A stretch of 64,000 nucleotides of DNA from Sinorhizobium psoraleae (lineage in GTDB: Bacteria > Pseudomonadota > Alphaproteobacteria > Rhizobiales > Rhizobiaceae): assembly GCF_013283645.1 (NCBI RefSeq), contig NZ_JABEKV010000003.1:248001-312000 (forward strand), read 5' to 3'. The translations under genes and the position numbers were made by a program. The notes under the pieces are model-generated. The model was not told the DNA's origin and searched no databases. It saw nothing but the letters and a program-made list of their open reading frames with translations. Shown piece after piece: positions 1 to 64,000 of the stretch; the first letter of the stretch is position 1, and the number at the start of each line of letters is the position of its first letter.

Positions 1-130
1 CTTGGGGAACGGCGACGCGCAGCGCGCCGCGTTCGGTGATGTCGCCGAGTGCATCGGCGTGGGAAACGGAAGCGAAGCCGACGGCGGCCGACAGCACCGC
101 CATGGCAACGAAGTGTCTTCTTTTCAGCAT
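1..130 (-). CDS. Polar amino acid-type ABC transporter substrate-binding protein, N-terminal part only
   Basis: Only the first 43 codons lie in the window; the gene continues past position 1. Reading begins MLKRRHFVAMAVLSAAVG, a typical signal peptide, cleaved probably after SHADA, followed by ITERGALRVAVPQ, which is the usual mature N-terminus of family-3 (amino acid/opine type) periplasmic binding proteins. I chose the ATG at 130 because an AAGGAG at 141-146 sits 10 bases upstream; an in-frame ATG at 139 is too close to it. It lies 19 bases downstream of the GntR-type regulator gene on the same strand and is probably co-transcribed with it. The ligand cannot be told from this fragment. Confidence 0.7.
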   Translation of the reverse strand, partial: MLKRRHFVAMAVLSAAVGFASVSHADALGDITERGALRVAVPQ

Positions 131-149
131 CGAGGTCATTCTCCTTTGT

Positions 150-884
150 TTACGGTTTGGCTTTGCGCGACGCCTTCGAAGACGGAGCGACGGTCTGGGG
201 AGGAAGCGAAAGGGAGTGTCTGAGATCGGCAAGCGGGTCGGGGCGTCTTGTAAGGTCCAGCCCGGTCTCGACCTCGTCCAGATGCTCGACGGAAAGTGCT
301 GCCGCCTTCTGGAAGTCGCCTTCCTCCATCGCGGCGACGATACTGCAATGGCCGAGATGGGACTGCATGGCGTGAAAATCGGACTGGTAGAGCATCGAAA
401 TCAGGATCGTGCGTGCAGTCAGATCGCGCAGGATATCGACGAGAATGGCGTTGCCGGCAAGTTCCGCGATGCGGATGTGGAAATCGCCCATCAGGCAGGT
501 CAGGCGCTGCCGGTCACCGGCGGCAATTGCCGCCTTCTCGTCTGCGAGATGGGTATTGAGGACTGTGCGGCCGGTTTCCGTCAGGCGGCTCATGGTGCGC
601 AGGAGCCCGGCCTCGATAACGCGGCGGGCGTCATAGACGGTCATCGCCTCCTCGGCGGAGGGCTCCACCACGAACCAGCCGCGCCGCGGGCTGACATTGA
701 CGATGCCGCGCGCCTCCAGTCGCATCATGGCCTCGCGCACGCGGGTGCGCGAAACATCGAAGAGCGCTGCGAGCTGGTTTTCGCTCAGCCGCGTACCGGG
801 GCGGATTCGGGCGGAGAGAATGGAAGAGACGACGGCCTCGTCGATGCCATTCTGTGCTGTCTGTTGTGGCGACAAATCTTGCAT
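150..884 (-). CDS. GntR-family transcriptional regulator, FadR/FCD subfamily
   Basis: The 244-residue protein has an N-terminal winged helix-turn-helix (about residues 10-75, with SENQLAALFDVSRTRVREAMMRL, here split: SENQLAALFDVS then RTRVREAMMRL) and an all-helical FCD ligand domain (about 85-215). The FCD metal/ligand positions are visible as DFHIRIAELAGN and GHCSIVAAMEEGD. The family represses or activates catabolic and uptake genes and is released by small organic acids or amino acids. The gene directly precedes a binding-protein gene, so it is likely the local regulator of that transporter. The basic tail (KASRKAKP) is not conserved in the family. Family assignment is secure; the effector is unknown. 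Confidence 0.88.
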   Translation of the reverse strand: MQDLSPQQTAQNGIDEAVVSSILSARIRPGTRLSENQLAALFDVSRTRVREAMMRLEARGIVNVSPRRGWFVVEPSAEEAMTVYDARRVIEAGLLRTMSRLTETGRTVLNTHLADEKAAIAAGDRQRLTCLMGDFHIRIAELAGNAILVDILRDLTARTILISMLYQSDFHAMQSHLGHCSIVAAMEEGDFQKAAALSVEHLDEVETGLDLTRRPDPLADLRHSLSLPPQTVAPSSKASRKAKP

Positions 885-1082
885 ACAAGGCGAGCAAGCA
901 AGCGTCGTGCCAATTTCAGATTGTTATATTTTCAGCAACTTGCGGCCCAGTCCTGCACGTTTGGTAACCAGCCATGCATTTCGCGTGTTTATTTGAGCGC
1001 CTCTTCGTCAGTAGCCGATGGGCGACTTAGCGGTGCGAACGTCGAGAAGAGGCGGGGCGGATCAGACCGCCGCGCACGGCAC

Positions 1083-3113
1083 TCATTCCGTCCAGATAGC
1101 CACATCGACCGGCGCGAGCCGTCGGCCGCCGACATGGAACGTCGCCGTCTCTGCCGCCGGAACCTCTGCCGTCGCCTTGCCGAAATTGAAGGCAAAGAGA
1201 AGCCGTCCGCGGCGTGTTACCCGCAGATCGCCGAGCTCGGTCAGGCTTTCCACCCCGGCCCAGCCGAGCGCGTCGCCAATCACCTTCTGGAGGAAGTCGC
1301 CGCGCGCGACGGTCGCGAGGTAGCGCGCCTTTTCGTTGCCGACGAGCGCCGGTGCGCCGTTGCGGTATTCGCCATCGAAAGTGGCGAGCACCGTCTCGCC
1401 GGTTCTGATGCTTTCGCGCCAGACGCCGGCCTCAAAGATCTCGTTGCCGTAGAGAACGGTTTCCTTGTGGAAGTCCGGCAGCGACTCGACCCGGGCGACG
1501 CTGACATCGATCAGCGTCGAAAGCGGTCCCGGCGGCAGGCCTTCGGGAATGTGCATGTCCTCGGTCTTGCTTCCGCTGCGCGCGCCGAAAAGGACCTTGG
1601 CGCCCGACCTTGCCAACCGTTCGACAAAGGCTGCGTCGGCAATCGTCAGATCGGGCGCCAGCACCAACTGATAGCCGTCGACGTCGGAATGCGGGCCGAT
1701 GAAATCGATGTCGACGCCGAGCCGTGACACCGTCGCGTACCAATCGAGCGCCGTGGCTGCGGCGGAATAGCTGCGGCCCTGCGGCAGTGCGCGTGTCGCC
1801 CAGCGGGAGCTGTAGTCGAGCACGATCGCGACCTTCGCCTTGCCGCGCGTCTCGCCCTTCGGCAGCCGTTTCATCTCGTTGGCCACCTGCGCGACTTCCA
1901 GATAGCCCTGGTCCGCTTCGCTGTTCGGCAGCAGCAGGCCCGCATGGAACTGCTCCTGTGCAAAGGGCACTTGCCGCCAGCGAAAATAGGACACCATGTC
2001 GACCCCGTGGGCATAGGCGAGCCAAGTCCAGAGCCGCACCATGCCGTCGGCCGGCGACTGGTTGTGCGCCGCCCAGTTTACCGGCCCCGGCTGCTGCTCC
2101 ATCACCCAGACGCGGCCGCGGCCGACCGCCCGATAGAGGTCGTGGTTGAACGCCGGCTGGTCGGGGTCGCCAACGCGCAGGTAGTGCGCCTTGTCTTCCG
2201 CCGCCAGCCGACCGTTCAAGAGCCCGCCCATCGGGTAGACATCCCAGGAGGCAATGTCGATGTCCTCGCCGACCTTGTAATGGTCGAAGTCTGTATTCTG
2301 CGACATGAAGTTATGCGTCACCGGACGGCCTGGCGAATGCGCACGGATGATATCGACCTGCGCCCTGTTGAAGCTCTTCACCTGACCTGAGGAGAAGCGG
2401 ATGAAGTCGACGATATGGGTTGGGCTCGGCTCCTCGACGAGATTGTTCGGCAGTTCCACCTCGTCGAAACTGTTGTAGTGCATCGCCCAGAACGACGTAC
2501 CCCAGGCGCGGTTCAGCTCCTCGACGGTTCGATAACGCTCAGCGAGCCATAGCCGGAAGGCGCGCAGCGCCTCGTCCGAATAGCTGTAGATCGTGTCGTG
2601 GTCGCCGTATTCGTTGTCCGTCTGCCAGGCATGCACATAGGCGCTTTCGCCATAGCGTGTAGCCATTGCCTCCGTGATGCGGGCGGCCTCCTGGCGGTAC
2701 CGGCGGCTTGAGAAGCAGTAGTGGCGGCGCGCGCCGAACTTGCGCACGACACCGCGGGCGTCGACCGGCAGGATGTCCGGATGACGGTCGACCAGCCACT
2801 TCGGCGGCGCAGCCGTCGGCGTGCCGAGAATGACCTTGAGCCCGGCACCGCCAAGCACGTCGATCGCCTCGTCCAGCCATTCCCAGTGGAACTCGCCGGA
2901 CCTCGGCTCGATCCGGCCCCAGGCGAACTCGCCGATGCGAACCCAGGCAAGCCCGAGCTCCACCATGCGGCTTGCATCCTCGTCCCATTTCTCGCGCGGC
3001 CATTGCTCCGGATAGTAGCAGACGCCGAGTTCGAGCATATCGGAGCGCTGGAGGTCGGGATTGAAGCGGTTAGGTCTGGTCAGCGGCAGATGCAAGGTGG
3101 GTTCCTTTGTCAC
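1083..3113 (-). CDS. Beta-galactosidase, glycoside hydrolase family 42
   Basis: This 676-residue cytoplasmic enzyme hydrolyses terminal beta-galactosides. The sequence from MLELGVCYYPEQWP (residue 26) is the classical GH42 N-terminus. The acid/base glutamate is E168 in QTDNEYG and the nucleophile is E339 in VWVMEQQPGPVNW. The TIM barrel is followed by the trimerisation and C-terminal beta domains, and the length is normal. The listed start is a GTG; a TTG six codons later has a better ribosome site (AAAGGA, 7 bases before it), and M26 is the conserved family start, so the first 6-25 residues are uncertain. It is the last gene of the sugar operon but has its own operator 60 bases upstream, so it may also be transcribed alone. 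Confidence 0.92.
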   Translation of the reverse strand: MTKEPTLHLPLTRPNRFNPDLQRSDMLELGVCYYPEQWPREKWDEDASRMVELGLAWVRIGEFAWGRIEPRSGEFHWEWLDEAIDVLGGAGLKVILGTPTAAPPKWLVDRHPDILPVDARGVVRKFGARRHYCFSSRRYRQEAARITEAMATRYGESAYVHAWQTDNEYGDHDTIYSYSDEALRAFRLWLAERYRTVEELNRAWGTSFWAMHYNSFDEVELPNNLVEEPSPTHIVDFIRFSSGQVKSFNRAQVDIIRAHSPGRPVTHNFMSQNTDFDHYKVGEDIDIASWDVYPMGGLLNGRLAAEDKAHYLRVGDPDQPAFNHDLYRAVGRGRVWVMEQQPGPVNWAAHNQSPADGMVRLWTWLAYAHGVDMVSYFRWRQVPFAQEQFHAGLLLPNSEADQGYLEVAQVANEMKRLPKGETRGKAKVAIVLDYSSRWATRALPQGRSYSAAATALDWYATVSRLGVDIDFIGPHSDVDGYQLVLAPDLTIADAAFVERLARSGAKVLFGARSGSKTEDMHIPEGLPPGPLSTLIDVSVARVESLPDFHKETVLYGNEIFEAGVWRESIRTGETVLATFDGEYRNGAPALVGNEKARYLATVARGDFLQKVIGDALGWAGVESLTELGDLRVTRRGRLLFAFNFGKATAEVPAAETATFHVGGRRLAPVDVAIWTE

Positions 3114-3172
3114 TTTAAATTGGCGACTGCAGGCGAAGCCTTCGTCGCAGCAACGAGCCGGCGGGCGCCGGG

Positions 3173-3186
3173 ATAAAAACGTTTAT
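3173..3186. promoter_or_regulatory. LacI-type operator upstream of the GH42 gene
   Basis: ATAAAAACGTTTAT contains the 8-base palindrome AAACGTTT (3177-3184), in the 186-base gap between the LacI-type gene and the GH42 gene, 60 bases before the GH42 start. The same core occurs upstream of the ABC transporter operon (10285-10319) and upstream of the second LacI gene (18490-18530). CG-centred palindromes are typical LacI-family operators. Binding is inferred. Confidence 0.65.
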
Positions 3187-3299
3187 ATTTTTGGTCCGTT
3201 CGTTAGAACTTTTCGCGGTTCATTGCAGCCGTGGAATTGCTCTACCTCTTTTGAATTCACGCAGTCCCGGACGGAAACTTGTTACACGCTTTTCCTGGC

Positions 3300-4334
3300 T
3301 TAGCGCTCCGGCCTGAGGCGATCGTCGCATCGCTCGATAAGGTCGGGCATCAGCAGAATTTGCAGCGCCTCCGGTTGTTCGCCCTCCATGCGGCGCAGGA
3401 TGAATTTGCCAAGCAGCGCGCTTGGTTCGCCGATCGGCAAGTAATAGGTCGTGATCGGCGGCGCGAAATACTGGCTGACGTTCAAGTCGTCGGTGGCATT
3501 GATGACCGCGTCGCGACCATGGACGAGGCCCCGCGCATGGAAGCCGGAGAAGGCACCAAGCGCGGTGGCCTCGTTGGCGCAGATATAGGCGGTCGGCGGA
3601 TCCGCAAGTTGAGACATGGCGATCACGTTTTCCCGGCCGAAGGCTGGGGTCAGCCGCCCATGGGCGACCAAGGCCGGATCATAGGGAAGGCCCGCTGTGT
3701 CGAGCGCTTGCCGGTAACTGTTAAGCCGAACAATGCCGTAGGTCAGCTGCTCCACCGGATTGAGCAGGGCGATGCGCCTGTGCCCGCGCGCGACCAAGCG
3801 CGCCATCGACACGCGGATCATTTGCTGGTTGTCGGCGTCCACATAGGCGTGCGGCTCGTTCTCGATGCTCATGCCATAGGTGACGAAGGGAAAATCCGCC
3901 TCCTGCATCACACGGATGCGCGGATCGTCGGCGCGCGTACCGGAAATGATGATGCCGTCCGCCTTTTTCAGCGAGACGATCTGCTTGATCGTCGCGAGGC
4001 TTTCCTTAAAATCGCGCACGGCAAAGAGGGCGACGCGGTAAGGGCTTTCCTCCAGCGCCCAGGAAATACCGCTCAGGAGTTGGGCGTATTCGACGCCTTC
4101 CCATTCGTCCTGCTTCGGCCCCGGCGCCGTCATGATCGCGGCGACCTGAAAGGTCTTGCCGGTACGCAACTGCACGCCGTGAAGGTTAAGCTCGTAGCCG
4201 ATCCGCTCGGCGGCATCGAAGACGATCGCGCGCGTTTCCGGACGAACCTGCGGTGAGTGTTTCAACGCCTTGGACACGGTGGCGATCGACAGCCCCGTCT
4301 CCTGCGCAATGGTCTTGATCGTCGGTCGCTGCAT
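3300..4334 (-). CDS. LacI-family transcriptional repressor of the sugar operon
   Basis: The 344-residue protein has the LacI helix-turn-helix at residues 4-25 (IKTIAQETGLSIATVSKALK), the hinge helix and a periplasmic-binding-protein-like effector domain (about 60-340). It lies 15 bases downstream of the GH63-like gene in the operon and 186 bases upstream of the GH42 gene. It is clearly paralogous to the regulator at 17379-18449: both share IKT(L/I)A.xTGxSIAT(V/I)SKAL, the segment E(W)xGVEY.Q.LSGIS.AL, and a PPITT(F/Y)Y near the C-terminus. The shared operator motif AAACGTTT upstream of both sets of genes fits this relationship. The inducer is presumably an oligosaccharide imported by the adjacent transporter. 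Confidence 0.9.
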   Translation of the reverse strand: MQRPTIKTIAQETGLSIATVSKALKHSPQVRPETRAIVFDAAERIGYELNLHGVQLRTGKTFQVAAIMTAPGPKQDEWEGVEYAQLLSGISWALEESPYRVALFAVRDFKESLATIKQIVSLKKADGIIISGTRADDPRIRVMQEADFPFVTYGMSIENEPHAYVDADNQQMIRVSMARLVARGHRRIALLNPVEQLTYGIVRLNSYRQALDTAGLPYDPALVAHGRLTPAFGRENVIAMSQLADPPTAYICANEATALGAFSGFHARGLVHGRDAVINATDDLNVSQYFAPPITTYYLPIGEPSALLGKFILRRMEGEQPEALQILLMPDLIERCDDRLRPER

Positions 4335-4349
4335 CGCCCGTTCAACTCT

Positions 4350-6053
4350 TTACCGGTTTTCGTCGCAGAGGGATTGCGCCAGCAGCAGATAGACCGCCGA
4401 CGTCCAGGCGAACGCCCGGTCGTGCAAGCCCCTCCCCGACCGTGCGTCGAAGTTTTCGGCCATACCGCTTTTGTTGGCAAGTGCACAGAACTTTTGCGCG
4501 ATTTCTCGCGCCAACGCGCCCTCGCCCTGCCGACGCAGGCCGTCCCAAAGGAGGTAGGTCGTCGGCGCCCAGATCGGCCCTCGCCAGTAGCCGTCGTCTT
4601 CGTAGAAGCGGCTCTGCGGGCTCTCGGTCGCCGGCCCCCATTCGGTAATGAAGCCGCCCGCCTTGAGCCTGGCGACAAGCGTTTTACTGATCGCCGCCGG
4701 AAGGCGCTTACCGAGAAGCAACGGCATGAATTGGATCAGGCTTTCCCCGTCGACAACGCGGTCAGGATCGCTTGCGAGCCTCGCGCCAAATGTCTCGCCG
4801 GTCCACAGCCGGTCGATCAGCAGCGCCTGCAGCCTGTCGGCCGTCTCGGACCAGACGGCGGCGCGGCTGGCTTTGTCCGCGAGCAGCGTGGCAAGGGCGT
4901 CGCAGGCAAGGATCAGGAACACCGGCAGGTCGGGAGAAAGAACCGGGCCGCCCTTGGCAAAGAAACTCGCATTGTCCCAGCCGCTGTCGTTGCCATGAAA
5001 ATAGCTCGGCAGTTCGTGTTCGCCGGCTCGCGCACAGGTGAGCCAATAGGCAATCTGCCGGCCGATCGCAGTGCAAAGATAGGCTTTGCGCTCGGGCGTC
5101 AGGAAATCCGGCTGCGCCGTGGCGATCAAGGACACCGCCCAGCCGTGCACCGGCGGCTTGGTAAAGGCGAAGAGCACGTCGCGGTCGTTCACATAGTCGG
5201 GCAAGAGGCCGGAGGGGTGCTGATGATCGAAGATCGCGGCAAACTGGTCGAAGGCGAGCTTTTCATCGAAAGCCGCCACACCCAGCGCCGAGAAAGCGTT
5301 ATCCCAGCTCCAGATGTTGATCATGTGATTTTTCGACATGTAGATCGCCGGCCGCGTCAGCGCGCCGCCGGCGGGCACGGCATTCGCCCAGAGCAGGTAG
5401 GCGGCAAGCCGGTGCGCTTCCTCTCCGCCCGCCACGCCTGCGGGTACCGATCGATACCAGGCGGAAAACTCCGCCGCCACGCCGGCATGCGCCTCGTCGA
5501 AGCCGCTTGCCTTTTCCAGCGGCGGCAGCGCGCGGAAGAAATCCACGTTGCCTTCGAAGCCGTCTTCACCGGAGAAGACGAAAGAGACCTCGGTCGAACG
5601 ATCGCGCTGCCATTCACCGGAGACGGCAAGATCTCCTGAAACAACTCTTGGAATGAACTTGACGTTTTCGGCGGCCGCGACGAGGCAATCCTCGCCGGCG
5701 GGCGTGCGGTAGACATAGTCGTAGCGCGAGCCTTCGAGATGGAAGCGAACGCCCCCGCGCTCGCCTTTCAGATGCAACCGCTCGCCCTCGCCGATCACGA
5801 AACGCACGCAACCCTCGCCGATCCGCGCGACCAACTGGTCCGGCGACAACTCGAAGCGAGCCTGGGCGATTTCTCCTGTCCGATCCAGGAATTCGACGCG
5901 GCAGAGTCGACCAAGCGAGGGACGCTCGTCACCGCCGCTGACGTGTCTCAGATAGAGGGCGCGCTCGCTCTCACGGCCCGGCACGCGCATCATCGAAAGC
6001 GTCAGGAACCGTCCCCTTCGGCTGAAGGGAACATGCTCGATATCGAACAGCAT
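4350..6053 (-). CDS. GH63/MGH1-like alpha-glycosidase (alpha/alpha-barrel)
   Basis: The 567-residue protein has an N-terminal beta-rich region (1-200) and a C-terminal (alpha/alpha)6 barrel (210-560). Barrel motifs resemble GH63/GH37 and mannosylglycerate-hydrolase-like enzymes: NIWSWDNAFSALG (247-258), GNDSGWDNASF (354-364, with the likely acid D360) and YEDDGYWRGPIW (484-495). Such enzymes release glucose or mannose from alpha-linked glycosides. It has no signal peptide, so it acts on a sugar brought in by the neighbouring ABC transporter, 3 bases upstream. Together with the GH42 enzyme it suggests a substrate with both alpha and beta linkages, or two related substrates. Exact specificity cannot be read from sequence. 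Confidence 0.78.
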   Translation of the reverse strand: MLFDIEHVPFSRRGRFLTLSMMRVPGRESERALYLRHVSGGDERPSLGRLCRVEFLDRTGEIAQARFELSPDQLVARIGEGCVRFVIGEGERLHLKGERGGVRFHLEGSRYDYVYRTPAGEDCLVAAAENVKFIPRVVSGDLAVSGEWQRDRSTEVSFVFSGEDGFEGNVDFFRALPPLEKASGFDEAHAGVAAEFSAWYRSVPAGVAGGEEAHRLAAYLLWANAVPAGGALTRPAIYMSKNHMINIWSWDNAFSALGVAAFDEKLAFDQFAAIFDHQHPSGLLPDYVNDRDVLFAFTKPPVHGWAVSLIATAQPDFLTPERKAYLCTAIGRQIAYWLTCARAGEHELPSYFHGNDSGWDNASFFAKGGPVLSPDLPVFLILACDALATLLADKASRAAVWSETADRLQALLIDRLWTGETFGARLASDPDRVVDGESLIQFMPLLLGKRLPAAISKTLVARLKAGGFITEWGPATESPQSRFYEDDGYWRGPIWAPTTYLLWDGLRRQGEGALAREIAQKFCALANKSGMAENFDARSGRGLHDRAFAWTSAVYLLLAQSLCDENR

Positions 6054-6056
6054 GGC

Positions 6057-6869
6057 CTAACCTTTCACCGATGAGCCGACCGCGCCATCCATGATGTAGC
6101 GCTGCGCTAGGAAAAAGAGCACGAGCGGCGGCAGGCAGAGGATCACGGTAATCGCCGCGATCGAGGTCACGTCGACCTCATGCAGGCCCTTGAACATCGA
6201 AAGCCCGAGCGTCAGCGTGTATTTCGACTGGTCGTTGAGGAAGATCAGCGGGCCGAGATAATCGTTCCAGGCATTCATGAAATGGAAGGTCCCGACGAGC
6301 ACCAGCGCCGGCATCATCAGGGGCATATGGATGCGCCAATAGATGTCGAAGCTATTCGCCCCGTCCATCCGCGCCGCCTCGTCGATCTCCATCGGCACCG
6401 TCATGATGTATTGCCGGAGCAGGAAGACGAAGAACGCATCGGCGAAATAGGCAGGCACGATCAATGGTTTGAGCGTGTTGATCCAGCCCAGCATGTTGAA
6501 CTCCATGTAGAGCGGAATCATCTTCACGTCCCACGGAATCATCATCGTTGCGAGCAACAGGATGAAGAGCGCATCGCGCCCGGGAAATCGAAAGCGGCCA
6601 AAGCCGAAGGCGACGAGCGAACTCGAGAGTAGTTGCCCCACCGTCGAGAAGACGACGACGATCAGCGAGTTCGTGAGATAGGTGCCGAACGGCTGCTTGC
6701 TCCAGGCGGCGGCAAAGTTCTCCCAGTGCCATTCGGACGGCCAGAAGACCGGCGGGAACTGATAGAGTTCGGCCGAGCTTTTGATCGCCGTCATGAAGGT
6801 CCAGTAGAAGGGCGGGATGAAGAGCGCGGAGGCAAGGATCAGCGCCGAATAGAGGAAGGTCTTACGCAT
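6057..6869 (-). CDS. Carbohydrate ABC transporter permease, MalG type (CUT1)
   Basis: The 270-residue inner-membrane protein has six predicted membrane segments and the permease loop that docks with the ATPase, the EAA motif EIDEAARMDGANSFDIYWRI (near residue 160). It is the usual MalG length. The ATG at 6869 lies inside the end of the MalF-type gene (8-base overlap), preceded by GGAGAG, so the two are translationally coupled. It forms a heterodimer with the product of 6862-7818. Confidence 0.93.
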   Translation of the reverse strand: MRKTFLYSALILASALFIPPFYWTFMTAIKSSAELYQFPPVFWPSEWHWENFAAAWSKQPFGTYLTNSLIVVVFSTVGQLLSSSLVAFGFGRFRFPGRDALFILLLATMMIPWDVKMIPLYMEFNMLGWINTLKPLIVPAYFADAFFVFLLRQYIMTVPMEIDEAARMDGANSFDIYWRIHMPLMMPALVLVGTFHFMNAWNDYLGPLIFLNDQSKYTLTLGLSMFKGLHEVDVTSIAAITVILCLPPLVLFFLAQRYIMDGAVGSSVKG

Positions 6870-7818
6870 TGCGCTCTCCGTCGGCCTGGCGGATCTCGCC
6901 TTCGTAGTAGACCCAGGCGGCAGACCAGCGCATCACCATGAGGCTCAAGGCAAGCACGATGACGAACATCACCCAGGAGCCGGCTGCGGCATAACCCATG
7001 TCGAAATATTTGAAGGCGTTGTCGTAGACATACATGGCGAAGAAATAGGTTGAACCGAGCGGACCACCCCTCGTCAAAAGCAGCGCGATCGTCAGTTGCT
7101 GGAAGGCGGAGATGATCGAGGTGACGAAGGTGAAGACGAGCATCGGCCCGAGCATCGGCAGCGTGATGAACAGCATCTGGGCCCAGCCCGGCACGCCAGA
7201 GATGGTCGCGGCCTCGTAAAGCTCCTTCGGGATCGCCTTGAGGCCTGTGAGCAGAATCAGCATCGTGCCGCCGAGCCCCCAGAGGCTGGCGATGATGATC
7301 GCGACGATCGCGAGATTGGGATCGCCGAGCCAGTTCGGGCCCTCGATGCCGACGAGCGACAGCATGAAGTTCAAGAGCCCGTATTCCCTGCTGTAGATCC
7401 AGTTCCAGATCGTCACCAGCGCGACGCCGGAAATGACGCTTGGCAGATAGAAGGCGGTGCGGAAGAAGCCGCTGGCAAAGGTCACGTGGTGCAGCATCAG
7501 CGCCAGGAAGAACGACATGACGATGTTGAACGGCACGTAGATCGCCGCGAACTTCACGGTGATCCAGAGGCTCTCCCAGAACTGCGGGTCCTCGGTGAAC
7601 ATCGAACGGTAGTTGTCGAGGCCGACGAAGGTGCGCTCGCCGACCACCGGCCAGTCGAAGAAACTCATCGTCAGCGAGAACAGGAGCGGCCCGAGCGTGA
7701 AGAACAGGAAACCGAGGATCCACGGGGAAATGAACAGATAGGGCGCAATGTGACACATTGCGCTCGCACGCTTGCGGCGCGCCGCTCCTGTCTGCGTTCC
7801 GGCATAGGCCATATCCAT
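6862..7818 (-). CDS. Carbohydrate ABC transporter permease, MalF type (CUT1)
   Basis: The 318-residue protein has six membrane segments (first at about residues 28-50, APYLFISPWILGFLFF) and an EAA loop around KAIPKELYEAATISGVPGWA. The N-terminal 25 residues are short and basic, as in rhizobial sugar permeases. It follows the binding-protein gene by 15 bases and overlaps the MalG-type gene. With that partner it forms the membrane channel of the oligosaccharide importer. Confidence 0.93.
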   Translation of the reverse strand: MDMAYAGTQTGAARRKRASAMCHIAPYLFISPWILGFLFFTLGPLLFSLTMSFFDWPVVGERTFVGLDNYRSMFTEDPQFWESLWITVKFAAIYVPFNIVMSFFLALMLHHVTFASGFFRTAFYLPSVISGVALVTIWNWIYSREYGLLNFMLSLVGIEGPNWLGDPNLAIVAIIIASLWGLGGTMLILLTGLKAIPKELYEAATISGVPGWAQMLFITLPMLGPMLVFTFVTSIISAFQQLTIALLLTRGGPLGSTYFFAMYVYDNAFKYFDMGYAAAGSWVMFVIVLALSLMVMRWSAAWVYYEGEIRQADGERNA

Positions 7819-7833
7819 TTCCCCGTTCCTCGC

Positions 7834-9063
7834 TTATTTCAACAGTCGCTTCGAGCGAGCCACGGCATCGTCCAGATGCGCCTTGGCGTTGCCCTGATCG
7901 ATCATCGTCGCCTCGATGGCGCGCGCCAGGTTGTCCTGGATCTTGCCCCAGTTCTCGTTCTTCAAATACGCGTGGATTTCGGTGTCAGAGGTGGCGAGAA
8001 TGTCGAAGAACGGCTTGTAGACCGGGTCCGTGGTCATCCCCTTCTCTTCGGCGACGCTGGTGCGGACCGGCAGGTCGTTGGTGCGCATGGCAACCGCTTC
8101 CGGCGAAGAGAAGAACTTTACGAATTCCCAGGCGAGATCCGGATGGGCGGCGTCCTTGGCGATCGAAATCGCCGATACACCGAGCGCTGAATGGGCGACA
8201 TGGTCGCCGAACTTCGGCAGCGGCGCCACGCCATAGTTGAAGCCGGCAGCATCGATGCCCGCCTTCGACCACATGGCGCTCTGGAACATGGCGATCTTGC
8301 TGCCCTTGAAGAGCGTCGCGCCCGACGTATCGTCGCCGAGATTGAGGGTCACCGCCTCCTGCGTCTTGGCCATATCGGCGAACATGTCGAGCACCTCGGC
8401 GGCCGCATCGCTGTTCATGTAGCCATCGATCTCCTTGCCGTCGTCGGAGATGTATTTGGTGCCGTTCGACCACAGGAACTGCTCGAAGTCATAGGGGTCC
8501 GGTTTGGCGTCGACGGCGAAGCCATAGACCTTGTTCGCCTCATCGCGGAACTTCGCGGCCTTGGCGCGCAGGTCCTCCCAGGTCCAGCCGTCCTTCGGCT
8601 GCTCAACGCCGGCCTTGGCGAACATGTCCTTGTTGTAGAAGACGACCTGGGTGGTAAAGCCCGAGGGCATGCCGTAGGTCTTGCCCTCGACGCGCGTCGT
8701 GTTCATCAATCCTTGAGGAAAATCGTCCGGCTTGATCTCGGCGGCATCGCGCGCTATCAGCTCGTCGAGCGGCATCAACGACGTGTAATATTGCGGAAAA
8801 TTCCACATATACATGACGTCCGGCGGATTGCCGGCGCCGAAGGCGGCGACGAGCTTCTGGTCGTAACCGTCCGCATAGGGTTCGACCTGGACCTTCACGC
8901 CCGGATGCTTTTCCTCGAATTTCTTTGCGATCGCCTGCTGGATTGCAAGGCTTTCATCCGTGTCCCAGGTCGCGAAACGCAAGGTCTCTTCCGCCCGTGT
9001 GGTCGCTCCCGTCAGCGCGAGCGCCAAAAGCGAGCCGACGATCGACTTCGTCATCTTATGCAT
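7834..9063 (-). CDS. Periplasmic sugar-binding protein of CUT1 ABC transporter
   Basis: The 409-residue family-1 binding protein starts MHKMTKSIVGSLLALALTG, a signal peptide cleaved after TRAEE or close to it; the mature part begins TLRFATWDTDE. Family-1 signatures include FEEKHPGVKVQVE and the central PPDVMYMWN. The ATG at 9063 has a strong GGAGGAGAG six to seven bases upstream and overlaps the end of the ATPase gene by 8 bases; an open frame continues further upstream but inside the ATPase gene and without signal sequence, so I excluded it. It delivers the sugar to the permease pair encoded downstream. Confidence 0.93.
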   Translation of the reverse strand: MHKMTKSIVGSLLALALTGATTRAEETLRFATWDTDESLAIQQAIAKKFEEKHPGVKVQVEPYADGYDQKLVAAFGAGNPPDVMYMWNFPQYYTSLMPLDELIARDAAEIKPDDFPQGLMNTTRVEGKTYGMPSGFTTQVVFYNKDMFAKAGVEQPKDGWTWEDLRAKAAKFRDEANKVYGFAVDAKPDPYDFEQFLWSNGTKYISDDGKEIDGYMNSDAAAEVLDMFADMAKTQEAVTLNLGDDTSGATLFKGSKIAMFQSAMWSKAGIDAAGFNYGVAPLPKFGDHVAHSALGVSAISIAKDAAHPDLAWEFVKFFSSPEAVAMRTNDLPVRTSVAEEKGMTTDPVYKPFFDILATSDTEIHAYLKNENWGKIQDNLARAIEATMIDQGNAKAHLDDAVARSKRLLK

Positions 9064-10231
9064 GTCTCTCCTCCAAAACCGGGCCGCGCGGGCCCCTTCC
9101 CTTTTCTTGTTTGATGAGCGCCCGCGTCTCGGCATCGAGCGGCCGTTCGATCGCCTTCCCGTCGGCATCGAAGAGATGGCAATGCTCGGAAGGAATGCGG
9201 ATATGGACGCGCTCGCGGGTTGAGACGGGATGCGTGCCGCGCACGACGGCGGTCAGATCACCGCCGCCTTCGAGGCTGATATGGACGTGGCTTTCGGTGC
9301 CGAGGCGTTCGACGAGCCTGACATTGCCGGCAAGATGTGCTTCATCGGGCGATGTCAACGCCAACTTGTCCGGGCGAATTCCTAGCGTCACGGGGCAGTC
9401 GCGGCCGATCGGCGCGGGCGAAAGCGTGTCGAGCGAAAGCTCCCGCGCGAGCCCGCCGCCGGCAAGCCTCAGGCCCGTCTCGCTCTCGTCCGCCACGTTG
9501 GCGCTGAGGAAATTCATGCGGGGAGAGCCGATGAACCCTGCGACGAAGAGGTTTGCCGGCCGATAGAACAGTTCCAGCGGCGTGCCGAACTGGCTGACCT
9601 TGCCCTTGTCGAGCACGACGACGCGATCGGAGAGCGTCATCGCCTCCACCTGATCATGCGTCACATAGATCATCGTCACGGCGAGACGCTCGTGCAGGGC
9701 CGCGAGCTCGACACGCATCGTCACGCGTAGCCCCGCATCGAGATTGGAGAGCGGCTCGTCGAGCAGGAACAGCTTCGGCTCGCGCACAATCGCCCGGCCG
9801 ATCGCCACGCGCTGGCGCTGGCCACCGGAAAGCTGGCGCGGCTTGCGGTTCAGAAGCTCGGTGATGCGCAACACCTCCGCCGCGTTCGTGACGCGTCGTT
9901 CGATCTCGTCGCGCTTCATGCCGTTCAGCGCCAGGCCGAAGGAGAGGTTCTTGCGGACGTTCATGTGCGGGTAGAGCGCGTAGTTTTGGAACACCATCGC
10001 AATGTCGCGCTTCGCCGACGGCAAGTCGGTGATGTCACGTTCGCCCAGGCGGATCGAGCCGCCATCGAGATTTTCGAGCCCGGCGATCGAGCGCAGCAAC
10101 GTGCTCTTGCCGCAGCCCGATGGGCCGAGGAAGCAGACGAACTCGCCGTCTGCGATGTCGAGGTCGATGCCCTTCAACACTTCCAGCGAGCCGAAGCCCT
10201 TGCGAAGATTTTCGATGCGGATCGCTGCCAA
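9056..10231 (-). CDS. Sugar ABC transporter ATP-binding protein, MalK/UgpC type
   Basis: The 391-residue ATPase has Walker A GPSGCGKST, the Q-loop VFQNYALYPHM, signature LSGGQRQR, Walker B LFLLDEPLSNLD and the MalK-type C-terminal regulatory OB-fold domain (about 240-385, GIRPDKLAL). I set the start at the TTG at 10231 because it gives the family N-terminus (M)AAIRIENLRK and has GGGGAGAG six bases upstream; an ATG 33 bases further upstream has no ribosome site and adds residues foreign to the family. It is the first gene of the operon, 53 bases downstream of the double operator. Confidence 0.92.
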   Translation of the reverse strand: MAAIRIENLRKGFGSLEVLKGIDLDIADGEFVCFLGPSGCGKSTLLRSIAGLENLDGGSIRLGERDITDLPSAKRDIAMVFQNYALYPHMNVRKNLSFGLALNGMKRDEIERRVTNAAEVLRITELLNRKPRQLSGGQRQRVAIGRAIVREPKLFLLDEPLSNLDAGLRVTMRVELAALHERLAVTMIYVTHDQVEAMTLSDRVVVLDKGKVSQFGTPLELFYRPANLFVAGFIGSPRMNFLSANVADESETGLRLAGGGLARELSLDTLSPAPIGRDCPVTLGIRPDKLALTSPDEAHLAGNVRLVERLGTESHVHISLEGGGDLTAVVRGTHPVSTRERVHIRIPSEHCHLFDADGKAIERPLDAETRALIKQEKGRGPRGPVLEERHA

Positions 10232-10284
10232 AAAATCTCTCCCCAAAGCGCATAAGGCGATCACTCCCGCCGATTCAGCGTATA

Positions 10285-10319
10285 GTTAAACGTTTTTATT
10301 AACGATAAAAACGTTTAAC
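10285..10319. promoter_or_regulatory. Double LacI-type operator of the sugar ABC operon
   Basis: A perfect inverted repeat with 15-base arms (GTTAAACGTTTTTAT / ATAAAAACGTTTAAC) and a 5-base spacer. Each arm itself contains the palindrome AAACGTTT, centred at 10291.5 and 10312.5, so two operators lie 21 bases apart, two helical turns, on the same DNA face. It sits between the start of the ATPase gene (10231, minus strand) and the plus-strand VOC gene (10516). It should bind the local LacI-type repressor(s), probably as two dimers. Confidence 0.75.
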
Positions 10320-10474
10320 TTTTTTGTAAAGCGAAAACTGCATCTCAGAGACCGTTTGAATGGCGCGGCCGTTTGAGGCGGCCATGATTCAAGTTTCTCA
10401 TGTCGACGCAGCGACTCAGACCCGGATGGCCGCCGCTGTTGGGGCACCGCAAGCGTCCCGTTGTTGGACTAGGC

Positions 10475-10515
10475 GACACCTTGTAGATTGGAACGACACC
10501 TTGGAGATTGGGAAC
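10475..10515. repeat. Imperfect 20/21-base tandem duplication before the VOC gene
   Basis: GACACCTTGTAGATTGGAAC (10475-10494) is followed at once by GACACCTTGGAGATTGGGAAC split as GACACCTTGGAGATTG plus GGAAC (10495-10515). The second copy carries the GGAG that serves as ribosome site for the ATG at 10516, so the duplication and one T-to-G change may have created the translation signal. Confidence 0.8.
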
Positions 10516-10953
10516 ATGGCGCTCAAGCGGATGGACAACGTAGGAATCGTCGTCGAAGACCTCGGAGGCACGATTGATTTCTTTCGCGAACTCGGCCTCG
10601 AGCTCGAAGGACAGGCCACGATCGAAGGAGAATGGGCCGGACGTGTCACTGGACTGGGCGATCAGCGTGTCGAGATTGCCATGATGCGCACACCGGACGG
10701 CCACAACCGGGTCGAGCTCTCCCGCTTCCTCACGCCGCCTGTCGTCGCAGATCACCGGAACGCTCCGGTCAACGCTCTCGGCTACCTCCGCGTCATGTTC
10801 ACCGTGGACGACATCGACGAGACGCTTGAAAGGCTTCGCACGCATGGCGCGCAGCTCGCAGGCGAGGTAGTCCAGTATAAAGACGCGTATCGGCTCTGCT
10901 ACATCCGTGGGCCTGAAGGGCTTCTCATCGGACTCGCCCAAGAACTCAGCTGA
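10516..10953 (+). CDS. VOC-family (glyoxalase/bleomycin-resistance fold) protein
   Basis: The 145-residue protein has the paired beta-alpha-beta-beta-beta modules of the vicinal oxygen chelate fold: NVGIVVEDLGGTIDFFRELGLEL at the N-terminus (written here as NVGIVVEDLGG and TIDFFRELGLEL), VELSRF in the first module, and RVMFTVDDIDETLERLRTHG with CYIRGPEGLLIGLAQEL in the second. The conserved metal site appears partial: a glutamate in VELSRF is present, other ligands are uncertain. Function (lyase, dioxygenase or binding protein) cannot be assigned. I started at the ATG at 10516, preceded by GGAG; the open frame extends 52 codons upstream without family similarity. It is a single gene divergent from the sugar operon. 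Confidence 0.8.
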   Translation: MALKRMDNVGIVVEDLGGTIDFFRELGLELEGQATIEGEWAGRVTGLGDQRVEIAMMRTPDGHNRVELSRFLTPPVVADHRNAPVNALGYLRVMFTVDDIDETLERLRTHGAQLAGEVVQYKDAYRLCYIRGPEGLLIGLAQELS

Positions 10954-11117
10954 GCGCAATACGAAGACAAATGGCGAAGAGTGACCAACCAGCGCGTCCG
11001 AGGCCGACCCGCCTGGTCGAGATCCATCCCTCCACGGTCGGCCCGGCAGGGCAGAGGGGGTGTTGACACCACTGCAGCCGGATTCGACTCTGGCCGGCTC
11101 CGCCCGCGACCGGTTGA

Positions 11118-14100
11118 TCAACGCCTCGCAACCCTTGCCAGCACCTCGTCGAGCGCATCGAGGAAATAGTCGCAGTTCTCTGCGCTGAAGGGTGCCGGCG
11201 GCTTTATCTTCAGCACGTTGTGATGCGGTCCTTCGCTTGAAAGCAGGATCCGGTGCTTCCTCTTCATCTCGGCGATGACGAAGTCGAGTTCGGTCGCGGC
11301 CGGCTCCAGAGTATCGCGATCGCGCACGAGTTCGATGCCGTTGAAGAGGCCGTGGCCGCGCACGTCGCCGATGGTCGGGTGCCGCTCCGCAAGCCGGCGC
11401 GCGCCATCCATCAAACGTTTGCCGACGACCCCGCAATGGTGAACCAGCCGCTCGTCGCGAATGACGTCGAGTACGGCAAGTCCGATCTCGGCCGAAACCG
11501 GATTGCCGCCGAAGGTGTTGAAGTATTCCATGCCGTTGGCAAAGGTCGCCGCGATCGCCTCGGTGGTGACAACGGCCGCCATCGGATGACCGTTGCCGAT
11601 CGGCTTTCCCATGGTGACGATATCGGGTACGACGCCTTGGGTCTCGTGCGCCCACATGTGAGTGCCGACACGGCCGAAGCCCACCTGCACCTCGTCCGCC
11701 AGGCACAATCCGCCGGCAGCGCGCACATGGGAGTAAGCCTGCTCCAGATATCCTTCCGGCAGGACCAATTGGCCGCCGGTCCCCAAAATGCCCTCGCTGA
11801 AGAACAGCGCCGGCTTGCGGCCTTCCGCCGCCAGCGCTTCGACCTGACGTTTGACGTCTTCGGCATATTTCGCCCCCGCATCGGCATCGCCGTAGCGGTA
11901 GCGGCCACGGTAGAGATCCGGCATCTCGGCGACGCGCACATGCGCCGGCCTGCCCTCCCCGCCTTTGCCGGCGAATTTATAGGGACTGACGTCGATCAAG
12001 CTCGAGAGATGGCCGTGATAGGCGTGATCGACGGTGATGATGTCGCGGTTGCCGGTATAGGCACGGGCGAGCCGGATCGCGAGATCATTCGCCTCGCTGC
12101 CGGAATTGACGAAGAAGCAGACGTTCAGGGGGTCGGGGAAGAGTGCGGTCAGCCGCCGCGAATATTCGACCAGGCTGTCGTGCAGATAGCGCGAATTGGT
12201 ATTGAGCCGCGCCATTTGCGTCCCGGCCGCCTTGACCACCCGCGGATGGCAGTGGCCGACATGGCAGACATTGTTGACCATGTCGAGCCAGCGTTTTCCC
12301 TCCTCGTCGATAAGGTGAGCGCCTTCACCGCTGACGATCTTCAGGGGTGCCGCGCTATAGGCGATGCTCAACGACCGGCCGATGCGGCGATGGCGTTCGC
12401 GCACCAGAAATTCCTTGTCGCGCGCAACGGTGACCGATGCCGGCACCGAAAGCCCGAGCACGACGCTCGGATCAGGGCTCACCTCGCGCCAGATCTGCCA
12501 TTGGTCGCGCACGCCGACGCCATGCATCCGCGCTTCGAGACCGAGGTGATCGGTAACGATCTGGAAATGCAGATGCGGCACCCAACCGCCGTTTTCATCG
12601 CGGGCGCCTAGGGCCGCGAAAGCCTCTCCCTTGGCGATCGGCTGACCGATCGCAAGTTTTTCCGCGCTCTCGCGCGACAGGTGACCGTAAAGCGTCCAGA
12701 ACACGTCACCCTCGGCGGTCACGTGCTCAATGAGCACCGTCGGACCGAAACCGTGCGCCACGGCGTCGTCATGGTAGAAGGCGACCTTGCCCGCAAACGG
12801 TGCATGAACGGATTCGCCGGCCGGCGCAAAAATATCAACGCCGAGATGGACGGTGCGCCGCTGGCTCGCGACCGTCGTGCGATAGGCATCCCCCTTGTAG
12901 ACCGCGCGGTCCTCGCCATAGAGGCCAAGGCCGAAGTCCGCGCCCTCGTTGCGGATAAGTGCCTCGATCCGGGCTTCCGCCTCCGCCTTGTCAAGTGTCG
13001 CCCAGTCGTTCGCAGCGAGCCCGCTTGCCGAAAAATCGAAGACCGCTGCCTTCGGCTTCGAGACTGCCGGCCTTATGATTCTCGAAAAATCATGGGCGTT
13101 CTGCTCGAGCCAGCGCAAGATGCGCGCCGCCGTGGGAACCGGTTCGAAGCCACAGGCGTCGCGAAGGCGGGCAACGGCAATTGCCCGGTTTTCGCGCTCG
13201 ATTCGCTGCAGTTCGCGCCAGACATCCTCCTGGCTGACGAGCAGATAGGTGTTCTCAGGATTGTCGCGGATCTGTTTTGCTGCCATGCAGATGCTGACGG
13301 CGTAGCGGGTGCGCACGAGGTCGAAGATCAGCTCGACTTCGGTTTCCGTAAGCGAGTTGGCGCCGTGATAAGCGCCGGCAAGGCGGGCGATGGTGCCGAC
13401 CGCATCCTCCGCGCCGATCAAAGCATAGGCGGAGGCCACCGCGATCTCGATGACGCGAAAAGTCTCGACCATGTCACCGAAGTCGAGCAGACCGCTGACG
13501 CGTCCATCAGCGTCGAGAAGCACATTGTAGTCGTTGGCGTCGTTGTGGATCACCTGCCGCGGGCAAGCCTTCAGGCGCGGCAGCACGGCGGAAACGAAAT
13601 GATCGAGAATGGCGCGAAGCACGTTGCGCTTTTCCTCGTCCGCGATCAGATCGACATGGGTGCGATGCATCTCGGCCTGGGCGAGATCCCAGCCGTAAAC
13701 GCGCCCTGCACCCGGATGATCGAAGTCCGTCAGGGCGCGGTCGAGCGCGCCGAGCAAGGCTCCCAATGTCTCGACGCTTACGGCGCTGCGGTTCGAAGCC
13801 CCCGCCCAGGTTTCGCCGGGCAGCCAGGTGAGGAGCCGGGCAAGGCGCACGCCCTTGAAGTCGACGGAACTGAGCAGCGCCCCGGAACGATCCGGCAGGG
13901 CGCGGGAGACGGGCAATCCCGGCGCTGCCAGGGCCAGGTGCTCGAGAACGGCGACCTGCATGTCGAGCTCTTCCGAAGCACCCGCCGCGTGCAGCTTCAG
14001 CAGGAAAGAACTGCCGTCGCTCGCGCGAACACGGAAATTGAGATCGTGCTCGCCCGGCAGCGCGGAGATCTCTCCCTCCATGCCATAGGTCTCGGTGAGC

Positions 14101-14162
14101 AGCTTTTTGATCGCCGCCATCTCCTGTCCGCCCAATTCCTTCGTCGCCATGATCCCGCTCAC
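11118..14162 (-). CDS. Trifunctional fusion: APH-type kinase, M23 metallopeptidase-like and class III aminotransferase
   Basis: Three domains lie in one 1,014-residue chain. Residues 30-330 are an aminoglycoside/choline phosphotransferase-like kinase (catalytic [12 protein letters not shown] 206-217, metal-binding DFGD 227-230). Residues 420-545 are an M23 peptidase-like module with all zinc ligands in place (H439, D443, H530/H532). Residues 580-1014 are a class III PLP aminotransferase with lysine K853 in [11 protein letters not shown]. Kinase plus class III PLP enzyme recalls the pairs that act on hydroxylysine or phosphoethanolamine (phosphorylation, then PLP-dependent phospho-lyase), so the aminotransferase part may be a phospho-lyase. 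No signal peptide, so the M23 module is cytoplasmic and may not cut peptidoglycan. The start is a GTG at 14162 or ATG at 14150; both have weak ribosome sites. It is the last gene of the second LacI-controlled operon. Confidence 0.85.
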
Positions 14163-14166
14163 ATTT

Positions 14167-14847
14167 TCACCATGAAACCCGTTTGCCGTCGAAAGCGAGG
14201 AAGCTGCCGCTATTGGCGACCCCCGCTTTGTCGATGACCGCTTTGAGCCCGGCTGCGCTCTCGGTGATCGGAACTGTCGCCGCCTCGCCGCCCATGTCGG
14301 TCTTCACCCAGCCTGGATGCAGCGACAGAACCACAACTCCGCGCTTACGCAGATCCTGAGCGAGCTTCACCGTCGCCATGTTCAGCGCCGCCTTGGAGCA
14401 GCGATAGGCATAGTCACCCTCATCGTCGTCGAGCGTACCCTCGGCCAGCGATCCGGCACGGCTGCTGATATTGGCGACAATCCGGCGCTCGCCGGCGAGA
14501 ATGTTGGGCAGAAGCGCCCGCACCAGAAGAAGCGGCGCCAATGCGTTGACGCGCATGACCTCGAGGAACTCCTCCGGATCGAGCGTCCCCAAGCCGCCCG
14601 TGTCGCCGCGAATTCCGGCATTGTTGATTAGGAGGTCGATCGGCAGGCCGTCGAGTTCGCGCGCCAATGTGGCGATCGAATTGCTATCCGCGACATCCAG
14701 CCTTCGCCGGGCGAGCCCGGGGTCAATCGAAGCCGAGACGGAACGCCCGCAGGCAATCACCTGCCAGCCGGAACCGGCATAGACCCGTGCGAGCTCCAGG
14801 CCGAGACCGCGGGAAGCGCCGGTGATCAGGACCGTGGGGCCGGTCAT
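14167..14847 (-). CDS. Short-chain dehydrogenase/reductase
   Basis: The 226-residue SDR has the cofactor motif TGASRGLGLE, the NNAG motif, a serine in ISSRAGS and the catalytic pair in YRCSK. The start at 14847 has a very good ribosome site (GGAGGAGCACC then ATG); the frame extends upstream into the permease gene without cause. It is 10 bases downstream of the permease gene and 4 bases upstream of the kinase/aminotransferase fusion, so it probably acts in the same catabolic pathway, possibly on an alcohol or aldehyde intermediate. Confidence 0.88.
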   Translation of the reverse strand: MTGPTVLITGASRGLGLELARVYAGSGWQVIACGRSVSASIDPGLARRRLDVADSNSIATLARELDGLPIDLLINNAGIRGDTGGLGTLDPEEFLEVMRVNALAPLLLVRALLPNILAGERRIVANISSRAGSLAEGTLDDDEGDYAYRCSKAALNMATVKLAQDLRKRGVVVLSLHPGWVKTDMGGEAATVPITESAAGLKAVIDKAGVANSGSFLAFDGKRVSW

Positions 14848-14857
14848 GGTGCTCCTC

Positions 14858-16510
14858 CTATCGATGCTTGATGTCATATTTTCGCTCAATCATGCTGACG
14901 AGGCTCGCCGCCGCAAGCGTCAGGAAGATGTAGAAGATCGCTGCCGAGTTATAGGGTGCAAAGGGCAGGAAGCTTGCTGACTGGAACTCGCGCATGCGCT
15001 GGGTGATGTCGCGGATCGACAGGATCGACAGCAGCGACGTGTCCTTGAGAATGGCGATCAACTCGTTGCCGAGCGGCGGGATGATGATCCGGAAGGCCTG
15101 CGGCAGCACGACGAGCCGCGCCGTTTGCCAGCGGTTGAGACCGATGCTGCGCGCCGCCTCGATTTGGCCGACGGGAATGGCATTGATGCCGGAGCGAAAG
15201 ATTTCGGCGAGATAGGCGGAATAGGCAAGCGCCATCGCGACGATGCCGCGCATCAGGTTAGGCGGGTCGAAGACGCCTTGGGTCGCATCCTTCAAGGCGC
15301 CGCTCAGGGGCAGGCCGACATAGAGCACGATCACCAGCATCGGTATGCCGCGGATGGTATCGACCACGAACTCCGAGCCGATCGCCAGCGGATGGCGCCT
15401 ATGCAGGTAGCCGCCGAAGGTGAGCAGGCCGAGGATGATAGCGAGCACCGCGAAGGTGATGCCAGCCGACCGGTCCCGGTCGTTCAGCGTTTCGGTTTCC
15501 CAGAGTACCGGCCAACCTGCGGGAACTGCCGCCTTAGGCAAAAGCGCAGCCGTCACGTCCTTCTTCTCCGCGGCCGTGACCGCTTCGGTTGGTCCAAGGA
15601 AGGTCCTGACGGCGGACTCTTTTTCGGGCGCACCCGGATATTGGCCGAAGCGCACGGCACCGATCAGGCCGGACGGCGTGTTGCTGACGATCGCCACCTT
15701 GCCTTCGAGCGAGCCTGCAAGCACATAGGCCTCGCGTGGCTGCAGCAGGAACCAGGTGGCCACGAGGGCAAATGCGAGGGTCGCCAGCGCGAAAAGCAGG
15801 CTCGTGCGTGCAGTGTAGTGCAGTTGCAGCAGGCCGACCCAGATGAGCCCCATGACCGCCGCGAGAATATAGGCGGCGATGGCGGCGCGGATCGTCGTCG
15901 CTAACCCGGCGGCAAAGGCGATGTGTGCGAAGAAAAAGATGAAGATCAAACCCGCGCCATTGACGAGACCGAGGACCCAGCCACCGACGCTGCGGAGCCG
16001 GCTGTCCGCCGCGTCGGTGTTGCGCGTGCCGGCGAAGAAAAGGCCAAGTCCCAGCAGGGTCATCCCGAAATAGGCCGGGTAGAGTACGGATTCGACACCG
16101 TGCACCGCGAGGTCGGCCGCTTCCGTCAACTGACGGGGCGTCACGCCCTTGACCACGAGAGAAGACGTGAAGGGGTCGACGGCATTGGCGACGACGGAGG
16201 CAACGAAGGGATGAATGGTGCCGCTTGAGAGAAGGACGGCGGCGGCCACAAGATTGAGTATGGCGGCGGCCGTCGACAGCCGCGGGCGGTATGCCTTCGT
16301 CCGCGAAAGGAGCAGAACGGCGATGCCGGACGCGAACGCGATCGTCAAGGCCAGAAAGCCCGGTACGAAGGCGGAGGAACCGTTCTCCACGCCGAGTATC
16401 GCCCGCAGCGAGCGCTGGTAGTCCCCGGAGGAAGCAAAGAGATAGACGATGAATGGCAGCGCGGTCAGGATGATCAGATTGCTGGGCCGCACGCTTCTCA
16501 GAAACGACAT
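14858..16510 (-). CDS. Amino acid-type ABC transporter permease with extra membrane domain and periplasmic insert
   Basis: The 550-residue protein is about twice the usual size of a HisM/GlnP-type permease. The canonical part is at 375-545, with the ATPase-docking EAA loop at 451-470 (EAARSIGLNRWQTARLVVLP). Upstream are about six additional membrane segments (12-28, 50-68, 80-96, 145-160, 180-200, 210-230), then TM 237-257, a soluble segment 258-348, and TM 349-366. TTIRAAIAAYILAAVMG (205-221) looks like the first family helix, so the soluble segment is an insertion inside the permease, as in AapQ/BztB-type permeases. It follows the binding-protein gene by 89 bases. No ATPase gene lies in this operon. 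Confidence 0.85.
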   Translation of the reverse strand: MSFLRSVRPSNLIILTALPFIVYLFASSGDYQRSLRAILGVENGSSAFVPGFLALTIAFASGIAVLLLSRTKAYRPRLSTAAAILNLVAAAVLLSSGTIHPFVASVVANAVDPFTSSLVVKGVTPRQLTEAADLAVHGVESVLYPAYFGMTLLGLGLFFAGTRNTDAADSRLRSVGGWVLGLVNGAGLIFIFFFAHIAFAAGLATTIRAAIAAYILAAVMGLIWVGLLQLHYTARTSLLFALATLAFALVATWFLLQPREAYVLAGSLEGKVAIVSNTPSGLIGAVRFGQYPGAPEKESAVRTFLGPTEAVTAAEKKDVTAALLPKAAVPAGWPVLWETETLNDRDRSAGITFAVLAIILGLLTFGGYLHRRHPLAIGSEFVVDTIRGIPMLVIVLYVGLPLSGALKDATQGVFDPPNLMRGIVAMALAYSAYLAEIFRSGINAIPVGQIEAARSIGLNRWQTARLVVLPQAFRIIIPPLGNELIAILKDTSLLSILSIRDITQRMREFQSASFLPFAPYNSAAIFYIFLTLAAASLVSMIERKYDIKHR

Positions 16511-16599
16511 TCATTTCTCCGAGGAGTATGTTCCGGAAAGTTCCTGGTCCCGGAACGGACAACGCGCTCCGGGACAGTCGGGTCAAGTCGGCGGTCGGC

Positions 16600-17346
16600 C
16601 TATTTGAGGCCCCAATATTTGTCGACGAGTTGATCCAGCGTGCCGTCGTCCTTGATCATCTTCAGCCCTTCGTTGAAGGCCGCGACATTGGCGTCGCCCT
16701 TGCGGAAGACGAGGCCGAGCGGATCGGATTCGAGGTCCTTAATCCCAACAACGAGCTCGCCGGCGAATTCGCGTTCGTAGGCCGCGGCATTGGCGCCGTT
16801 GATGACGACGCCGTCCACATCCTTGTTCTTGAGCGCTATGATCGCCGCGCTGAAACTGTCATAGGCAACGACGTTCTCCTTGCCGACGACACCCTCGGCG
16901 ACCTGCGCGTCGGTGGTGTTGGCCTGGGCGGAAAGCTTTTTGCCCTTGGTCTTGAAATCATCGAGGGACGCACCCTGATCCTCGACGCGCACCAGCACGG
17001 CCTGGCTGTTGACGATATAGGCGTCGGAGAAGTCCATGGCCTTCTTGCGCTCCTCGGTGATCGAGACGCCAGAGGCGACGAGGTCGAAGTTGCCCTGATC
17101 GAGCGCGGTGAAAATGCCGTCCCAGCCGGTGGTCACGAATTCCGCCTGGCAATTGATCTTGGCACAGATGGCATTGACCACGTCGACGTCGAATCCGATG
17201 ACCTGCCCGGTCGCCGGATCGACACTTTCCATCGGCGGCGACGTCGTGTCCGAGCCGACTTTCAGGAGCTGGCCGCCGAGATCGACGGCGTGGGCGGCGC
17301 CGGATGCCAGGGCCGACAGCGCAAGGGCAATCACAAATGTCTTCAC
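16600..17346 (-). CDS. Periplasmic amino acid-type binding protein (family 3)
   Basis: The 248-residue protein starts with a signal peptide (MKTFVIALALSALASGAAHA) and then shows family-3 features: GFDVDVVNAICAKI, the hinge segment WDGIFTALDQGNFDLVASG (ligand-binding lobe), ITEERKKAMDFSDAY, and the C-terminal LDQLVDKYWG. Family members bind amino acids, polyamines, opines or ectoine. It lies between the LacI-type regulator (32 bases upstream) and the 550-residue permease. A LacI-type regulator for an amino-acid-type transporter is unusual and may mean that the ligand is a sugar-amine conjugate or an opine. Confidence 0.92.
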   Translation of the reverse strand: MKTFVIALALSALASGAAHAVDLGGQLLKVGSDTTSPPMESVDPATGQVIGFDVDVVNAICAKINCQAEFVTTGWDGIFTALDQGNFDLVASGVSITEERKKAMDFSDAYIVNSQAVLVRVEDQGASLDDFKTKGKKLSAQANTTDAQVAEGVVGKENVVAYDSFSAAIIALKNKDVDGVVINGANAAAYEREFAGELVVGIKDLESDPLGLVFRKGDANVAAFNEGLKMIKDDGTLDQLVDKYWGLK

Positions 17347-17378
17347 GTTTTCTCCTCCGTTGTGAATTGTGGATCTCT

Positions 17379-18449
17379 CTACCCGACGAGACGCCCGCCG
17401 AGGCTGTCCGGCTGCCGCTCGATCAGCTTCGGCCGGAAGATCTGGCGCAGTTCCTTTGGCTCCTCGCCCGCCATGCGCCGCAACAGGAACTCACCGAGCG
17501 TGCGCCCGAGAACTTCGATCGGCTGGTAGAAGGTGGTAATCGGCGGCGTGAAATAGGCGCTGACATTGATGTCGTCATAGGCGATGACATCGACGTCGAC
17601 GCCCACCTGCCGTCCGAGACTGCCGAGCGCCGAAAGCACACCGAGGGTCGTCGATTCGTTGATGCAGACAAAGGCCGTCGGTGGTTCCGCCGCCTGCAGG
17701 AGGCGAGTGGCGCTTTCCCTGCCGAACTGCGTTGAAAGATCGCCCTCGGCGACAAGATCATGAGAGGCTGGCAGTCCCGCTTCGCGGAAGGCGCGCGTAA
17801 AACCGTCGATCCTGTCGAGCGCATAAGAAAGGCGCCGCTCCGGGTTGACGAGGGCGATGCGGCGGTGACCGCCAGCAATCAGCCTTGCCGTCGCCGCATG
17901 CGCCGCCCACTCGTTGTCGATGTCGACATGGGCATAGTCGAGCGGTTGGCGGCAGCGGCCAAGCGATACGAACGGAAACCGGCTCTCCACCAGAAGATCG
18001 ATGCGCGGATCGTCGTCGAGGATGCCCGAAAAGATCAACCCATCGGCCAGCCCCTGATCGATGACCCGGCGTGCGACGTCACAGCCCTCCGCCGCATCCC
18101 GAACGACATGCACCGACATGCGATAATCGCTGCCGTCCAGCGCCTGGCTGATGCCGCTCAGGATCTGAGTATATTCGACGCCGTCCCACTCGTAGTTTTG
18201 CGCGGCGGTCACCGGCATCAACACGGCTGCCTGGCAGGTCCGGCCGGTTCTAAGGGCCATGCCGCGTGCATTGGCCCGATAGCCGGCCTCGCGCGCCGCA
18301 TTGAAGATCACCTCCCGGGTCGCGGGCGCGACCACCGGTGAACCGCGGAGCGCCTTCGAAATCGTGGCGATCGAATAGCCGGTGATGTCCGCCAGAGTTT
18401 TGATCGTTGGCGGTGCGCTACGGCGCGCTATGCGACTCTCGGCGGCCAT
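17379..18449 (-). CDS. LacI-family transcriptional regulator of the second operon
   Basis: The 356-residue protein carries the LacI helix-turn-helix (IKTLADITGYSIATISKALR) at about residues 16-35 and a sugar-binding-protein-like effector domain. It is a paralogue of the regulator at 3300-4334. The ATG at 18449 has GGGAGGAAGC directly upstream; the GTG/ATG extension to 18470 is less likely. It is the first gene of a five-gene minus-strand operon, 41 bases downstream of a dyad with the AAACGTTT core, so it is probably autoregulated. Confidence 0.9.
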   Translation of the reverse strand: MAAESRIARRSAPPTIKTLADITGYSIATISKALRGSPVVAPATREVIFNAAREAGYRANARGMALRTGRTCQAAVLMPVTAAQNYEWDGVEYTQILSGISQALDGSDYRMSVHVVRDAAEGCDVARRVIDQGLADGLIFSGILDDDPRIDLLVESRFPFVSLGRCRQPLDYAHVDIDNEWAAHAATARLIAGGHRRIALVNPERRLSYALDRIDGFTRAFREAGLPASHDLVAEGDLSTQFGRESATRLLQAAEPPTAFVCINESTTLGVLSALGSLGRQVGVDVDVIAYDDINVSAYFTPPITTFYQPIEVLGRTLGEFLLRRMAGEEPKELRQIFRPKLIERQPDSLGGRLVG

Positions 18450-18489
18450 GCTTCCTCCCGACCTTGGCAACCTCGCGTTCCCTAGCAGG

Positions 18490-18530
18490 CAATAAAAACG
18501 ATTTCAATCGAAATATAAACGTTTTTATTG
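18490..18530. promoter_or_regulatory. LacI-type double operator upstream of the second operon
   Basis: CAATAAAAACG (18490-18500) is repeated inverted as CGTTTTTATTG (18520-18530). The right half contains AAACGTTT (18517-18524) and the left half the close variant AAACGATT (18497-18504), about 20 bases centre to centre. Arrangement and core match the double operator at 10285-10319. It lies 41 bases upstream of the regulator start at 18449. Confidence 0.72.
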
Positions 18531-18758
18531 TCGATGACGTTGTTGTTGAAATCACGCCTCTCCTTCCTCGGCGGAAGCACACGGTCAGGTAGCGTCGCAG
18601 GCACAGTCGACAACAGGAATGGCAATCGCAGTCAGCGCGCAGCGGTCCGCCGTCTCACGGCCCGGCAAAACCAATCAAAACAGGGGCGAGCAGTTCCGCT
18701 GCTTTCCACAGGGCCGTTAGCGAGAGAAGATCGGAGGAATCGCCGGAATGCGTGCCCC

Positions 18759-19514
18759 TCAATGGGCAGTGTAGGCGCCGTCCACCAGGTGGACGCTTCC
18801 GGTGATGAAGCTCGCCTGCTCGGAGAGGAGGAAGCACACGAGGGAGGCGACCTCTTCCGGCGTGCCGCGCCTTCCCATCGGCTGCAGCGACATCATGCGC
18901 CGGGTGCTCGCGATGTCGGCATGCTCCGACAACAGCGGCGTCTCGATCCAGCCGGGACCGACGGCATTGATGCGGACGCCGATTCGCGCATATTCCATGG
19001 CGGCGACCTTCGTTAGCCCGACCAGGCCGTGCTTTGCTGCGGTATAGGCGGCCGCAGTCGGCAGACCAACCGAACCAAGAATGGAAGACATGTTGACGAT
19101 CGCGCCGCCGCCCTGCGCCAGCATCGCGGCGATCTCGTACTTCATACAGTAGAAAACGCCGTTCAGGTTGACGTTCATCACCTTGTGCCATTCGTCGAGC
19201 GGATAGTCGGCCGTCGGCTTGCGGATGCCGTCGATCCCGGCATTGTTGACCGCCAGATGCAGGCCACCGCATTCCTCGACGGCGAACTTTACCAACTTTT
19301 CGACAGCTTCGGCGTCGGCTACATCGACGGCGAAATCAAGGGCCTTGCCTCCGGCCGAGCGAATCTCGGCGGCGATTCGGCGCGCGGCGTCAGCATCCAG
19401 ATCGGCAACAACGACCTCGGCTCCCTCGCCACCGAGCTGCCGGGAAACAGCCGCGCCAATTCCGGAACCCGCGCCGGTCACGACCGCAACCTTTCCCTCG
19501 AAGCCAAGTTTCAT
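18759..19514 (-). CDS. Short-chain dehydrogenase/reductase, classical FabG-like type
   Basis: The 251-residue protein has the NAD(P)-binding TGAGSGIG, an acidic D in VVVADLDADAA after the second strand (suggesting NAD preference), NNAG, catalytic serine in NMSSILG and YTAAK, and the C-terminal FITGSVHLVDGAY. It is a full-length classical SDR. AAGGATA lies about 6 bases before the ATG. It lies alone on the minus strand, 228 bases upstream of the second-operon operator, so its substrate (sugar alcohol, hydroxy acid) is not indicated by context. Confidence 0.88.
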   Translation of the reverse strand: MKLGFEGKVAVVTGAGSGIGAAVSRQLGGEGAEVVVADLDADAARRIAAEIRSAGGKALDFAVDVADAEAVEKLVKFAVEECGGLHLAVNNAGIDGIRKPTADYPLDEWHKVMNVNLNGVFYCMKYEIAAMLAQGGGAIVNMSSILGSVGLPTAAAYTAAKHGLVGLTKVAAMEYARIGVRINAVGPGWIETPLLSEHADIASTRRMMSLQPMGRRGTPEEVASLVCFLLSEQASFITGSVHLVDGAYTAH

Positions 19515-19857
19515 TTTGTCTATCCTTATTGCCGTCGTTCGACCTAATCGAGCGGGCGCGAGCCCGCAAGACGTTTCACAAGCTACCCGGAGCGGCGACC
19601 GATTCGCCGGGCCGAGAATCCTCGCAAGCTCACGAGAAAACGCCTGTTGATCCCGCTCCTATTCACTCGCCTGATCTACGCGCCATCACAGATATACCAC
19701 GCTTATCCCGCAGATGCTTTCGACAACGAACGAAGATGTTCACCGTTCGCGCTTTCTACCCTCGCCAGCCATCTTAATCGGCGTGCAACACTTGGCCGCC
19801 ACGCGCTGCAGTGTTAAAGACGAATCGGGGGCGCATCAATTTGCTCAGCAGGTAAAG
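19515..19857. other. Intergenic region between SDR and L,D-transpeptidase genes
   Basis: 343 bases without a supported gene; it should hold the two divergent promoters. A short hairpin, GCGGGC-GCGA-GCCCGC, lies at 19552-19567, 38 bases upstream of the SDR gene. An open plus frame runs from 19714 into the transpeptidase gene, but its extra residues look non-coding. Confidence 0.5.
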
Positions 19858-20448
19858 ATGGACAATGACCAAATTACGCGCCGGATGCTCGTTTTGGGCA
19901 GTCTGGCTCTGTTGACCTCTGGATGTAGTGCAACCTGGCAAGGCGTGGGAATCCCATCGCTGCTCCCAAGTACCTCCGGCGTGGATCGTCGCTACCGAAG
20001 GCGGCATGTGCGCTATGACGGACCCGAGCCGGCCGGAACCATCGTCGTCGACACGACGGAACGTTACCTCTACTCGGTCGAAGAGGGTGGCTGGGCGACC
20101 CGCTACGGAATCGGCGTCGGCGAAGAGGGGCTGACGATGAAAGGCAGGGCGGTCGTTGGCCGCAAGGCGGAATGGCCGTCCTGGACGCCAACCGCCAGCA
20201 TGATTCGGCGCAAACCGCACCTGGCGCAGTATGCGGGCGGTGTCTCCGGCGGACCACATAATCCCCTTGGCGCGTCGGCGCTTTACCTCTATCGTGGCGG
20301 CCAGGACACCATGTTCCGCCTGCACGGGACGAACGAACCCTGGACGATAGGCCAGGCGGTTTCGAACGGTTGCATTCGCTTGACGAACGAGGATATCGTC
20401 GATCTCTACAGCCGCACGCCCGTGGGAACGCCGGTATTGATCATCTGA
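19858..20448 (+). CDS. L,D-transpeptidase (YkuD domain) lipoprotein
   Basis: The 196-residue protein begins MDNDQITRRMLVLGSLALL and has a lipobox ending at C23 (LLTSGC), so it is probably anchored in the envelope facing the periplasm. The YkuD domain (about 58-196) has the active-site motif with H156 (RLHGTNEP) and catalytic C172 (SNGCIRL). Such enzymes make 3-3 peptidoglycan cross-links or attach outer-membrane proteins to peptidoglycan; L,D-cross-links and such attachment are common in Rhizobiales. The start at 19858 gives a proper signal sequence after AGGTAAAG. It stands alone. Confidence in the enzyme class is high, in the precise cross-link low. Confidence 0.9.
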   Translation: MDNDQITRRMLVLGSLALLTSGCSATWQGVGIPSLLPSTSGVDRRYRRRHVRYDGPEPAGTIVVDTTERYLYSVEEGGWATRYGIGVGEEGLTMKGRAVVGRKAEWPSWTPTASMIRRKPHLAQYAGGVSGGPHNPLGASALYLYRGGQDTMFRLHGTNEPWTIGQAVSNGCIRLTNEDIVDLYSRTPVGTPVLII

Positions 20449-20637
20449 TGGTGTTTCCCCTAAATTTTCGGTATAAATAATCAACCTGTGTGTTTTTGGG
20501 ACACCGTCGAAAGTTCGGCAGCGACAAACCGGATGGCAACTGTGTCCTTTCTGCACTAGGCCGAGTCGCAAATCGCCACTATTACTTCAAATGTTGCCTT
20601 CGATAACCCATTCCGAGTATTGAGGAAAGGACTTCTG

Positions 20638-20775
20638 ATGAGCAGATTTCTAATCGTGATGATTGCGTTGTTTTCGGTCGCCAGCCTGAGCGCTTGCGGG
20701 ACGATTGGCAAAGGCAAGGGGAAGGCCCCGCCACCGGCAGAAGCGCCGGTTGAACAGGCACCAGTCTACAAGTAA
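20638..20775 (+). CDS. Small 45-residue lipoprotein
   Basis: The frame starts MSRFLIVMIALFSVASLSAC and ends GKGKGKAPPPAEAPVEQ-APVYK. The first 19 residues are a signal sequence with a perfect lipobox (LSAC, lipid-bearing C20), leaving a 26-residue mature peptide with a Gly-Lys run and a Pro-rich acidic tail. GAGGAAAGGA precedes the ATG by 7 bases and a strong terminator follows at 20791-20826, so it is a genuine single-gene transcript. Small Gly/Lys/Pro lipoproteins of this kind are common in Rhizobiales envelopes; function unknown. Confidence 0.8.
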   Translation: MSRFLIVMIALFSVASLSACGTIGKGKGKAPPPAEAPVEQAPVYK

Positions 20776-20790
20776 ATTTGAACTTTGCGC

Positions 20791-20826
20791 GGGGAGGGTC
20801 TCGCGACCCTTCCCACGTTTTTTTAT
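20791..20826 (+). terminator. Rho-independent terminator after the small lipoprotein gene
   Basis: GGGGAGGGTC (20791-20800), loop TCGC, then GACCCTTCCC (20805-20814), one G-T wobble in the stem, followed closely by a run of seven T from 20818. Confidence 0.85.
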
Positions 20827-20929
20827 TCATGGCCACACCGGCTTAGGATCTACAGCGCGGAAGCCACAAGCTCACAGAAGCTGGCTTTCAACATGGCGCT
20901 CATCAGAGCTCGGGAGATAGAGCGTAGTA

Positions 20930-21520
20930 ATGACGCTTAAACGAGGTCGTATATCGCTCGTGGTGCTGCTTGCAATGGCGACCACGGCATGCCAGACGGA
21001 AGACAAGGCTCCCCAACCACGTTTTGTTTCGAGTATCGACGCCACCGGGGCAAAAATTGCCGGAAAGTCTCAGCAGAGAGACTACGGCTACTTTATCGAA
21101 TTCCGCTCCCGCTACGCGCTCAGCTATGGTCACTCCTACGTGATTTTCGGGCGTACGAACAAGTCCGGAGCAATGATCAACCCAGAAGTTGCGGGACTTG
21201 CCCCGGCTACGAACGATACCGCACCGTACGTCATGGGCCACTTCCTGCCGGTTCCGGCCGAGACAGGGGCGAGCGACGGCGATCTGCAAGAAGAATACAG
21301 GTCGGCAAGCTGGCGCGTTCTGCTGACGGAAGCGGAGTACCAGAAAACCGTTGCGAAGATCCGAAAGCTGAAGGCCGAGGCGCGCTTCTGGCACGCGTCG
21401 CTCTACAACTGCAACGCCTTCGTGGCGGACATCGCTCGTTCCATGGGATATAAGACGCCCGGCATCTGGCTCAGGCCGCAAGAATTCATTACAAGGCTTC
21501 GGGAGATGAACGGCGGGTGA
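20930..21520 (+). CDS. Putative lipoprotein with permuted NlpC/P60-like cysteine hydrolase signature
   Basis: The 196-residue protein has a signal segment (about 7-20) and a possible lipid-bearing C21 (MATTAC, an imperfect lipobox). I do not recognise a named family with certainty. Two motifs stand out: RYALSYGHSYVIFG (H68) and LYNCNAFVADIARSMG (C161). A histidine in a GH-x-V-I strand followed much later by NCxxFVxDIA is the order found in circularly permuted NlpC/P60 or LRAT-like papain-fold proteins (YiiX/YaeF type), in which the cysteine lies C-terminal of the histidine. It may therefore be an envelope amidase or acyltransferase. The gene follows the small lipoprotein by 154 bases and an intervening terminator, so it is a separate unit. 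Confidence 0.65.
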   Translation: MTLKRGRISLVVLLAMATTACQTEDKAPQPRFVSSIDATGAKIAGKSQQRDYGYFIEFRSRYALSYGHSYVIFGRTNKSGAMINPEVAGLAPATNDTAPYVMGHFLPVPAETGASDGDLQEEYRSASWRVLLTEAEYQKTVAKIRKLKAEARFWHASLYNCNAFVADIARSMGYKTPGIWLRPQEFITRLREMNGG

Positions 21521-21663
21521 GTGCAATCGGTGCTCCCCCCGCTCATCCGGCGGTCGGATCATTCCGCCGCAGCACTTTTGTCGGTCGGAGCGGAGCGTAA
21601 TGGCCACATCCTTGACAGCCGTTGCGATGGCCGCCGATCGCAGCGAAGCTTTGGTGGGCTAGA

Positions 21664-22257
21664 GTGAACATAACAGTCGCTTCCGTCGGCGAAATCATCT
21701 GGGTCCTCGGCATCGTCGCGTGGTACTTCATTCGGCGTCCTTATGAGCGCCGCGCCAAGCGCGTGCGGGTTGTCAGCGACCGCCGCTCGGGCTCCGAGAA
21801 GGTCGGGCTTGCAGCGGCCCTGCTCGGCCTTGCGATCGTTCCGGGCTTTTACGTCGCCACCGGCATTCCGGAAACCGCCGACTATCCGGCGCAGCCGTGG
21901 GCTGTCGCTCTCGGCGCGTTGATCTTTGCCACGGCGATGTGGGTCTTCCGCAGAACCCACAAGGAACTCGGCCGCAACTGGTCCATTTCGCTGGAGATTC
22001 GCGACAAGCACGAACTGATCTCCCGCGGGCCATATGCCCTCGTCCGGCATCCGATGTACACCTCCTTCCTGCTTATGGGCCTTGGCCAAGCCTTTCTGCT
22101 GTCGAACTGGGTGATCGGCCTCGCCGGCCTGGTCGGCTTTGCCGTCCTGTTTTTCCTCAGGGTGGACAAGGAGGAGCGTATGATGTTGGAGATCTTCGGC
22201 GCGCAGTACCGCACCTATATGGCCAGGACCAAGCGAATTATCCCCTATCTTTACTAG
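21664..22257 (+). CDS. ICMT-like membrane methyltransferase family protein
   Basis: The 197-residue integral membrane protein has about four membrane segments and the C-terminal signature of the isoprenylcysteine carboxyl methyltransferase/PEMT-like superfamily: SRGPYALVRHPMYTSFLL (about 137-154) followed by DKEERMMLEIFGAQYRTYM. These residues bind S-adenosylmethionine in characterised relatives. In bacteria, members methylate lipids or small molecules, or have lost methyltransferase activity. The GTG at 21664 is the likely start, as the extra upstream frame (from 21622) lacks a ribosome site and membrane character. It is followed after 7 bases by the E2-like acyltransferase gene. Confidence 0.75.
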   Translation: MNITVASVGEIIWVLGIVAWYFIRRPYERRAKRVRVVSDRRSGSEKVGLAAALLGLAIVPGFYVATGIPETADYPAQPWAVALGALIFATAMWVFRRTHKELGRNWSISLEIRDKHELISRGPYALVRHPMYTSFLLMGLGQAFLLSNWVIGLAGLVGFAVLFFLRVDKEERMMLEIFGAQYRTYMARTKRIIPYLY

Positions 22258-22264
22258 AGGTGGC

Positions 22265-23053
22265 ATGATGCGAGGCCGAGCCATCAAGCTTTCGCCGGCA
22301 CGACGCCTTGTCGGAGATCTGATGAGGTTTTCGATCGGCGTGCCACGGGTCACGGTGCAGCGCCAGATGAACCTTGGCGTGCTGCAAAAAGCCAGGATGG
22401 CGCAGCAAAGCAAGCCCTCCTGGACGGCGCTTTTCCTGAAAGGATACGCGCTTCTCTCCAAGGAGACGCCGGAGTTCCGCCGCGCCTACGTCAAGTTCCC
22501 GAGACCCCAGCTTTACGAATATCCCGGAAGCGTCGCCTCGGTCGCACATGAGCGCGAACATGACGGTGAGCGGGTCGTGCTGCTGAGCACCATCAAGACC
22601 CCCGAGCGCCGCTCGATCACCGAACTAGGAGAGCTGATCCAGGCCGCGCGATCACGCCCCGTGCAGGAGATCAAGGAGTTCCGCCGCGCATTGAAGCTCG
22701 CCCGCGCACCGGCGCCGATCCGGTGGCTGCTCATGTGGCTCGGCCTCAATATCGGGCGGCAGCGGGCACGCCATTTCGGTACGTTTCAGCTGTCGGTCTA
22801 TTCCGGCCTCGGCGCCGAGTCCCTCAATCCTCTGACCCCGCTCACCACGATTTTCAACTACGGTCCGATCAGCGAGGACGGATCGGTAATCGTCCGCATC
22901 CATTATGATCATCGGGTCATGGACGGCGCCAATGTCGCGCGCGCGCTAGAGCGGTTCGAAAAGATCCTGAACGGCGAAATCGCAGATGAAGTGGCAGGCT
23001 TTTTCGGGAGCGAAACCATTCCGGCCGCCGCGGCATCGGGACCGGCGGCATGA
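22265..23053 (+). CDS. Stand-alone 2-oxoacid-dehydrogenase-type acyltransferase domain protein
   Basis: The 262-residue protein resembles only the catalytic domain of E2 acyltransferases: the C-terminal HYDHRVMDGANVARALERF carries the catalytic pair H216 and D220, preceded by NYGPISEDGSVIVRI. It has no lipoyl domain and no E1/E3-binding domain. Its N-terminus is basic, and residues 150-163 (PIRWLLMWLGLNIG) are hydrophobic. The trimeric E2 fold is shared with chloramphenicol acetyltransferase, so acyl transfer from CoA to a small molecule or lipid is plausible. AGAGGTGG lies just before the ATG. It overlaps the following SDR gene by 4 bases, so both are coupled. Confidence 0.75.
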   Translation: MMRGRAIKLSPARRLVGDLMRFSIGVPRVTVQRQMNLGVLQKARMAQQSKPSWTALFLKGYALLSKETPEFRRAYVKFPRPQLYEYPGSVASVAHEREHDGERVVLLSTIKTPERRSITELGELIQAARSRPVQEIKEFRRALKLARAPAPIRWLLMWLGLNIGRQRARHFGTFQLSVYSGLGAESLNPLTPLTTIFNYGPISEDGSVIVRIHYDHRVMDGANVARALERFEKILNGEIADEVAGFFGSETIPAAAASGPAA

Positions 23054-23952
23054 CGCTGAAGCAAGAGTTCCGGCCAGCGGTCGTTGTCGTCGGCGCGTCG
23101 CGAGGCATTGGCAAGGCAATCGCCGAGGTGGCCGCAAGGGATGGCGCCACCGTAGTCCTGGTCGCGCGCTCGCCGGAGGAGCTTCAAGCCGTGGCGGTCG
23201 CAATTCAGAAGGCGGGAGGCGAGGCATTCACGCTTGCGCTGGACCTGACGGCCGGTGACGCGGCGGCGCGTCTCGAAGACTTCCTGTCCGAAAAGCGTCT
23301 GATATGCGACGTTCTCGTCAACAGCGCCGGCTACGGCCTGCGCGGCGGAGCAGCGACACTACCGCTCGAAGAGCAGCTCGGGTTGATCGACCTCAATATC
23401 CGCGTCGTGACCGAGCTCACCCTTCGCTTCCTGCCGGCAATGGTGGCGCGTGGCCGGGGCGGCGTGATCAATCTTGGCTCTGTGGCAAGCTTTACCCCCG
23501 GACCTTTTATGGCGCTGTATTATGCGAGCAAGGGCTTCGTGCGTTCCTTTTCGGAGGCGCTGCATCAGGAAGTGCGCCGCGCCGGTGTGACCGTCACCTG
23601 CGTGGCTCCAGGGCCGGTGTCGACGGAGTTTCTCGAAAAGTCGGGTGCCAACAGGGCAGCGCTGTTCAAGGTCCTGCCCAAGCTTGATGCGAAATACGTG
23701 GCCGAACGCGCCTGGCGGGGATTCAAGGCACGCCGGCGCCTCGTGATCCCGGGCATCTCCGCCAAGCTGGCGATCCTGGTCGCCGGACTTTTGCCTTCCG
23801 CAGCTCTCCTGCCCCTGATCGGCCGGTTGCAACTGCGCGGCAACGATCCCTGCCCTTGCGGTTCAGGCAAAACGTTCAGGGACTGCTGCCGCGCCGGCCG
23901 ATCGCAACGGCACGCTCCATCCGAAACGAGGGCCCGATCTTTGCCGCTGTGA
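23050..23952 (+). CDS. Short-chain dehydrogenase with C-terminal membrane helix and SEC-C zinc motif
   Basis: Residues 8-225 are an SDR with GASRGIGKA (15-23), NSAGYG (91-96), a catalytic serine in NLGSVASF (about S144) and YYASK (157-161). A hydrophobic segment at 237-258 follows, then a complete SEC-C motif, NDPCPCGSGKTFRDCC (265-280; C268, C270, C279, C280), which binds zinc in SecA and in many accessory proteins. Membrane-associated SDRs of this size (for example 3-ketosphinganine or acyl reductases) act on lipids. The fusion with SEC-C is uncommon. It is translationally coupled to the E2-like gene and ends the three-gene operon. Confidence 0.85.
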   Translation: MTLKQEFRPAVVVVGASRGIGKAIAEVAARDGATVVLVARSPEELQAVAVAIQKAGGEAFTLALDLTAGDAAARLEDFLSEKRLICDVLVNSAGYGLRGGAATLPLEEQLGLIDLNIRVVTELTLRFLPAMVARGRGGVINLGSVASFTPGPFMALYYASKGFVRSFSEALHQEVRRAGVTVTCVAPGPVSTEFLEKSGANRAALFKVLPKLDAKYVAERAWRGFKARRRLVIPGISAKLAILVAGLLPSAALLPLIGRLQLRGNDPCPCGSGKTFRDCCRAGRSQRHAPSETRARSLPL

Positions 23953-24178
23953 CGGCCGGTGGCTCCCTCCCCCGGACATGATTCGCTTCGGCTTACGCGG
24001 ACGGAGCGATCAATGTCAGCGACGGGAAATAGGTTCGGTAGCGCCAATAGCTGGCTGGCGGCGGATTGCGCCCAGCTCGGCGCACCGGCGGATTTTCGGG
24101 GTGCAGTCAGGAAAGCTGCGACAGGCTCTGGATGCAATCGGATTTAATCGTTATGATTGAATTGACTGGAGTAGAGCC

Positions 24179-24439
24179 ATGGAAACGAAGGTGCTGACGG
24201 CGCATGTGCCACTACCGCTCGCTGAGAAGGTCGACCAGATTGCCGCACGGCTCGAACGTTCGCGCGGCTGGATCGTAAAGCAAGCGCTGACAGCCTGGAT
24301 CGCTCAGGAAGAGGAACGCCGCCGCTTGACGCTGGAAGCGCTCGCCGATGTCGACGGGGGTCATCTCATCAGCCACCAATCCGTGCAGGCTTGGGCCGAC
24401 AGGCTGGAGAGTGACAACCCTCTGCCTCTGCCACTTTGA
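24179..24439 (+). CDS. CopG/RHH-type antitoxin
   Basis: The 86-residue protein has an N-terminal ribbon-helix-helix: KVLTAHVPLPLAEKVDQIA, then ERSRGWIVKQALTAWI, with the C-terminal part presumably binding the toxin. GGAG is placed about 8 bases before the ATG. It overlaps the toxin gene by four bases (ATGA). A -10-like TATGAT (24152-24157) and a small dyad AATC-GTTAT-GATT (24146-24158) lie just upstream and may be promoter and autorepression site. Confidence 0.85.
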   Translation: METKVLTAHVPLPLAEKVDQIAARLERSRGWIVKQALTAWIAQEEERRRLTLEALADVDGGHLISHQSVQAWADRLESDNPLPLPL

Positions 24440-24714
24440 TGAACATCCAGTGGACAACAAAGGCGGTTTCTGAGCTCGGGCGCCTTCATGATTTTCTCGC
24501 ACCGGTCTATCGGAGAGCTGCAGCCCGCACCGTGCAAGCGTTGGCAAGCGCTCCAAACCGCCTGCTGGAACAGCCACGTATGGGCGAACGGCTGGAGGAG
24601 TTCGATCCCCGTGAGGTCCGCCGTCTTCTCGTCGGCCATTACGAAATGCGCTATGAGATCACGCCGTCAACAATCTACGTCCTGACTCTTTGGCATACAC
24701 GTGAGAGTCGCTAG
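24436..24714 (+). CDS. RelE/ParE-family toxin
   Basis: The 92-residue protein has the ParE/RelE fold signature: WTTKAVSELGRLHDFL at the N-terminus, PRMGERLEEFDPREVRRLLVGHYEMRYEI (quoted in parts: PRMGERLEEF, REVRRLLVG, YEMRYEI) and a C-terminal TIYVLTLWHTRESR with the conserved WH and terminal arginines. The family inhibits gyrase (ParE) or cuts mRNA on the ribosome (RelE); the presence of an RHH antitoxin favours ParE. The start lies within the antitoxin stop (ATGA). Confidence 0.87.
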   Translation: MMNIQWTTKAVSELGRLHDFLAPVYRRAAARTVQALASAPNRLLEQPRMGERLEEFDPREVRRLLVGHYEMRYEITPSTIYVLTLWHTRESR

Positions 24715-24871
24715 AGCGGAATGCGCTCACGTGCGTTCGCGCCACCGCTCTACCTGTTTGTTTTTGCCGCATTTGTGCGACGTCAGGTGATTCCACCTGA
24801 CTGCAAAATCTCTAGACGCCAGTAATCGCCGCGGCCAGGCACGCGCATTGACGGAAGTGTGACGCTTCGAA

Positions 24872-27646
24872 TCAGTCCATATCGTCGTTTTCGGGCACGC
24901 CGGAATGGTCGCGTTGGCCGTAGACGATTTCGCGTTTGCCGACATGGTTGGCAGGACCGACAAGGCCCTCCTTCTCCATGCGCTCGACGAGCGAGGCGGC
25001 ACGGTTGTAGCCGATCCCGAGGCGGCGCTGGATGTAGGACGTCGAGCACTTCTTGTCGCGCAGCACCACCTTGACCGCCTGGTCGTAGAGCTCGTTGCCG
25101 TCCTCGGACGCCATCGCGCTCTTGTCGAATACGCCGCCCTGGTCCTCTTCGGCCTCTTCTTCCTCTTCGTCCGCGGTCACCGTCTCAAGATATTCGGGGC
25201 GGCCTTGCGTCTTCAGGTGCGCCACGACGTGCTCCACCTCCTGGTCGGATACGAAGGGACCATGGACGCGAGCGATGCGGCCGCCGCCGGCCATGTGCAG
25301 CATGTCGCCCTGACCCAGGAGCTGTTCGGCCCCCTGCTCGCCGAGGATCGTGCGGCTGTCGATCTTCGAGGTGACCTGGAACGAGATGCGCGTCGGGAAG
25401 TTCGCCTTGATCGTGCCGGTGATGACATCGACCGACGGCCGCTGCGTCGCCATGATCAGGTGGATGCCCGCCGCACGCGCCATCTGCGCCAGGCGCTGGA
25501 TCGCGCCTTCGATTTCTTTGCCCGCCACCATCATCAGGTCAGCCATCTCGTCGACGATGACGACGATGTAGGGCATCGGCGCGAGGTCCATTTCCTGCTG
25601 TTCGAAGAGCGGCTCGCCCGTACCCTTCTCGAAACCGGTCTGGACTGTCGCGAGGATCGGTTCTCCCTTCTCGCGCGCCGCCGCCGCACGCTGGTTGTAG
25701 CCGTCGATGTTGCGCACGCCAAGGCGCGACATCTTGCGATAACGGTCCTCCATCTCGCGGACCGCCCATTTGAGCGCCATCACGGCTTTCTTCGGGTCGG
25801 TCACGACCGGCGTCAGAAGGTGCGGGATGCCGTCATAAACGGAGAGCTCGAGCATCTTCGGATCGACCATGATCAGCCGGCATTCCTCCGGCTTCAGCCG
25901 GTAGAGCAGCGACAGGATCATGGTGTTGATCGCCACCGACTTGCCCGAACCGGTGGTGCCGGCGACGAGCAGGTGCGGCATCTTGGCGAGCTCGGCAATC
26001 ACCGGTTCGCCGCCGATGGTCTTGCCGAGGCAGAGCGCCAGCTTGTAGCCGGTCTTGCGGAAGTCGGCGGACTCGATCAGCTCGCGGAAATAGACGGTCT
26101 CGCGGGTGGCGTTCGGCAGCTCGATGCCGATGACGTTGCGGCCGGGCACGACCGCGACGCGTGCCGAGAGCGCCGACATCGACCGGGCGATATCGTCGGC
26201 GAGGTTGATCACGCGGGATGATTTGACACCCGGCGCCGGCTCGAATTCGTAGAGCGTGACGACGGGGCCCGGCCGCACATGGATGATCTCACCCTTGACG
26301 CCGAAATCTTCGAGCACGCTTTCGAGGAGCCCCGCATTCTGCTCGAGCTGTTCCTGCGTCATGAAAAAGCCCCGGCCCTGCGGTGGCTCCTGCAGGAGTT
26401 CTTCGGACGGAAACTCGTAGGCGTCAGCGGCCTGGACCCGTTCCGTGACTCCGATCGGCGGCAGCGACGGGGGCGCGCGCTTGACCTGGACCGGCATGGT
26501 AATCGCTGCCTTCGTAACGGCCGGCTGAAGGAGCGCATCATTTGCGGGCGTGGCGGCAAGAGCAGGTGCTTCTGACTGCGGTGAACCGGCCGTAACCAGT
26601 TCCACAGCGGGGTCCGTCACGATATCAGCAGCGGCGCAAGCGTCGATCTCCGGCGACGGGGCTGCGACGGAATCCAGGGCGACGGGTTCGGGGCGCCGGC
26701 ATTCGACGACGCGGAAAAGCGAGGTGATCGCCGTCGGCGGCAACCTGCGGATCTCCACCGGTTTTGCAACGACGGCTTTCGGGTCCGCCGGCTGGGTCAC
26801 CGCGATCGTTCTTGCTGGCTCAGCCTCGGCCATGACGGGCAAACCATCCTCGAGCGGCATGAACTCGAAAAAGGCGTGATCGGAGAGATAGGAGAGACGA
26901 GTGCCCGACGGCGCGGCGGCGTCGGATACTGCCGGTATCGCCGGTGCTGCTTCCGCGACGGCGGCAGTTGCGGCCGACTGGGGCGATTCTTCGACGGGCG
27001 CTGGCATCTCGGTAACCGCCGCCGGTTCATCAGCGCGCTCCTCGCTCGGCTGCGGCCGACCGGGCCAGGACGGAAGCTGCTGCATCAGCACCCGCAAAAG
27101 TTCCGACGGGCTGTAGGACGACGCCTCAGTCGCGACCGCCGCTGCGGTTTCCTCCGCAGCCGCTTCCAATGCCACTTCCGGCTCGGGAGCCTGCTGGTCT
27201 GCTGGCGCGTCTTCCTCCGCTTCGCCCGCGCTCTCGTCCATCGACGGCGCGCGGCGCTTCATGAATTCGCGCTCAGGGGTACGCGTGAAGCGAACATTGG
27301 GCGACAGGAAGAAATGGCTCTCCCAGGTCGTATCGCCGTCATGACCGGTGATTTCGGCAAGCGTCGGCAGCGGATCTCGCGTGGAGGCCGTGACCTGGGC
27401 CGGAGCGTAGGCCGAGCCTTGGCCATAGAGCCGCATCGCGCGCCCGGCATAGCCTGCGTCGTCGGCTTCATGGCTGGAGGCCCGACGCGGCGCTTCCGGC
27501 GCCTCGAACAGGTGATCGTGTTCGGCGGAGGCCACCGACTCGGGGTGGGCGCTGCTCGGCGCACCCGGACGCGGAGCCTCGAAATCGTCCGCCTGGTTTG
27601 CATCATACAAAGCTGCCGTCGAGAAATTTGTCCGGGGAATACGCAT
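24872..27646 (-). CDS. FtsK/SpoIIIE-type DNA translocase lacking a membrane anchor
   Basis: The 924-residue protein has a long Ala/Pro/Glu-rich low-complexity region (1-425) with no membrane helix, then the alpha-beta motor: Walker A GTTGSGKS (563-570), Walker [15 protein letters not shown] and [12 protein letters not shown]. It ends in an acidic run (EEEEEAEED) and a winged-helix gamma domain ([20 protein letters not shown], then [18 protein letters not shown]) that reads KOPS-type polar sequences. Motor and gamma domains resemble chromosomal FtsK, which resolves chromosome dimers at dif with XerCD; the four-helix anchor that puts FtsK in the septum is missing. It could be a soluble translocase serving this replicon, or a second copy next to an anchored chromosomal FtsK. 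It is a single gene. Confidence 0.9.
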
Positions 27647-28023
27647 GGCCTGAAAACTCGAAATTCATTATCGAAGGGGCTGTCTCAACCGAATAGGAAA
27701 TGAAGGTTAACAACTCCCTTCCAGGTAGATCGCTGGAAAGGTCGCGTGCCCTTCGAAGAGCTTCGCCGAGGCCTCTTTTGGCCTACCGCATCCAAGGCTT
27801 TCCAGGGCTTCGGGGACGGTTTTTTGCCACCGTTCAAATTCTGTTTCAGACCGGGAAGATTTCCGAAGCGCGAGCGTTATGTTTACAAACATAGATTGCT
27901 ATCGCTATCCCGCCTCCTGCCAAGGATCGGCGGAAGGCTTAATAGTGCTGGTGATGCGCGGCGGTTGCAAATCCTCTCATGCCATGACCCGCTTCGCCCA
28001 CCCCGCTAAGAAAGGCGCCTGAC
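27647..28023. other. Intergenic region between ftsK-like and doxX-like genes
   Basis: 377 bases between divergent genes; it should hold both promoters. I find no convincing coding frame (61-87-codon frames in several phases look like chance), no strong dyad and no repeat element. Confidence 0.5.
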
Positions 28024-28428
28024 ATGAGCGACAACCTTGCACTTCAGAGCGTTCTGGCCTTCATCGGCCGTCTGCTTCTCGCCGGTATTTTCCTCTCGTC
28101 CGGCTTCGAAAAGCTGGCGGATCCCTCCGGAACGATCGGCTATATAGCGGCGGCAAATCTGCCCCTGCCCTCGGTCGCCTATGCCATCGCTCTCGTGGTG
28201 GAACTCGGTGGCGGCATCCTTCTCGTCCTCGGCTATCAAGCGCGTTTGGTGGCACTCGCCCTGGCGGTCTTCACCCTGGTATCGGCTCTCGGATTTCACA
28301 CCAATTTTGCGGACCAAAACCAGATGATCCACTTCATGAAGAATCTCGCCATCACAGGCGGATTCCTGCAGATCGTCGCTTTCGGTGCGGGTCCCTTCAG
28401 CCTGGATGCGCGGGCCAGCCGGGTCTGA
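28024..28428 (+). CDS. DoxX-family membrane protein
   Basis: The 134-residue protein has four membrane helices and the family features LRLLLAGIFLSSGFEKL-like N-terminus (GRLLLAGIFLSSGFEKLADP) and VVELGGGILLVLGYQARL. DoxX/DoxD-type proteins occur in thiosulfate:quinone oxidoreductase and in redox-stress complexes, but most bacterial members are uncharacterised. It is monocistronic, with 178 bases before the next gene. Confidence 0.88.
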   Translation: MSDNLALQSVLAFIGRLLLAGIFLSSGFEKLADPSGTIGYIAAANLPLPSVAYAIALVVELGGGILLVLGYQARLVALALAVFTLVSALGFHTNFADQNQMIHFMKNLAITGGFLQIVAFGAGPFSLDARASRV

Positions 28429-28606
28429 GCAACGTTCTCCGCAACCAAGGCAATCCTTTGCCGCCGAAGCAGGGGCCAGACCGCTTGCCCGCTCTCCTAA
28501 CGCTCGGCCATTACTTACTATCGCCTTAGTCGGTCTCTAGGCAGTCCCTTGTGCGTCGCAACATAGCACGCACCCAGTAACCTTTAGTTGCTAACAAGGA
28601 CGAAGA

Positions 28607-29767
28607 TTGCTGATGGCTGACCATGCTTCCCGCAAGATCCGAATCGATTGCCTGGATGGGCTTCGAGGCCTCGCGTCTCTCTGGGTGATGGTTGGCCATG
28701 CGCTATTGCTGACGGGTTGGCGCCTGCCCGTTCTGTCGGAGCCTGATCTCGGCGTCGATCTCTTCATCATGCTTTCCGGTTTCCTGATGGTGTTTCACTA
28801 TCAGCTGCGTGCCGGCAAGGAGCCATGGGATCTGAGCTCGACCTGGATACGCTTCTGGGTCCGGCGCTTCCTGAGAATCGCGCCGCTCTACTATGTCCTC
28901 CTGGCTGTTGCCTTCATGCTCGGCGCTTGGCTGTTCGAGTCGAGAATGGTCATCGACGCCTTCCTCGAAAGAACGCCGCAGTCACCCCAGCGCTACCTCG
29001 ACAACGGCGTGAGAAACGGGCTGATGCATGTCAGCTTTCTTTTCGGCCTCTCTCCCGACTACGCCTACCGGACTCCCCTGCCGGACTGGAGCATAGGGCT
29101 TGAAATGCAGTTCTATGCGGCCTTTCCCTTCATCATGCTCTTGCTCAAGAAAGGCGGTTGGCTGAAAGGCGCGCTCTTCACGGCCGTTATTGCCCTCGCG
29201 ATTGTGTCGACGTTGAGCCTGTTCGGCGTTCACTTTCCGATGCCGGCCTTCCTGCCGTTGAAGATGCATATCTTTCTCAGCGGAATGCTGTTGGCGCTTA
29301 GTCTTCACGCGGACGGGCCGAAGGCTGTTCTCCATGGCGGCGCTGCCATGGCGCTCGCTCTGCTGCCGATCGGCGGCGATATGACGATGACGAAAATGCT
29401 GATGCGGGTCATGCTCGTCGCCGTCTTCTTCGCGCTGCTCTATCATCGGCTTGCCGGCGATGGTTTGGGCGCGCGGCTTCGCGCGGTTTCCTCGTCCCTC
29501 GGAAACAGGTTTTTTCATTGGCTCGGGGAACTTTCGTTCGGGGCCTATCTCTGGCACCTCATCTTTCTGCAGCCGATTGCTGCCTATTTCATCGGCGCCT
29601 TCGGCGACACGATGACAGCGCCTGTGCGGTTCGCCGTGGTTACCGCCATTCTGGTGCCGTTGGTTTACACCGCTGCCTGCATGACTTTCTTCGCAGTCGA
29701 AAAACCTGGCCAGAGGCTCGCCAAGCGTTTGATCGACAGGCGAAAGCCTCAGCCGGTCGGGGCATGA
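28607..29767 (+). CDS. Acyltransferase family 3 (OafA/NodX-like) membrane protein
   Basis: The 386-residue protein has about ten membrane helices and the family motifs CLDGLRGLASLWVMVGH (catalytic H in the first helix), LGVDLFIMLSGFLM, FWVRRFLRIAPLYY and the late LGELSFGAYLWHL. Such proteins transfer acetyl or other acyl groups to polysaccharides, O-antigen or nodulation factors in the inner membrane. The TTG at 28607 has AAGGA 6 bases upstream and is my preferred start; an ATG two codons later is the alternative. No polysaccharide genes adjoin, so the acceptor is unknown. Confidence 0.9.
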   Translation: MLMADHASRKIRIDCLDGLRGLASLWVMVGHALLLTGWRLPVLSEPDLGVDLFIMLSGFLMVFHYQLRAGKEPWDLSSTWIRFWVRRFLRIAPLYYVLLAVAFMLGAWLFESRMVIDAFLERTPQSPQRYLDNGVRNGLMHVSFLFGLSPDYAYRTPLPDWSIGLEMQFYAAFPFIMLLLKKGGWLKGALFTAVIALAIVSTLSLFGVHFPMPAFLPLKMHIFLSGMLLALSLHADGPKAVLHGGAAMALALLPIGGDMTMTKMLMRVMLVAVFFALLYHRLAGDGLGARLRAVSSSLGNRFFHWLGELSFGAYLWHLIFLQPIAAYFIGAFGDTMTAPVRFAVVTAILVPLVYTAACMTFFAVEKPGQRLAKRLIDRRKPQPVGA

Positions 29768-29871
29768 TCCTTCGAAGGAGAGCCGTCAGACGTTCTCAGG
29801 CGTAAACGTTGGAAACCGGCCGGAGACCGCGACAGGCGGAGGCACCGCGGCCGTGCGCGATCGCCAGCCGT

Positions 29872-30744
29872 TCAGGTGCTATTGATCATTCCGTTCATCC
29901 CGTTCGGGTAAAAGCCACCCTTCGTCGCGCCCTCCTGATCAGTGAGATACACGATGCGCAACACCTCTTGCGGGGTCCGGGTAAAGGCTATCGCATCCGG
30001 CGTCGAAGGAACGATATTGGCCGTGCCGTCCATCTGGATGCCTTGATCCTTATCTTCCGATCCATCGATTTTGTCACGAGCATCAGAAACTGCATTCGCC
30101 GCTTTCCAGGCTTGCTCGCCCATTCTGTAGAGCGTGGATCGGGCCATCCCCATGTGATAGGCCTCCACAGCCAGGATACCGGCGGCAGCGGCCAGAAAAT
30201 CCTTGTTCTTCAATACTGTCGCCGCGCCGGCATAGGCGGTAACGCCGACGTCTTCGAACAGCATCCCGCCAAGCACAAAGTTCATCTCGTTACCGAATGG
30301 ATCAAAGTTCTCGCCGAGGCCCGCCGCTTTTGCGACCGCTGTAAAGCCCGCATCGAAATCGATGGCCGGTCTGGGCACCGCCTGGTCTCCGAGAGTCTTG
30401 CGATAGAATCGGACATGAGCGAGTTCGTTTTCCGCCACCTCGCGCATGAACTCACCGATGGCGGGCGTATCGAAGGAAACCTGGCTGCCACCGGTTACAG
30501 GGCCAGCTTCCGCGCCCGCATCAGAATCATCGATCCCTTTCCCGGTCGTTCCTCGCAGGTAATATTCGGCTTCCATGTACTCCAGGTTGAGCGCGAACTG
30601 GAAAATATCCTCGTCCATAACGCCGCCCGGCTCGTCGGCACGCGAAACCGGCGCGAGGCCTGCGCTCGAGGCGAGCGTCGCTCCAAGGCCCAACTGCAAG
30701 AGGAGACGGCGCGGAAGAAAAAGTGAAGGCACCGGACGGATCAT
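29872..30744 (-). CDS. Exported ferritin-like (Rds1/desiccation-related type) protein
   Basis: The 290-residue protein has an N-terminal export signal with an RR pair (PSLFLPRRLLLQLGLGA, cleaved near SRA-DEP), possibly for the Tat path. The mature part is a four-helix ferritin-like domain with carboxylate/histidine ligands in FALNLEYMEAEYYLRG, EVAENELAHVRFYRK, MLFEDVGVTAY and ILAVEAYHMGMARS. This pattern matches the ferritin_2/Rds1 group, associated with stress or desiccation and not with classic iron storage cages. AAGGAGAAAGCC precedes the ATG. Monocistronic. Confidence 0.85.
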   Translation of the reverse strand: MIRPVPSLFLPRRLLLQLGLGATLASSAGLAPVSRADEPGGVMDEDIFQFALNLEYMEAEYYLRGTTGKGIDDSDAGAEAGPVTGGSQVSFDTPAIGEFMREVAENELAHVRFYRKTLGDQAVPRPAIDFDAGFTAVAKAAGLGENFDPFGNEMNFVLGGMLFEDVGVTAYAGAATVLKNKDFLAAAAGILAVEAYHMGMARSTLYRMGEQAWKAANAVSDARDKIDGSEDKDQGIQMDGTANIVPSTPDAIAFTRTPQEVLRIVYLTDQEGATKGGFYPNGMNGMINST

Positions 30745-30997
30745 GGCTTTCTCCTTGAAGCCCGCCCGGCGTCAGTTTTGGCGCCTCGATCACGCGGGCC
30801 AATTAACGTCCAACATCATCAAAGACCAAATGTTCCGGACCTCAATGTTCTGGAAATGCCGGAGCTTTTTAGGCCGGCCGTTTGGGTTCGAAAGCGGCCG
30901 TTCAGCGCGCCCTTGGCATAGTTTTGAGACATTTGTTATTCTGGCGAAGTAGATCCCCTCATCCACCTGCCGGTGCCTTCTCCCGTAAGCGAGAGAT

Positions 30998-31098
30998 CTA
31001 GCGCCGCGCGTCTTACCAGACGCGCAAAGGTCGGCGTCGCACTTTGAAATGCTGCATGTCTCCGTCCTTGAATCGAGGTCGATTCAAGGAGACATGCA
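30998..31098. repeat. RIME1-type palindromic intergenic element
   Basis: Two successive hairpins: GCGCGTCT-TACC-AGACGCGC (31006-31025) and a long stem from TGCATGTCTCC (31053-31063) and CTTGAATCGA to TCGATTCAAG and GGAGACATGCA (end 31098). Sequence and two-hairpin layout match the Rhizobium-specific intergenic mosaic element that I know from S. meliloti. A further rhizobial repeat fragment (CCCCTCATCCACCTGCCGG, 30956-30974 approx.) adjoins on the left. It occupies the 388-base gap between the ferritin-like gene and repB, exactly where repC would be expected. Confidence 0.8.
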
Positions 31099-31132
31099 GT
31101 AGGATGAGTGGCTTAGCCCTGAACCGCTCAAA

Positions 31133-32182
31133 TCATAAGGACTTCTGGTTCTCCACAAAGGTCGCGTGCCATTTCGCCAGCATCGACACCGCTTCCTTGA
31201 GGAAGGCCGGGTGGGTGCCCGGCAGGAACTCTATTCTTGGGGCTTTTCCGTCAAGCCTCAGCCGTGCGAAGACACGGCCCGCCTCGTCTCTTAGTTCCTC
31301 AGGCTTCTCCGGCTCCGGCTTGTCGCTCTGCGACAGGCGATTGAAGACGAGCTGGAAACGCTGGTCGGTGTCTGCGGCGCGGAACTGCGGCGAACCGACT
31401 TCCTCGTCCGCCAGCCCGCGGGCCTCTTCCCTTTCGAGTAGCGTGGCAATCGCCGTCCACCGCTCGCGTCCGGCTTTCGGCGCCGGGCCGATCGCCCGCA
31501 CTAGATGATGCGGTACGCTGTCGGCCACCTGCAGCAGGCGCGACAGCTCGCTCTTCTGCACGGCAAGCGCGTCGCCGATCACCTTGCGGTCGAATCCGCG
31601 CGCGGCGAGCGTCGCGGCGAAAAGCGCGCGCTCGATGAAGGAAAGATTGCGCCGCTCCGCGTTTTCCTTGCCTTGGGCGAGCACCAGTTCGTCGTCGGAA
31701 AGGGGCCGGACGATCGCTTTCACCTGGAACTCGAGCCGGCGCACCGCCTTCAGCCGGCGATGGCCGTAGGCAGTCTGGTAATGGCCATGCTTTTCCGGGT
31801 GCGGCCGCACGAGGATCGGCGATTGCTGGCCGTTCTCGCGGATACTTTCGACGAGCGCCAGAAAGTCGGGATCGTCCACTTCGCCGTCGGTCAACCGGTC
31901 CTCGACGAAGGAGGCCTCAACCAGGATAGGATCGAGCGCAACCACCCGCTCGCCTTGCGTGAGAGCCTCCCGCAACACGCGTGCTTCTTCCGCCTCGCGG
32001 GTAATGTTGCCGAGCGAAAGCCCCATGGCCCGGACCGCTCCGGATGCCGCGCGTGGCGCATCGGCAGCCGTCTGCCGGTTGACAGGTGTCAACTCGCTCG
32101 GGCTGGTCTGTTCCGAAGGTGCCGCAGGAGCACCACCTGCAAACAGCGCCCGCAATTCGTTTTTCCTGTTGTTGCCAGCCAT
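31133..32182 (-). CDS. repB: RepB-type ParB plasmid partition protein
   Basis: The 349-residue centromere-binding protein of repABC-type replicons begins MAGNNRKNELRALFAG and continues with GLSLGNI, both typical of rhizobial RepB. The ParB/Srx nucleotide-binding region has RENGQQSPILVRPHP and YGHRRLKAVRRL (ParB boxes), followed by the helix-turn-helix region ERRNLSFIERALFAATLAARGFD (in parts: NAERRNLSFIERALFAA) and KSELSRLLQVADSV. It binds centromere-like sites and the RepA ATPase. The gene is 3 bases downstream of repA. repC, normally next, is absent; a RIME element lies there. Confidence 0.92.
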   Translation of the reverse strand: MAGNNRKNELRALFAGGAPAAPSEQTSPSELTPVNRQTAADAPRAASGAVRAMGLSLGNITREAEEARVLREALTQGERVVALDPILVEASFVEDRLTDGEVDDPDFLALVESIRENGQQSPILVRPHPEKHGHYQTAYGHRRLKAVRRLEFQVKAIVRPLSDDELVLAQGKENAERRNLSFIERALFAATLAARGFDRKVIGDALAVQKSELSRLLQVADSVPHHLVRAIGPAPKAGRERWTAIATLLEREEARGLADEEVGSPQFRAADTDQRFQLVFNRLSQSDKPEPEKPEELRDEAGRVFARLRLDGKAPRIEFLPGTHPAFLKEAVSMLAKWHATFVENQKSL

Positions 32183-32185
32183 GTC

Positions 32186-33457
32186 TTAGCGCCCCCAGGC
32201 CGCATGAATGAGAGCCTCGATTTCGCCGTTGACGGCGTTCAACGATTCGATGGCCCGGTCGTAAGTCGCGCGGGTAAAATTCTCCCGGCCCACCTCGTAG
32301 AGCGTCTGTTTCGTCAGGCCGGCATCCGAGATCGCCGTCGATTTCACCATGGCGGACGTCAGCACCCGATCGCCAAAGAGAGAGCGCATGAAGCCGACGA
32401 TCTGCGCCTGCGGCCCGTCATTAGGCTCGAAGCGTGTGACGAGATAACGCAGGAAATCGAAGTTGAGCTCGCCGCCAGCCTCGCGCACGACGCTGAGGAG
32501 GTCCGAGGTCATGTAGAGGAACTGGTTCATCGAGGCGACGTCGAGCATCTGCGGATGCACGGTGACGATGACCGAAGTCGAAGCGCAGAGCGCCGAAAGC
32601 GTCAGGTAGCCAAGTTGCGGCGGGCAGTCGATGACGACGACGTCGTACTCGTCGGCAACGGTCGCAAGCGCCGTCTGAACGCGGGCGAAGAAGAGCGGTC
32701 CGGCATCCGCGCCGCTCTGGCGTGCGCTCAGCGCCTGCGGCGTCGTATGCTCGAACTCCTGCAGTTCGAGATTGCCCGGCACGAGATCGAGCCCGTCGAA
32801 ATAGGTCTTGCGGATGATGTCCCTGAGCGGCCGCGCCTCGGAATCATAGCGGATGGCGCCGTAGAGCGTGTCGTTGCCGGTCAGGTCCAGTTCCGGCTGG
32901 TAGCCGAACAGCGCCGAAAGCGAGGCCTGCGGGTCGAGATCGACCGCGAGAACCCGATGGCCGGTCAGGGCGAGATACTGGGCGAGATGGACCGACGAGG
33001 TCGTCTTGCCGGAGCCTCCCTTGAAGTTGGTGACGGAAACGACCTGCAGATGCTCGCCCTTCGCGCTGTCGCGCCACTTCAGGTAGCTGCGCGCCTTGGC
33101 GCCGTTGCCCTTGACCAGCGCCTGGTCGGCAAGATGACGACGAAGCGCGTTGATGTCGGAAAGCGAATAGGAGCGCCGCCCGCCCGCACCGGTGTCGGGC
33201 TGGGGGCCCTCGCCTGCCAGCGACAATTGCCGAAGATAACCGTCGGAAACGCCGATCAGCTTGGCGGCCTCGCCGGACGTGAAGCTGCGGAGCGTCTTCA
33301 TCGCCGTCGGCGCGAACAGACGGTCGCGCATCGCTTTCAACTGCTCGGAAAGCGCGCGTGCATCCGCCGCGATCGCCTCGTCCGCCGGTCGCCGATATGA
33401 CGTTCCGCTCAAGCCCCCCGCTTCTCCGGCCGCCGCCGTCGATCCCGCCATATCCAT
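32186..33457 (-). CDS. repA: RepA-type ParA partition ATPase
   Basis: The 423-residue protein (from the ATG at 33457, preceded by GAGAGGG; another ATG two codons later) has the RepA N-terminal MerR-like winged helix (FTSGEAAKLIGVSDGYLRQL, then SLSDINALRRHLA) and the ParA ATPase domain with deviant Walker A FKGGSGKTTSS, DLDPQASLSALFGY and VVIDCPPQLGYLTLSAL. RepA-type ATPases move replicon copies apart and repress their own operon. The operator is likely the dyad at 33591-33611. The pair without repC looks like a partition-only remnant or an accessory segregation module. Confidence 0.92.
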   Translation of the reverse strand: MDMAGSTAAAGEAGGLSGTSYRRPADEAIAADARALSEQLKAMRDRLFAPTAMKTLRSFTSGEAAKLIGVSDGYLRQLSLAGEGPQPDTGAGGRRSYSLSDINALRRHLADQALVKGNGAKARSYLKWRDSAKGEHLQVVSVTNFKGGSGKTTSSVHLAQYLALTGHRVLAVDLDPQASLSALFGYQPELDLTGNDTLYGAIRYDSEARPLRDIIRKTYFDGLDLVPGNLELQEFEHTTPQALSARQSGADAGPLFFARVQTALATVADEYDVVVIDCPPQLGYLTLSALCASTSVIVTVHPQMLDVASMNQFLYMTSDLLSVVREAGGELNFDFLRYLVTRFEPNDGPQAQIVGFMRSLFGDRVLTSAMVKSTAISDAGLTKQTLYEVGRENFTRATYDRAIESLNAVNGEIEALIHAAWGR

Positions 33458-33590
33458 TCCCAAATGCCCTCTCTCGCGTTTCGCATCGCATTTACGGCAG
33501 CAATCAACCGGCAACAGCATCCGTTCGACGGTCGCGCAAATGCGCCCGCAACGTCTTCTAACAGGCCGGCCGCTGAACTACGCTGAAATG

Positions 33591-33611
33591 CGGAATATGC
33601 GATCTATTCCG
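33591..33611. promoter_or_regulatory. Inverted repeat upstream of repA
   Basis: CGGAATA (33591-33597), spacer TGCGATC, TATTCCG (33605-33611), 134 bases before the repA start at 33457. A candidate operator for RepA autoregulation or centromere site; it does not resemble the GTT-N-AAC-type parS of other rhizobial repABC units. Function inferred only from position. Confidence 0.4.
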
Positions 33612-33670
33612 TTAGAAGGTGATTCATCCTCTGATTCGCGTCAAGCCATTTTGGGGAAATGGTGAGAGCT

Positions 33671-34663
33671 TCACCGGTTTGGTGGGGCGCGACCATAGAG
33701 GAGCAGCATCACGATGATGACGACACCGTAAACGATCTGGCGGCCCGCTTCCGGCATTTGCATCACCGAGAGGATCGATTGCAGGAGCGTGATCAGGATG
33801 ACGCCGGCGACCGTGCCCAGATAGGAGCCACGCCCGCCAAGGATTGAGGTGCCGCCGAGCACGACGGCCGCGATTGCCGGCAGCAGATAGGCGTCACCCA
33901 TCGCTTGCGCCGCCTTCGATGCATAGCCAGCGAGCAGCACGCCGCCGAAGGCGCTGAGCGCGCCCGAAATCGCAAAGGCGATCATGACGATGCGGCGCGT
34001 ATCAACACCCGAAAGATAGGCTGCGCGTTCGCTGTTGCCGATCCCGTAAACGGCTCGGCCGAAGGAGGTGCGCGTGAACAGGAACACCATCATGGCGCTG
34101 ATCGCCGCCCAGACGATGATGGCGTTCGGCAGGCCAGGAATGACGAATCCCGTGGCGAGCCAGCGTATGGCCGGCGGTGCCGAATCCTGCGGCGAGAAGC
34201 CGCCGGTGTAAACGACCATCAACCCTTGAGCGACGACATTGCTCGCAAGCGTCACGATCATCGACGGGATGCGCAGATAGGCGACGCCGAAGCCGTTGAC
34301 GACTCCGAAGGCAGCCCCGCAGAGCACGCCAATGGGAATGGCGATGATCGGTCCCACGCCACCGAAGCCTGCGGCCGCGCAGGCCATCATCGCTCCGGTC
34401 GTCATCACCCAGGGAACCGAAAGATCGATATGGCCGAGAAGGATCACGACCATCATGCCGGCGGCCACCACCCCGAGGAACGAAGCGACCTTGAGTTGCT
34501 GCAGGAGGTAGTTGAGCGACAGGAAGTTGCTGGAATAAAGGCTGCTTAAGAAGAGCAGCAGCAGGATGCAGCCGAAAGCGGTGAGCACGGCCGGATCGGC
34601 CCGGCGAAGAAATGCCGGCAGGCGGGCCCTGATCGAGATGCGGTTCTCTGAAGTCTCGCTCAT
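33671..34663 (-). CDS. Sugar ABC transporter permease, RbsC type
   Basis: The 330-residue permease has eight to ten membrane segments and the CUT2 family motifs GMMVVILLGHIDLSVPWVM and AYLLPAIAAVVLGGTSILGGRGS. The ATG at 34663 overlaps the stop of the upstream permease (ATGA). The open frame reaching 34759 is within that gene. It pairs with the product of 34660-35640 as a heterodimeric channel and is the last gene of this operon. Confidence 0.93.
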   Translation of the reverse strand: MSETSENRISIRARLPAFLRRADPAVLTAFGCILLLLFLSSLYSSNFLSLNYLLQQLKVASFLGVVAAGMMVVILLGHIDLSVPWVMTTGAMMACAAAGFGGVGPIIAIPIGVLCGAAFGVVNGFGVAYLRIPSMIVTLASNVVAQGLMVVYTGGFSPQDSAPPAIRWLATGFVIPGLPNAIIVWAAISAMMVFLFTRTSFGRAVYGIGNSERAAYLSGVDTRRIVMIAFAISGALSAFGGVLLAGYASKAAQAMGDAYLLPAIAAVVLGGTSILGGRGSYLGTVAGVILITLLQSILSVMQMPEAGRQIVYGVVIIVMLLLYGRAPPNR

Positions 34664-35640
34664 AGGAACCAGTCCAGACGGTTGCGCACCCGCAGCAGAG
34701 CCAGGGAACCGATACTCACGGCGATCATCAGGACGACGCCCTGGAGCAACGGTTGCCATAGCGGATCGACGTCGAAGACGAACAGCATATCACCGGTCGT
34801 TCGGGCGGCGAAAGCGCCGAAGATCGCGCCGATGGCACTGCCCCGGCCGCCATAGAGCGAGACCCCGCCGAGCACGACCGCCGCGATCGACCAGAGCGTG
34901 TAGCCGCTGCCGCTGGCATAGGCTGCCTCGCCGGTATAGGTGAAGAAGGTCAGGAACAGTCCGCCCATCGCGGCGAGCAGGCCCGCGAGCGTGTAGGCCG
35001 CAAACTTGCCGCGCCGGATCGGCATGCCGGACATGAAGGCCGCCTGCTCGGACGAGCCCGCCGCAAAGGCTGCCCGCCCGATCTTAGATCGCCGGAAGGG
35101 CAGCCAGACGAGCAGGACGGCGGCTGCCAGCAGCACCAGGCTCGATGGGATCACGCCAAAAAGACGGCCCGTAAGCGCGTCTGCAAGGTCCTCGTTGACG
35201 GAGCCGCCGGGAAAGGGTCGCAGCAGCAGCGCAAGGCCGAAATAAATAGCCCCGGTCGCGATCGTCGCGACGATCGGCTGCAGCCGCCCGTAGATCACCA
35301 GGAGCCCGTTAATGGCGCCGCAGACCATGCCTGCGACGAGGACGGCCACGACACCCAGGGCGGTCGGCAACGGTTCGCCGACGACGAGCCAGGATGCCAG
35401 GCAATTGGTCAGCACGAAGATCATGCCCACGGACAGATCGATGCCCGAGGTGATCACGACCAATGTCTGGGCCATGGCGACGAAAGCAAAGAGCGCCCCC
35501 TTGTTGGCGGCGGTCTGGGCCACGTTGGCAGTCAGGCCGGCCGGGTGGTTGGCGATATAGACGGTAAACATCAGCAGAAAGATCGCGAGCCCCATCAGCG
35601 TGCCGCGCTGTTCGTTCAACCAATAGCGCCACTCGCTCAT
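34660..35640 (-). CDS. Sugar ABC transporter permease, RbsC type
   Basis: The 326-residue permease has the CUT2 signatures MAQTLVVITSGIDLSVGMIF and YTLWSIAAVVLGGVSLYGGRGS. The start overlaps the end of the ATPase gene by 4 bases, and its end overlaps the next permease by 4. The two permeases are diverged paralogues, as in transporters with heterodimeric membrane parts. Confidence 0.93.
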   Translation of the reverse strand: MSEWRYWLNEQRGTLMGLAIFLLMFTVYIANHPAGLTANVAQTAANKGALFAFVAMAQTLVVITSGIDLSVGMIFVLTNCLASWLVVGEPLPTALGVVAVLVAGMVCGAINGLLVIYGRLQPIVATIATGAIYFGLALLLRPFPGGSVNEDLADALTGRLFGVIPSSLVLLAAAVLLVWLPFRRSKIGRAAFAAGSSEQAAFMSGMPIRRGKFAAYTLAGLLAAMGGLFLTFFTYTGEAAYASGSGYTLWSIAAVVLGGVSLYGGRGSAIGAIFGAFAARTTGDMLFVFDVDPLWQPLLQGVVLMIAVSIGSLALLRVRNRLDWFL

Positions 35641-37187
35641 GCCGTCGTTCCCTCTTGATCACTATCGACGTTGAGAGCGCTCGCGATCAGCGCGTGCTCG
35701 GTGATGCCTTGGCCTTCAAGCTCGCGGACGATGCGGCCGTCATAGAGAACCAGAACCCGGTCGCAGCAACCGATCAGCTCGTCATAGTCCGTCGAATAGA
35801 ACAGGATCGCCGCGCCGGCATCGGCCAGCCGGCGCAGAAGCTGGTACATCTCCTGCTTCGTGCCGACATCGATGCCGCGTGTCGGGTCGTTCAAGAGGAC
35901 GATGCGCGGCTTGCGCATCAGCCACTTGGCAATGACCACCTTCTGCTGATTGCCGCCAGACAGCGCCCCGACCGGTATGTCGAGGCCGGCAGTCTTGATC
36001 GCGAGCAGCCGCACCATTTCATCGATCAATTGTTCTTCTGACGTACGATCGATGATCCCGCCCCGCGAAACACGGTCGAGCGCCGCGAAGGACAGGTTTT
36101 CCCGCACCGTCATCGGCAGCATCAGCCCCTCGGTCTTGCGGTCTTCCGGGATCAGCGCCATGGCGCTGCGCGAAGAGCGCGCGGCAGCCGGGCTGCCGAT
36201 CGCCATGGGCGTGCCATCGATGAGCACGGACCCGGTCGTTCCGCGCAGCACCCCAAAAAGGGCGAGCAGCAGGTTGCGCTGACCCTGCCCGTCCAATCCG
36301 CCGAGGCCCACCACCTCTCCCTCGCCGACCGACAGAGAGATGTCGCGCAGCCGGGCGCCCCAGCCGAGATTCCGGCATTCGAGGATGGGCGGCTTCGACG
36401 ACGGCGCACGCTGCGGCTTAGGCGGGAAGACGTTACTGTATTCGCGCCCGATCATCATTTCGACGACTTCGTCGTTGGTGCGGGTGCCGGCGCGAAAGCT
36501 CGCGACATTGCGGCCGTTGCGGAACACGGTGCAGGTGTCGGCGAGTTCGGCGATCTCGTGCATGCGGTGCGAGATATAGAGCAGGGCCAGACCTTCTGAA
36601 CGCAGGCGTTTCAGCACCGCGAACACCTTGGCGACATCGCCGGCCGTCAGCGCCGAAGTCGCTTCGTCGAGGATCAGGATGCGTGGCTTTGATGCCAGCG
36701 CCTTGGCGATCTCGACCATCTGCCGGCGGGAGAGTGGCAGGTCCTTCACCGCCGCACGCGGATGAATGTCCTCCGCGCCGGCCCGCGCCAGCGCCTCTTC
36801 CGCAAGCGCCCGCTGGGCCCGCCGGTCGATCATGCCGAAGCGGCACGGAGGATGGGAGATGGCGATGTTGTCGGCGACGCTGAGATCAGGCACCAGGGAC
36901 AGTTCCTGGAAGACGCAGGCAATGCCTGCCGCGGAAGCCGCGGCCGGCGAGCGGAACACGACGTCCCGGCCATCGAGCAGCATCCGCCCTTCGTCCGGCG
37001 CCACCACGCCCGCCATGATCTTGATCAGCGTCGACTTGCCTGCACCGTTCTCGCCAAGAATTGCATGAATATGGCCCGATTCAACGTCGAGCTCGGCATT
37101 TTCCAGGGCGCGCACGCCGCCATAACGCTTGGACACGCCTTCCATCCGGAAGAGCGGGGACGTCGCCTGTGTCTCTGCCGTTGTCAT
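35637..37187 (-). CDS. Sugar ABC transporter ATP-binding protein, RbsA type (two nucleotide domains)
   Basis: The 516-residue protein has two ABC domains. The first has Walker A GENGAGKST, a divergent signature (PLSRRQMVEIAK) and Walker B ILILDEATSALT. The second has a degenerate Walker A (GLDGQGQRN), a regular signature LSGGNQQK and IVLLNDPTRGIDVG. This asymmetry is normal in RbsA/MglA proteins. I place the start at the ATG at 37187 after GAGGCGACGG; the 16 residues encoded upstream overlap the intergenic hairpin. It lies 80 bases after the binding-protein gene. Confidence 0.93.
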   Translation of the reverse strand: MTTAETQATSPLFRMEGVSKRYGGVRALENAELDVESGHIHAILGENGAGKSTLIKIMAGVVAPDEGRMLLDGRDVVFRSPAAASAAGIACVFQELSLVPDLSVADNIAISHPPCRFGMIDRRAQRALAEEALARAGAEDIHPRAAVKDLPLSRRQMVEIAKALASKPRILILDEATSALTAGDVAKVFAVLKRLRSEGLALLYISHRMHEIAELADTCTVFRNGRNVASFRAGTRTNDEVVEMMIGREYSNVFPPKPQRAPSSKPPILECRNLGWGARLRDISLSVGEGEVVGLGGLDGQGQRNLLLALFGVLRGTTGSVLIDGTPMAIGSPAAARSSRSAMALIPEDRKTEGLMLPMTVRENLSFAALDRVSRGGIIDRTSEEQLIDEMVRLLAIKTAGLDIPVGALSGGNQQKVVIAKWLMRKPRIVLLNDPTRGIDVGTKQEMYQLLRRLADAGAAILFYSTDYDELIGCCDRVLVLYDGRIVRELEGQGITEHALIASALNVDSDQEGTTA

Positions 37188-37215
37188 CCGTCGCCTCGGC
37201 TGCCGGTTTGTCACA

Positions 37216-37243
37216 CATGCCGCGTGCGGGCGCACGCGGCATG
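37216..37243 (-). other. Intercistronic hairpin between binding-protein and ATPase genes
   Basis: CATGCCGCGTGCG (37216-37228) and CGCACGCGGCATG (37231-37243) form a perfect 13-base stem with almost no loop, 24 bases after the binding-protein stop codon. No T-run follows on the minus strand, so it is more likely a 3'-end stabilising or RNase-blocking hairpin that raises binding-protein mRNA over that of the membrane genes, as in other ABC operons. Confidence 0.7.
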
Positions 37244-37267
37244 TAGTTCAGGAACGCCCACCGCGAC

Positions 37268-38392
37268 CTACTGATTTTCCTTCGTCTGCCCCATGATCTC
37301 CTGGGCGGTGAAGTTGATGCCGCAGGTCGGGAAGGCGTTGCCGACGAAGAAATTGTCCGACTGGTCGGGATAGAAGTCCTGGCCTTCCTTGAAGTTCGGA
37401 TCTTCGACGATCGCCAAAGGAAGCTTGATCGATTGCGGCACCACCTGCCCTTCCAGCGCGGCGATCGCCGTCTTGATGGCAACCGCGACCTGGGCCGGGC
37501 CGGTGCCCGCCGACGAGCACTTCAATCCCTCGCCGGCATGCTTGGCGCAGAACTTGCGGAAGCCGTTCTCCGTCTCGCCGCCGAACGGAACGAAGGGATG
37601 GCCGGCATCGATCATCGCCTGCACGACGCCGGTGTCGCCACCCTGCGCGGTAATGCCGTCGAATTTCTTGTGAACGGCAATCGCATCGGCCGTCGCCTTT
37701 TGTGCGGTCGGATCGTCCCACTTGCCCAACACCTCGACGACGTCCCACTTCTTGCCCGTGGCGGCAAATGTCTCGTGAATGCCGTTATGACGGTCGGTGT
37801 CGACCGACGTGCCGGCAACGCCGCGCACTTCCAGGATCTTGCCGCCCTCAGGCAGGTGCTTGGCAAGCCAATTCGCCCAGAGCACACCGAGCCCCTTCTG
37901 GTCGACGTTGACGTTGATCGCGTCTTCGGTGTCGAGAATATTGTCGAAGGCGACCAGGACCACGCCGGCTTCCTTGGCGCGCTTGATGACTGGTCCGAAG
38001 GCGGTGGGGTTTTGGGCATTGACGACGATCGCGTCATAGCCGGAATCGATGAAGTTGTTGATCGCCGAAATCTGCGCCGGCACATCCTCGCCGGTAGAAA
38101 CCACCTTGAATTCCTTGAGCTTGGCAGCGACGTCCGGCTGCGCCGCATAGGCCTTGGCGGTCTGGATCATCTGAATGCGCCAGGTATTGGCGATATAGCC
38201 GTTGGCAAGCGCGATCCGATAGGGTCCGTCCTTTTTTGGAAACTTGAAGAATTTGGTTTCGGCCGTCCACGGTACGAAACAATCCGGTTCGGCCGCGGGG
38301 CCGCTGACGACCTCGGGTTCGGCATGCGCAGTCATGGACAGAAGTGCAAGTGCAGCGGCCGCGAGAATGCCGCTGACGAATGTTCTGGTCAT
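37268..38392 (-). CDS. Periplasmic sugar-binding protein (ribose/LacI-like type)
   Basis: The 374-residue protein starts MTRTFVSGILAAAALALLSM, with probable cleavage after AHA-EPE. The mature part is a type I periplasmic binding protein: YRIALANGYIANTWRIQM, ISAINNFIDSGYDAIVVNAQ and LEVRGVAGTSVDTDR. The ATG at 38392 follows GGGAGGGAATTCG; the frame extends 12 codons upstream without reason. Cysteines near both ends of the mature protein may form disulfides. The sugar is unknown. It is the first gene of a four-gene CUT2 operon. Confidence 0.92.
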   Translation of the reverse strand: MTRTFVSGILAAAALALLSMTAHAEPEVVSGPAAEPDCFVPWTAETKFFKFPKKDGPYRIALANGYIANTWRIQMIQTAKAYAAQPDVAAKLKEFKVVSTGEDVPAQISAINNFIDSGYDAIVVNAQNPTAFGPVIKRAKEAGVVLVAFDNILDTEDAINVNVDQKGLGVLWANWLAKHLPEGGKILEVRGVAGTSVDTDRHNGIHETFAATGKKWDVVEVLGKWDDPTAQKATADAIAVHKKFDGITAQGGDTGVVQAMIDAGHPFVPFGGETENGFRKFCAKHAGEGLKCSSAGTGPAQVAVAIKTAIAALEGQVVPQSIKLPLAIVEDPNFKEGQDFYPDQSDNFFVGNAFPTCGINFTAQEIMGQTKENQ

Positions 38393-38534
38393 CGAATTCC
38401 CTCCCATTTTGTTGAAATGCCGGGACAAGGCATCGAAACAGGGGGCCGTTAGAGCATCCCGCTTTGGGTGGAATCACGAAAAGCGGACGGGAATGCACTA
38501 GAATCAACGTGCTGGAGCGCTCGTTGTGCGTCCA

Positions 38535-38637
38535 CTACAGCGCCGTGCGCCTTATCAGACGCACAAAGGACGCTGTAGCGCTTGAGTTGCTGCATGTTTT
38601 CGCCCCTAAATCGACTACGGCTTAAGGAAACATGCGG
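38535..38637. repeat. RIME1-type palindromic intergenic element
   Basis: CTACAGCG (38535-38542) pairs with CGCTGTAG (38571-38578), enclosing GTGCG/CGCAC; a second hairpin pairs TGCATGTTT (38591-38599) with AAACATGC (38628-38635). This is the canonical two-hairpin RIME layout and is better conserved than the copy at 30998-31098, with which it shares the AAAGG, TTGCTGCATGT and ACATGC blocks. Confidence 0.85.
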
Positions 38638-38773
38638 TGGAACCCACAAGACTCCAGACGTCGAGCATTCGACACAGACAACGTCTGCGCTGATTGCCGA
38701 TCCGGCATGACATGTCGATACGCGAGTCCGGTGACGTCAGACAGGTCTCCTCCCGAAACGTCACAGGCAGGAA

Positions 38774-38787
38774 TGGTAGCGCTACCA
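38774..38787. promoter_or_regulatory. LacI-family operator TGGTAGCGCTACCA
   Basis: A perfect 14-base palindrome with the CG centre typical of LacI-family operators. It lies between the end of the LacI-type regulator gene (38827) and the binding-protein gene (start 38392), 382 bases upstream of the latter. The core differs from the AAACGTTT operators elsewhere in the window, in keeping with a different regulator. Confidence 0.75.
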
Positions 38788-38826
38788 ACTGGCAAAGTAA
38801 AGCGTCGCATTCTGGCCGCATTGCGC

Positions 38827-39912
38827 TCAGATCGCGGGGATCGCCGCGCGCATCGTGCTCTCGCGTATCTTCAACTCGAAGCCGAGATCCACGATTGTTC
38901 GATGCGGCCGCTCGCCTGCAATGGCGACCCGTGCCATGGCAATGGCGCGCCGGCCGATCTCGTATCGGGGGGTCCGCACGCTGGTGATGGAGGGCGACGC
39001 GACCTCCATCATTTCGAGATCGTTGAAGCCGGCTATGGCGATTTGCGCCGGGATCTTCAGACTTGCGCGATGGCAGGCGAAAAGCACCCCCAATGCCAGG
39101 TCGTCGTTGTTGCAGATGACCGCGTCGATATCCGGGGTCTTTTCGAGCGCCTTGTGAAACAGGCCGGCACCCATCGACACGCTCGAGGGCAAAATGGTCG
39201 TCGTCACGAGCGCTGCGTCGAAACGGCCGGCCTCGCGCATCACCGTCTCATAGCCTGCGAGGCGCCGCCGCGAACGCGGGTCCATGCGCGCGCCGAGAAA
39301 CCCTATGCGCTTGCAGCCGACATCGACCAGGTGCCGCGCCACCGCCTTGCCCGCCTCCAGGTGGGAAAAGCCGATCATCATGTCGATCGGGTCCGGCCCG
39401 ATTTCCATGATTTGCACGACCGGGCAACCTGCCTCTTCCAGCATCTGCCGCGTCGTCGGGGCCTGATCGATGCCGGAAACGATCAACGCGGACGGGCGCT
39501 GGCCGAGAAAGACCCTCAGCAGCCGCTCTTCCTCCTGTTCGGAATAATGCGTGTTGCCGAACTGGATCTGCAGCGGGCAATCCCCCAGGCCGTCGTGGAT
39601 GCCGCGCAAGACCTCGGAAAAGACATTGTTCGTCAGCGACGGAACGAGCACGCCGATGACGTCGGCCCGTGCCGACGCCAGCGCACGCGCACTCGGGTTC
39701 GGCACGTAGCCCAGCTCGTCGACGGCCGCGGCTATGCGCTGGCGCAGTTCCGGCGATACGCGCTCCGGATCCCGCAGCGCGCGGGAGACCGTGATGCTGC
39801 CGACGCCGGCGAGACCCGCAACGTCCGCAAGGGTCGGACGGCCGCTGCCCCGGCGCGATCGATTCCTGACTTCGCTGTCGTTTGACGCCACACCCCGCCT
39901 CAATTCGGCCAC
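38827..39912 (-). CDS. LacI-family transcriptional regulator of the CUT2 sugar operon
   Basis: The 361-residue regulator has its helix-turn-helix at about 26-47 (RPTLADVAGLAGVGSITVSR, ALRDPERVS), the hinge (NPSARALASARADVIGVLVPS) and the effector domain. It is of the GntR (gluconate)-like LacI subgroup and not close to the two paralogues at 3.3 and 17.4 kb. The start codon is GTG; besides 39912, the GTG at 39891 (after GAGGCGGG) is possible. It is likely the repressor acting at TGGTAGCGCTACCA, 39 bases past its 3' end. Confidence 0.9.
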   Translation of the reverse strand: MAELRRGVASNDSEVRNRSRRGSGRPTLADVAGLAGVGSITVSRALRDPERVSPELRQRIAAAVDELGYVPNPSARALASARADVIGVLVPSLTNNVFSEVLRGIHDGLGDCPLQIQFGNTHYSEQEEERLLRVFLGQRPSALIVSGIDQAPTTRQMLEEAGCPVVQIMEIGPDPIDMMIGFSHLEAGKAVARHLVDVGCKRIGFLGARMDPRSRRRLAGYETVMREAGRFDAALVTTTILPSSVSMGAGLFHKALEKTPDIDAVICNNDDLALGVLFACHRASLKIPAQIAIAGFNDLEMMEVASPSITSVRTPRYEIGRRAIAMARVAIAGERPHRTIVDLGFELKIRESTMRAAIPAI

Positions 39913-40056
39913 CGGCGCTGCGCGCCGCTGCTTGTTATATCTGCTCGGCGCGAGGAAATTGCCGCTCCCTCACCCGACCATCTTACGGTGCGTCGTATGA
40001 AATGAAAGAACTCTCAGTCGTACAGGCATCGGCCGAAGACAGACGGACGCACAACG

Positions 40057-40086
40057 AAACAGCGCGGCACGACAGCCGCGCTGTTT
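40057..40086 (-). terminator. Rho-independent terminator after the 127-residue unknown gene
   Basis: AAACAGCGCGGC (40057-40068), loop ACGACA, GCCGCGCTGTTT (40075-40086): a perfect 12-base stem. On the minus strand it is followed by TTTCGTTG. It is 22 bases past the stop of the gene at 40109-40492. Confidence 0.75.
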
Positions 40087-40108
40087 GCGCAATCAAGCCT
40101 CGGCGCTG

Positions 40109-40492
40109 TCACTCAGCGTGAAGCCGCTGATTGAAGCGGTCAACAAAAGTTTCGACCGAACCGCGACCGAAGCGCCTCAGGCGGCGCCTGACCAGAACGG
40201 ACATGACGCGGGCCGCGGTGGAAAAGGTCATCTCGTCAAGCGGTCCGCGGCCGCTCCATGGCTTGCTCAGCCGGTCGGTGACGATACCGATCATGTTGGC
40301 AGGCATGATATCAGTGCAAGGTTTCATCCAGTCGAAGACGTCGCTGATCGGCAGCATGTTGCCTTCATAGGAAACCATCGGTTCAGGCATCCCCTCATCC
40401 CAGTCTTCATAGGCCTCGAGTGCCTCTCGAAACAGATTCTGCAGGGTGATCGGGGCGTGCCCTTCGTAAAGGGCGGGCAGGAAATTCGTCAT
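40109..40492 (-). CDS. Hypothetical protein, 127 residues
   Basis: I do not recognise a family. The protein begins MTNFLPALYEGHAPITLQNL, is acidic in its first half (FREALEAYEDWDEGMPEPMV) and strongly basic near the end (VLVRRRLRRFGRGSVETFVD). It has no signal peptide or membrane segment. The ATG at 40492 follows GGAGGAGACCCTA, a very good ribosome site, and a strong terminator follows the stop, which supports a real single-gene unit. The frame is open to 40663 but without a start signal. Confidence 0.7.
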   Translation of the reverse strand: MTNFLPALYEGHAPITLQNLFREALEAYEDWDEGMPEPMVSYEGNMLPISDVFDWMKPCTDIMPANMIGIVTDRLSKPWSGRGPLDEMTFSTAARVMSVLVRRRLRRFGRGSVETFVDRFNQRLHAE

Positions 40493-40727
40493 TAGGGTCT
40501 CCTCCGATTGGGTAGGCCGGAAACGCGAAATGGCCAATTCCGTCAGCGGTAACGGATTGTGATGTTCCTTCATAAAGCGTGCGGCGGCAGTATGGTTCAA
40601 AGCAACAGGCAGCGCAACACAATCGATTAAAACACTGTATTTTTTGCCGTACTCCGAAGGCAAAGCATCCTTCGAGAAGCGGGCAAGCGGCTGAATTCCT
40701 GGAATATTTTACCCCTGTGGAAAACAA

Positions 40728-41423
40728 TTACACGGTCAAATGCCGGCGTGCCTCCGCCGTATCCAGCGTTTCCGCCGGCCCCTCATGCACGAAGGCACCG
40801 CGATCCATGATGTAGACGTGGTCGGCGAGATCGCGGCAGAAGTCGAGATATTGCTCGACGAGCAGGATCGCCATGCCGGTCGAATCCCGCAGGTATTTGA
40901 TCGCCCGGCCGATGTCCTTGATGATCGACGGCTGGATGCCCTCGGTCGGCTCGTCGAGCACGAGGATTTTTGGACGCGTGACAAGCGCGCGACCGATGGC
41001 AAGCTGCTGCTGCTGGCCGCCGGAAAGATCGCCGCCGCGCCGGCCGAGCATGGCTTGCAGCACCGGGAACAGGCTGAAGATGTCCTCTGGGATCGAGCGG
41101 TCGGCCCGCTTCAGCGGCGCATAGCCGGTTTCGAGATTCTCCCTGACCGTGAGCAGGGGAAAAATCTCCCGCCCCTGCGGCACGTAGCCGACGCCGAGCT
41201 TCGCCCGGCGAAAGGGCGCCAAGCCGTCGAGCGGGGCGCCGTTGAAGGCGATCGCGCCGCTGGTCACCGGATGCTGGCCGGTGATCGCCCTGAGCAGGCT
41301 CGACTTGCCGACGCCGTTGCGCCCCAGCACGCAGGTGATCTTTCCCATCTCGGCCTTGATCGAGACGTTGCGCAAGGCCTGCGCGGCGCCGTAGTGAAGG
41401 CTGACGTTTTCGACGGTCAACAT
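40728..41423 (-). CDS. urtE: Urea ABC transporter ATP-binding protein UrtE
   Basis: The 231-residue LivF-type ATPase has Walker A GRNGVGKSS, LSGGQQQQ signature, Walker B ILVLDEPTEGIQPSII and VEQYLDFCRDLADHVYIMDRG. The EGIQPSIIKDIGRAI segment is characteristic of UrtE compared with LivF. Together with urtA-D it imports urea and short-chain amides. It ends the operon, 27 bases after urtD. Confidence 0.93.
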   Translation of the reverse strand: MLTVENVSLHYGAAQALRNVSIKAEMGKITCVLGRNGVGKSSLLRAITGQHPVTSGAIAFNGAPLDGLAPFRRAKLGVGYVPQGREIFPLLTVRENLETGYAPLKRADRSIPEDIFSLFPVLQAMLGRRGGDLSGGQQQQLAIGRALVTRPKILVLDEPTEGIQPSIIKDIGRAIKYLRDSTGMAILLVEQYLDFCRDLADHVYIMDRGAFVHEGPAETLDTAEARRHLTV

Positions 41424-41450
41424 GGTCCAGATTCCTTCCGCTCGCCTCGC

Positions 41451-42203
41451 TCATCGGCCGAGATAGTTTTCGATCACCTTCGGATCGCTGCTGACGAAGT
41501 CGATCGAGCCCTCCGCCAGCACCGAGCCCTCGGCAAGGCAGGTCACCTTGACGCCGAGATCACGAATGAAGCCCATGTCGTGCTCGACGACGACGACCGA
41601 GCGCGTCCTGGCGATTTCCTTGAGCAGCACGGCCGTCTCGGCCGTCTCCGCATCGGTCATGCCGGCGACCGGCTCGTCGACGAGCAGCAGTTCCGGTTCC
41701 TGCGCAAGCAGCATGCCGATCTCCAGCCATTGCTTCTGGCCGTGCGAGAGGTTGGCGGCGATATCGTCGCGCCGCGCCGTCAGGCGCACGGTCGAAAGGA
41801 TTTCCTCGATACGGGACCTATCCTCCGTCGTCAGGCGGTAGAACAGTGTCGCGAAGACGCCGCGGCTGCGGTTCAGCGCCAGTTCCAGATTGTCCCAGAC
41901 GGTGTGGATTTCGAACACCGTCGGTTTCTGGAACTTGCGGCCGATGCCGAGCTGGGCGATTTCTGCCTCGTCCCTTCGGGTAAGATCGATATCGCCCTTG
42001 AAGAAGACCTCCCCTTCGTCGGGTCGGGTCTTGCCCGTGATGATGTCCATCATCGTCGTCTTGCCGGCGCCGTTCGGACCAATGATTGCTCTCAGCTCGC
42101 CCGGTTCGACCACAAAAGAAAGCGAATTCAGCGCCTTGAAGCCGTCGAAGGAGACGGAGACGCCGTCGAGATAGAGCAGGCTCCTGGGTTTCTTCTCATT
42201 CAT
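41451..42203 (-). CDS. urtD: Urea ABC transporter ATP-binding protein UrtD
   Basis: The 250-residue LivG-type ATPase has Walker A GPNGAGKTT, MDIITGKTRPDEGEVFF, the signature LSHGQKQWLEIG, and LLLVDEPVAGMTDAET. LSHGQKQWLEIGM is typical of UrtD. The ATG at 42203 has GGAG eight bases upstream; a GTG at 42212 would overlap the stop of urtC and is less likely. Confidence 0.93.
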   Translation of the reverse strand: MNEKKPRSLLYLDGVSVSFDGFKALNSLSFVVEPGELRAIIGPNGAGKTTMMDIITGKTRPDEGEVFFKGDIDLTRRDEAEIAQLGIGRKFQKPTVFEIHTVWDNLELALNRSRGVFATLFYRLTTEDRSRIEEILSTVRLTARRDDIAANLSHGQKQWLEIGMLLAQEPELLLVDEPVAGMTDAETAETAVLLKEIARTRSVVVVEHDMGFIRDLGVKVTCLAEGSVLAEGSIDFVSSDPKVIENYLGR

Positions 42204-42208
42204 GACGA

Positions 42209-43384
42209 TCACTCCGCAGCCATCGGTTCTGCAGCCGGCAGGCCTGCCTCTTTGGCACTTACTCTTTCTTTCCGCGCGGCCTCGCGATAGGAGCGGCGTC
42301 GGGCAAGGTGGTGCTGTGCCGTGCCGACAATGCCCTTCGGCATGAGCAGCGTGACGAGCACGAAGAGCCCGCCAAGCGCGAAGAGCCAGAATTCCGGGAA
42401 GGCCGCGGTGAAGATGCTTTTTCCTCCATTGACGAGGATGGCGCCGATGATCGGGCCGATCAACGTGCCGCGCCCGCCGACCGCCGTCCAGATGACCACC
42501 TCGATCGAATTGCCGGGTTCGAACTCGCCGGGATTGATGATCCCGACCTGCGGCACGTAGAGCGCGCCGGCGACGCCGGCCATCATCGCCGAAACCGTAA
42601 AGGCGAAGAGCTTCAGGTGCTCGACGCGGTAGCCGAGAAAGCGGGTGCGGCTTTCCGCATCGCGCAGCGCCACCAGGACCTTGCCGAACTTGGAGCGCAC
42701 GATCCCTGATGTGACGACAAGCGAAACGGCGAGGGCCAGTGCGGAGGCGGCAAAAAGCACGGCGCGGGTTCCGGCCGCCTGGATGTTGAAGCCGAGAATA
42801 TCCTTGAAGTCCGTCAGCCCGTTGTTGCCGCCGAAACCCATGTCGTTCCTAAAGAAGGCGAGCAGCAGCGCGTAGGTCATCGCCTGGGTGATGATCGACA
42901 GATAGACGCCGTTGACCCGCGAGCGGAAGGCGAACCAGCCGAAGACGAAGGCGAGCAGGCCCGGCACGACGACGACCATCAGCGCCGCGAACCAGAACAT
43001 GTCGAAGCCGTACCAGAACCACGGCAGCTCATTCCAGTTCAGGAAAACCATGAAATCCGGCAGGAGCGGATTGCCATAGGAGCCGCGGGCGCCGATCTGG
43101 CGCATCAGGTACATGCCCATGGCATAGCCGCCGAGCGCGAAGAAGGCGGCGTGCCCGAGCGAGAGAATGCCGCAAAAACCCCAGACGAGATCGAGCGCCA
43201 GCGCCAGCAGCGCGTAGGTCAGATATTTTCCGAACAGCGAGACCAGATAGGTCGGCACGTGCAGCGGGTGATCCGGCGTCGTCAGGAGATTGAGCGCCGG
43301 AATGACAAGCGCGAGGCCGAGCAGGATCGCGACGGCGATGATGATCGTGCGATCGAGAGACTTGATGAGGAAAGAGGTGATCAT
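42209..43384 (-). CDS. urtC: Urea ABC transporter permease UrtC
   Basis: The 391-residue LivM-type permease has about ten membrane segments, GFCGILSLGHAAFFALGGYAMGMYL (in parts: GFCGILSLGHAAFF) and the C-terminal EVVIWTAVGGRGTLIGPIIGA family motif. The basic tail (RRRSYREAARKERVSAKEAG) is cytoplasmic. The ATG overlaps the urtB stop by 4 bases. Confidence 0.93.
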   Translation of the reverse strand: MITSFLIKSLDRTIIIAVAILLGLALVIPALNLLTTPDHPLHVPTYLVSLFGKYLTYALLALALDLVWGFCGILSLGHAAFFALGGYAMGMYLMRQIGARGSYGNPLLPDFMVFLNWNELPWFWYGFDMFWFAALMVVVVPGLLAFVFGWFAFRSRVNGVYLSIITQAMTYALLLAFFRNDMGFGGNNGLTDFKDILGFNIQAAGTRAVLFAASALALAVSLVVTSGIVRSKFGKVLVALRDAESRTRFLGYRVEHLKLFAFTVSAMMAGVAGALYVPQVGIINPGEFEPGNSIEVVIWTAVGGRGTLIGPIIGAILVNGGKSIFTAAFPEFWLFALGGLFVLVTLLMPKGIVGTAQHHLARRRSYREAARKERVSAKEAGLPAAEPMAAE

Positions 43385-44997
43385 GCTTCCACCGCCCGGC
43401 CCTTGAGTGCAAACAGCCCGCGCGGCCGCTTCTGGATGAAGAGGATGATCAGCACGAGCACGAGGATCTTGCCGAGCACGGCGCCGGCATAGGGCTCGAT
43501 GAATTTATTGAGGATGCCAAGCGAGAAGGCACCGACGAGCGTGCCCCAGAGATTGCCGACGCCGCCGAAGACCACGACCATGAAGCTGTCGATGATGTAG
43601 CCCTGGCCGAGGTTCGGCGAGACGTTGTCGATCTGCGAGAGCGCCACGCCCGCCATGCCGGCGATGCCGGAGCCGAGCGCAAAAGTCAGCGCATCGACCA
43701 CGGGCGTGCGTATGCCTATCGAGGAGGCCATGCGCCGGTTCTGCGTGACCGCGCGCATCTGCAAGCCCATCGGTGTTTTCTTCAGGAGGAACAGGAGACC
43801 GGCAAAGACGGTGAGCGCGAAAACAATGATCCAGAGACGGTTCCAGGTGACCGTCAACCCGCCGAGGTCGAAGGCACCGGACATCCACGACGGATTGCCG
43901 ACCTCCCGGTTGGTGGGACCGAAGATCGAACGCACCGCCTGCTGCAGGATCAGCGATATGCCCCAGGTGGCAAGCAGCGTTTCAAGCGGGCGACCGTAGA
44001 GGAAACGGATGACGCCTCGCTCTATCGCCAGTCCGACGGCACCGGTCACCAGGAAGGCGAGCGGCAGCGCGATCGCCAGCGACCAGTCGAAAAGACCGGG
44101 AAAGGACGTGCGGATGATCTCCTGCACGAGAAAGGTCGTATAGGCGCCGAGCATCACCATCTCGCCATGCGCCATGTTGATGATGCCCATGACGCCGAAG
44201 GTGATCGCAAGGCCGATTGCGGCGAGCAGCAGCACCGAGCCGAGGGAGAGCCCGTACCAGATGTTCTGGCCGGCAGCCCAGAGCGCCTGGCTTTGCTCGA
44301 TGCTGGCGAGCGCCGCCTCGATATCCGCCTTCAACGTCTCGTCGGCCGTGCCTAGGGCGGTCGAGAGAATGGAAAGCGCCTCGCGGCTGCCGCCTTGCTT
44401 CAGAATTTGAACGGCCTGTCGCTTCTCCTCGCCGGGACGGTCGGAGGTGAGGATCGCCGTCGCGCGCGCCTCTTCGAGCAAAACACGGATAGCCGCATCC
44501 TTCTCGGAGGCGAGCGCGTTTTCGATGGTCGGGAGCGCATCCGCGTTGGGTGCCTGCTTGATAGACTGCGCGGCCTTGAAGCGCTGATCGCGATCGGGGC
44601 TCAGCAGCGTCAGGCCGCCGAGCGCGGTGCGCACGGCACGGCGCACGCTGTTGTTCACCTTGATCTTCTGCAGCGCCCCCTTCGGCGCCTCGCCGGCGCT
44701 CTCGCCGGAAAGCGGATCGGTCAGCGTCAGGTTCGCCCCGTCTTCACGCGTCAGGAATACCTGGCCGTCGGCCTTGCGGGCATAGAGGTTGCCGTCGCCC
44801 AGCGCTTCGAGGACCGGCACTATCTTGGGATCGCCGCTCTTTGCGAGTGCCGCGATATGTTCGTCCATGTTGGAGAGCTTCGCCGTGCCGAGCGCGTTCA
44901 CCAGGTCGCGCAACGACTCGTGCGCCCTCAGTCCCGCGGTCGGGGTCGCGGTCAACAGGATCAGGGCCACAAGCACGGTTTGTAAGATGCGATACAT
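43381..44997 (-). CDS. urtB: Urea ABC transporter permease UrtB
   Basis: The 538-residue protein has a signal-like first helix, an exported helical-repeat domain (about 25-245; alternating LPTIENALASEKDAAIRVLL-type units) and a LivH-type permease part from about residue 250 (AAIGLAITFGVMGIINMAHGEM ff., in parts: GVMGIINMAHGEM). The long N-terminal domain distinguishes UrtB from LivH. The ATG at 44997 follows GAGGGGCGA; upstream codons to 45039 lack similarity. The gene is 176 bases after urtA with a hairpin between. Confidence 0.93.
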   Translation of the reverse strand: MYRILQTVLVALILLTATPTAGLRAHESLRDLVNALGTAKLSNMDEHIAALAKSGDPKIVPVLEALGDGNLYARKADGQVFLTREDGANLTLTDPLSGESAGEAPKGALQKIKVNNSVRRAVRTALGGLTLLSPDRDQRFKAAQSIKQAPNADALPTIENALASEKDAAIRVLLEEARATAILTSDRPGEEKRQAVQILKQGGSREALSILSTALGTADETLKADIEAALASIEQSQALWAAGQNIWYGLSLGSVLLLAAIGLAITFGVMGIINMAHGEMVMLGAYTTFLVQEIIRTSFPGLFDWSLAIALPLAFLVTGAVGLAIERGVIRFLYGRPLETLLATWGISLILQQAVRSIFGPTNREVGNPSWMSGAFDLGGLTVTWNRLWIIVFALTVFAGLLFLLKKTPMGLQMRAVTQNRRMASSIGIRTPVVDALTFALGSGIAGMAGVALSQIDNVSPNLGQGYIIDSFMVVVFGGVGNLWGTLVGAFSLGILNKFIEPYAGAVLGKILVLVLIILFIQKRPRGLFALKGRAVEA

Positions 44998-45051
44998 TCG
45001 CCCCTCGCACGGTTTCCGCGTCGGTTCGCGGCGCGGCATCGGTGAAAATGC

Positions 45052-45085
45052 CCCTCCGTCCGAATGGACGCTTTCGGACGGAGGG
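45052..45085 (-). other. Hairpin between urtA and urtB
   Basis: CCCTCCGTCCGAA (45052-45064) pairs with TTCGGACGGAGGG (45073-45085), 13-base perfect stem, 8-base loop. On the minus strand GCATTTTCACC follows, a poor T-run, so it may act as partial terminator or mRNA stabiliser that leaves more urtA than urtBCDE message. Confidence 0.75.
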
Positions 45086-45173
45086 TATTTCGATCTATCG
45101 GTTCGTCATGAAAACGGCGTTGTCGAAGAAGGCCGATATGGTCTTTTCCGAGAACAAGTGCTTCGTCATGAAA

Positions 45174-46466
45174 TCAGGAACCCTTGCCGCCGCATTTTCC
45201 CGTGGCGATGTTGAAGTTGCCGCAGGACATCGGCGCCCGCCAGTCGGCGATAAGATCCTTCGAATCCGGCAGGTAGTCCGACCACTCGTCGCCGACGACC
45301 AGGCCGGGCGTCTCCCAAACGGTTTCGAACTGACCGTCCGACTGGATTTCGCCGATCAGCACCGGCTTGGTGATGTGGTGGTTCGGCATCATGGTGGAAT
45401 AGCCGCCGGAAAGGTTCGGCACGGAAATGCCGACCATGGCGTCAAGCACGGCGTCGGTGTCGGTGGTGCCGGCCTTTTCGACCGCCTTCAGCCACATGTT
45501 GAAGCCGATATAGTGGGCTTCCATGGGGTCGTTGGTCACCCGCTTGTCGTTCTTGGTATAGGCCTTCCAGGTCTTGATGAATTCGGCATTGGCCGGATTG
45601 TCGACCGATTGGAAGTAGTTCCAGGCGGCAAGGTGGCCGACGAGCGGGCCTGTGTCGAGGCCGGCGAGTTCTTCCTCGCCGACCGAGAAGGCGACGACCG
45701 GAATATCTTCGGCCTTGATGCCCTGATTGGCGAGCTCCTTGTAGAACGGCACGTTGGCGTCGCCGTTGATCGTCGAGACGACGGCGGTCTTCTTGCCGGC
45801 CGAGCCGAACTTCTTGATGTCGGAAACGATCGTCTGCCAGTCGGAATGACCGAAGGGCGTGTAGTTGATCATGATGTCCTCGGGCTTCACGCCCTTGGAG
45901 ATCAGATAGGCTTCGAGGATCTTGTTGGTGGTGCGCGGATAGACGTAGTCCGTGCCGGCGAGCACCCAGCGCTCGACCTCTTCGTTCTCCATCAGATAGT
46001 CGACGGCTGGGACCGCCTGCTGGTTCGGCGCCGCGCCGGTGTAGAAGACGTTGCGCTGGCTTTCCTCACCCTCGTACTGGACCGGGTAGAAGAGGATAGA
46101 GTTCAGTTCTTCGAAAACCGGCAGCACGGATTTGCGCGACACGGACGTCCAGCAGCCGAAGACGGCCGAAACCTTGTCGACGGAGATCAGCTCGCGGGCT
46201 TTTTCGGCAAAGAGCGGCCAATCGGAAGCGGGGTCGACGACGACCGCCTCCAGCTTCTTGCCGAGAATCCCGCCCTTCTTGTTCTGCTCATCGATCAGCA
46301 TGAGCATGGCGTCCTTGAGCGTCGTTTCGGAGATCGCCATGGTGCCGGAAAGCGAATGAAGAATACCGACCTTGATCGTGTCGTCCGCCGCAAAGGCGCC
46401 ATTGAACGCGGTCGTCGAAAGGGCGGCAGCAAGGAATGCGCCGCAAACGCGTGCCCTGATAGTCAT
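45174..46466 (-). CDS. urtA: Urea-binding periplasmic protein UrtA
   Basis: The 430-residue protein has a signal peptide (MTIRARVCGAFLAAALSTTAFNGAFA, in parts) cleaved before ADDTIKVGIL. It shows the UrtA/AmiC-like features ILHSLSGTMAISETTLKDA, FGCWTSVSRKSVLPVFEE and ILFYPVQYEGEE. The ATG at 46466 follows GAGGGG by nine bases. Urea uptake by this system supplies cytoplasmic urease with nitrogen; no urease gene lies in the window. The promoter should lie near the 30-base dyad at 46556-46585. Confidence 0.93.
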   Translation of the reverse strand: MTIRARVCGAFLAAALSTTAFNGAFAADDTIKVGILHSLSGTMAISETTLKDAMLMLIDEQNKKGGILGKKLEAVVVDPASDWPLFAEKARELISVDKVSAVFGCWTSVSRKSVLPVFEELNSILFYPVQYEGEESQRNVFYTGAAPNQQAVPAVDYLMENEEVERWVLAGTDYVYPRTTNKILEAYLISKGVKPEDIMINYTPFGHSDWQTIVSDIKKFGSAGKKTAVVSTINGDANVPFYKELANQGIKAEDIPVVAFSVGEEELAGLDTGPLVGHLAAWNYFQSVDNPANAEFIKTWKAYTKNDKRVTNDPMEAHYIGFNMWLKAVEKAGTTDTDAVLDAMVGISVPNLSGGYSTMMPNHHITKPVLIGEIQSDGQFETVWETPGLVVGDEWSDYLPDSKDLIADWRAPMSCGNFNIATGKCGGKGS

Positions 46467-46555
46467 CGGATTGAACCCCTCTTGTTCTGGTCGCGCAACG
46501 GGACGGTCGTTCTCCTTGGCCGTTGCTTGAGGGATCATCGACGAGTGGAGCTGCC

Positions 46556-46585
46556 CTGCACATACGTCATTCTACGTAGGTGCAG
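46556..46585. promoter_or_regulatory. 30-base dyad upstream of urtA
   Basis: CTGCAC-a-TACGT (46556-46567) ... ACGTA-g-GTGCAG (46574-46585), central spacer CATTCT; 11 of 12 positions in each arm are symmetric. It lies 90-119 bases upstream of the urtA start, where an activator would bind. The nearby LuxR-type response regulator (51536-52456) is a candidate ligand. Inferred from position and symmetry only. Confidence 0.5.
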
Positions 46586-46690
46586 GGGGGAAGAAGGAAG
46601 TCGTGGCAATTCCGACGCAGGAGGTGTCTGCCGCGGATCGCCACCGTGGCAGACACGAGAAATGTGAGGGCAAGCGGTGGTTCGGACCAC

Positions 46691-47140
46691 TCACAAAAAG
46701 CTCGTCACCGCCGGTGGCCGGTCCCAGGCATCGTTTCGCCCGTCCTCGTAGATGATCGGGGCATTCGCCAGCTCCTCGTCGGTGGCATCGTCGAGGCAGG
46801 CGATATTCACCGCGTGGAACGGGCCGCCCAGCATCTCGAAATCGGCGCTGGCGAACGGGTGGACGCCGCAGTGCCGGCAGAAAACGTGGTGGATCGAGCG
46901 CTCGCCGAAGCGATATTCGGTGAGGGCCTCCTCACCGGAAAGCAAGGAGAAATCCTCAGGCGTGACGAAGACTTTCCAGAATCGCGTCTTCAGACAAAAC
47001 GAGCAGTTGCAGCGGAATGTCGACGTCCACCACACGCCGGGCCGCGCCGGCGTCGAGCGCTCCCTTTCCGGCGCAAGGTCGAGATTTGCGGAAAAGCGTA
47101 CTGCCTGGCATTGGCAGCTCCCGTGATAGGTCTTCTTCAT
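46691..47140 (-). CDS. GFA/CENP-V-type zinc-binding protein
   Basis: The 149-residue protein carries the zinc ligands of the glutathione-dependent formaldehyde-activating (GFA) fold: CQCQAV near the N-terminus, CNCSFC in the middle and CRHCGVHPF. Few family members have proven activity with formaldehyde; most are of unknown function. The ATG at 47140 follows GGAGG, and overlaps the stop of the SRPBCC gene (ATGA). Last gene of the arsR-SRPBCC-GFA operon. Confidence 0.88.
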   Translation of the reverse strand: MKKTYHGSCQCQAVRFSANLDLAPERERSTPARPGVWWTSTFRCNCSFCLKTRFWKVFVTPEDFSLLSGEEALTEYRFGERSIHHVFCRHCGVHPFASADFEMLGGPFHAVNIACLDDATDEELANAPIIYEDGRNDAWDRPPAVTSFL

Positions 47141-47601
47141 TCCATGGCCTCCTTCTGGGCAAAGACATAGGCAAGAAGCCGGTCCATGCACTCGCCCCAA
47201 CCCTCCATGTGAGAATCGCGGCTTTCGACGGTCGGGAATGGTGCCTGGTGGAAAGTAAGCCGCGTGCCGCTCTCGACCTCGTCGAAGGTGACCGTAATCA
47301 GTGTGTCCATCGCGTCCTCCTCTTCCCAGGCGAAAGTGAACACGATGCGGCTCGCCGGCACGATCTCCCGGTAGGTGCCGTGCGCCCAATAGTCCTGCCC
47401 TTCCGGCGAGCGGATGCAGCTGCGCCAGGTGCCGCCTTCACGGAAATCCGCGGTGATGCTGGGGACGGTGAAGTCCTTCGGACCCCACCAACGCGCCAGA
47501 TGTTCGGTTGCGGTCCAGACCTTGAAGACAAGGCTGCGAGGCGCGGCGAAAACGCGCGTGATGGTAAGGGCAATCTCTTGCTTGCGGGACGGGGCATTCA
47601 T
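47137..47601 (-). CDS. SRPBCC/AHSA1-domain protein
   Basis: The 154-residue protein has the START-like fold of the Aha1/CalC group: ITRVFAAPRSLVFKVWTATEHLARWWGPKDF (in parts: FAAPRSLVFKVWT, ARWWGPKDF), REGGTWRSCIRSPEG and a C-terminal HMEGWGECMDRLLAYV. These proteins bind hydrophobic ligands. A pairing with an ArsR-type regulator 30 bases upstream is a recurrent arrangement in Proteobacteria; what is bound is unknown. Confidence 0.9.
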   Translation of the reverse strand: MNAPSRKQEIALTITRVFAAPRSLVFKVWTATEHLARWWGPKDFTVPSITADFREGGTWRSCIRSPEGQDYWAHGTYREIVPASRIVFTFAWEEEDAMDTLITVTFDEVESGTRLTFHQAPFPTVESRDSHMEGWGECMDRLLAYVFAQKEAME

Positions 47602-47631
47602 CGGCTTCTCCCTTCGTTAGCAGCTCTGGCG

Positions 47632-47970
47632 TCAGTCATGACCGGATTTGCCGTTGCGCTGGAGTTCATGGAGATAGCTGTCGAGCCGGTCGAAGCTGCC
47701 CTCCCAGAACTGGCGGTAGCGCTCGACCCAGTCGGCAATTTCCTTCAGCGGCGCCGCCTCCAGCCGGCACGGGCGCCATTGGGCGTTGCGGCCCCGCGAT
47801 ATCAGCCCCGCGCGCTCCAGCACCTTCAGATGTTTGGAGACGGCAGGCAGACTCATGTCGAACGGGGCCGCCAGCTCGTTCACCGTCGCCTCGCCGGCGG
47901 CAAGGCGGGCGATAATGGCGCGGCGGGTCGGGTCCGCCAATGCCGACAAGGTGCTGCTCAACCGGTCCAT
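47632..47970 (-). CDS. ArsR-family transcriptional repressor
   Basis: The 112-residue winged-helix protein has LADPTRRAIIARLAAGEATV and the recognition region MSLPAVSKHLKVLERAGLISRGR. It has no CXC metal-binding motif, so it is of the non-metal group that accompanies SRPBCC proteins. It starts the operon and sits 6 bases from a perfect dyad, TTAACT-CAGC-AGTTAA, its likely own operator. Confidence 0.92.
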   Translation of the reverse strand: MDRLSSTLSALADPTRRAIIARLAAGEATVNELAAPFDMSLPAVSKHLKVLERAGLISRGRNAQWRPCRLEAAPLKEIADWVERYRQFWEGSFDRLDSYLHELQRNGKSGHD

Positions 47971-47976
47971 ACTTAT

Positions 47977-47992
47977 TTAACTCAGCAGTTAA
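47977..47992. promoter_or_regulatory. ArsR-type operator TTAACT-CAGC-AGTTAA
   Basis: A perfect 6-4-6 inverted repeat directly upstream of the arsR-type start (47970), where bound repressor would block transcription or translation start. The shape matches operators of SRPBCC-linked ArsR regulators. Confidence 0.75.
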
Positions 47993-48165
47993 TTAACCTA
48001 ACGGTTTATTGCAGGAGAGCAGCCTGCTGTCAAGGGCGGCGCTATCACCGACGCCGATCCTGGAGGCGGCGATGTTTTCCGCAATGCAGCAATTTCGCGA
48101 GCCGTCCGTCTGTGTTACCAAAGCAAGACGGCGCTGCCGGGAACAGACAAACGACACGAGGCACC

Positions 48166-51100
48166 ATGGCGGCACGCCAGCGCATCATTCCCGTTCGACG
48201 AGAATACAATCGCTGGGTCGCCAACCAGACGCTCGAAGACTACGCCCTGCGCTTCACAGCGAAAAGCGCGCGGCGCTTTTCCTCCGAGCGCATCTCGCAG
48301 ACGGCGATCGGCGCGATTTCCTTCCTTGCACTGGAAGCGATCGGCGGCGCGATCACCATGTCCTACGGCACGACGAACGCGATCGTCGCGATCCTGGTCG
48401 CGAGCGTGATGATCCTGCTCGTTGGCCTGCCGATCAGCCGCTATGCCATCCGCCACGGCGTCGACATCGACCTTCTGACCCGGGGTGCCAGTTTCGGCTA
48501 TATCGGCTCGACGATTACGTCGCTGATCTACGCAAGCTTCACCTTCATTCTCTTCGCGATCGAGGCGTCGATCATGTCCGGGGCACTGGAGCTTGCCCTC
48601 GGGATCCCGCTGTGGATCGGCTATATCGTCAGCGCTGTCGTGGTTATCCCGCTCGTGACACACGGTGTCCGCCTCATCAGCAGGTTCCAGCTGATGACGC
48701 AGCCCTTCTGGATCGTGCTGAACATCCTGCCCTTCGCCTTCATCGCGTTCGCCGATTGGGAAAAAGTGGGGCTCTGGCTTGCCTATTCCGGCATCCACCA
48801 CACCTCCGGTCCGTCCGGCACCGTCGCGCCGTTCAATCTCCTCGAATTCGGCGCCGCCTCCGCTGTGATCTTCGCGCTGATGGCGCAGATTGGCGAACAG
48901 GTCGACTTTCTCCGCTTCCTGCCGCCGGACGGCCAGAGGAAGCTGCATCACCGCATCGCCGTCTTTCTCGCAGGCTCCGGCTGGGTGATCGTCGGCGCGC
49001 CGAAGCTGCTGGCCGGTTCGTTTCTCGTCGTGCTGGCGCTCAGCGCCGGCGTACCCTCGACGCGCGCCGCCGATCCGGCGCAGATGTACTACACCGCCTT
49101 CGGCTACATCTTTCCGTCGGATACGGCCGCACTCCTGCTGATGGTCGCCTTCGTCGTCATCTCGCAACTGAAGATCAACGTGATGAACGCCTATGCCGGG
49201 TCGCTCGCCTGGTCCAATTTCTTCTCGCGGCTGACCCACAGCCATCCCGGCCGCGTCGTCTGGCTGGTCTTCAACGTCGCGATCGCGCTCCTGCTGATGG
49301 AACTCGGCATCTATCGCCTGCTCGAGGAAACGCTCGGAATCTTCTCGATCATCGCCATGGCCTGGCTCTGCACGATTTCGGCCGATCTCTTCGTCAACAA
49401 GCCGCTGGCCTTGTCACCACCCGGCATCGAGTTCAAGCGCGCCCATCTTTACGACATCAATCCCGTCGGCCTCGGCACCATGGGTATCTCGGCGATCCTC
49501 GCGCTGACAGCCCATTTCGGCGCCTTCGGCGATATCGCCGCCTCGCTTGCCCCCTATATCGCGCTCGTCACCGCCTTCATCGTCTCGCCGCTGATCGCCT
49601 GGTGGACGGAGGGCAAATTCTATCTCGCCCGCAAGCCACGCAAGAGCTGGTTTCGCGAAAGCGAGATCACCTGCTCGATCTGCGAGCACCCGTTCGAGCC
49701 GGAAGACATGGCCTGGTGTCCGGCCTATGCCGCGCCGATCTGCTCGCTCTGCTGCTCGCTCGACAGCCGCTGTCACGACATGTGCAAGCCGAAAGCGCGG
49801 CTGAACACCCAGATCGCGACGGTCGCAAAGGCGATCCTGCCCGAGGCGGTGACCCAAAAACTCGCCACGAGGCTCGGCCGCTACGCGATCTCCGCCGTCC
49901 TCTCGATCACAGGCATCGGCATCATTCTTGCGATGATCGCCCATCAGACGACCGCCGCCTCGCCCGAGACCGCCGCCGTCGTCGAGCGGACAGTGGCGAT
50001 CGTCTTCTTCGTCTTCGCCATCTTTGCCGGCGTCGTCTCATGGTTCTATGTGCTCGCCCACGACAGCCGCGTGGTCGCGGAGGAAGAGTCCTCCCGCCAG
50101 AACACGCTGCTCCTGAAGGAGATCGCCGCGCACAAGAAGACCGACGCGGCGCTTCAGAACGCCAAGGAGGCGGCGGAAGCGGCAAACCGGGCGAAGAGCC
50201 GCTATGTCGTGGGCTTGAGCCACGAACTGCGCACGCCGCTCAATGCCGTGCTCGGCTATGCGCAGATCCTCGAACGCGACGAGACCATACCGCCGTCAAG
50301 GCAGGGGGCGATCAAGGTAATCAAGCGGAGCGCCGATCACCTCTCGGGTCTCATCGACGGCCTGCTCGATATCTCCAAGATCGAGGCCGGCAAGCTGCAG
50401 GTCTATTCCAACGAGATCAACATTCACGATTTCCTCGACCAGATCGTCGATATGTTCCGCCCGCAAGCGCAGGCCAAGGGCATTGCCTTCGAACACAACC
50501 GCGTGGCGTCACTGCCGCGATACGTGCGCGCGGACGAGAAGCGGCTCCGACAGATCCTCGTCAATCTCCTGTCGAATGCGCTGAAGTTCACCGAACGCGG
50601 CCGCATCCGCTTCGACGTCGGCTACCGCAACCAGGTTGCCACCTTCACGATCGAGGATAGCGGCCGCGGCATCAGCGACAAGGACCTGCCGCGAATCTTC
50701 GATCCGTTCCAGCGCGGCGAGGCTGAACATCGCATGCCCGGGCTCGGGCTTGGCCTGACCATCACGCGCCTCCTGACGCAGACGCTCGGCGGCGAAATCT
50801 CCGTGACCAGCGAAAAGGACAAGGGCACAGCCTTCAGGATCCGCCTGATGCTCTCCGCCGTCGACCGGCCAGCGGCGCTCAACGACCCGGTGCGCCGAAT
50901 CCGATCCTACAAGGGCGCCCGCCGCACCGTTGTCGTCGTCGACGACAACGCGGATCATCGCGATCTGATGCGCGAAGTGCTGGTCCCGCTCGATTTCGTG
51001 GTGCTGGCGGCGGCAGGCGGCCAGGAGTGCCTGACGCTCATCGAAGACATCAAACCCGACCTGTTCCTGATCGACATCTCCATGCCGGGCATGAACGGCT

Positions 51101-51543
51101 GGGAACTGGTGACGCAATTGCGTGAAAGCGGCCAGACGGCACCGGCGATCATGCTGTCGGCCAATATCGGCGATGGATCGACCGCCGGCGCCGCAGGCGG
51201 CCACAACGACACGCTCGCCAAGCCCTTTGGCGTCCGCCAGCTCATCGACAAGCTGGCGATCCATCTCGGCCTCGAATGGATCCATGAGGACGATGGCAAG
51301 AACGCCAACGGCAGCACCGATCCTGTGACCAATCCCGGACACCACCACGTGGAGGAGTTGATCCGGCTCGGCGAAATCGGCTACGTCAGGGGCATCGAGG
51401 CGAAGCTGACGGAGATTGCCCTGAACCCGGAGAACCAGGCCTTTGCCGAGGCGGTACGCGCCTATGTGCGGGCCTTCGACCTCTCGGGCTACGACGCCTT
51501 CCTGAAACGGCTGACGGCAGAGGAGGCCGGCACACGTGGCTGA
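48166..51543 (+). CDS. Hybrid sensor histidine kinase with an NCS1-type transporter as input domain
   Basis: The 1,125-residue protein fuses several modules. Residues 15-480 are a complete NCS1 (nucleobase/hydantoin/cation symporter-1) type transporter with about 12 membrane helices (AIGAISFLALEAIGGAITMSYG region, then GASFGYIGSTITSLIYASF). Residues 503-540 hold eight cysteines (C503, C506, C518, C526, C529, C530, C536, C540) in a zinc-finger-like cluster. Two more membrane helices (about 567-590, 605-630) and a coiled coil precede the HisKA domain with H686 (GLSHELRTPLNAVLG), the ATPase domain (NLLSNALKF, DSGRGI, GLGLGLTI) and a receiver with D970 (LIDISMPG). The ATG at 48166 follows GAGG. 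It overlaps the response-regulator gene by 8 bases. Likely a transporter-like sensor for a nitrogenous solute; with urtABCDE nearby, urea or a purine breakdown product is a candidate. Confidence 0.9.
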   Translation: MAARQRIIPVRREYNRWVANQTLEDYALRFTAKSARRFSSERISQTAIGAISFLALEAIGGAITMSYGTTNAIVAILVASVMILLVGLPISRYAIRHGVDIDLLTRGASFGYIGSTITSLIYASFTFILFAIEASIMSGALELALGIPLWIGYIVSAVVVIPLVTHGVRLISRFQLMTQPFWIVLNILPFAFIAFADWEKVGLWLAYSGIHHTSGPSGTVAPFNLLEFGAASAVIFALMAQIGEQVDFLRFLPPDGQRKLHHRIAVFLAGSGWVIVGAPKLLAGSFLVVLALSAGVPSTRAADPAQMYYTAFGYIFPSDTAALLLMVAFVVISQLKINVMNAYAGSLAWSNFFSRLTHSHPGRVVWLVFNVAIALLLMELGIYRLLEETLGIFSIIAMAWLCTISADLFVNKPLALSPPGIEFKRAHLYDINPVGLGTMGISAILALTAHFGAFGDIAASLAPYIALVTAFIVSPLIAWWTEGKFYLARKPRKSWFRESEITCSICEHPFEPEDMAWCPAYAAPICSLCCSLDSRCHDMCKPKARLNTQIATVAKAILPEAVTQKLATRLGRYAISAVLSITGIGIILAMIAHQTTAASPETAAVVERTVAIVFFVFAIFAGVVSWFYVLAHDSRVVAEEESSRQNTLLLKEIAAHKKTDAALQNAKEAAEAANRAKSRYVVGLSHELRTPLNAVLGYAQILERDETIPPSRQGAIKVIKRSADHLSGLIDGLLDISKIEAGKLQVYSNEINIHDFLDQIVDMFRPQAQAKGIAFEHNRVASLPRYVRADEKRLRQILVNLLSNALKFTERGRIRFDVGYRNQVATFTIEDSGRGISDKDLPRIFDPFQRGEAEHRMPGLGLGLTITRLLTQTLGGEISVTSEKDKGTAFRIRLMLSAVDRPAALNDPVRRIRSYKGARRTVVVVDDNADHRDLMREVLVPLDFVVLAAAGGQECLTLIEDIKPDLFLIDISMPGMNGWELVTQLRESGQTAPAIMLSANIGDGSTAGAAGGHNDTLAKPFGVRQLIDKLAIHLGLEWIHEDDGKNANGSTDPVTNPGHHHVEELIRLGEIGYVRGIEAKLTEIALNPENQAFAEAVRAYVRAFDLSGYDAFLKRLTAEEAGTRG

Positions 51544-52456
51544 CCCCGCCAATCCTCGCGATATCGTTCTGCTGGTCGACGATTCGCCGGAGGCCCTGGG
51601 CTTCCTGACTGAAGCACTGGAACAGTCCGGCTTCTCCGTGCTGATCGCCACGTCCGGCAACGCCGCCTTGAATATTGCCGACCGCATCACCCCCGACATT
51701 ATCCTGCTCGATGCCGTGATGCCTGGCATGGACGGTTTCGACACCTGCGTCAGGCTCAAGGCGAACGCCTCCGTCTCCCAGGTTCCGGTGGTCTTCATGA
51801 CCGGGCTCACCGAGACGGAGCACGTGGTGCGTGCACTTGAGGCGGGCGGCGTCGACTATCTCACCAAGCCGATCAATATCGATGAACTGAGGGCCCGCAT
51901 CCGCGTCCACCTCTCCAATGCGCGTTCCGCCCAGAGCGCGCGGGTTGCGCTCGATGCGGCCGGGCGCCACCTGCTTGCCGTGCGCGGCGACGGCGGCGTC
52001 CGCTGGTCGACGCCGCAGGCGACGCGCCTCGTCAATGCCGCCACAGGCAGCGACGACGGCCTTGCGGTCGTCACCGCGCGCATCGCCGAATGGATGCTGC
52101 AGCGCGAAAAGCATGGCTCCGGTCAGGCCAGCTTCACACTACAGCAGGCGGGGCAGACGGGCTTGCAGATTTCCTATCTCGGCGCCGTTGGCTCCAACGA
52201 ATATCTCTTCCGCCTGACCGCCGAGAACGGCATGAGCGACGACGAGATGTTGCGCCAGCATTTCCTGCTGACGCAGCGCGAATCCGAGGTGCTGCTGTGG
52301 ATCGCCAAGGGCAAATCCAATCGCGACATCGGCGAGATCCTCGGCTTGAGCGCCCGCACCGTCACCAAGCATCTCGAACAGATCTACGTGAAGCTCGGCG
52401 TCGAAAACCGAGCCTCCGCGGCGGTCAAGGCGACGCAGGTCCTGCACGGGATCTGA
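51536..52456 (+). CDS. LuxR/NarL-type response regulator coupled to the NCS1 sensor kinase
   Basis: The 306-residue protein has a receiver domain (1-125; phosphoacceptor D59 in ILLDAVMPGMDG, K in LTKPIN), a central PAS-like stretch (about 145-230) and a C-terminal LuxR helix-turn-helix (LTQRESEVLLWIAKGKSNRDI, read as LTQRESEVLLWIAKGKS then NRDIGEILGLSARTVTKHLE). The start is GTG at 51536 after GGAGG, within the end of the sensor gene, so both are made together. It probably regulates genes for the solute sensed; urtABCDE is the nearest transporter operon. Confidence 0.9.
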   Translation: MADPANPRDIVLLVDDSPEALGFLTEALEQSGFSVLIATSGNAALNIADRITPDIILLDAVMPGMDGFDTCVRLKANASVSQVPVVFMTGLTETEHVVRALEAGGVDYLTKPINIDELRARIRVHLSNARSAQSARVALDAAGRHLLAVRGDGGVRWSTPQATRLVNAATGSDDGLAVVTARIAEWMLQREKHGSGQASFTLQQAGQTGLQISYLGAVGSNEYLFRLTAENGMSDDEMLRQHFLLTQRESEVLLWIAKGKSNRDIGEILGLSARTVTKHLEQIYVKLGVENRASAAVKATQVLHGI

Positions 52457-52481
52457 TGGCGGCCAGCAGCCGCGATTTTCC

Positions 52482-52515
52482 AAAAAAGAGCGCGGTCTGC
52501 GAAAACAGACCGCGC
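52482..52515 (-). terminator. Rho-independent terminator of dctA
   Basis: On the minus strand: GCGCGGTCTG, loop TTTTCG, CAGACCGCGC (stem arms at 52506-52515 and 52490-52499), followed by CTCTTTTTTGG. A 10-base perfect stem plus six T is a strong terminator, 38 bases past the dctA stop. On the plus strand no T-run follows, so it serves dctA only. Confidence 0.92.
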
Positions 52516-52553
52516 CAAACTGCACTTGCGTGCAGGCTTGCCCGGGAGGCAAC

Positions 52554-53882
52554 TTATTCGGCGGGCTGGACGACCGCCGGGATGGTTTCGACGGCAGGTG
52601 TTTCACCGCCGAGCACGGCAGCAAGCTGCCCGCGGTCCAGTTCGCCTTCCCACTTCGCCACGACGATAGTGGCGACCGCATTGCCGATGAAGTTGGTGAT
52701 CGCCCGGCATTCCGACATGAAACGGTCGATGCCGAGGATCAAGGCCATGCCGGCGACGGGCACGGCCGGAACGACGGAGAGCGTTGCGGCGAGCGTGATG
52801 AAGCCAGCGCCGGTGATGCCGGCAGCCCCCTTCGAGCTCAGCATGGCGACGAGCAGCAGCAGGATCTGGTCGCCGAAGGAGAGCGGAATATCGGTCGCCT
52901 GCGCGATGAAGAGCGCGGCAAGCGTCATGTAGATGTTCGTGCCGTCGAGGTTGAAGGAATAACCGGTCGGGATGACGAGGCCGACGACCGAACGCTTGCA
53001 GCCCGCCTTCTCCATCTTGTTCATCAGGCCCGGCAGCGCCGCTTCCGAGGAGGACGTTCCGAGCACGAGCAGCAGTTCTTCCTTGATGTAGCGGATGAGC
53101 GCGACGATCGAGAAGCCGTTGTAGCGTGCGACCGCGCCGAGCACGAGGAAGACGAAGAGGAAGGAGGTGAGATAAAAGGTACCGATAAGCATGGCGAGGT
53201 TGGCGATCGACGCCACGCCGTACTTGCCAATGGTGAAGGCCATGGCGCCAAACGCGCCGATCGGGGCGGCCTTCATCAGGATCGCCACCAGGCGGAAGAT
53301 CGGCAGCGTCAGGGCATGGAGGAAGTCGACTACCGGCTGGCCCTTGTCGCCGACCATGGCGAGCGCGATGCCGAACAGCACCGATATGAACAGCACCTGC
53401 AGGATGTCGCCGTCGGCGAAGGCCGCGACAAGCGTCGTCGGAATGATGTTCATGAGGAAGCCGGTGATCGACTGCTCATGTGCCTTTTCCGTATAGGTCG
53501 TGACCGCCTTCATATCGAGCGAGGCGGGGTCGATATGCATGCCGGAGCCAGGCTGGACCACATTCGCGACCACGAGACCGACGACGAGCGCGAGCGTGGA
53601 GAAGGTCAGGAAGTAGATCATCGCCTTGCCGGCGACGCGCCCGACCTTGGCAAGATCGGTCATGCCCGCAATACCGGTCGCGACCGTCAGGAAGATGACC
53701 GGCGCGATGATCATCTTGACGAGCCTGATGAAGGCGTCGCCGAGAGGTTTGAGCTCCGTGCCGATATCCGGATAGAAATGCCCGAGCAGAATGCCTGCGG
53801 CGATCGCCGCGAGGACCTGGACATAAAGATGCCGATACAGGGGTGTCTTGCCGCGGACCTCCGCGGAATGTTCGATGATCAT
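52554..53882 (-). CDS. dctA: C4-dicarboxylate:H+ symporter DctA
   Basis: The 442-residue inner-membrane carrier of the DAACS family imports succinate, fumarate and malate, the carbon source of bacteroids in nodules. It starts [20 protein letters not shown], which I recognise from S. meliloti DctA, and carries the carrier motifs [13 protein letters not shown] (SSS loop), [15 protein letters not shown] and [15 protein letters not shown]. The ATG at 53882 follows GGAGGATATC. The tail ([19 protein letters not shown]) differs from the S. meliloti protein as I remember it, pointing to another species. It is divergent from dctBD and has a sigma-54 promoter. Confidence 0.97.
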
Positions 53883-53976
53883 GATATCCTCCACGAGGGC
53901 CCAGTCCGGCAACGCGCCGGGCCTCCCAGGCCATTTTCCGAAGAACGACAGCACCCGGCTGCCATGCGGAGGTAAT

Positions 53977-53992
53977 TGCAACGGGCGTGCCA
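53977..53992 (-). promoter_or_regulatory. Sigma-54 (RpoN) promoter of dctA
   Basis: Reading on the minus strand TGGCACGCCCGTTGCA gives the -24 GG and -12 GC elements with the right spacing (consensus TGGCAC-N5-TTGC). Transcription should start near 53966, leaving an 84-base leader to the dctA ATG. Dependence on DctD and RpoN is established for S. meliloti dctA. Confidence 0.92.
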
Positions 53993-54065
53993 GATTCGGC
54001 GCGCACGAATAACGTCTTGATTCTTAACCCGTTTATATTTGACCCTTGGAGAACTCACGCCTGGA

Positions 54066-54116
54066 TGAGCGGAAATCCGCACAGACGAATTGGCACGCTG
54101 AGCGAAAAGATGCACA
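54066..54116 (-). promoter_or_regulatory. Tandem DctD binding sites (upstream activating sequences)
   Basis: On the minus strand, TGTGCGGATTTCCGCTCA (54066-54083) and TGTGCATCTTTTCGCTCA (54099-54116) share TGTGC-N8-CGCTCA. Starts are 33 bases apart, about three helical turns; centres lie about 109 and 142 bases before the predicted dctA transcription start, as expected for a bacterial enhancer. The first has a clear inverted repeat (GCGGA/TCCGC); the second is degenerate and overlaps the proposed dctB start codon at 54110. Confidence 0.8.
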
Positions 54117-55974
54117 ATGCCGCGATGACTGTTCCCGACAAAAATGAGCTCGGCATTCTTCAGCGTCGCGCCCGGAGACTCTGGCTCGCCTTTACAGTGG
54201 TAGCGCTCGCGCTCCTCTCGCTCGGCTTCCTGGCGGCCGGCAAGTACGGCCGCTCGGAGGCGCTCCGTGTCTTGGCCGACCAGAGCCAGATCGACGCCAG
54301 CCTCAAGGCGGCGCTGTTGCGCGCCGTCGTCGAAAAACAGCGCGCGCTGCCGCTGGTGCTCGCCGACGACACGGCGATCCGTCAGTCGCTCCTGTCGCCC
54401 GACGCGCGCTCGCTCGACCAGATCAACCGCAAGCTGGAGGAGCTTGCCGCAAGTGCCGGCGCCGCGGTCGTTTATCTGATCAGGCTGGACGGCATCGCGG
54501 TCGCCGCCAGCAATTGGCGGGAGCCGACGAGCTTCGTCGGCAGCAACTATGGCTTTCGCGACTATTTCCGGCTGGCTATCCGCGATGGCAACGCGGAGCA
54601 TTTCGCCATGGGGTCGGTCAGCAAGCGCCCGGGCCTCTATATTTCCCGCCGGATCGACGGACCGGCGGGCCCGCTCGGCGTCATCGTTGCCAAACTCGAA
54701 TTCGACGGCGTCGAAGCGGATTGGGCAAGCGCGGGCAAGCCGGCCTATGTCACCGACCGCCGCGGCATCGTCCTCATCACCAACCTGCCGTCCTGGCGCT
54801 TCATGACGACGAAGCAAATTCCCGACGAGAGGCTGGCGGCGATCCGCGAAAGCCTGCAGTTCGGCGACGCGCCTCTGTTGCCGCTGCCGTTCCGGCAAGT
54901 CGAAGCCGAGGCCGACGGCTCCTCCACCCTCAGCGTGCTGCTCCCTGGCAGCCGCCCCGAGATGTTCCTGCGTGTCGAGACGATGGTGCCATCGACGAAT
55001 TGGCGGCTGGAACAATTGTCGCCGCTGACCGCCACGCTGTCCGGGGGCGCACGCGAAACAAGGCTGCAGATGCTCGCGATTCTGGTGCCGCTGTTGGCGC
55101 TTGCGGCCTTTCTCATGCGCCGGCGCCAGTTGGTCGCCTTGCGTTCGGCGGCCGAACGCGCGGCACGCAACGAGCTCGAGGCGCGTGTCGAGGAGCGGAC
55201 GCGCGATCTCACCATGGCCCGCGATCGCCTTCAGACGGAAATCGCCGACCATCGGCAGACGACCGAAAAATTGCAGGCGGTTCAGCAGGACCTCGTGCAG
55301 GCCAATCGGCTGGCGATCCTGGGGCAGGTCGCCGCCGGCGTTGCGCATGAAATCAATCAGCCCGTCGCGACGATCCGCGCCTATGCGGATAACGCCCGCA
55401 CCTTCCTCGATCGCGGCCAAAGCGCGACAGCGGCGGAAAACCTGACCAGCATCGCGGAACTTACCGAGCGCGTCGGCACAATCACCGACGAGCTGCGCCG
55501 CTTCGCCCGAAAGGGAAACTTCGTCGCCGAGCCGACCGAAATGCGGGATGTCATCGAAGGGGCCATGCTCTTGCTTCGCAGCCGCTTTGCCGGCCGCATG
55601 GATACGATCAAGATCTCTCTTCCTCCGAACGGCCTGCAGGTCATGGGCAACCGCATCCGTCTGGAACAGGTGGTGATCAATCTTCTCCAGAACGCGCTGG
55701 AAGCACTCGGCGACGCCGAGAACGGCGAGATCAAGGTACGCTGCACAGAGACCGACGGCCGCATCGAGCTGGCGGTTGCCGACAACGGCCCCGGTATTCC
55801 GGAGCATGTTCGCGATGAGCTTTTCACACCCTTCAACACGTCGAAGGACGAGGGGCTCGGCCTCGGGCTGGCGATCTCCAAGGAAATCGTCGCCGACTAT
55901 GGCGGCGACATCGCGGTCGAGACCAGCACGTCCGGAACGACGTTCACAGTCCATTTGAAGAAGGCTCAAGCGCA

Positions 55975-55978
<4 letters not shown>
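54110..55978 (+). CDS. dctB: C4-dicarboxylate sensor histidine kinase DctB
   Basis: The 622-residue kinase has a membrane helix (about 22-42), a periplasmic double-PAS (PDC) sensor region (about 45-310, with NYGFRDYFR and [15 protein letters not shown]), a second membrane helix (about 318-338), a coiled coil and the HisKA domain with H413 ([16 protein letters not shown]), then the ATPase domain ([28 protein letters not shown]). It phosphorylates DctD in response to periplasmic dicarboxylates, and DctA modulates it. I chose the ATG at 54110 (after GAGCGAAAAG; length agrees with the known protein of about 620 residues); ATG 54125 is an alternative. dctD overlaps by 4 bases. Confidence 0.95.
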
Positions 55979-57345
<1,367 letters not shown>

Positions 57346-57404
57346 ACTACGATGATCTGGGGTCGGGTCGACCTAAGATCATAATCGTGATCGAATCTAA
57401 TAAG

Positions 57405-57454
57405 CTGGAGCGGGATAGGGGTGGAAACACACACTTTTCCGCATCCCGCTCCAG
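57405..57454. repeat. Rhizobial palindromic repeat between dctD and the SbmA/BacA-like gene
   Basis: CTGGAGCGGGAT (57405-57416) and ATCCCGCTCCAG (57443-57454) form a 12-base perfect stem with a 26-base loop in the 118-base gap between convergent genes. The ATCCCGCT core recurs in degenerate form at 38454-38500. It may work as a bidirectional transcription stop as well as being a dispersed repeat. Confidence 0.75.
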
Positions 57455-57463
57455 TGGCCGAGC

Positions 57464-59350
57464 TTACCGCAATATCGGTCCCATCGTTTCGGCGCGCGGC
57501 TTCACGCGCGTGAGTTCGGTCGCGCCGAACGGCAACGGCGACAGCGGTCTCTTCGTGACCTTGCCGTCGGCGATGGCGAGCACGTTGTCGTAGAATTGTT
57601 TGCCCGTCTTGGATTTCGGCGGGACGGCGGCGTGCATGATGCTGATGACGATTACACCGGGGCACTCATCCTTGATTGTTTGATGGAACGTGATCGCCGC
57701 CTCGCCGTCGAGGGCGCTGGTCGGCTCGTCCAGGAACAGCAGACCCGGACGATGCAGGAGGATGCGCGCAAGCACGAGCTTCTGTTTCTGGCCGCCGGAA
57801 AGAAGCTGGTCCCAGGTTTGCGTCCCACGCCCCTCCCCGGCGAGATCACCGGCGAAATCGAAAAGGCCGGCCCTGGAGAGCGCCGCTGCGACTTCCCGGT
57901 CGTTATGGGCATCGCCCTCTTCGGGCAGGCAGATCAGTTCCTTCAATGATATTGGCGGCAGCTTGACCTCCTGCGCGGCGAAAAGCGTCCGCACGTGTCT
58001 GGGCAGTGCGACCGAGCCGCGGCCATGCGGCCACAGACCATTGATCGCCTTGAGCAGGGAAGACTTGCCGCTGCCGGATCTACCGACGAGAAGTGTCCAT
58101 TCGCCTGGGTTGAAGTGAAGGTAGCCTGTCGCAAGGAAGGGCAAGTCGGCGCCCGGGTGCATCAGTTCGAGGCGCTGGATGGTCAAGCCAATCTCGCGAT
58201 TCTGCCGGACGCAGCTTAGCTCCGACCGGCCGGTGCGGGCATAGAATGCGCACGGCTGCTGCACGTCCTCTATCGCCTTTGCGAGATCGGTGATGCGCCC
58301 TGCATTGGCCCTGAGCCGGGCTATGTCTGGCATGACATGAATGAACCACGAGCAATCGTTGATGATGGCATTAGCGAGCTCCGCCCCTGTCACATAGCCG
58401 CGCAGGCTGATCTTGCTCTCGGCATAGGGCAGCAGACCGGGCGCATAGGCGATGACGCGCGAGCCGATGAAATTATAGACGAGCTCGAAGCCCATATAGC
58501 AAGCCGTCAGAATGTTCAGGCTCGACCAGGTTTGGTCGATTTCGCGATAGCGCCGGCTGTGGATGCGCTTCTGCACTCCCTCACCTCGCGAGGCCGCGAC
58601 ATGGAAGCTGCGGTGGAGCAGCGTTGTGAGCTCGCGGCGGTAGCTGCCTTCGGCCGATTGCATTCTGACGTCCAGCCGCTGCTGAATTGCACCGATCTTG
58701 ACTGCGAGAAACGTGCTGATGGGAACATAGGCCGCGACGGCGGCAAGTGTCAGACAGGCGCTGCCGTAACTGCCAAGGAATTCCAGTCCGCCAACCTCGG
58801 TGGAGCTTTCGATGATTCTCCCACCAACGAAGAAAAGCGACAGGGTGACGCCGCCGATGCCCATCGCCAGTCCGATGGCCCCGCCGGTCATGCCCTTGAT
58901 CGACTCCTGGATGCGCTGGTCTATGTTATCCGGCATCCCTCCGGCCATCGGAGTCGCCTCGGACGCGCCGCGCAGCAAGTGAAGATGTGTATGGTTGCGG
59001 CTGAGCAATGCGTCGTTAAAGCGCTCGTCAAGCCAGGCGCGCCATTTGCGATGCAGCATCGTCGAGAGGAAGTGCCGGACCGCGGTGAACCCGGCTTCCT
59101 TCAGCAGGACGATCGAGACCATCGTCGCCGCGCTTGCGAGAATGGAACGGAGTGTCGTCGGATTCTGCGGATGGTGGAGAAAGGCAATCGCATTGACGAG
59201 TTCGCCCGAGGCATCGGCAAACCAAACGCTCGACAGCGCCGAAAACGCCGTCAGCACGACGATGATCGCCGCCAGGGCCCAAGCTTCCCGCCACCTGTCG
59301 GAGAACCAATAGGCCCACATCAGACCCCAAAAGCTCCGCATTTGCGACAC
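57464..59350 (-). CDS. SbmA/BacA-like ABC transporter (fused permease and ATPase, ABCD type)
   Basis: The 628-residue protein has an N-terminal membrane domain of the ABC_membrane_2 type (about 1-380; RKWRAWLDERFNDALLSRNH and NIDQRIQESIKGMTGG carry the family's NPDQRI-like EAA motif) and a C-terminal ATPase domain with Walker A GRSGSGKSSL, signature LSGGQKQK and Walker B LLFLDEPTSALD. The membrane part resembles SbmA/BacA, which takes up peptides and is needed for very-long-chain fatty acid modification and bacteroid survival; this one has its own ATPase and so is nearer to YddA/peroxisomal ALD proteins. The start is a GTG at 59350 or the ATG three codons later; no clear ribosome site. Its place between dctD and thiC is the same as I recall for S. 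meliloti. Confidence 0.88.
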   Translation of the reverse strand: MSQMRSFWGLMWAYWFSDRWREAWALAAIIVVLTAFSALSSVWFADASGELVNAIAFLHHPQNPTTLRSILASAATMVSIVLLKEAGFTAVRHFLSTMLHRKWRAWLDERFNDALLSRNHTHLHLLRGASEATPMAGGMPDNIDQRIQESIKGMTGGAIGLAMGIGGVTLSLFFVGGRIIESSTEVGGLEFLGSYGSACLTLAAVAAYVPISTFLAVKIGAIQQRLDVRMQSAEGSYRRELTTLLHRSFHVAASRGEGVQKRIHSRRYREIDQTWSSLNILTACYMGFELVYNFIGSRVIAYAPGLLPYAESKISLRGYVTGAELANAIINDCSWFIHVMPDIARLRANAGRITDLAKAIEDVQQPCAFYARTGRSELSCVRQNREIGLTIQRLELMHPGADLPFLATGYLHFNPGEWTLLVGRSGSGKSSLLKAINGLWPHGRGSVALPRHVRTLFAAQEVKLPPISLKELICLPEEGDAHNDREVAAALSRAGLFDFAGDLAGEGRGTQTWDQLLSGGQKQKLVLARILLHRPGLLFLDEPTSALDGEAAITFHQTIKDECPGVIVISIMHAAVPPKSKTGKQFYDNVLAIADGKVTKRPLSPLPFGATELTRVKPRAETMGPILR

Positions 59351-59621
59351 GGGAGTAAGCTGCGGTTGCTTCTTCCGCTTGCGGCTCCGCCAATGCGAGG
59401 CCTTCTCTCCGAGCTCTGGAATCAGGACACTCTCCTTATTCAGTACAGCTAATATTCACTAGACTGCACAGAAGCGCACCGATGCCGAACGGTTTTCCAC
59501 AAGAATAGCCTTAGGCGCATTCGTGATCCGATTTAGCGCGCGCCGAATAAGAACCGCCCGCCGAAGCTCAAAAAACCATCTTGACGCCACGCCGATAACC
59601 GGCACTATTTGCACCATTCAC

Positions 59622-61651
<2,030 letters not shown>

Positions 61652-61652
61652 G

Positions 61653-62663
61653 ATGACGGTATTGATCAAGGGAGCCGGGGTCGCCGGGCTCGCCGCCGCC
61701 TTCGAACTCAGCCGCCGCGGGATCGCGGTGGAGGTGTTGGACGCGGCGGAAACCGTCAGAACCGGCGCATCCAGCTATGCCGGCGGCATGATCGCGCCCT
61801 ATTGCGAACGCGAAGCGGCCGATGAAGCAGTGCTGACACTCGGGCTTTCCGCCGCCGACTGGTGGGAGGAGGCTGCCCCCGGCGAAGTGTTCCGCAAGGG
61901 CACATTGGTGATCGCCGCAGGACGGGACAGCGGTGAGCTCGACCGCTTCGCCGCCCGCACCCGCGGATACGAATGGGTCGGCGGCAACACGATCGGAGAA
62001 CTCGAACCGGACCTTGCGGGCCGGTTCGACCGCGCGCTGTTCTTTCCCGAAGAAGCCCATCTCGATCCGCGAAAGGCAATGGACGGCCTTTATGCCGCGC
62101 TCGTCGAGAGAGGCGTCCGCTTCCATCTCGGGAGCACCGACCTGCCGTCCGATACGTCCTTCTCGGCAGTGGTCGAATGCACAGGCGCGGCGGCGATCGC
62201 CGCTACGCCCGGCCTCCGTGGTGTGCGGGGTGAGATGCTCTTTCTGGAAACATCTGAGATCAGCCTCTCAAGGCCTGTCCGCCTGCTTCATCCGCGGCAC
62301 CCGCTCTATATCGTGCCGCGTGACAACCATCGTTTCATGGTCGGCGCGACCATGATCGAAACCGATGATGACGGACCGATCACCGCCCGCTCGGTAATGG
62401 AGTTCCTGAACGCCGCTTACGCCGTACATCCTGCGTTCGGCGAGGCTCGCGTCGTGGAGATGGGCGTCGGTGTCCGGCCTGCCTTTGCAGACAACCTGCC
62501 ACGCGTGCTCGACCGCGACGACGGCTTCGCGATCGCCGGCATGTACCGCCACGGCTTCTTGCTTGCGCCCGCCATGGCACGGCAGCTCGCAGAAAAGCTC
62601 TGCGGAGCGGAACATCCGCCATTCTCCCCCAATCCTTCTTTCCGACAGGGAGCAAGCCAATGA
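61653..62663 (+). CDS. thiO: Glycine oxidase ThiO
   Basis: The 336-residue FAD amine oxidase makes dehydroglycine for the thiazole ring. The N-terminal dinucleotide fold is KGAGVAGLAAAFELSRRGI, with SSYAGGMIAPYCE typical of ThiO; the C-terminal FAD contact is FAIAGMYRHGFLLAPAMAR. The ATG lies one base after the thiC stop with GGAG upstream; the end overlaps thiS by 4 bases. A ThiO instead of ThiH marks the aerobic pathway. Confidence 0.95.
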   Translation: MTVLIKGAGVAGLAAAFELSRRGIAVEVLDAAETVRTGASSYAGGMIAPYCEREAADEAVLTLGLSAADWWEEAAPGEVFRKGTLVIAAGRDSGELDRFAARTRGYEWVGGNTIGELEPDLAGRFDRALFFPEEAHLDPRKAMDGLYAALVERGVRFHLGSTDLPSDTSFSAVVECTGAAAIAATPGLRGVRGEMLFLETSEISLSRPVRLLHPRHPLYIVPRDNHRFMVGATMIETDDDGPITARSVMEFLNAAYAVHPAFGEARVVEMGVGVRPAFADNLPRVLDRDDGFAIAGMYRHGFLLAPAMARQLAEKLCGAEHPPFSPNPSFRQGASQ

Positions 62664-62857
62664 CCTACATCGTCAACGGCGAGACCTTGGAGAGCAGCGC
62701 AAAGACGCTGTCGGAGCTGCTGCTGGCGCTCGAATACGAGGGCGATTGGCTCGCAACCGCCGTCAACGGCGAACTCGTTCACCGGACCGAGAGAGCGCGC
62801 CATCGGCTCAATGACCGCGACCGGATCGAAATTCTCTCGCCGATGAAGGGAGGCTGA
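62660..62857 (+). CDS. thiS: Sulfur carrier protein ThiS
   Basis: The 65-residue ubiquitin-fold protein starts [20 protein letters not shown] and ends in MKGG, the diglycine tail that carries the thiocarboxylate. [22 protein letters not shown] (in parts) is the usual C-terminal half. Overlaps thiO by 4 bases; thiG follows after 2 bases. Confidence 0.95.
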
Positions 62858-62859
62858 AC

Positions 62860-63633
62860 ATGCTGACATTATACGGACAGGAACTCGGCTCGCGCATGCT
62901 GCTCGGTACGGCGCGATACCCCTCCCCCGCCATCCTCGCCGATGCCGTTCGGCAGGCGGGCACCGAGGTCGTCACGGTATCGCTCCGACGTGAGACGGCC
63001 GGCGGCCGGCAGGGCGGCGCCTTCTTCGAACTCATTCGCGAGCTTGGTGTGCGCGTTTTGCCGAACACTGCCGGCTGCCACGCGGTGTCGGAAGCTGTGC
63101 TGACGGCGAAGATGGCGCGCGAGGTCTTCGGCACGAACTGGATCAAGCTGGAGGTCATCGGCCATCACGACACACTTCAGCCGGACGTCTTCGGGCTCGT
63201 CGAGGCGGCGCGCATCCTTGCCGGCGAAGGTTTTGAGGTCTTCCCCTATACGACCGACGATCTTGTCGTTGCCGAACGGCTGGTCGAGGCGGGCTGCAAG
63301 GTGCTGATGCCCTGGTGCGCGCCGATCGGCAGCGCCATGGGGCCGCAGAACATCGGGGCACTTAGAGCCATGCGCGCGCATTTTCCCGATGTGCCCCTGA
63401 TCGTCGATGCCGGCATCGGCCGGCCCTCGCATGCCACGACCGTAATGGAGCTCGGCTACGACGCGGTGCTGCTCAACACCGCCGTTGCCGGCGCGGGAAA
63501 GCCGGCGCTGATGGCCTCAGCCTTTGCGAAGGCGATCGATGCCGGCCGCGCCGCCTTCGAGGCGGGCATGCTCGAACCGCGCGACATGGCTGTTCCCTCG
63601 ACTCCCGTCATCGGAAAGGCAGTCTTCTCATGA
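62860..63633 (+). CDS. thiG: Thiazole synthase ThiG
   Basis: The 257-residue TIM-barrel enzyme forms the thiazole phosphate from DXP, dehydroglycine and ThiS thiocarboxylate. The Schiff-base lysine is K96 (NWIKLEVIG); the phosphate loops are [10 protein letters not shown] and [10 protein letters not shown]. Full length. Overlaps thiE by 4 bases (ATGA). Confidence 0.97.
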
Positions 63634-64000
63634 AGCTCGATCCCTTCTATCTCATCGTCGACAGTGCGGCCTGGATCGAGCGCCTCGTGCCGCTCGGCGT
63701 AAAGCTGGTGCAACTTCGGATCAAGGATCGCCCCGAACCGGATCTCAGAAGCGAGATCCGCCGCGCCAGGGGGGTCTGCGCCGCCCATGGCTGCCAGTTG
63801 ATCGTCAACGACTATTGGCAGATCGCAATCGAGGAAGGCTGCGACTTCGTTCATCTCGGTCAGGAGGACCTCGCCGGGGCCGATGTCGCGGCGATCCGCA
63901 CGGCCGGGCTCAAGCTCGGCCTCAGCACCCACGACGAAACCGAACTGGAAACCGCGCTCGCCGCCCAGCCTGACTATGTGGCGCTCGGGCCGATCTATCC
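63630..64000 (+). CDS. thiE: Thiamine-phosphate synthase ThiE, cut by window end
   Basis: The first 123 codons are present. The protein begins [19 protein letters not shown] and shows the TIM-barrel features [13 protein letters not shown] (phosphate and pyrimidine binding), [21 protein letters not shown] (in parts) and the start of [10 protein letters not shown]. The enzyme joins pyrimidine pyrophosphate and thiazole phosphate to thiamine phosphate. It is translationally coupled to thiG; the rest lies beyond position 64000. Confidence 0.95.

Follow-up and report, generated by a model that had tools for sequence, protein, structure and literature searches.

In the SLC5/STAC kinases CbrA, CrbS/MxtR and RpuS, and in the SSS-type hybrid kinase PrlS, a LeuT-fold carrier lies N-terminal to the kinase; some of the SLC5/STAC-type kinases are hybrid and some have a LuxR-type regulator, according to the relevant sections of PMC7918813. 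For the regulator CrbR, the site of action is an inverted repeat spanning -52 to -36 relative to the acs start site (as outlined in parts of PMC5715377). A membrane carrier domain is also fused to the kinase in the ammonium sensor kinase Ks-Amt5, as described in excerpts of PMC5764959 and PMC8534201. In the open literature, outside which most subscription journals lie, no description was found of a kinase sensing urea via a carrier domain or of an NCS1–kinase fusion. Urea is a major nitrogen source in soil and host. Here we analyse a sensor gene close to the urea importer genes urtABCDE in a 64,000-nucleotide stretch of Sinorhizobium psoraleae DNA (the window). We consider it probable that this sensor and the adjoining response regulator form a two-component system that senses urea, with short-chain amides perhaps as the ancestral signal, and in which the regulator activates urtABCDE from a palindrome.

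An NCS1-like carrier and a hybrid kinase on one chain

The anatomy of the sensor, its NCS1 fold and its linkage to genes for urea and amide import and hydrolysis were all computed in this analysis. The preliminary description had read a whole carrier, a kinase and a receiver on one chain, and the open reading frame, the Pfam matches and an AlphaFold model confirm this: the NCS1-fold carrier is followed by an eight-cysteine cluster, two helices, HisKA, an ATPase domain and a receiver (Table 1). All features of a hybrid histidine kinase (H-box histidine, ATPase domain and receiver aspartate) are present, and, as regards the broad class of transporter-fused kinases, the complete carrier and HisKA/HATPase share one chain. 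H686 is invariant and D970 nearly so in a 22-row alignment in which two rows have no receiver. Residues 1-640 have strong homologues in 45 of 151 genomes of the same family (47 if every match at E 0.001 is counted, two being weak), and related stretches number at least 589 in GTDB, searched with one genome per species; the sensor is therefore no chance open reading frame. Matches also occur in 342 Klebsiella plasmid records. The regulator gene starts with GTG inside the 3' end of the sensor gene, as previously noticed, with an 8-nt overlap, and its product combines REC with GerE as in LuxR-type regulators (Response_reg 11-123, GerE 245-299). The gene immediately downstream of the sensor encodes a regulator homologue in each of the best 80 GTDB loci (of at least 589); the same arrangement holds for the family loci and the phylum loci, apart from four with receiver-less kinases (L053, L054, L237 and L239).

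Table 1 Features of the sensor–urt locus in the window
Feature	Position	Strand	Basis or remark
urtE ATPase	40728..41423	-	Pfam ABC_tran; S. meliloti annotation
urtD ATPase	41451..42212	-	Pfam ABC_tran; S. meliloti annotation
urtC permease	42209..43384	-	Pfam BPD_transp_2; S. meliloti annotation
urtB permease	43381..45039	-	ORF; gene order as in annotated S. meliloti
urtA, urea ABC transporter substrate-binding protein	45174..46538	-	NCBIfam TIGR03407; likely start ATG 46466
Proposed regulator site TACGTAGAATGACGTAT	46562..46578	-	starts ~112 bp upstream of urtA start
GFA-family, AHSA1-type and ArsR-type genes between urtA and sensor	46691..47970	-	Pfam
NCS1-carrier hybrid histidine kinase, 1125 aa	48166..51543	+	ATG 48166, stop ends 51543; Pfam, alignment, AlphaFold model/Foldseek
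NCS1-fold carrier domain, residues 1-494	48166..49647	+	AF2 model, Foldseek, hhalign, conservation; residues of note E57, E133, E244, D247, K336, N338, N341
Eight-cysteine cluster, residues 503-540	49672..49785	+	cysteine conservation
Two extra transmembrane/signalling helices, residues 569-644	49870..50097	+	model secondary structure; helices 569-598 and 600-644
HisKA with H686, residues 677-742	50194..50391	+	Pfam PF00512
HATPase_c, residues 790-896	50533..50853	+	Pfam PF02518
Receiver with D970, residues 922-1030	50929..51255	+	Pfam PF00072 (Response_reg)
Response regulator, REC + LuxR/GerE	51536..52456	+	ORF, Pfam

The NCS1 label given earlier to the carrier is backed by fold, profile comparison and a bridging homologue, even though Pfam is blind to it: the N-terminal carrier part of the sensor has no Pfam match, none of 22 members has an NCS1 match, and a PDB profile search did not show the label either. 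The five top PDB matches of the carrier model in Foldseek are CodB and Mhp1 (target TM 0.63-0.75). As NCS1 structures also outrank SLC5 structures in Foldseek and Pfam finds nothing N-terminally, an SLC5 identity was rejected. In hhalign, the carrier family profile matches the NCS1 profile with 94.0% probability (E 1.4e-7). The bridging relative, a distant stand-alone carrier (L252), scores 36.4 bits against PF02133 (Transp_cyt_pur; cut-off 23.5) and 59.4 bits against TIGR00800, under the cut-off of 353.1. Together, these results support an NCS1-type carrier domain.

The substrate and Na+ sites, which the preliminary description had singled out for comparison with Mhp1 and CodB, are kept in part, as judged from a distant alignment (14-18% identity in the Foldseek matches). 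Mhp1 N318 and Q121 correspond to N341 and E133, whereas W117 and W220 are replaced by L129 and M239, so that the aromatic substrate clamp is not kept, and the Na2 residues S312 and T313 by K336, an invariant lysine, and I337. Because the aromatic and Na2 residues are not kept, Na+-driven nucleobase-type transport appears unlikely.

Urea and amide genes around the sensor

UrtA of the window scores 573.8 bits against TIGR03407 (cut-off 492.75). The GFA/AHSA1/ArsR block between urtA and the sensor also occurs on S. meliloti pSymB, which has the same locus; in the 46 family loci, neither the AHSA1 nor the ArsR queries gave a match in that interval, and the genes of the block stand outside the sensor–urt system. 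On the other side of the sensor, the window holds dicarboxylate-transport genes, annotated as such in S. meliloti.

The survey of gene neighbourhoods favours the proposed link to nitrogenous solutes. UrtA-type importer or urease genes lie within 11 kb of the sensor in 162 of 177 loci, drawn from overlapping sets (46 family loci, the best 80 of at least 589 in GTDB, and 51 phylum loci). Within that distance, true urtA occurs in 29 and an amide-type importer in 9 of the 46 family loci; the corresponding numbers for the best 80 GTDB loci (of at least 589) are 55 and 22, and 47 of the 51 phylum loci have an amide-type importer, urt or urease. The linkage to importer, urease and amidase genes spans Alpha- and Gammaproteobacteria. 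True urtA is present in 41/45 sensor-bearing versus 58/106 sensor-less family genomes (Fisher p 1.0e-5), with one genome (G124) counted as lacking it, its only match being a second-type binding protein. Stand-alone carriers adjoin urease, formamidase or (aliphatic) amidase genes at five of six loci, two of the five carrying a nearly identical Acinetobacter protein; the Streptomyces carrier has no urea or amide neighbour gene. The more distant L252 has amidase, AmiC-like and AmiR genes as neighbours, and around L254, a homologue more distant still that matches half the query at 24%, no urea or amide gene is found. Stand-alone members of this carrier subfamily are currently annotated as cytosine or allantoin permeases.

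Importer type follows the carrier phylogeny, with 12 changes on the tree against a shuffled mean of 54.8. The binding protein of the second clade in Klebsiella passes the NCBIfam cut-off for urea UrtA (555.9 versus 492.75 bits), and the 'amide' label therefore rests on neighbouring amidases, which match the queries at 27-39% identity. Urea-linked and amide-linked carriers are cleanly separated by no residue, differing in four conservative changes (193, 274, 327 and 401), and we accordingly claim no specificity determinant among the carrier residues. Purine or hydantoin catabolism is annotated in none of the first five sensor/carrier neighbourhoods whose annotation was read. The linked genes are urea and short-chain-amide genes; of the two signals suggested earlier, urea gains from linkage and site, and a purine product is not favoured.

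A palindrome ahead of urtA

The motif TACGTNNNNNNRCGTAT has one exact match in the 7.4-Mb genome, at urtA. Among sensor-linked loci, exact TACGT-N7-CGTAT is present in 83 of 88 urtA upstream regions, and a palindrome of at least 15 bits in 86 of 88, compared with 0 of 490 shuffles. The palindrome is still at urtA in all five genomes in which the sensor lies ~11-60 kb away, and is found at true urtA in none of six genomes that have an amide-type sensor only. Sensor-less genomes have no palindrome at urtA in 48 of 49 cases; the sole exception (L294/G126) retains the regulator and a kinase that lost its carrier. The palindrome at urtA therefore co-occurs near-strictly with the sensor–regulator system, which carries the urea link beyond the 1.7-kb proximity on which it had first been based. 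As G126 keeps the circuit with a carrier-less kinase, the carrier can be dispensed with in at least one lineage, which counts against the favoured reading. Upstream of the sensor itself, TACG-N8-CGTA was not found in 7/7 urease-only, 17/67 amide and 50/92 urt loci; in urt loci, it stands at urtA rather than at the sensor. A sigma-70 consensus scan of the urtA–sensor interval found nothing, and by eye a GATAGT-like (-10-like) element starts 39 bp after the palindrome start.

These results also bear on whether the signal could instead be a purine product, hydantoin or the nitrogen status in general. Known NCS1 carriers handle nucleobases and hydantoins, and the dicarboxylate-transport genes beyond the sensor would fit such a signal, but the importer, urease and amidase linkage across two proteobacterial classes, the single exact palindrome and the absence of the Mhp1 ring-stacking aromatics make it very improbable.

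Receptor, transceptor or cysteine sensor

In the urea-sensing system that we favour, urea or an amide solute would be bound at the central site of the NCS1-fold carrier domain, and the zinc-ribbon-like tail with its many cysteines, together with the two added helices, would convey the carrier's conformation to the HisKA/ATPase core. The REC-LuxR regulator would then receive phosphate, the attached receiver serving as modulator or relay, and would bind TACGT-N7-CGTAT ahead of urtA and activate urtABCDE. We infer the identity of the ligand, its binding by the carrier and a metal in the cysteine cluster, and likewise the regulator's attachment to the palindrome, the sense in which it controls urtABCDE and the path of phosphotransfer.

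The eight-cysteine cluster noted earlier is confirmed, cysteines 503, 506, 518, 526, 529, 530, 536 and 540 each being invariant in 119/119 kinase-fused rows, a pattern that fits a structural or coupling role. Urease requires nickel, and with such invariance the cluster could itself be the sensor (of zinc, nickel or redox state), the carrier merely anchoring or tuning it. We regard this as unlikely, given that four of the eight cysteines are common to kinase-less carriers in 4/5 cases, that amide-clade rows, classed as having no urease nearby, retain all eight, and that carrier phylogeny tracks importer type; nickel sensing was rated low on account of the amide clade.

Whether the carrier still transports is a separate question. 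Fused and stand-alone carriers are separated by 25 alignment columns, including three within the cysteine tail; TM1 reads L56-E57 in the former and D56-F57 in the latter, and changes in TM1, TM3 and TM8 are common to fused carriers and unseen in five stand-alone ones. These changes, with the Na2 residues not kept, argue for a receptor that does not transport, comparable to the Amt domain in Ks-Amt5, a reading to which we give nearly an even chance; K336 and E133, however, are present in stand-alone carriers too, so that neither alone marks a loss of transport. A true transceptor, in which H+-coupled urea/amide transport continues and the kinase reads its cycle, as proposed for CbrA and histidine, is a serious possibility that we hold somewhat short of even. 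The carrier has retained its entire fold and the polar residues at its centre, the stand-alone homologues beside urease/amidase genes are presumably transporters, and K336, placed at Na2, resembles the lysine that CbrA has at its Na2 site (in passages of PMC13022988). Against it, the ABC importer encoded next door would make a second uptake route redundant, and the 25 separating columns, TM1 included, could mean that transport was lost. In line with the preliminary proposal, a receptor role for a nitrogenous solute is the likeliest reading, and the neighbourhood and site results favour the urea link.

More broadly, the carriers may, with the chances evenly balanced, represent a class of receptors for urea and short-chain amides that derives from NCS1 carriers and is both widespread and undescribed. 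On this view, a zinc-ribbon-tailed carrier would have fused with kinases on two or more occasions, once with a hybrid and once with a receiver-less one, gained another four-cysteine site that serves signal transfer, and undergone several independent amide-to-urea gene switches, the stand-alone members being urea/amide permeases.

Comparison with known systems

If the proposed urea system is right, a likely signal, regulator, DNA site and target would be named for a system with at least 589 places in GTDB, permease annotations would be corrected, and a second LeuT-fold carrier family would be available for asking how a transporter becomes a receptor, a question made testable by the natural series of stand-alone carrier, fused carrier and carrier-less kinase.

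Compared with the SLC5/STAC kinases, the carrier here is NCS1-like, an eight-cysteine module and two helices stand between carrier and kinase, and the linked genes concern urea and amides, not acetate, pyruvate or histidine. Pfam gives no match over its cut-off in the stretch between carrier and kinase. As in CrbR control of acs, in the sections of the source drawn on above, a palindrome precedes the target, here with the -10-like element further on. Ks-Amt5, as its excerpted descriptions present it, likewise perceives a small nitrogen solute through a carrier domain; its Amt fold is unrelated, and urea import does not feature there. With Mhp1 and CodB the sensor carrier has in common the fold and the equivalent of Mhp1 N318, and differs in having K336/I337 for the Na2 serine/threonine, no aromatic clamp, and an added cysteine tail and kinase. 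AmiC/AmiR control of aliphatic amidase, of which AmiC-like and AmiR genes adjoin the distant stand-alone carrier, is an antitermination system without a kinase, unlike the sensor system. UreR-type regulators are intracellular AraC-type proteins that control genes in a urea-dependent manner; the proposed system would have urea-dependent control in common with them, exerted here through a membrane receptor kinase instead.

A conserved carrier–kinase system linked to urea and amide import

Our comparative survey points to a real, conserved and widespread two-component system for urea or amides, in which the sensor, a hybrid histidine kinase, bears an NCS1-fold putative receptor domain. The first 640 residues of the sensor have a strong homologue in 45 of 151 genomes of the same family (accepting every hit at E 0.001 raises this to 47, two being weak), and 54 of 398 phylum genomes contain homologues at E 1e-10, a count that includes two with partial matches only (G382 and G433). 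At least 589 stretches of the one-genome-per-species GTDB collection match this part, as do 540 plasmid records, 342 of them from Klebsiella; in the single Klebsiella plasmid locus whose neighbourhood was read (L167), an amide-type sensor, the regulator, a UrtA-like importer and formamidase are encoded together as a single unit on the plasmid.

A link to urea had been proposed in the preliminary description, and gene neighbourhoods bear it out. Under an 11-kb linkage rule, true urtA accompanies the sensor at 29 of 46 family loci (11 also with urease) and at 55 of the best 80 of at least 589 GTDB loci (24 with urease), the remainder having an amide-type importer (9 and 22, respectively) or none (8 and 3). 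The 51 phylum loci (53 regions minus L252, a distant stand-alone carrier, and L253, which lacks a carrier) comprise 34 with an amide-type importer, 6 with urt (4 with urease), 7 with urease only and 4 with none; the three sets overlap in some genomes. At least one amidase-type match (27–39% identity) lies near the sensor in all 34 amide-type phylum loci, formamidase is annotated at the Klebsiella plasmid and Thioclava loci, and the urease operon directly adjoins the sensor at L235, L238, L240, L241, L244, L246, L247, L249 and L251. Sensor and importer genes are mostly divergent neighbours; both the window and S. meliloti have a three-gene block separating urtA from the sensor. Across the 151 family genomes, true urtA is present in 41 of 45 sensor-bearing versus 58 of 106 sensor-less genomes (p 1.0e-5). 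On a quick carrier tree (125 of 186 rows, near-copies dropped; rooted for drawing only; 26 open branches; long branches L167, L168, L248 and L052 unsure), neighbour labels change 12 times, where shuffling gives 54.8 on average; amide-type loci are scattered through the tree, and urea- or urease-linked groups arise in separate places.

Positions of features and composition of the loci with no linked importer or urease
Feature	Locus	Position (strand)	Remark
Exact palindrome	Window	46562-46578	Only exact copy in the genome
GFA, AHSA1 and ArsR genes	Window	46691-47970	Between urtA and sensor; likewise in S. meliloti
Sensor C-terminal extension after receiver (LGEIGYVRGIEAKL region)	Window	51277-51540	Retained in most relatives; no Pfam match
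Receiver-first, kinase-second protein	L237	6901-8166 (-)	Adjoins receiver-less carrier-kinase
Carrier-less kinase of G126	L315	8119-9648 (-)	509 aa
Remote NCS1-like carrier, then double nitrilase-type amidase, AmiC-like protein, AmiR/ANTAR protein	L252	8949-13981 (+)	
Stand-alone carrier gene	L357	8956-10563	Beside urease, formamidase or amidase; annotated cytosine/allantoin permease or hypothetical (all four)
Stand-alone carrier gene	L360	9001-10608	
Stand-alone carrier gene	L359	8926-10569	
Stand-alone carrier gene	L361	9013-10689	
'None' loci (15 in all)	L119, L133, L208, L250		Contig ends or short contigs
	L055		Fragment
	L039, L040, L057-L059		urtA ~11-60 kb off; the contig of L124 is as long as that of L039
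	L053, L054, L237, L239		Another kinase type
	L124		

A urtA palindrome that co-occurs with the sensor

In a dyad search of the 450-bp regions upstream of sensor-linked urtA genes (88 regions, 84 once near-copies were removed), TACGT-N7-CGTAT stood out alone, being present in 78 of 84, against 4 for the best dyad in shuffled sequences. The palindrome is exact in 83 of the 88 regions and reaches at least 15 bits in 86, versus none of 490 shuffles. It is absent from 48 of 49 urtA upstream regions of family genomes without a detected sensor (a sample of 40 + 9, with nine more such genomes outside it). The sole exception, G126, which among the 49 was the one searched for a regulator orthologue, has such an orthologue and a carrier-less kinase. 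Where the sensor lies ~11–60 kb away, the palindrome stays with urtA (5/5 genomes), and where the only sensor is amide-type, true urtA lacks it (6/6). One-mismatch copies in the window genome are not above the reversed control (30+32 versus 52+61 in all). Given this comparative genomics, a regulatory link of the predicted regulator to urea/amide import is very likely.

Within 450 bp upstream of the sensor itself, a related palindrome, TACG-N8-CGTA, occurs at 50 of 67 amide, 42 of 92 urt and 4 of 14 'none' loci (shuffle control, 16/3620). Because it occurs there in none of seven urease-only sensor loci (an eighth row, the stand-alone carrier L169, being left out), the regulator site of these sensors may differ.

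Architecture of the sensor

The 1125-residue chain starts at ATG 48166. Pfam recovers the HisKA (677–742), ATPase (HATPase_c, 790–896) and receiver (922–1030) domains described previously, and a receiver and GerE domain in the following gene; residues 1–645 match no family in the window copy, and none of 22 relatives has an NCS1 family match. An AlphaFold model of residues 1–645 (47 alignment rows as input; mean pLDDT 78.1, pTM 0.77, pLDDT <50 at residues 1–37) has the NCS1 carriers CodB and Mhp1 as its first five PDB matches (E 7e-8 to 9e-7, target TM 0.63–0.75), with SGLT, Nramp and others ranking below. The distant relative L252 clears the Pfam NCS1 cut-off, and profile–profile alignment of the carrier family to a six-sequence NCS1 profile gives 94% probability. 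The carrier domain, as first described, is therefore NCS1 by fold, remote from the family core by sequence.

The substrate and Na+ sites, singled out earlier for comparison with Mhp1 and CodB, are kept only in part. In an alignment with these two carriers, Mhp1 N318 is retained as N341 and Q121 corresponds to E133; the aromatic residues that pack against the hydantoin ring, W117 and W220, are lost, and the Na2 residues S312 and T313 become K336 and I337. All 115 fused and 5 stand-alone rows tabulated have E133, K336 and N341. This pattern would suit coupling that does not depend on Na+ and a small solute without a ring. A Na2-site lysine has been described for CbrA (PMC13022988).

The eight-cysteine cluster previously noted at residues 503–540 is invariant in 119/119 fused rows. 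Among five aligned stand-alone carriers, cysteines 503, 506, 526 and 529 are retained in four, 518 only in Streptomyces, and 530, 536 and 540 in none. This suggests two sites, one resembling a zinc ribbon that was already present in the carrier, the other acquired along with the kinase. Stand-alone carriers, currently annotated as cytosine or allantoin permeases or hypothetical proteins, adjoin urease in Acinetobacter lwoffii and Acinetobacter ursingii (nearly identical proteins) and in a Klebsiella chromosome-sized record, formamidase in Moraxella and aliphatic amidase in Arthrobacter; no urease, formamidase or amidase neighbours the Streptomyces carrier or L254, a far more remote homologue. 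The four tabulated genes are probable urea/amide permeases.

At L053, L054, L237 and L239, the carrier and cysteine module is fused to another type of HisKA kinase that has no receiver, and the receiver-first protein at L237 would represent a different downstream pathway. In G126, a kinase of the window sensor's kind is cut to 509 aa with one helix, without carrier and cysteines, and is still accompanied by the regulator orthologue, urtA palindrome and urease, a naturally occurring loss of the sensor module.

Comparison with known systems

Among the literature matches listed, no urea/amide NCS1-carrier kinase system was found; the available text of PMC8534201 names Ks-Amt5 and lacks 'NCS1', a term that in that of PMC8399564 occurs only within a reference title. 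Known transporter–kinase fusions include SLC5/STAC kinases (PMC7918813, PMC13022988, PMC9100948) and Ks-Amt5 (PMC5764959); an ammonia-responsive kinase has been described (PMC12918730), and an NCS1 metformin transporter exemplifies a non-nucleobase solute for that family (PMC13390362). A GATAGT-like element is conserved downstream of the urtA palindrome; if this is the -10, the palindrome centre lies near -43, a placement like that of the CrbR site at -52 to -36 (PMC5715377), which makes activation of urtA the likely direction of control.
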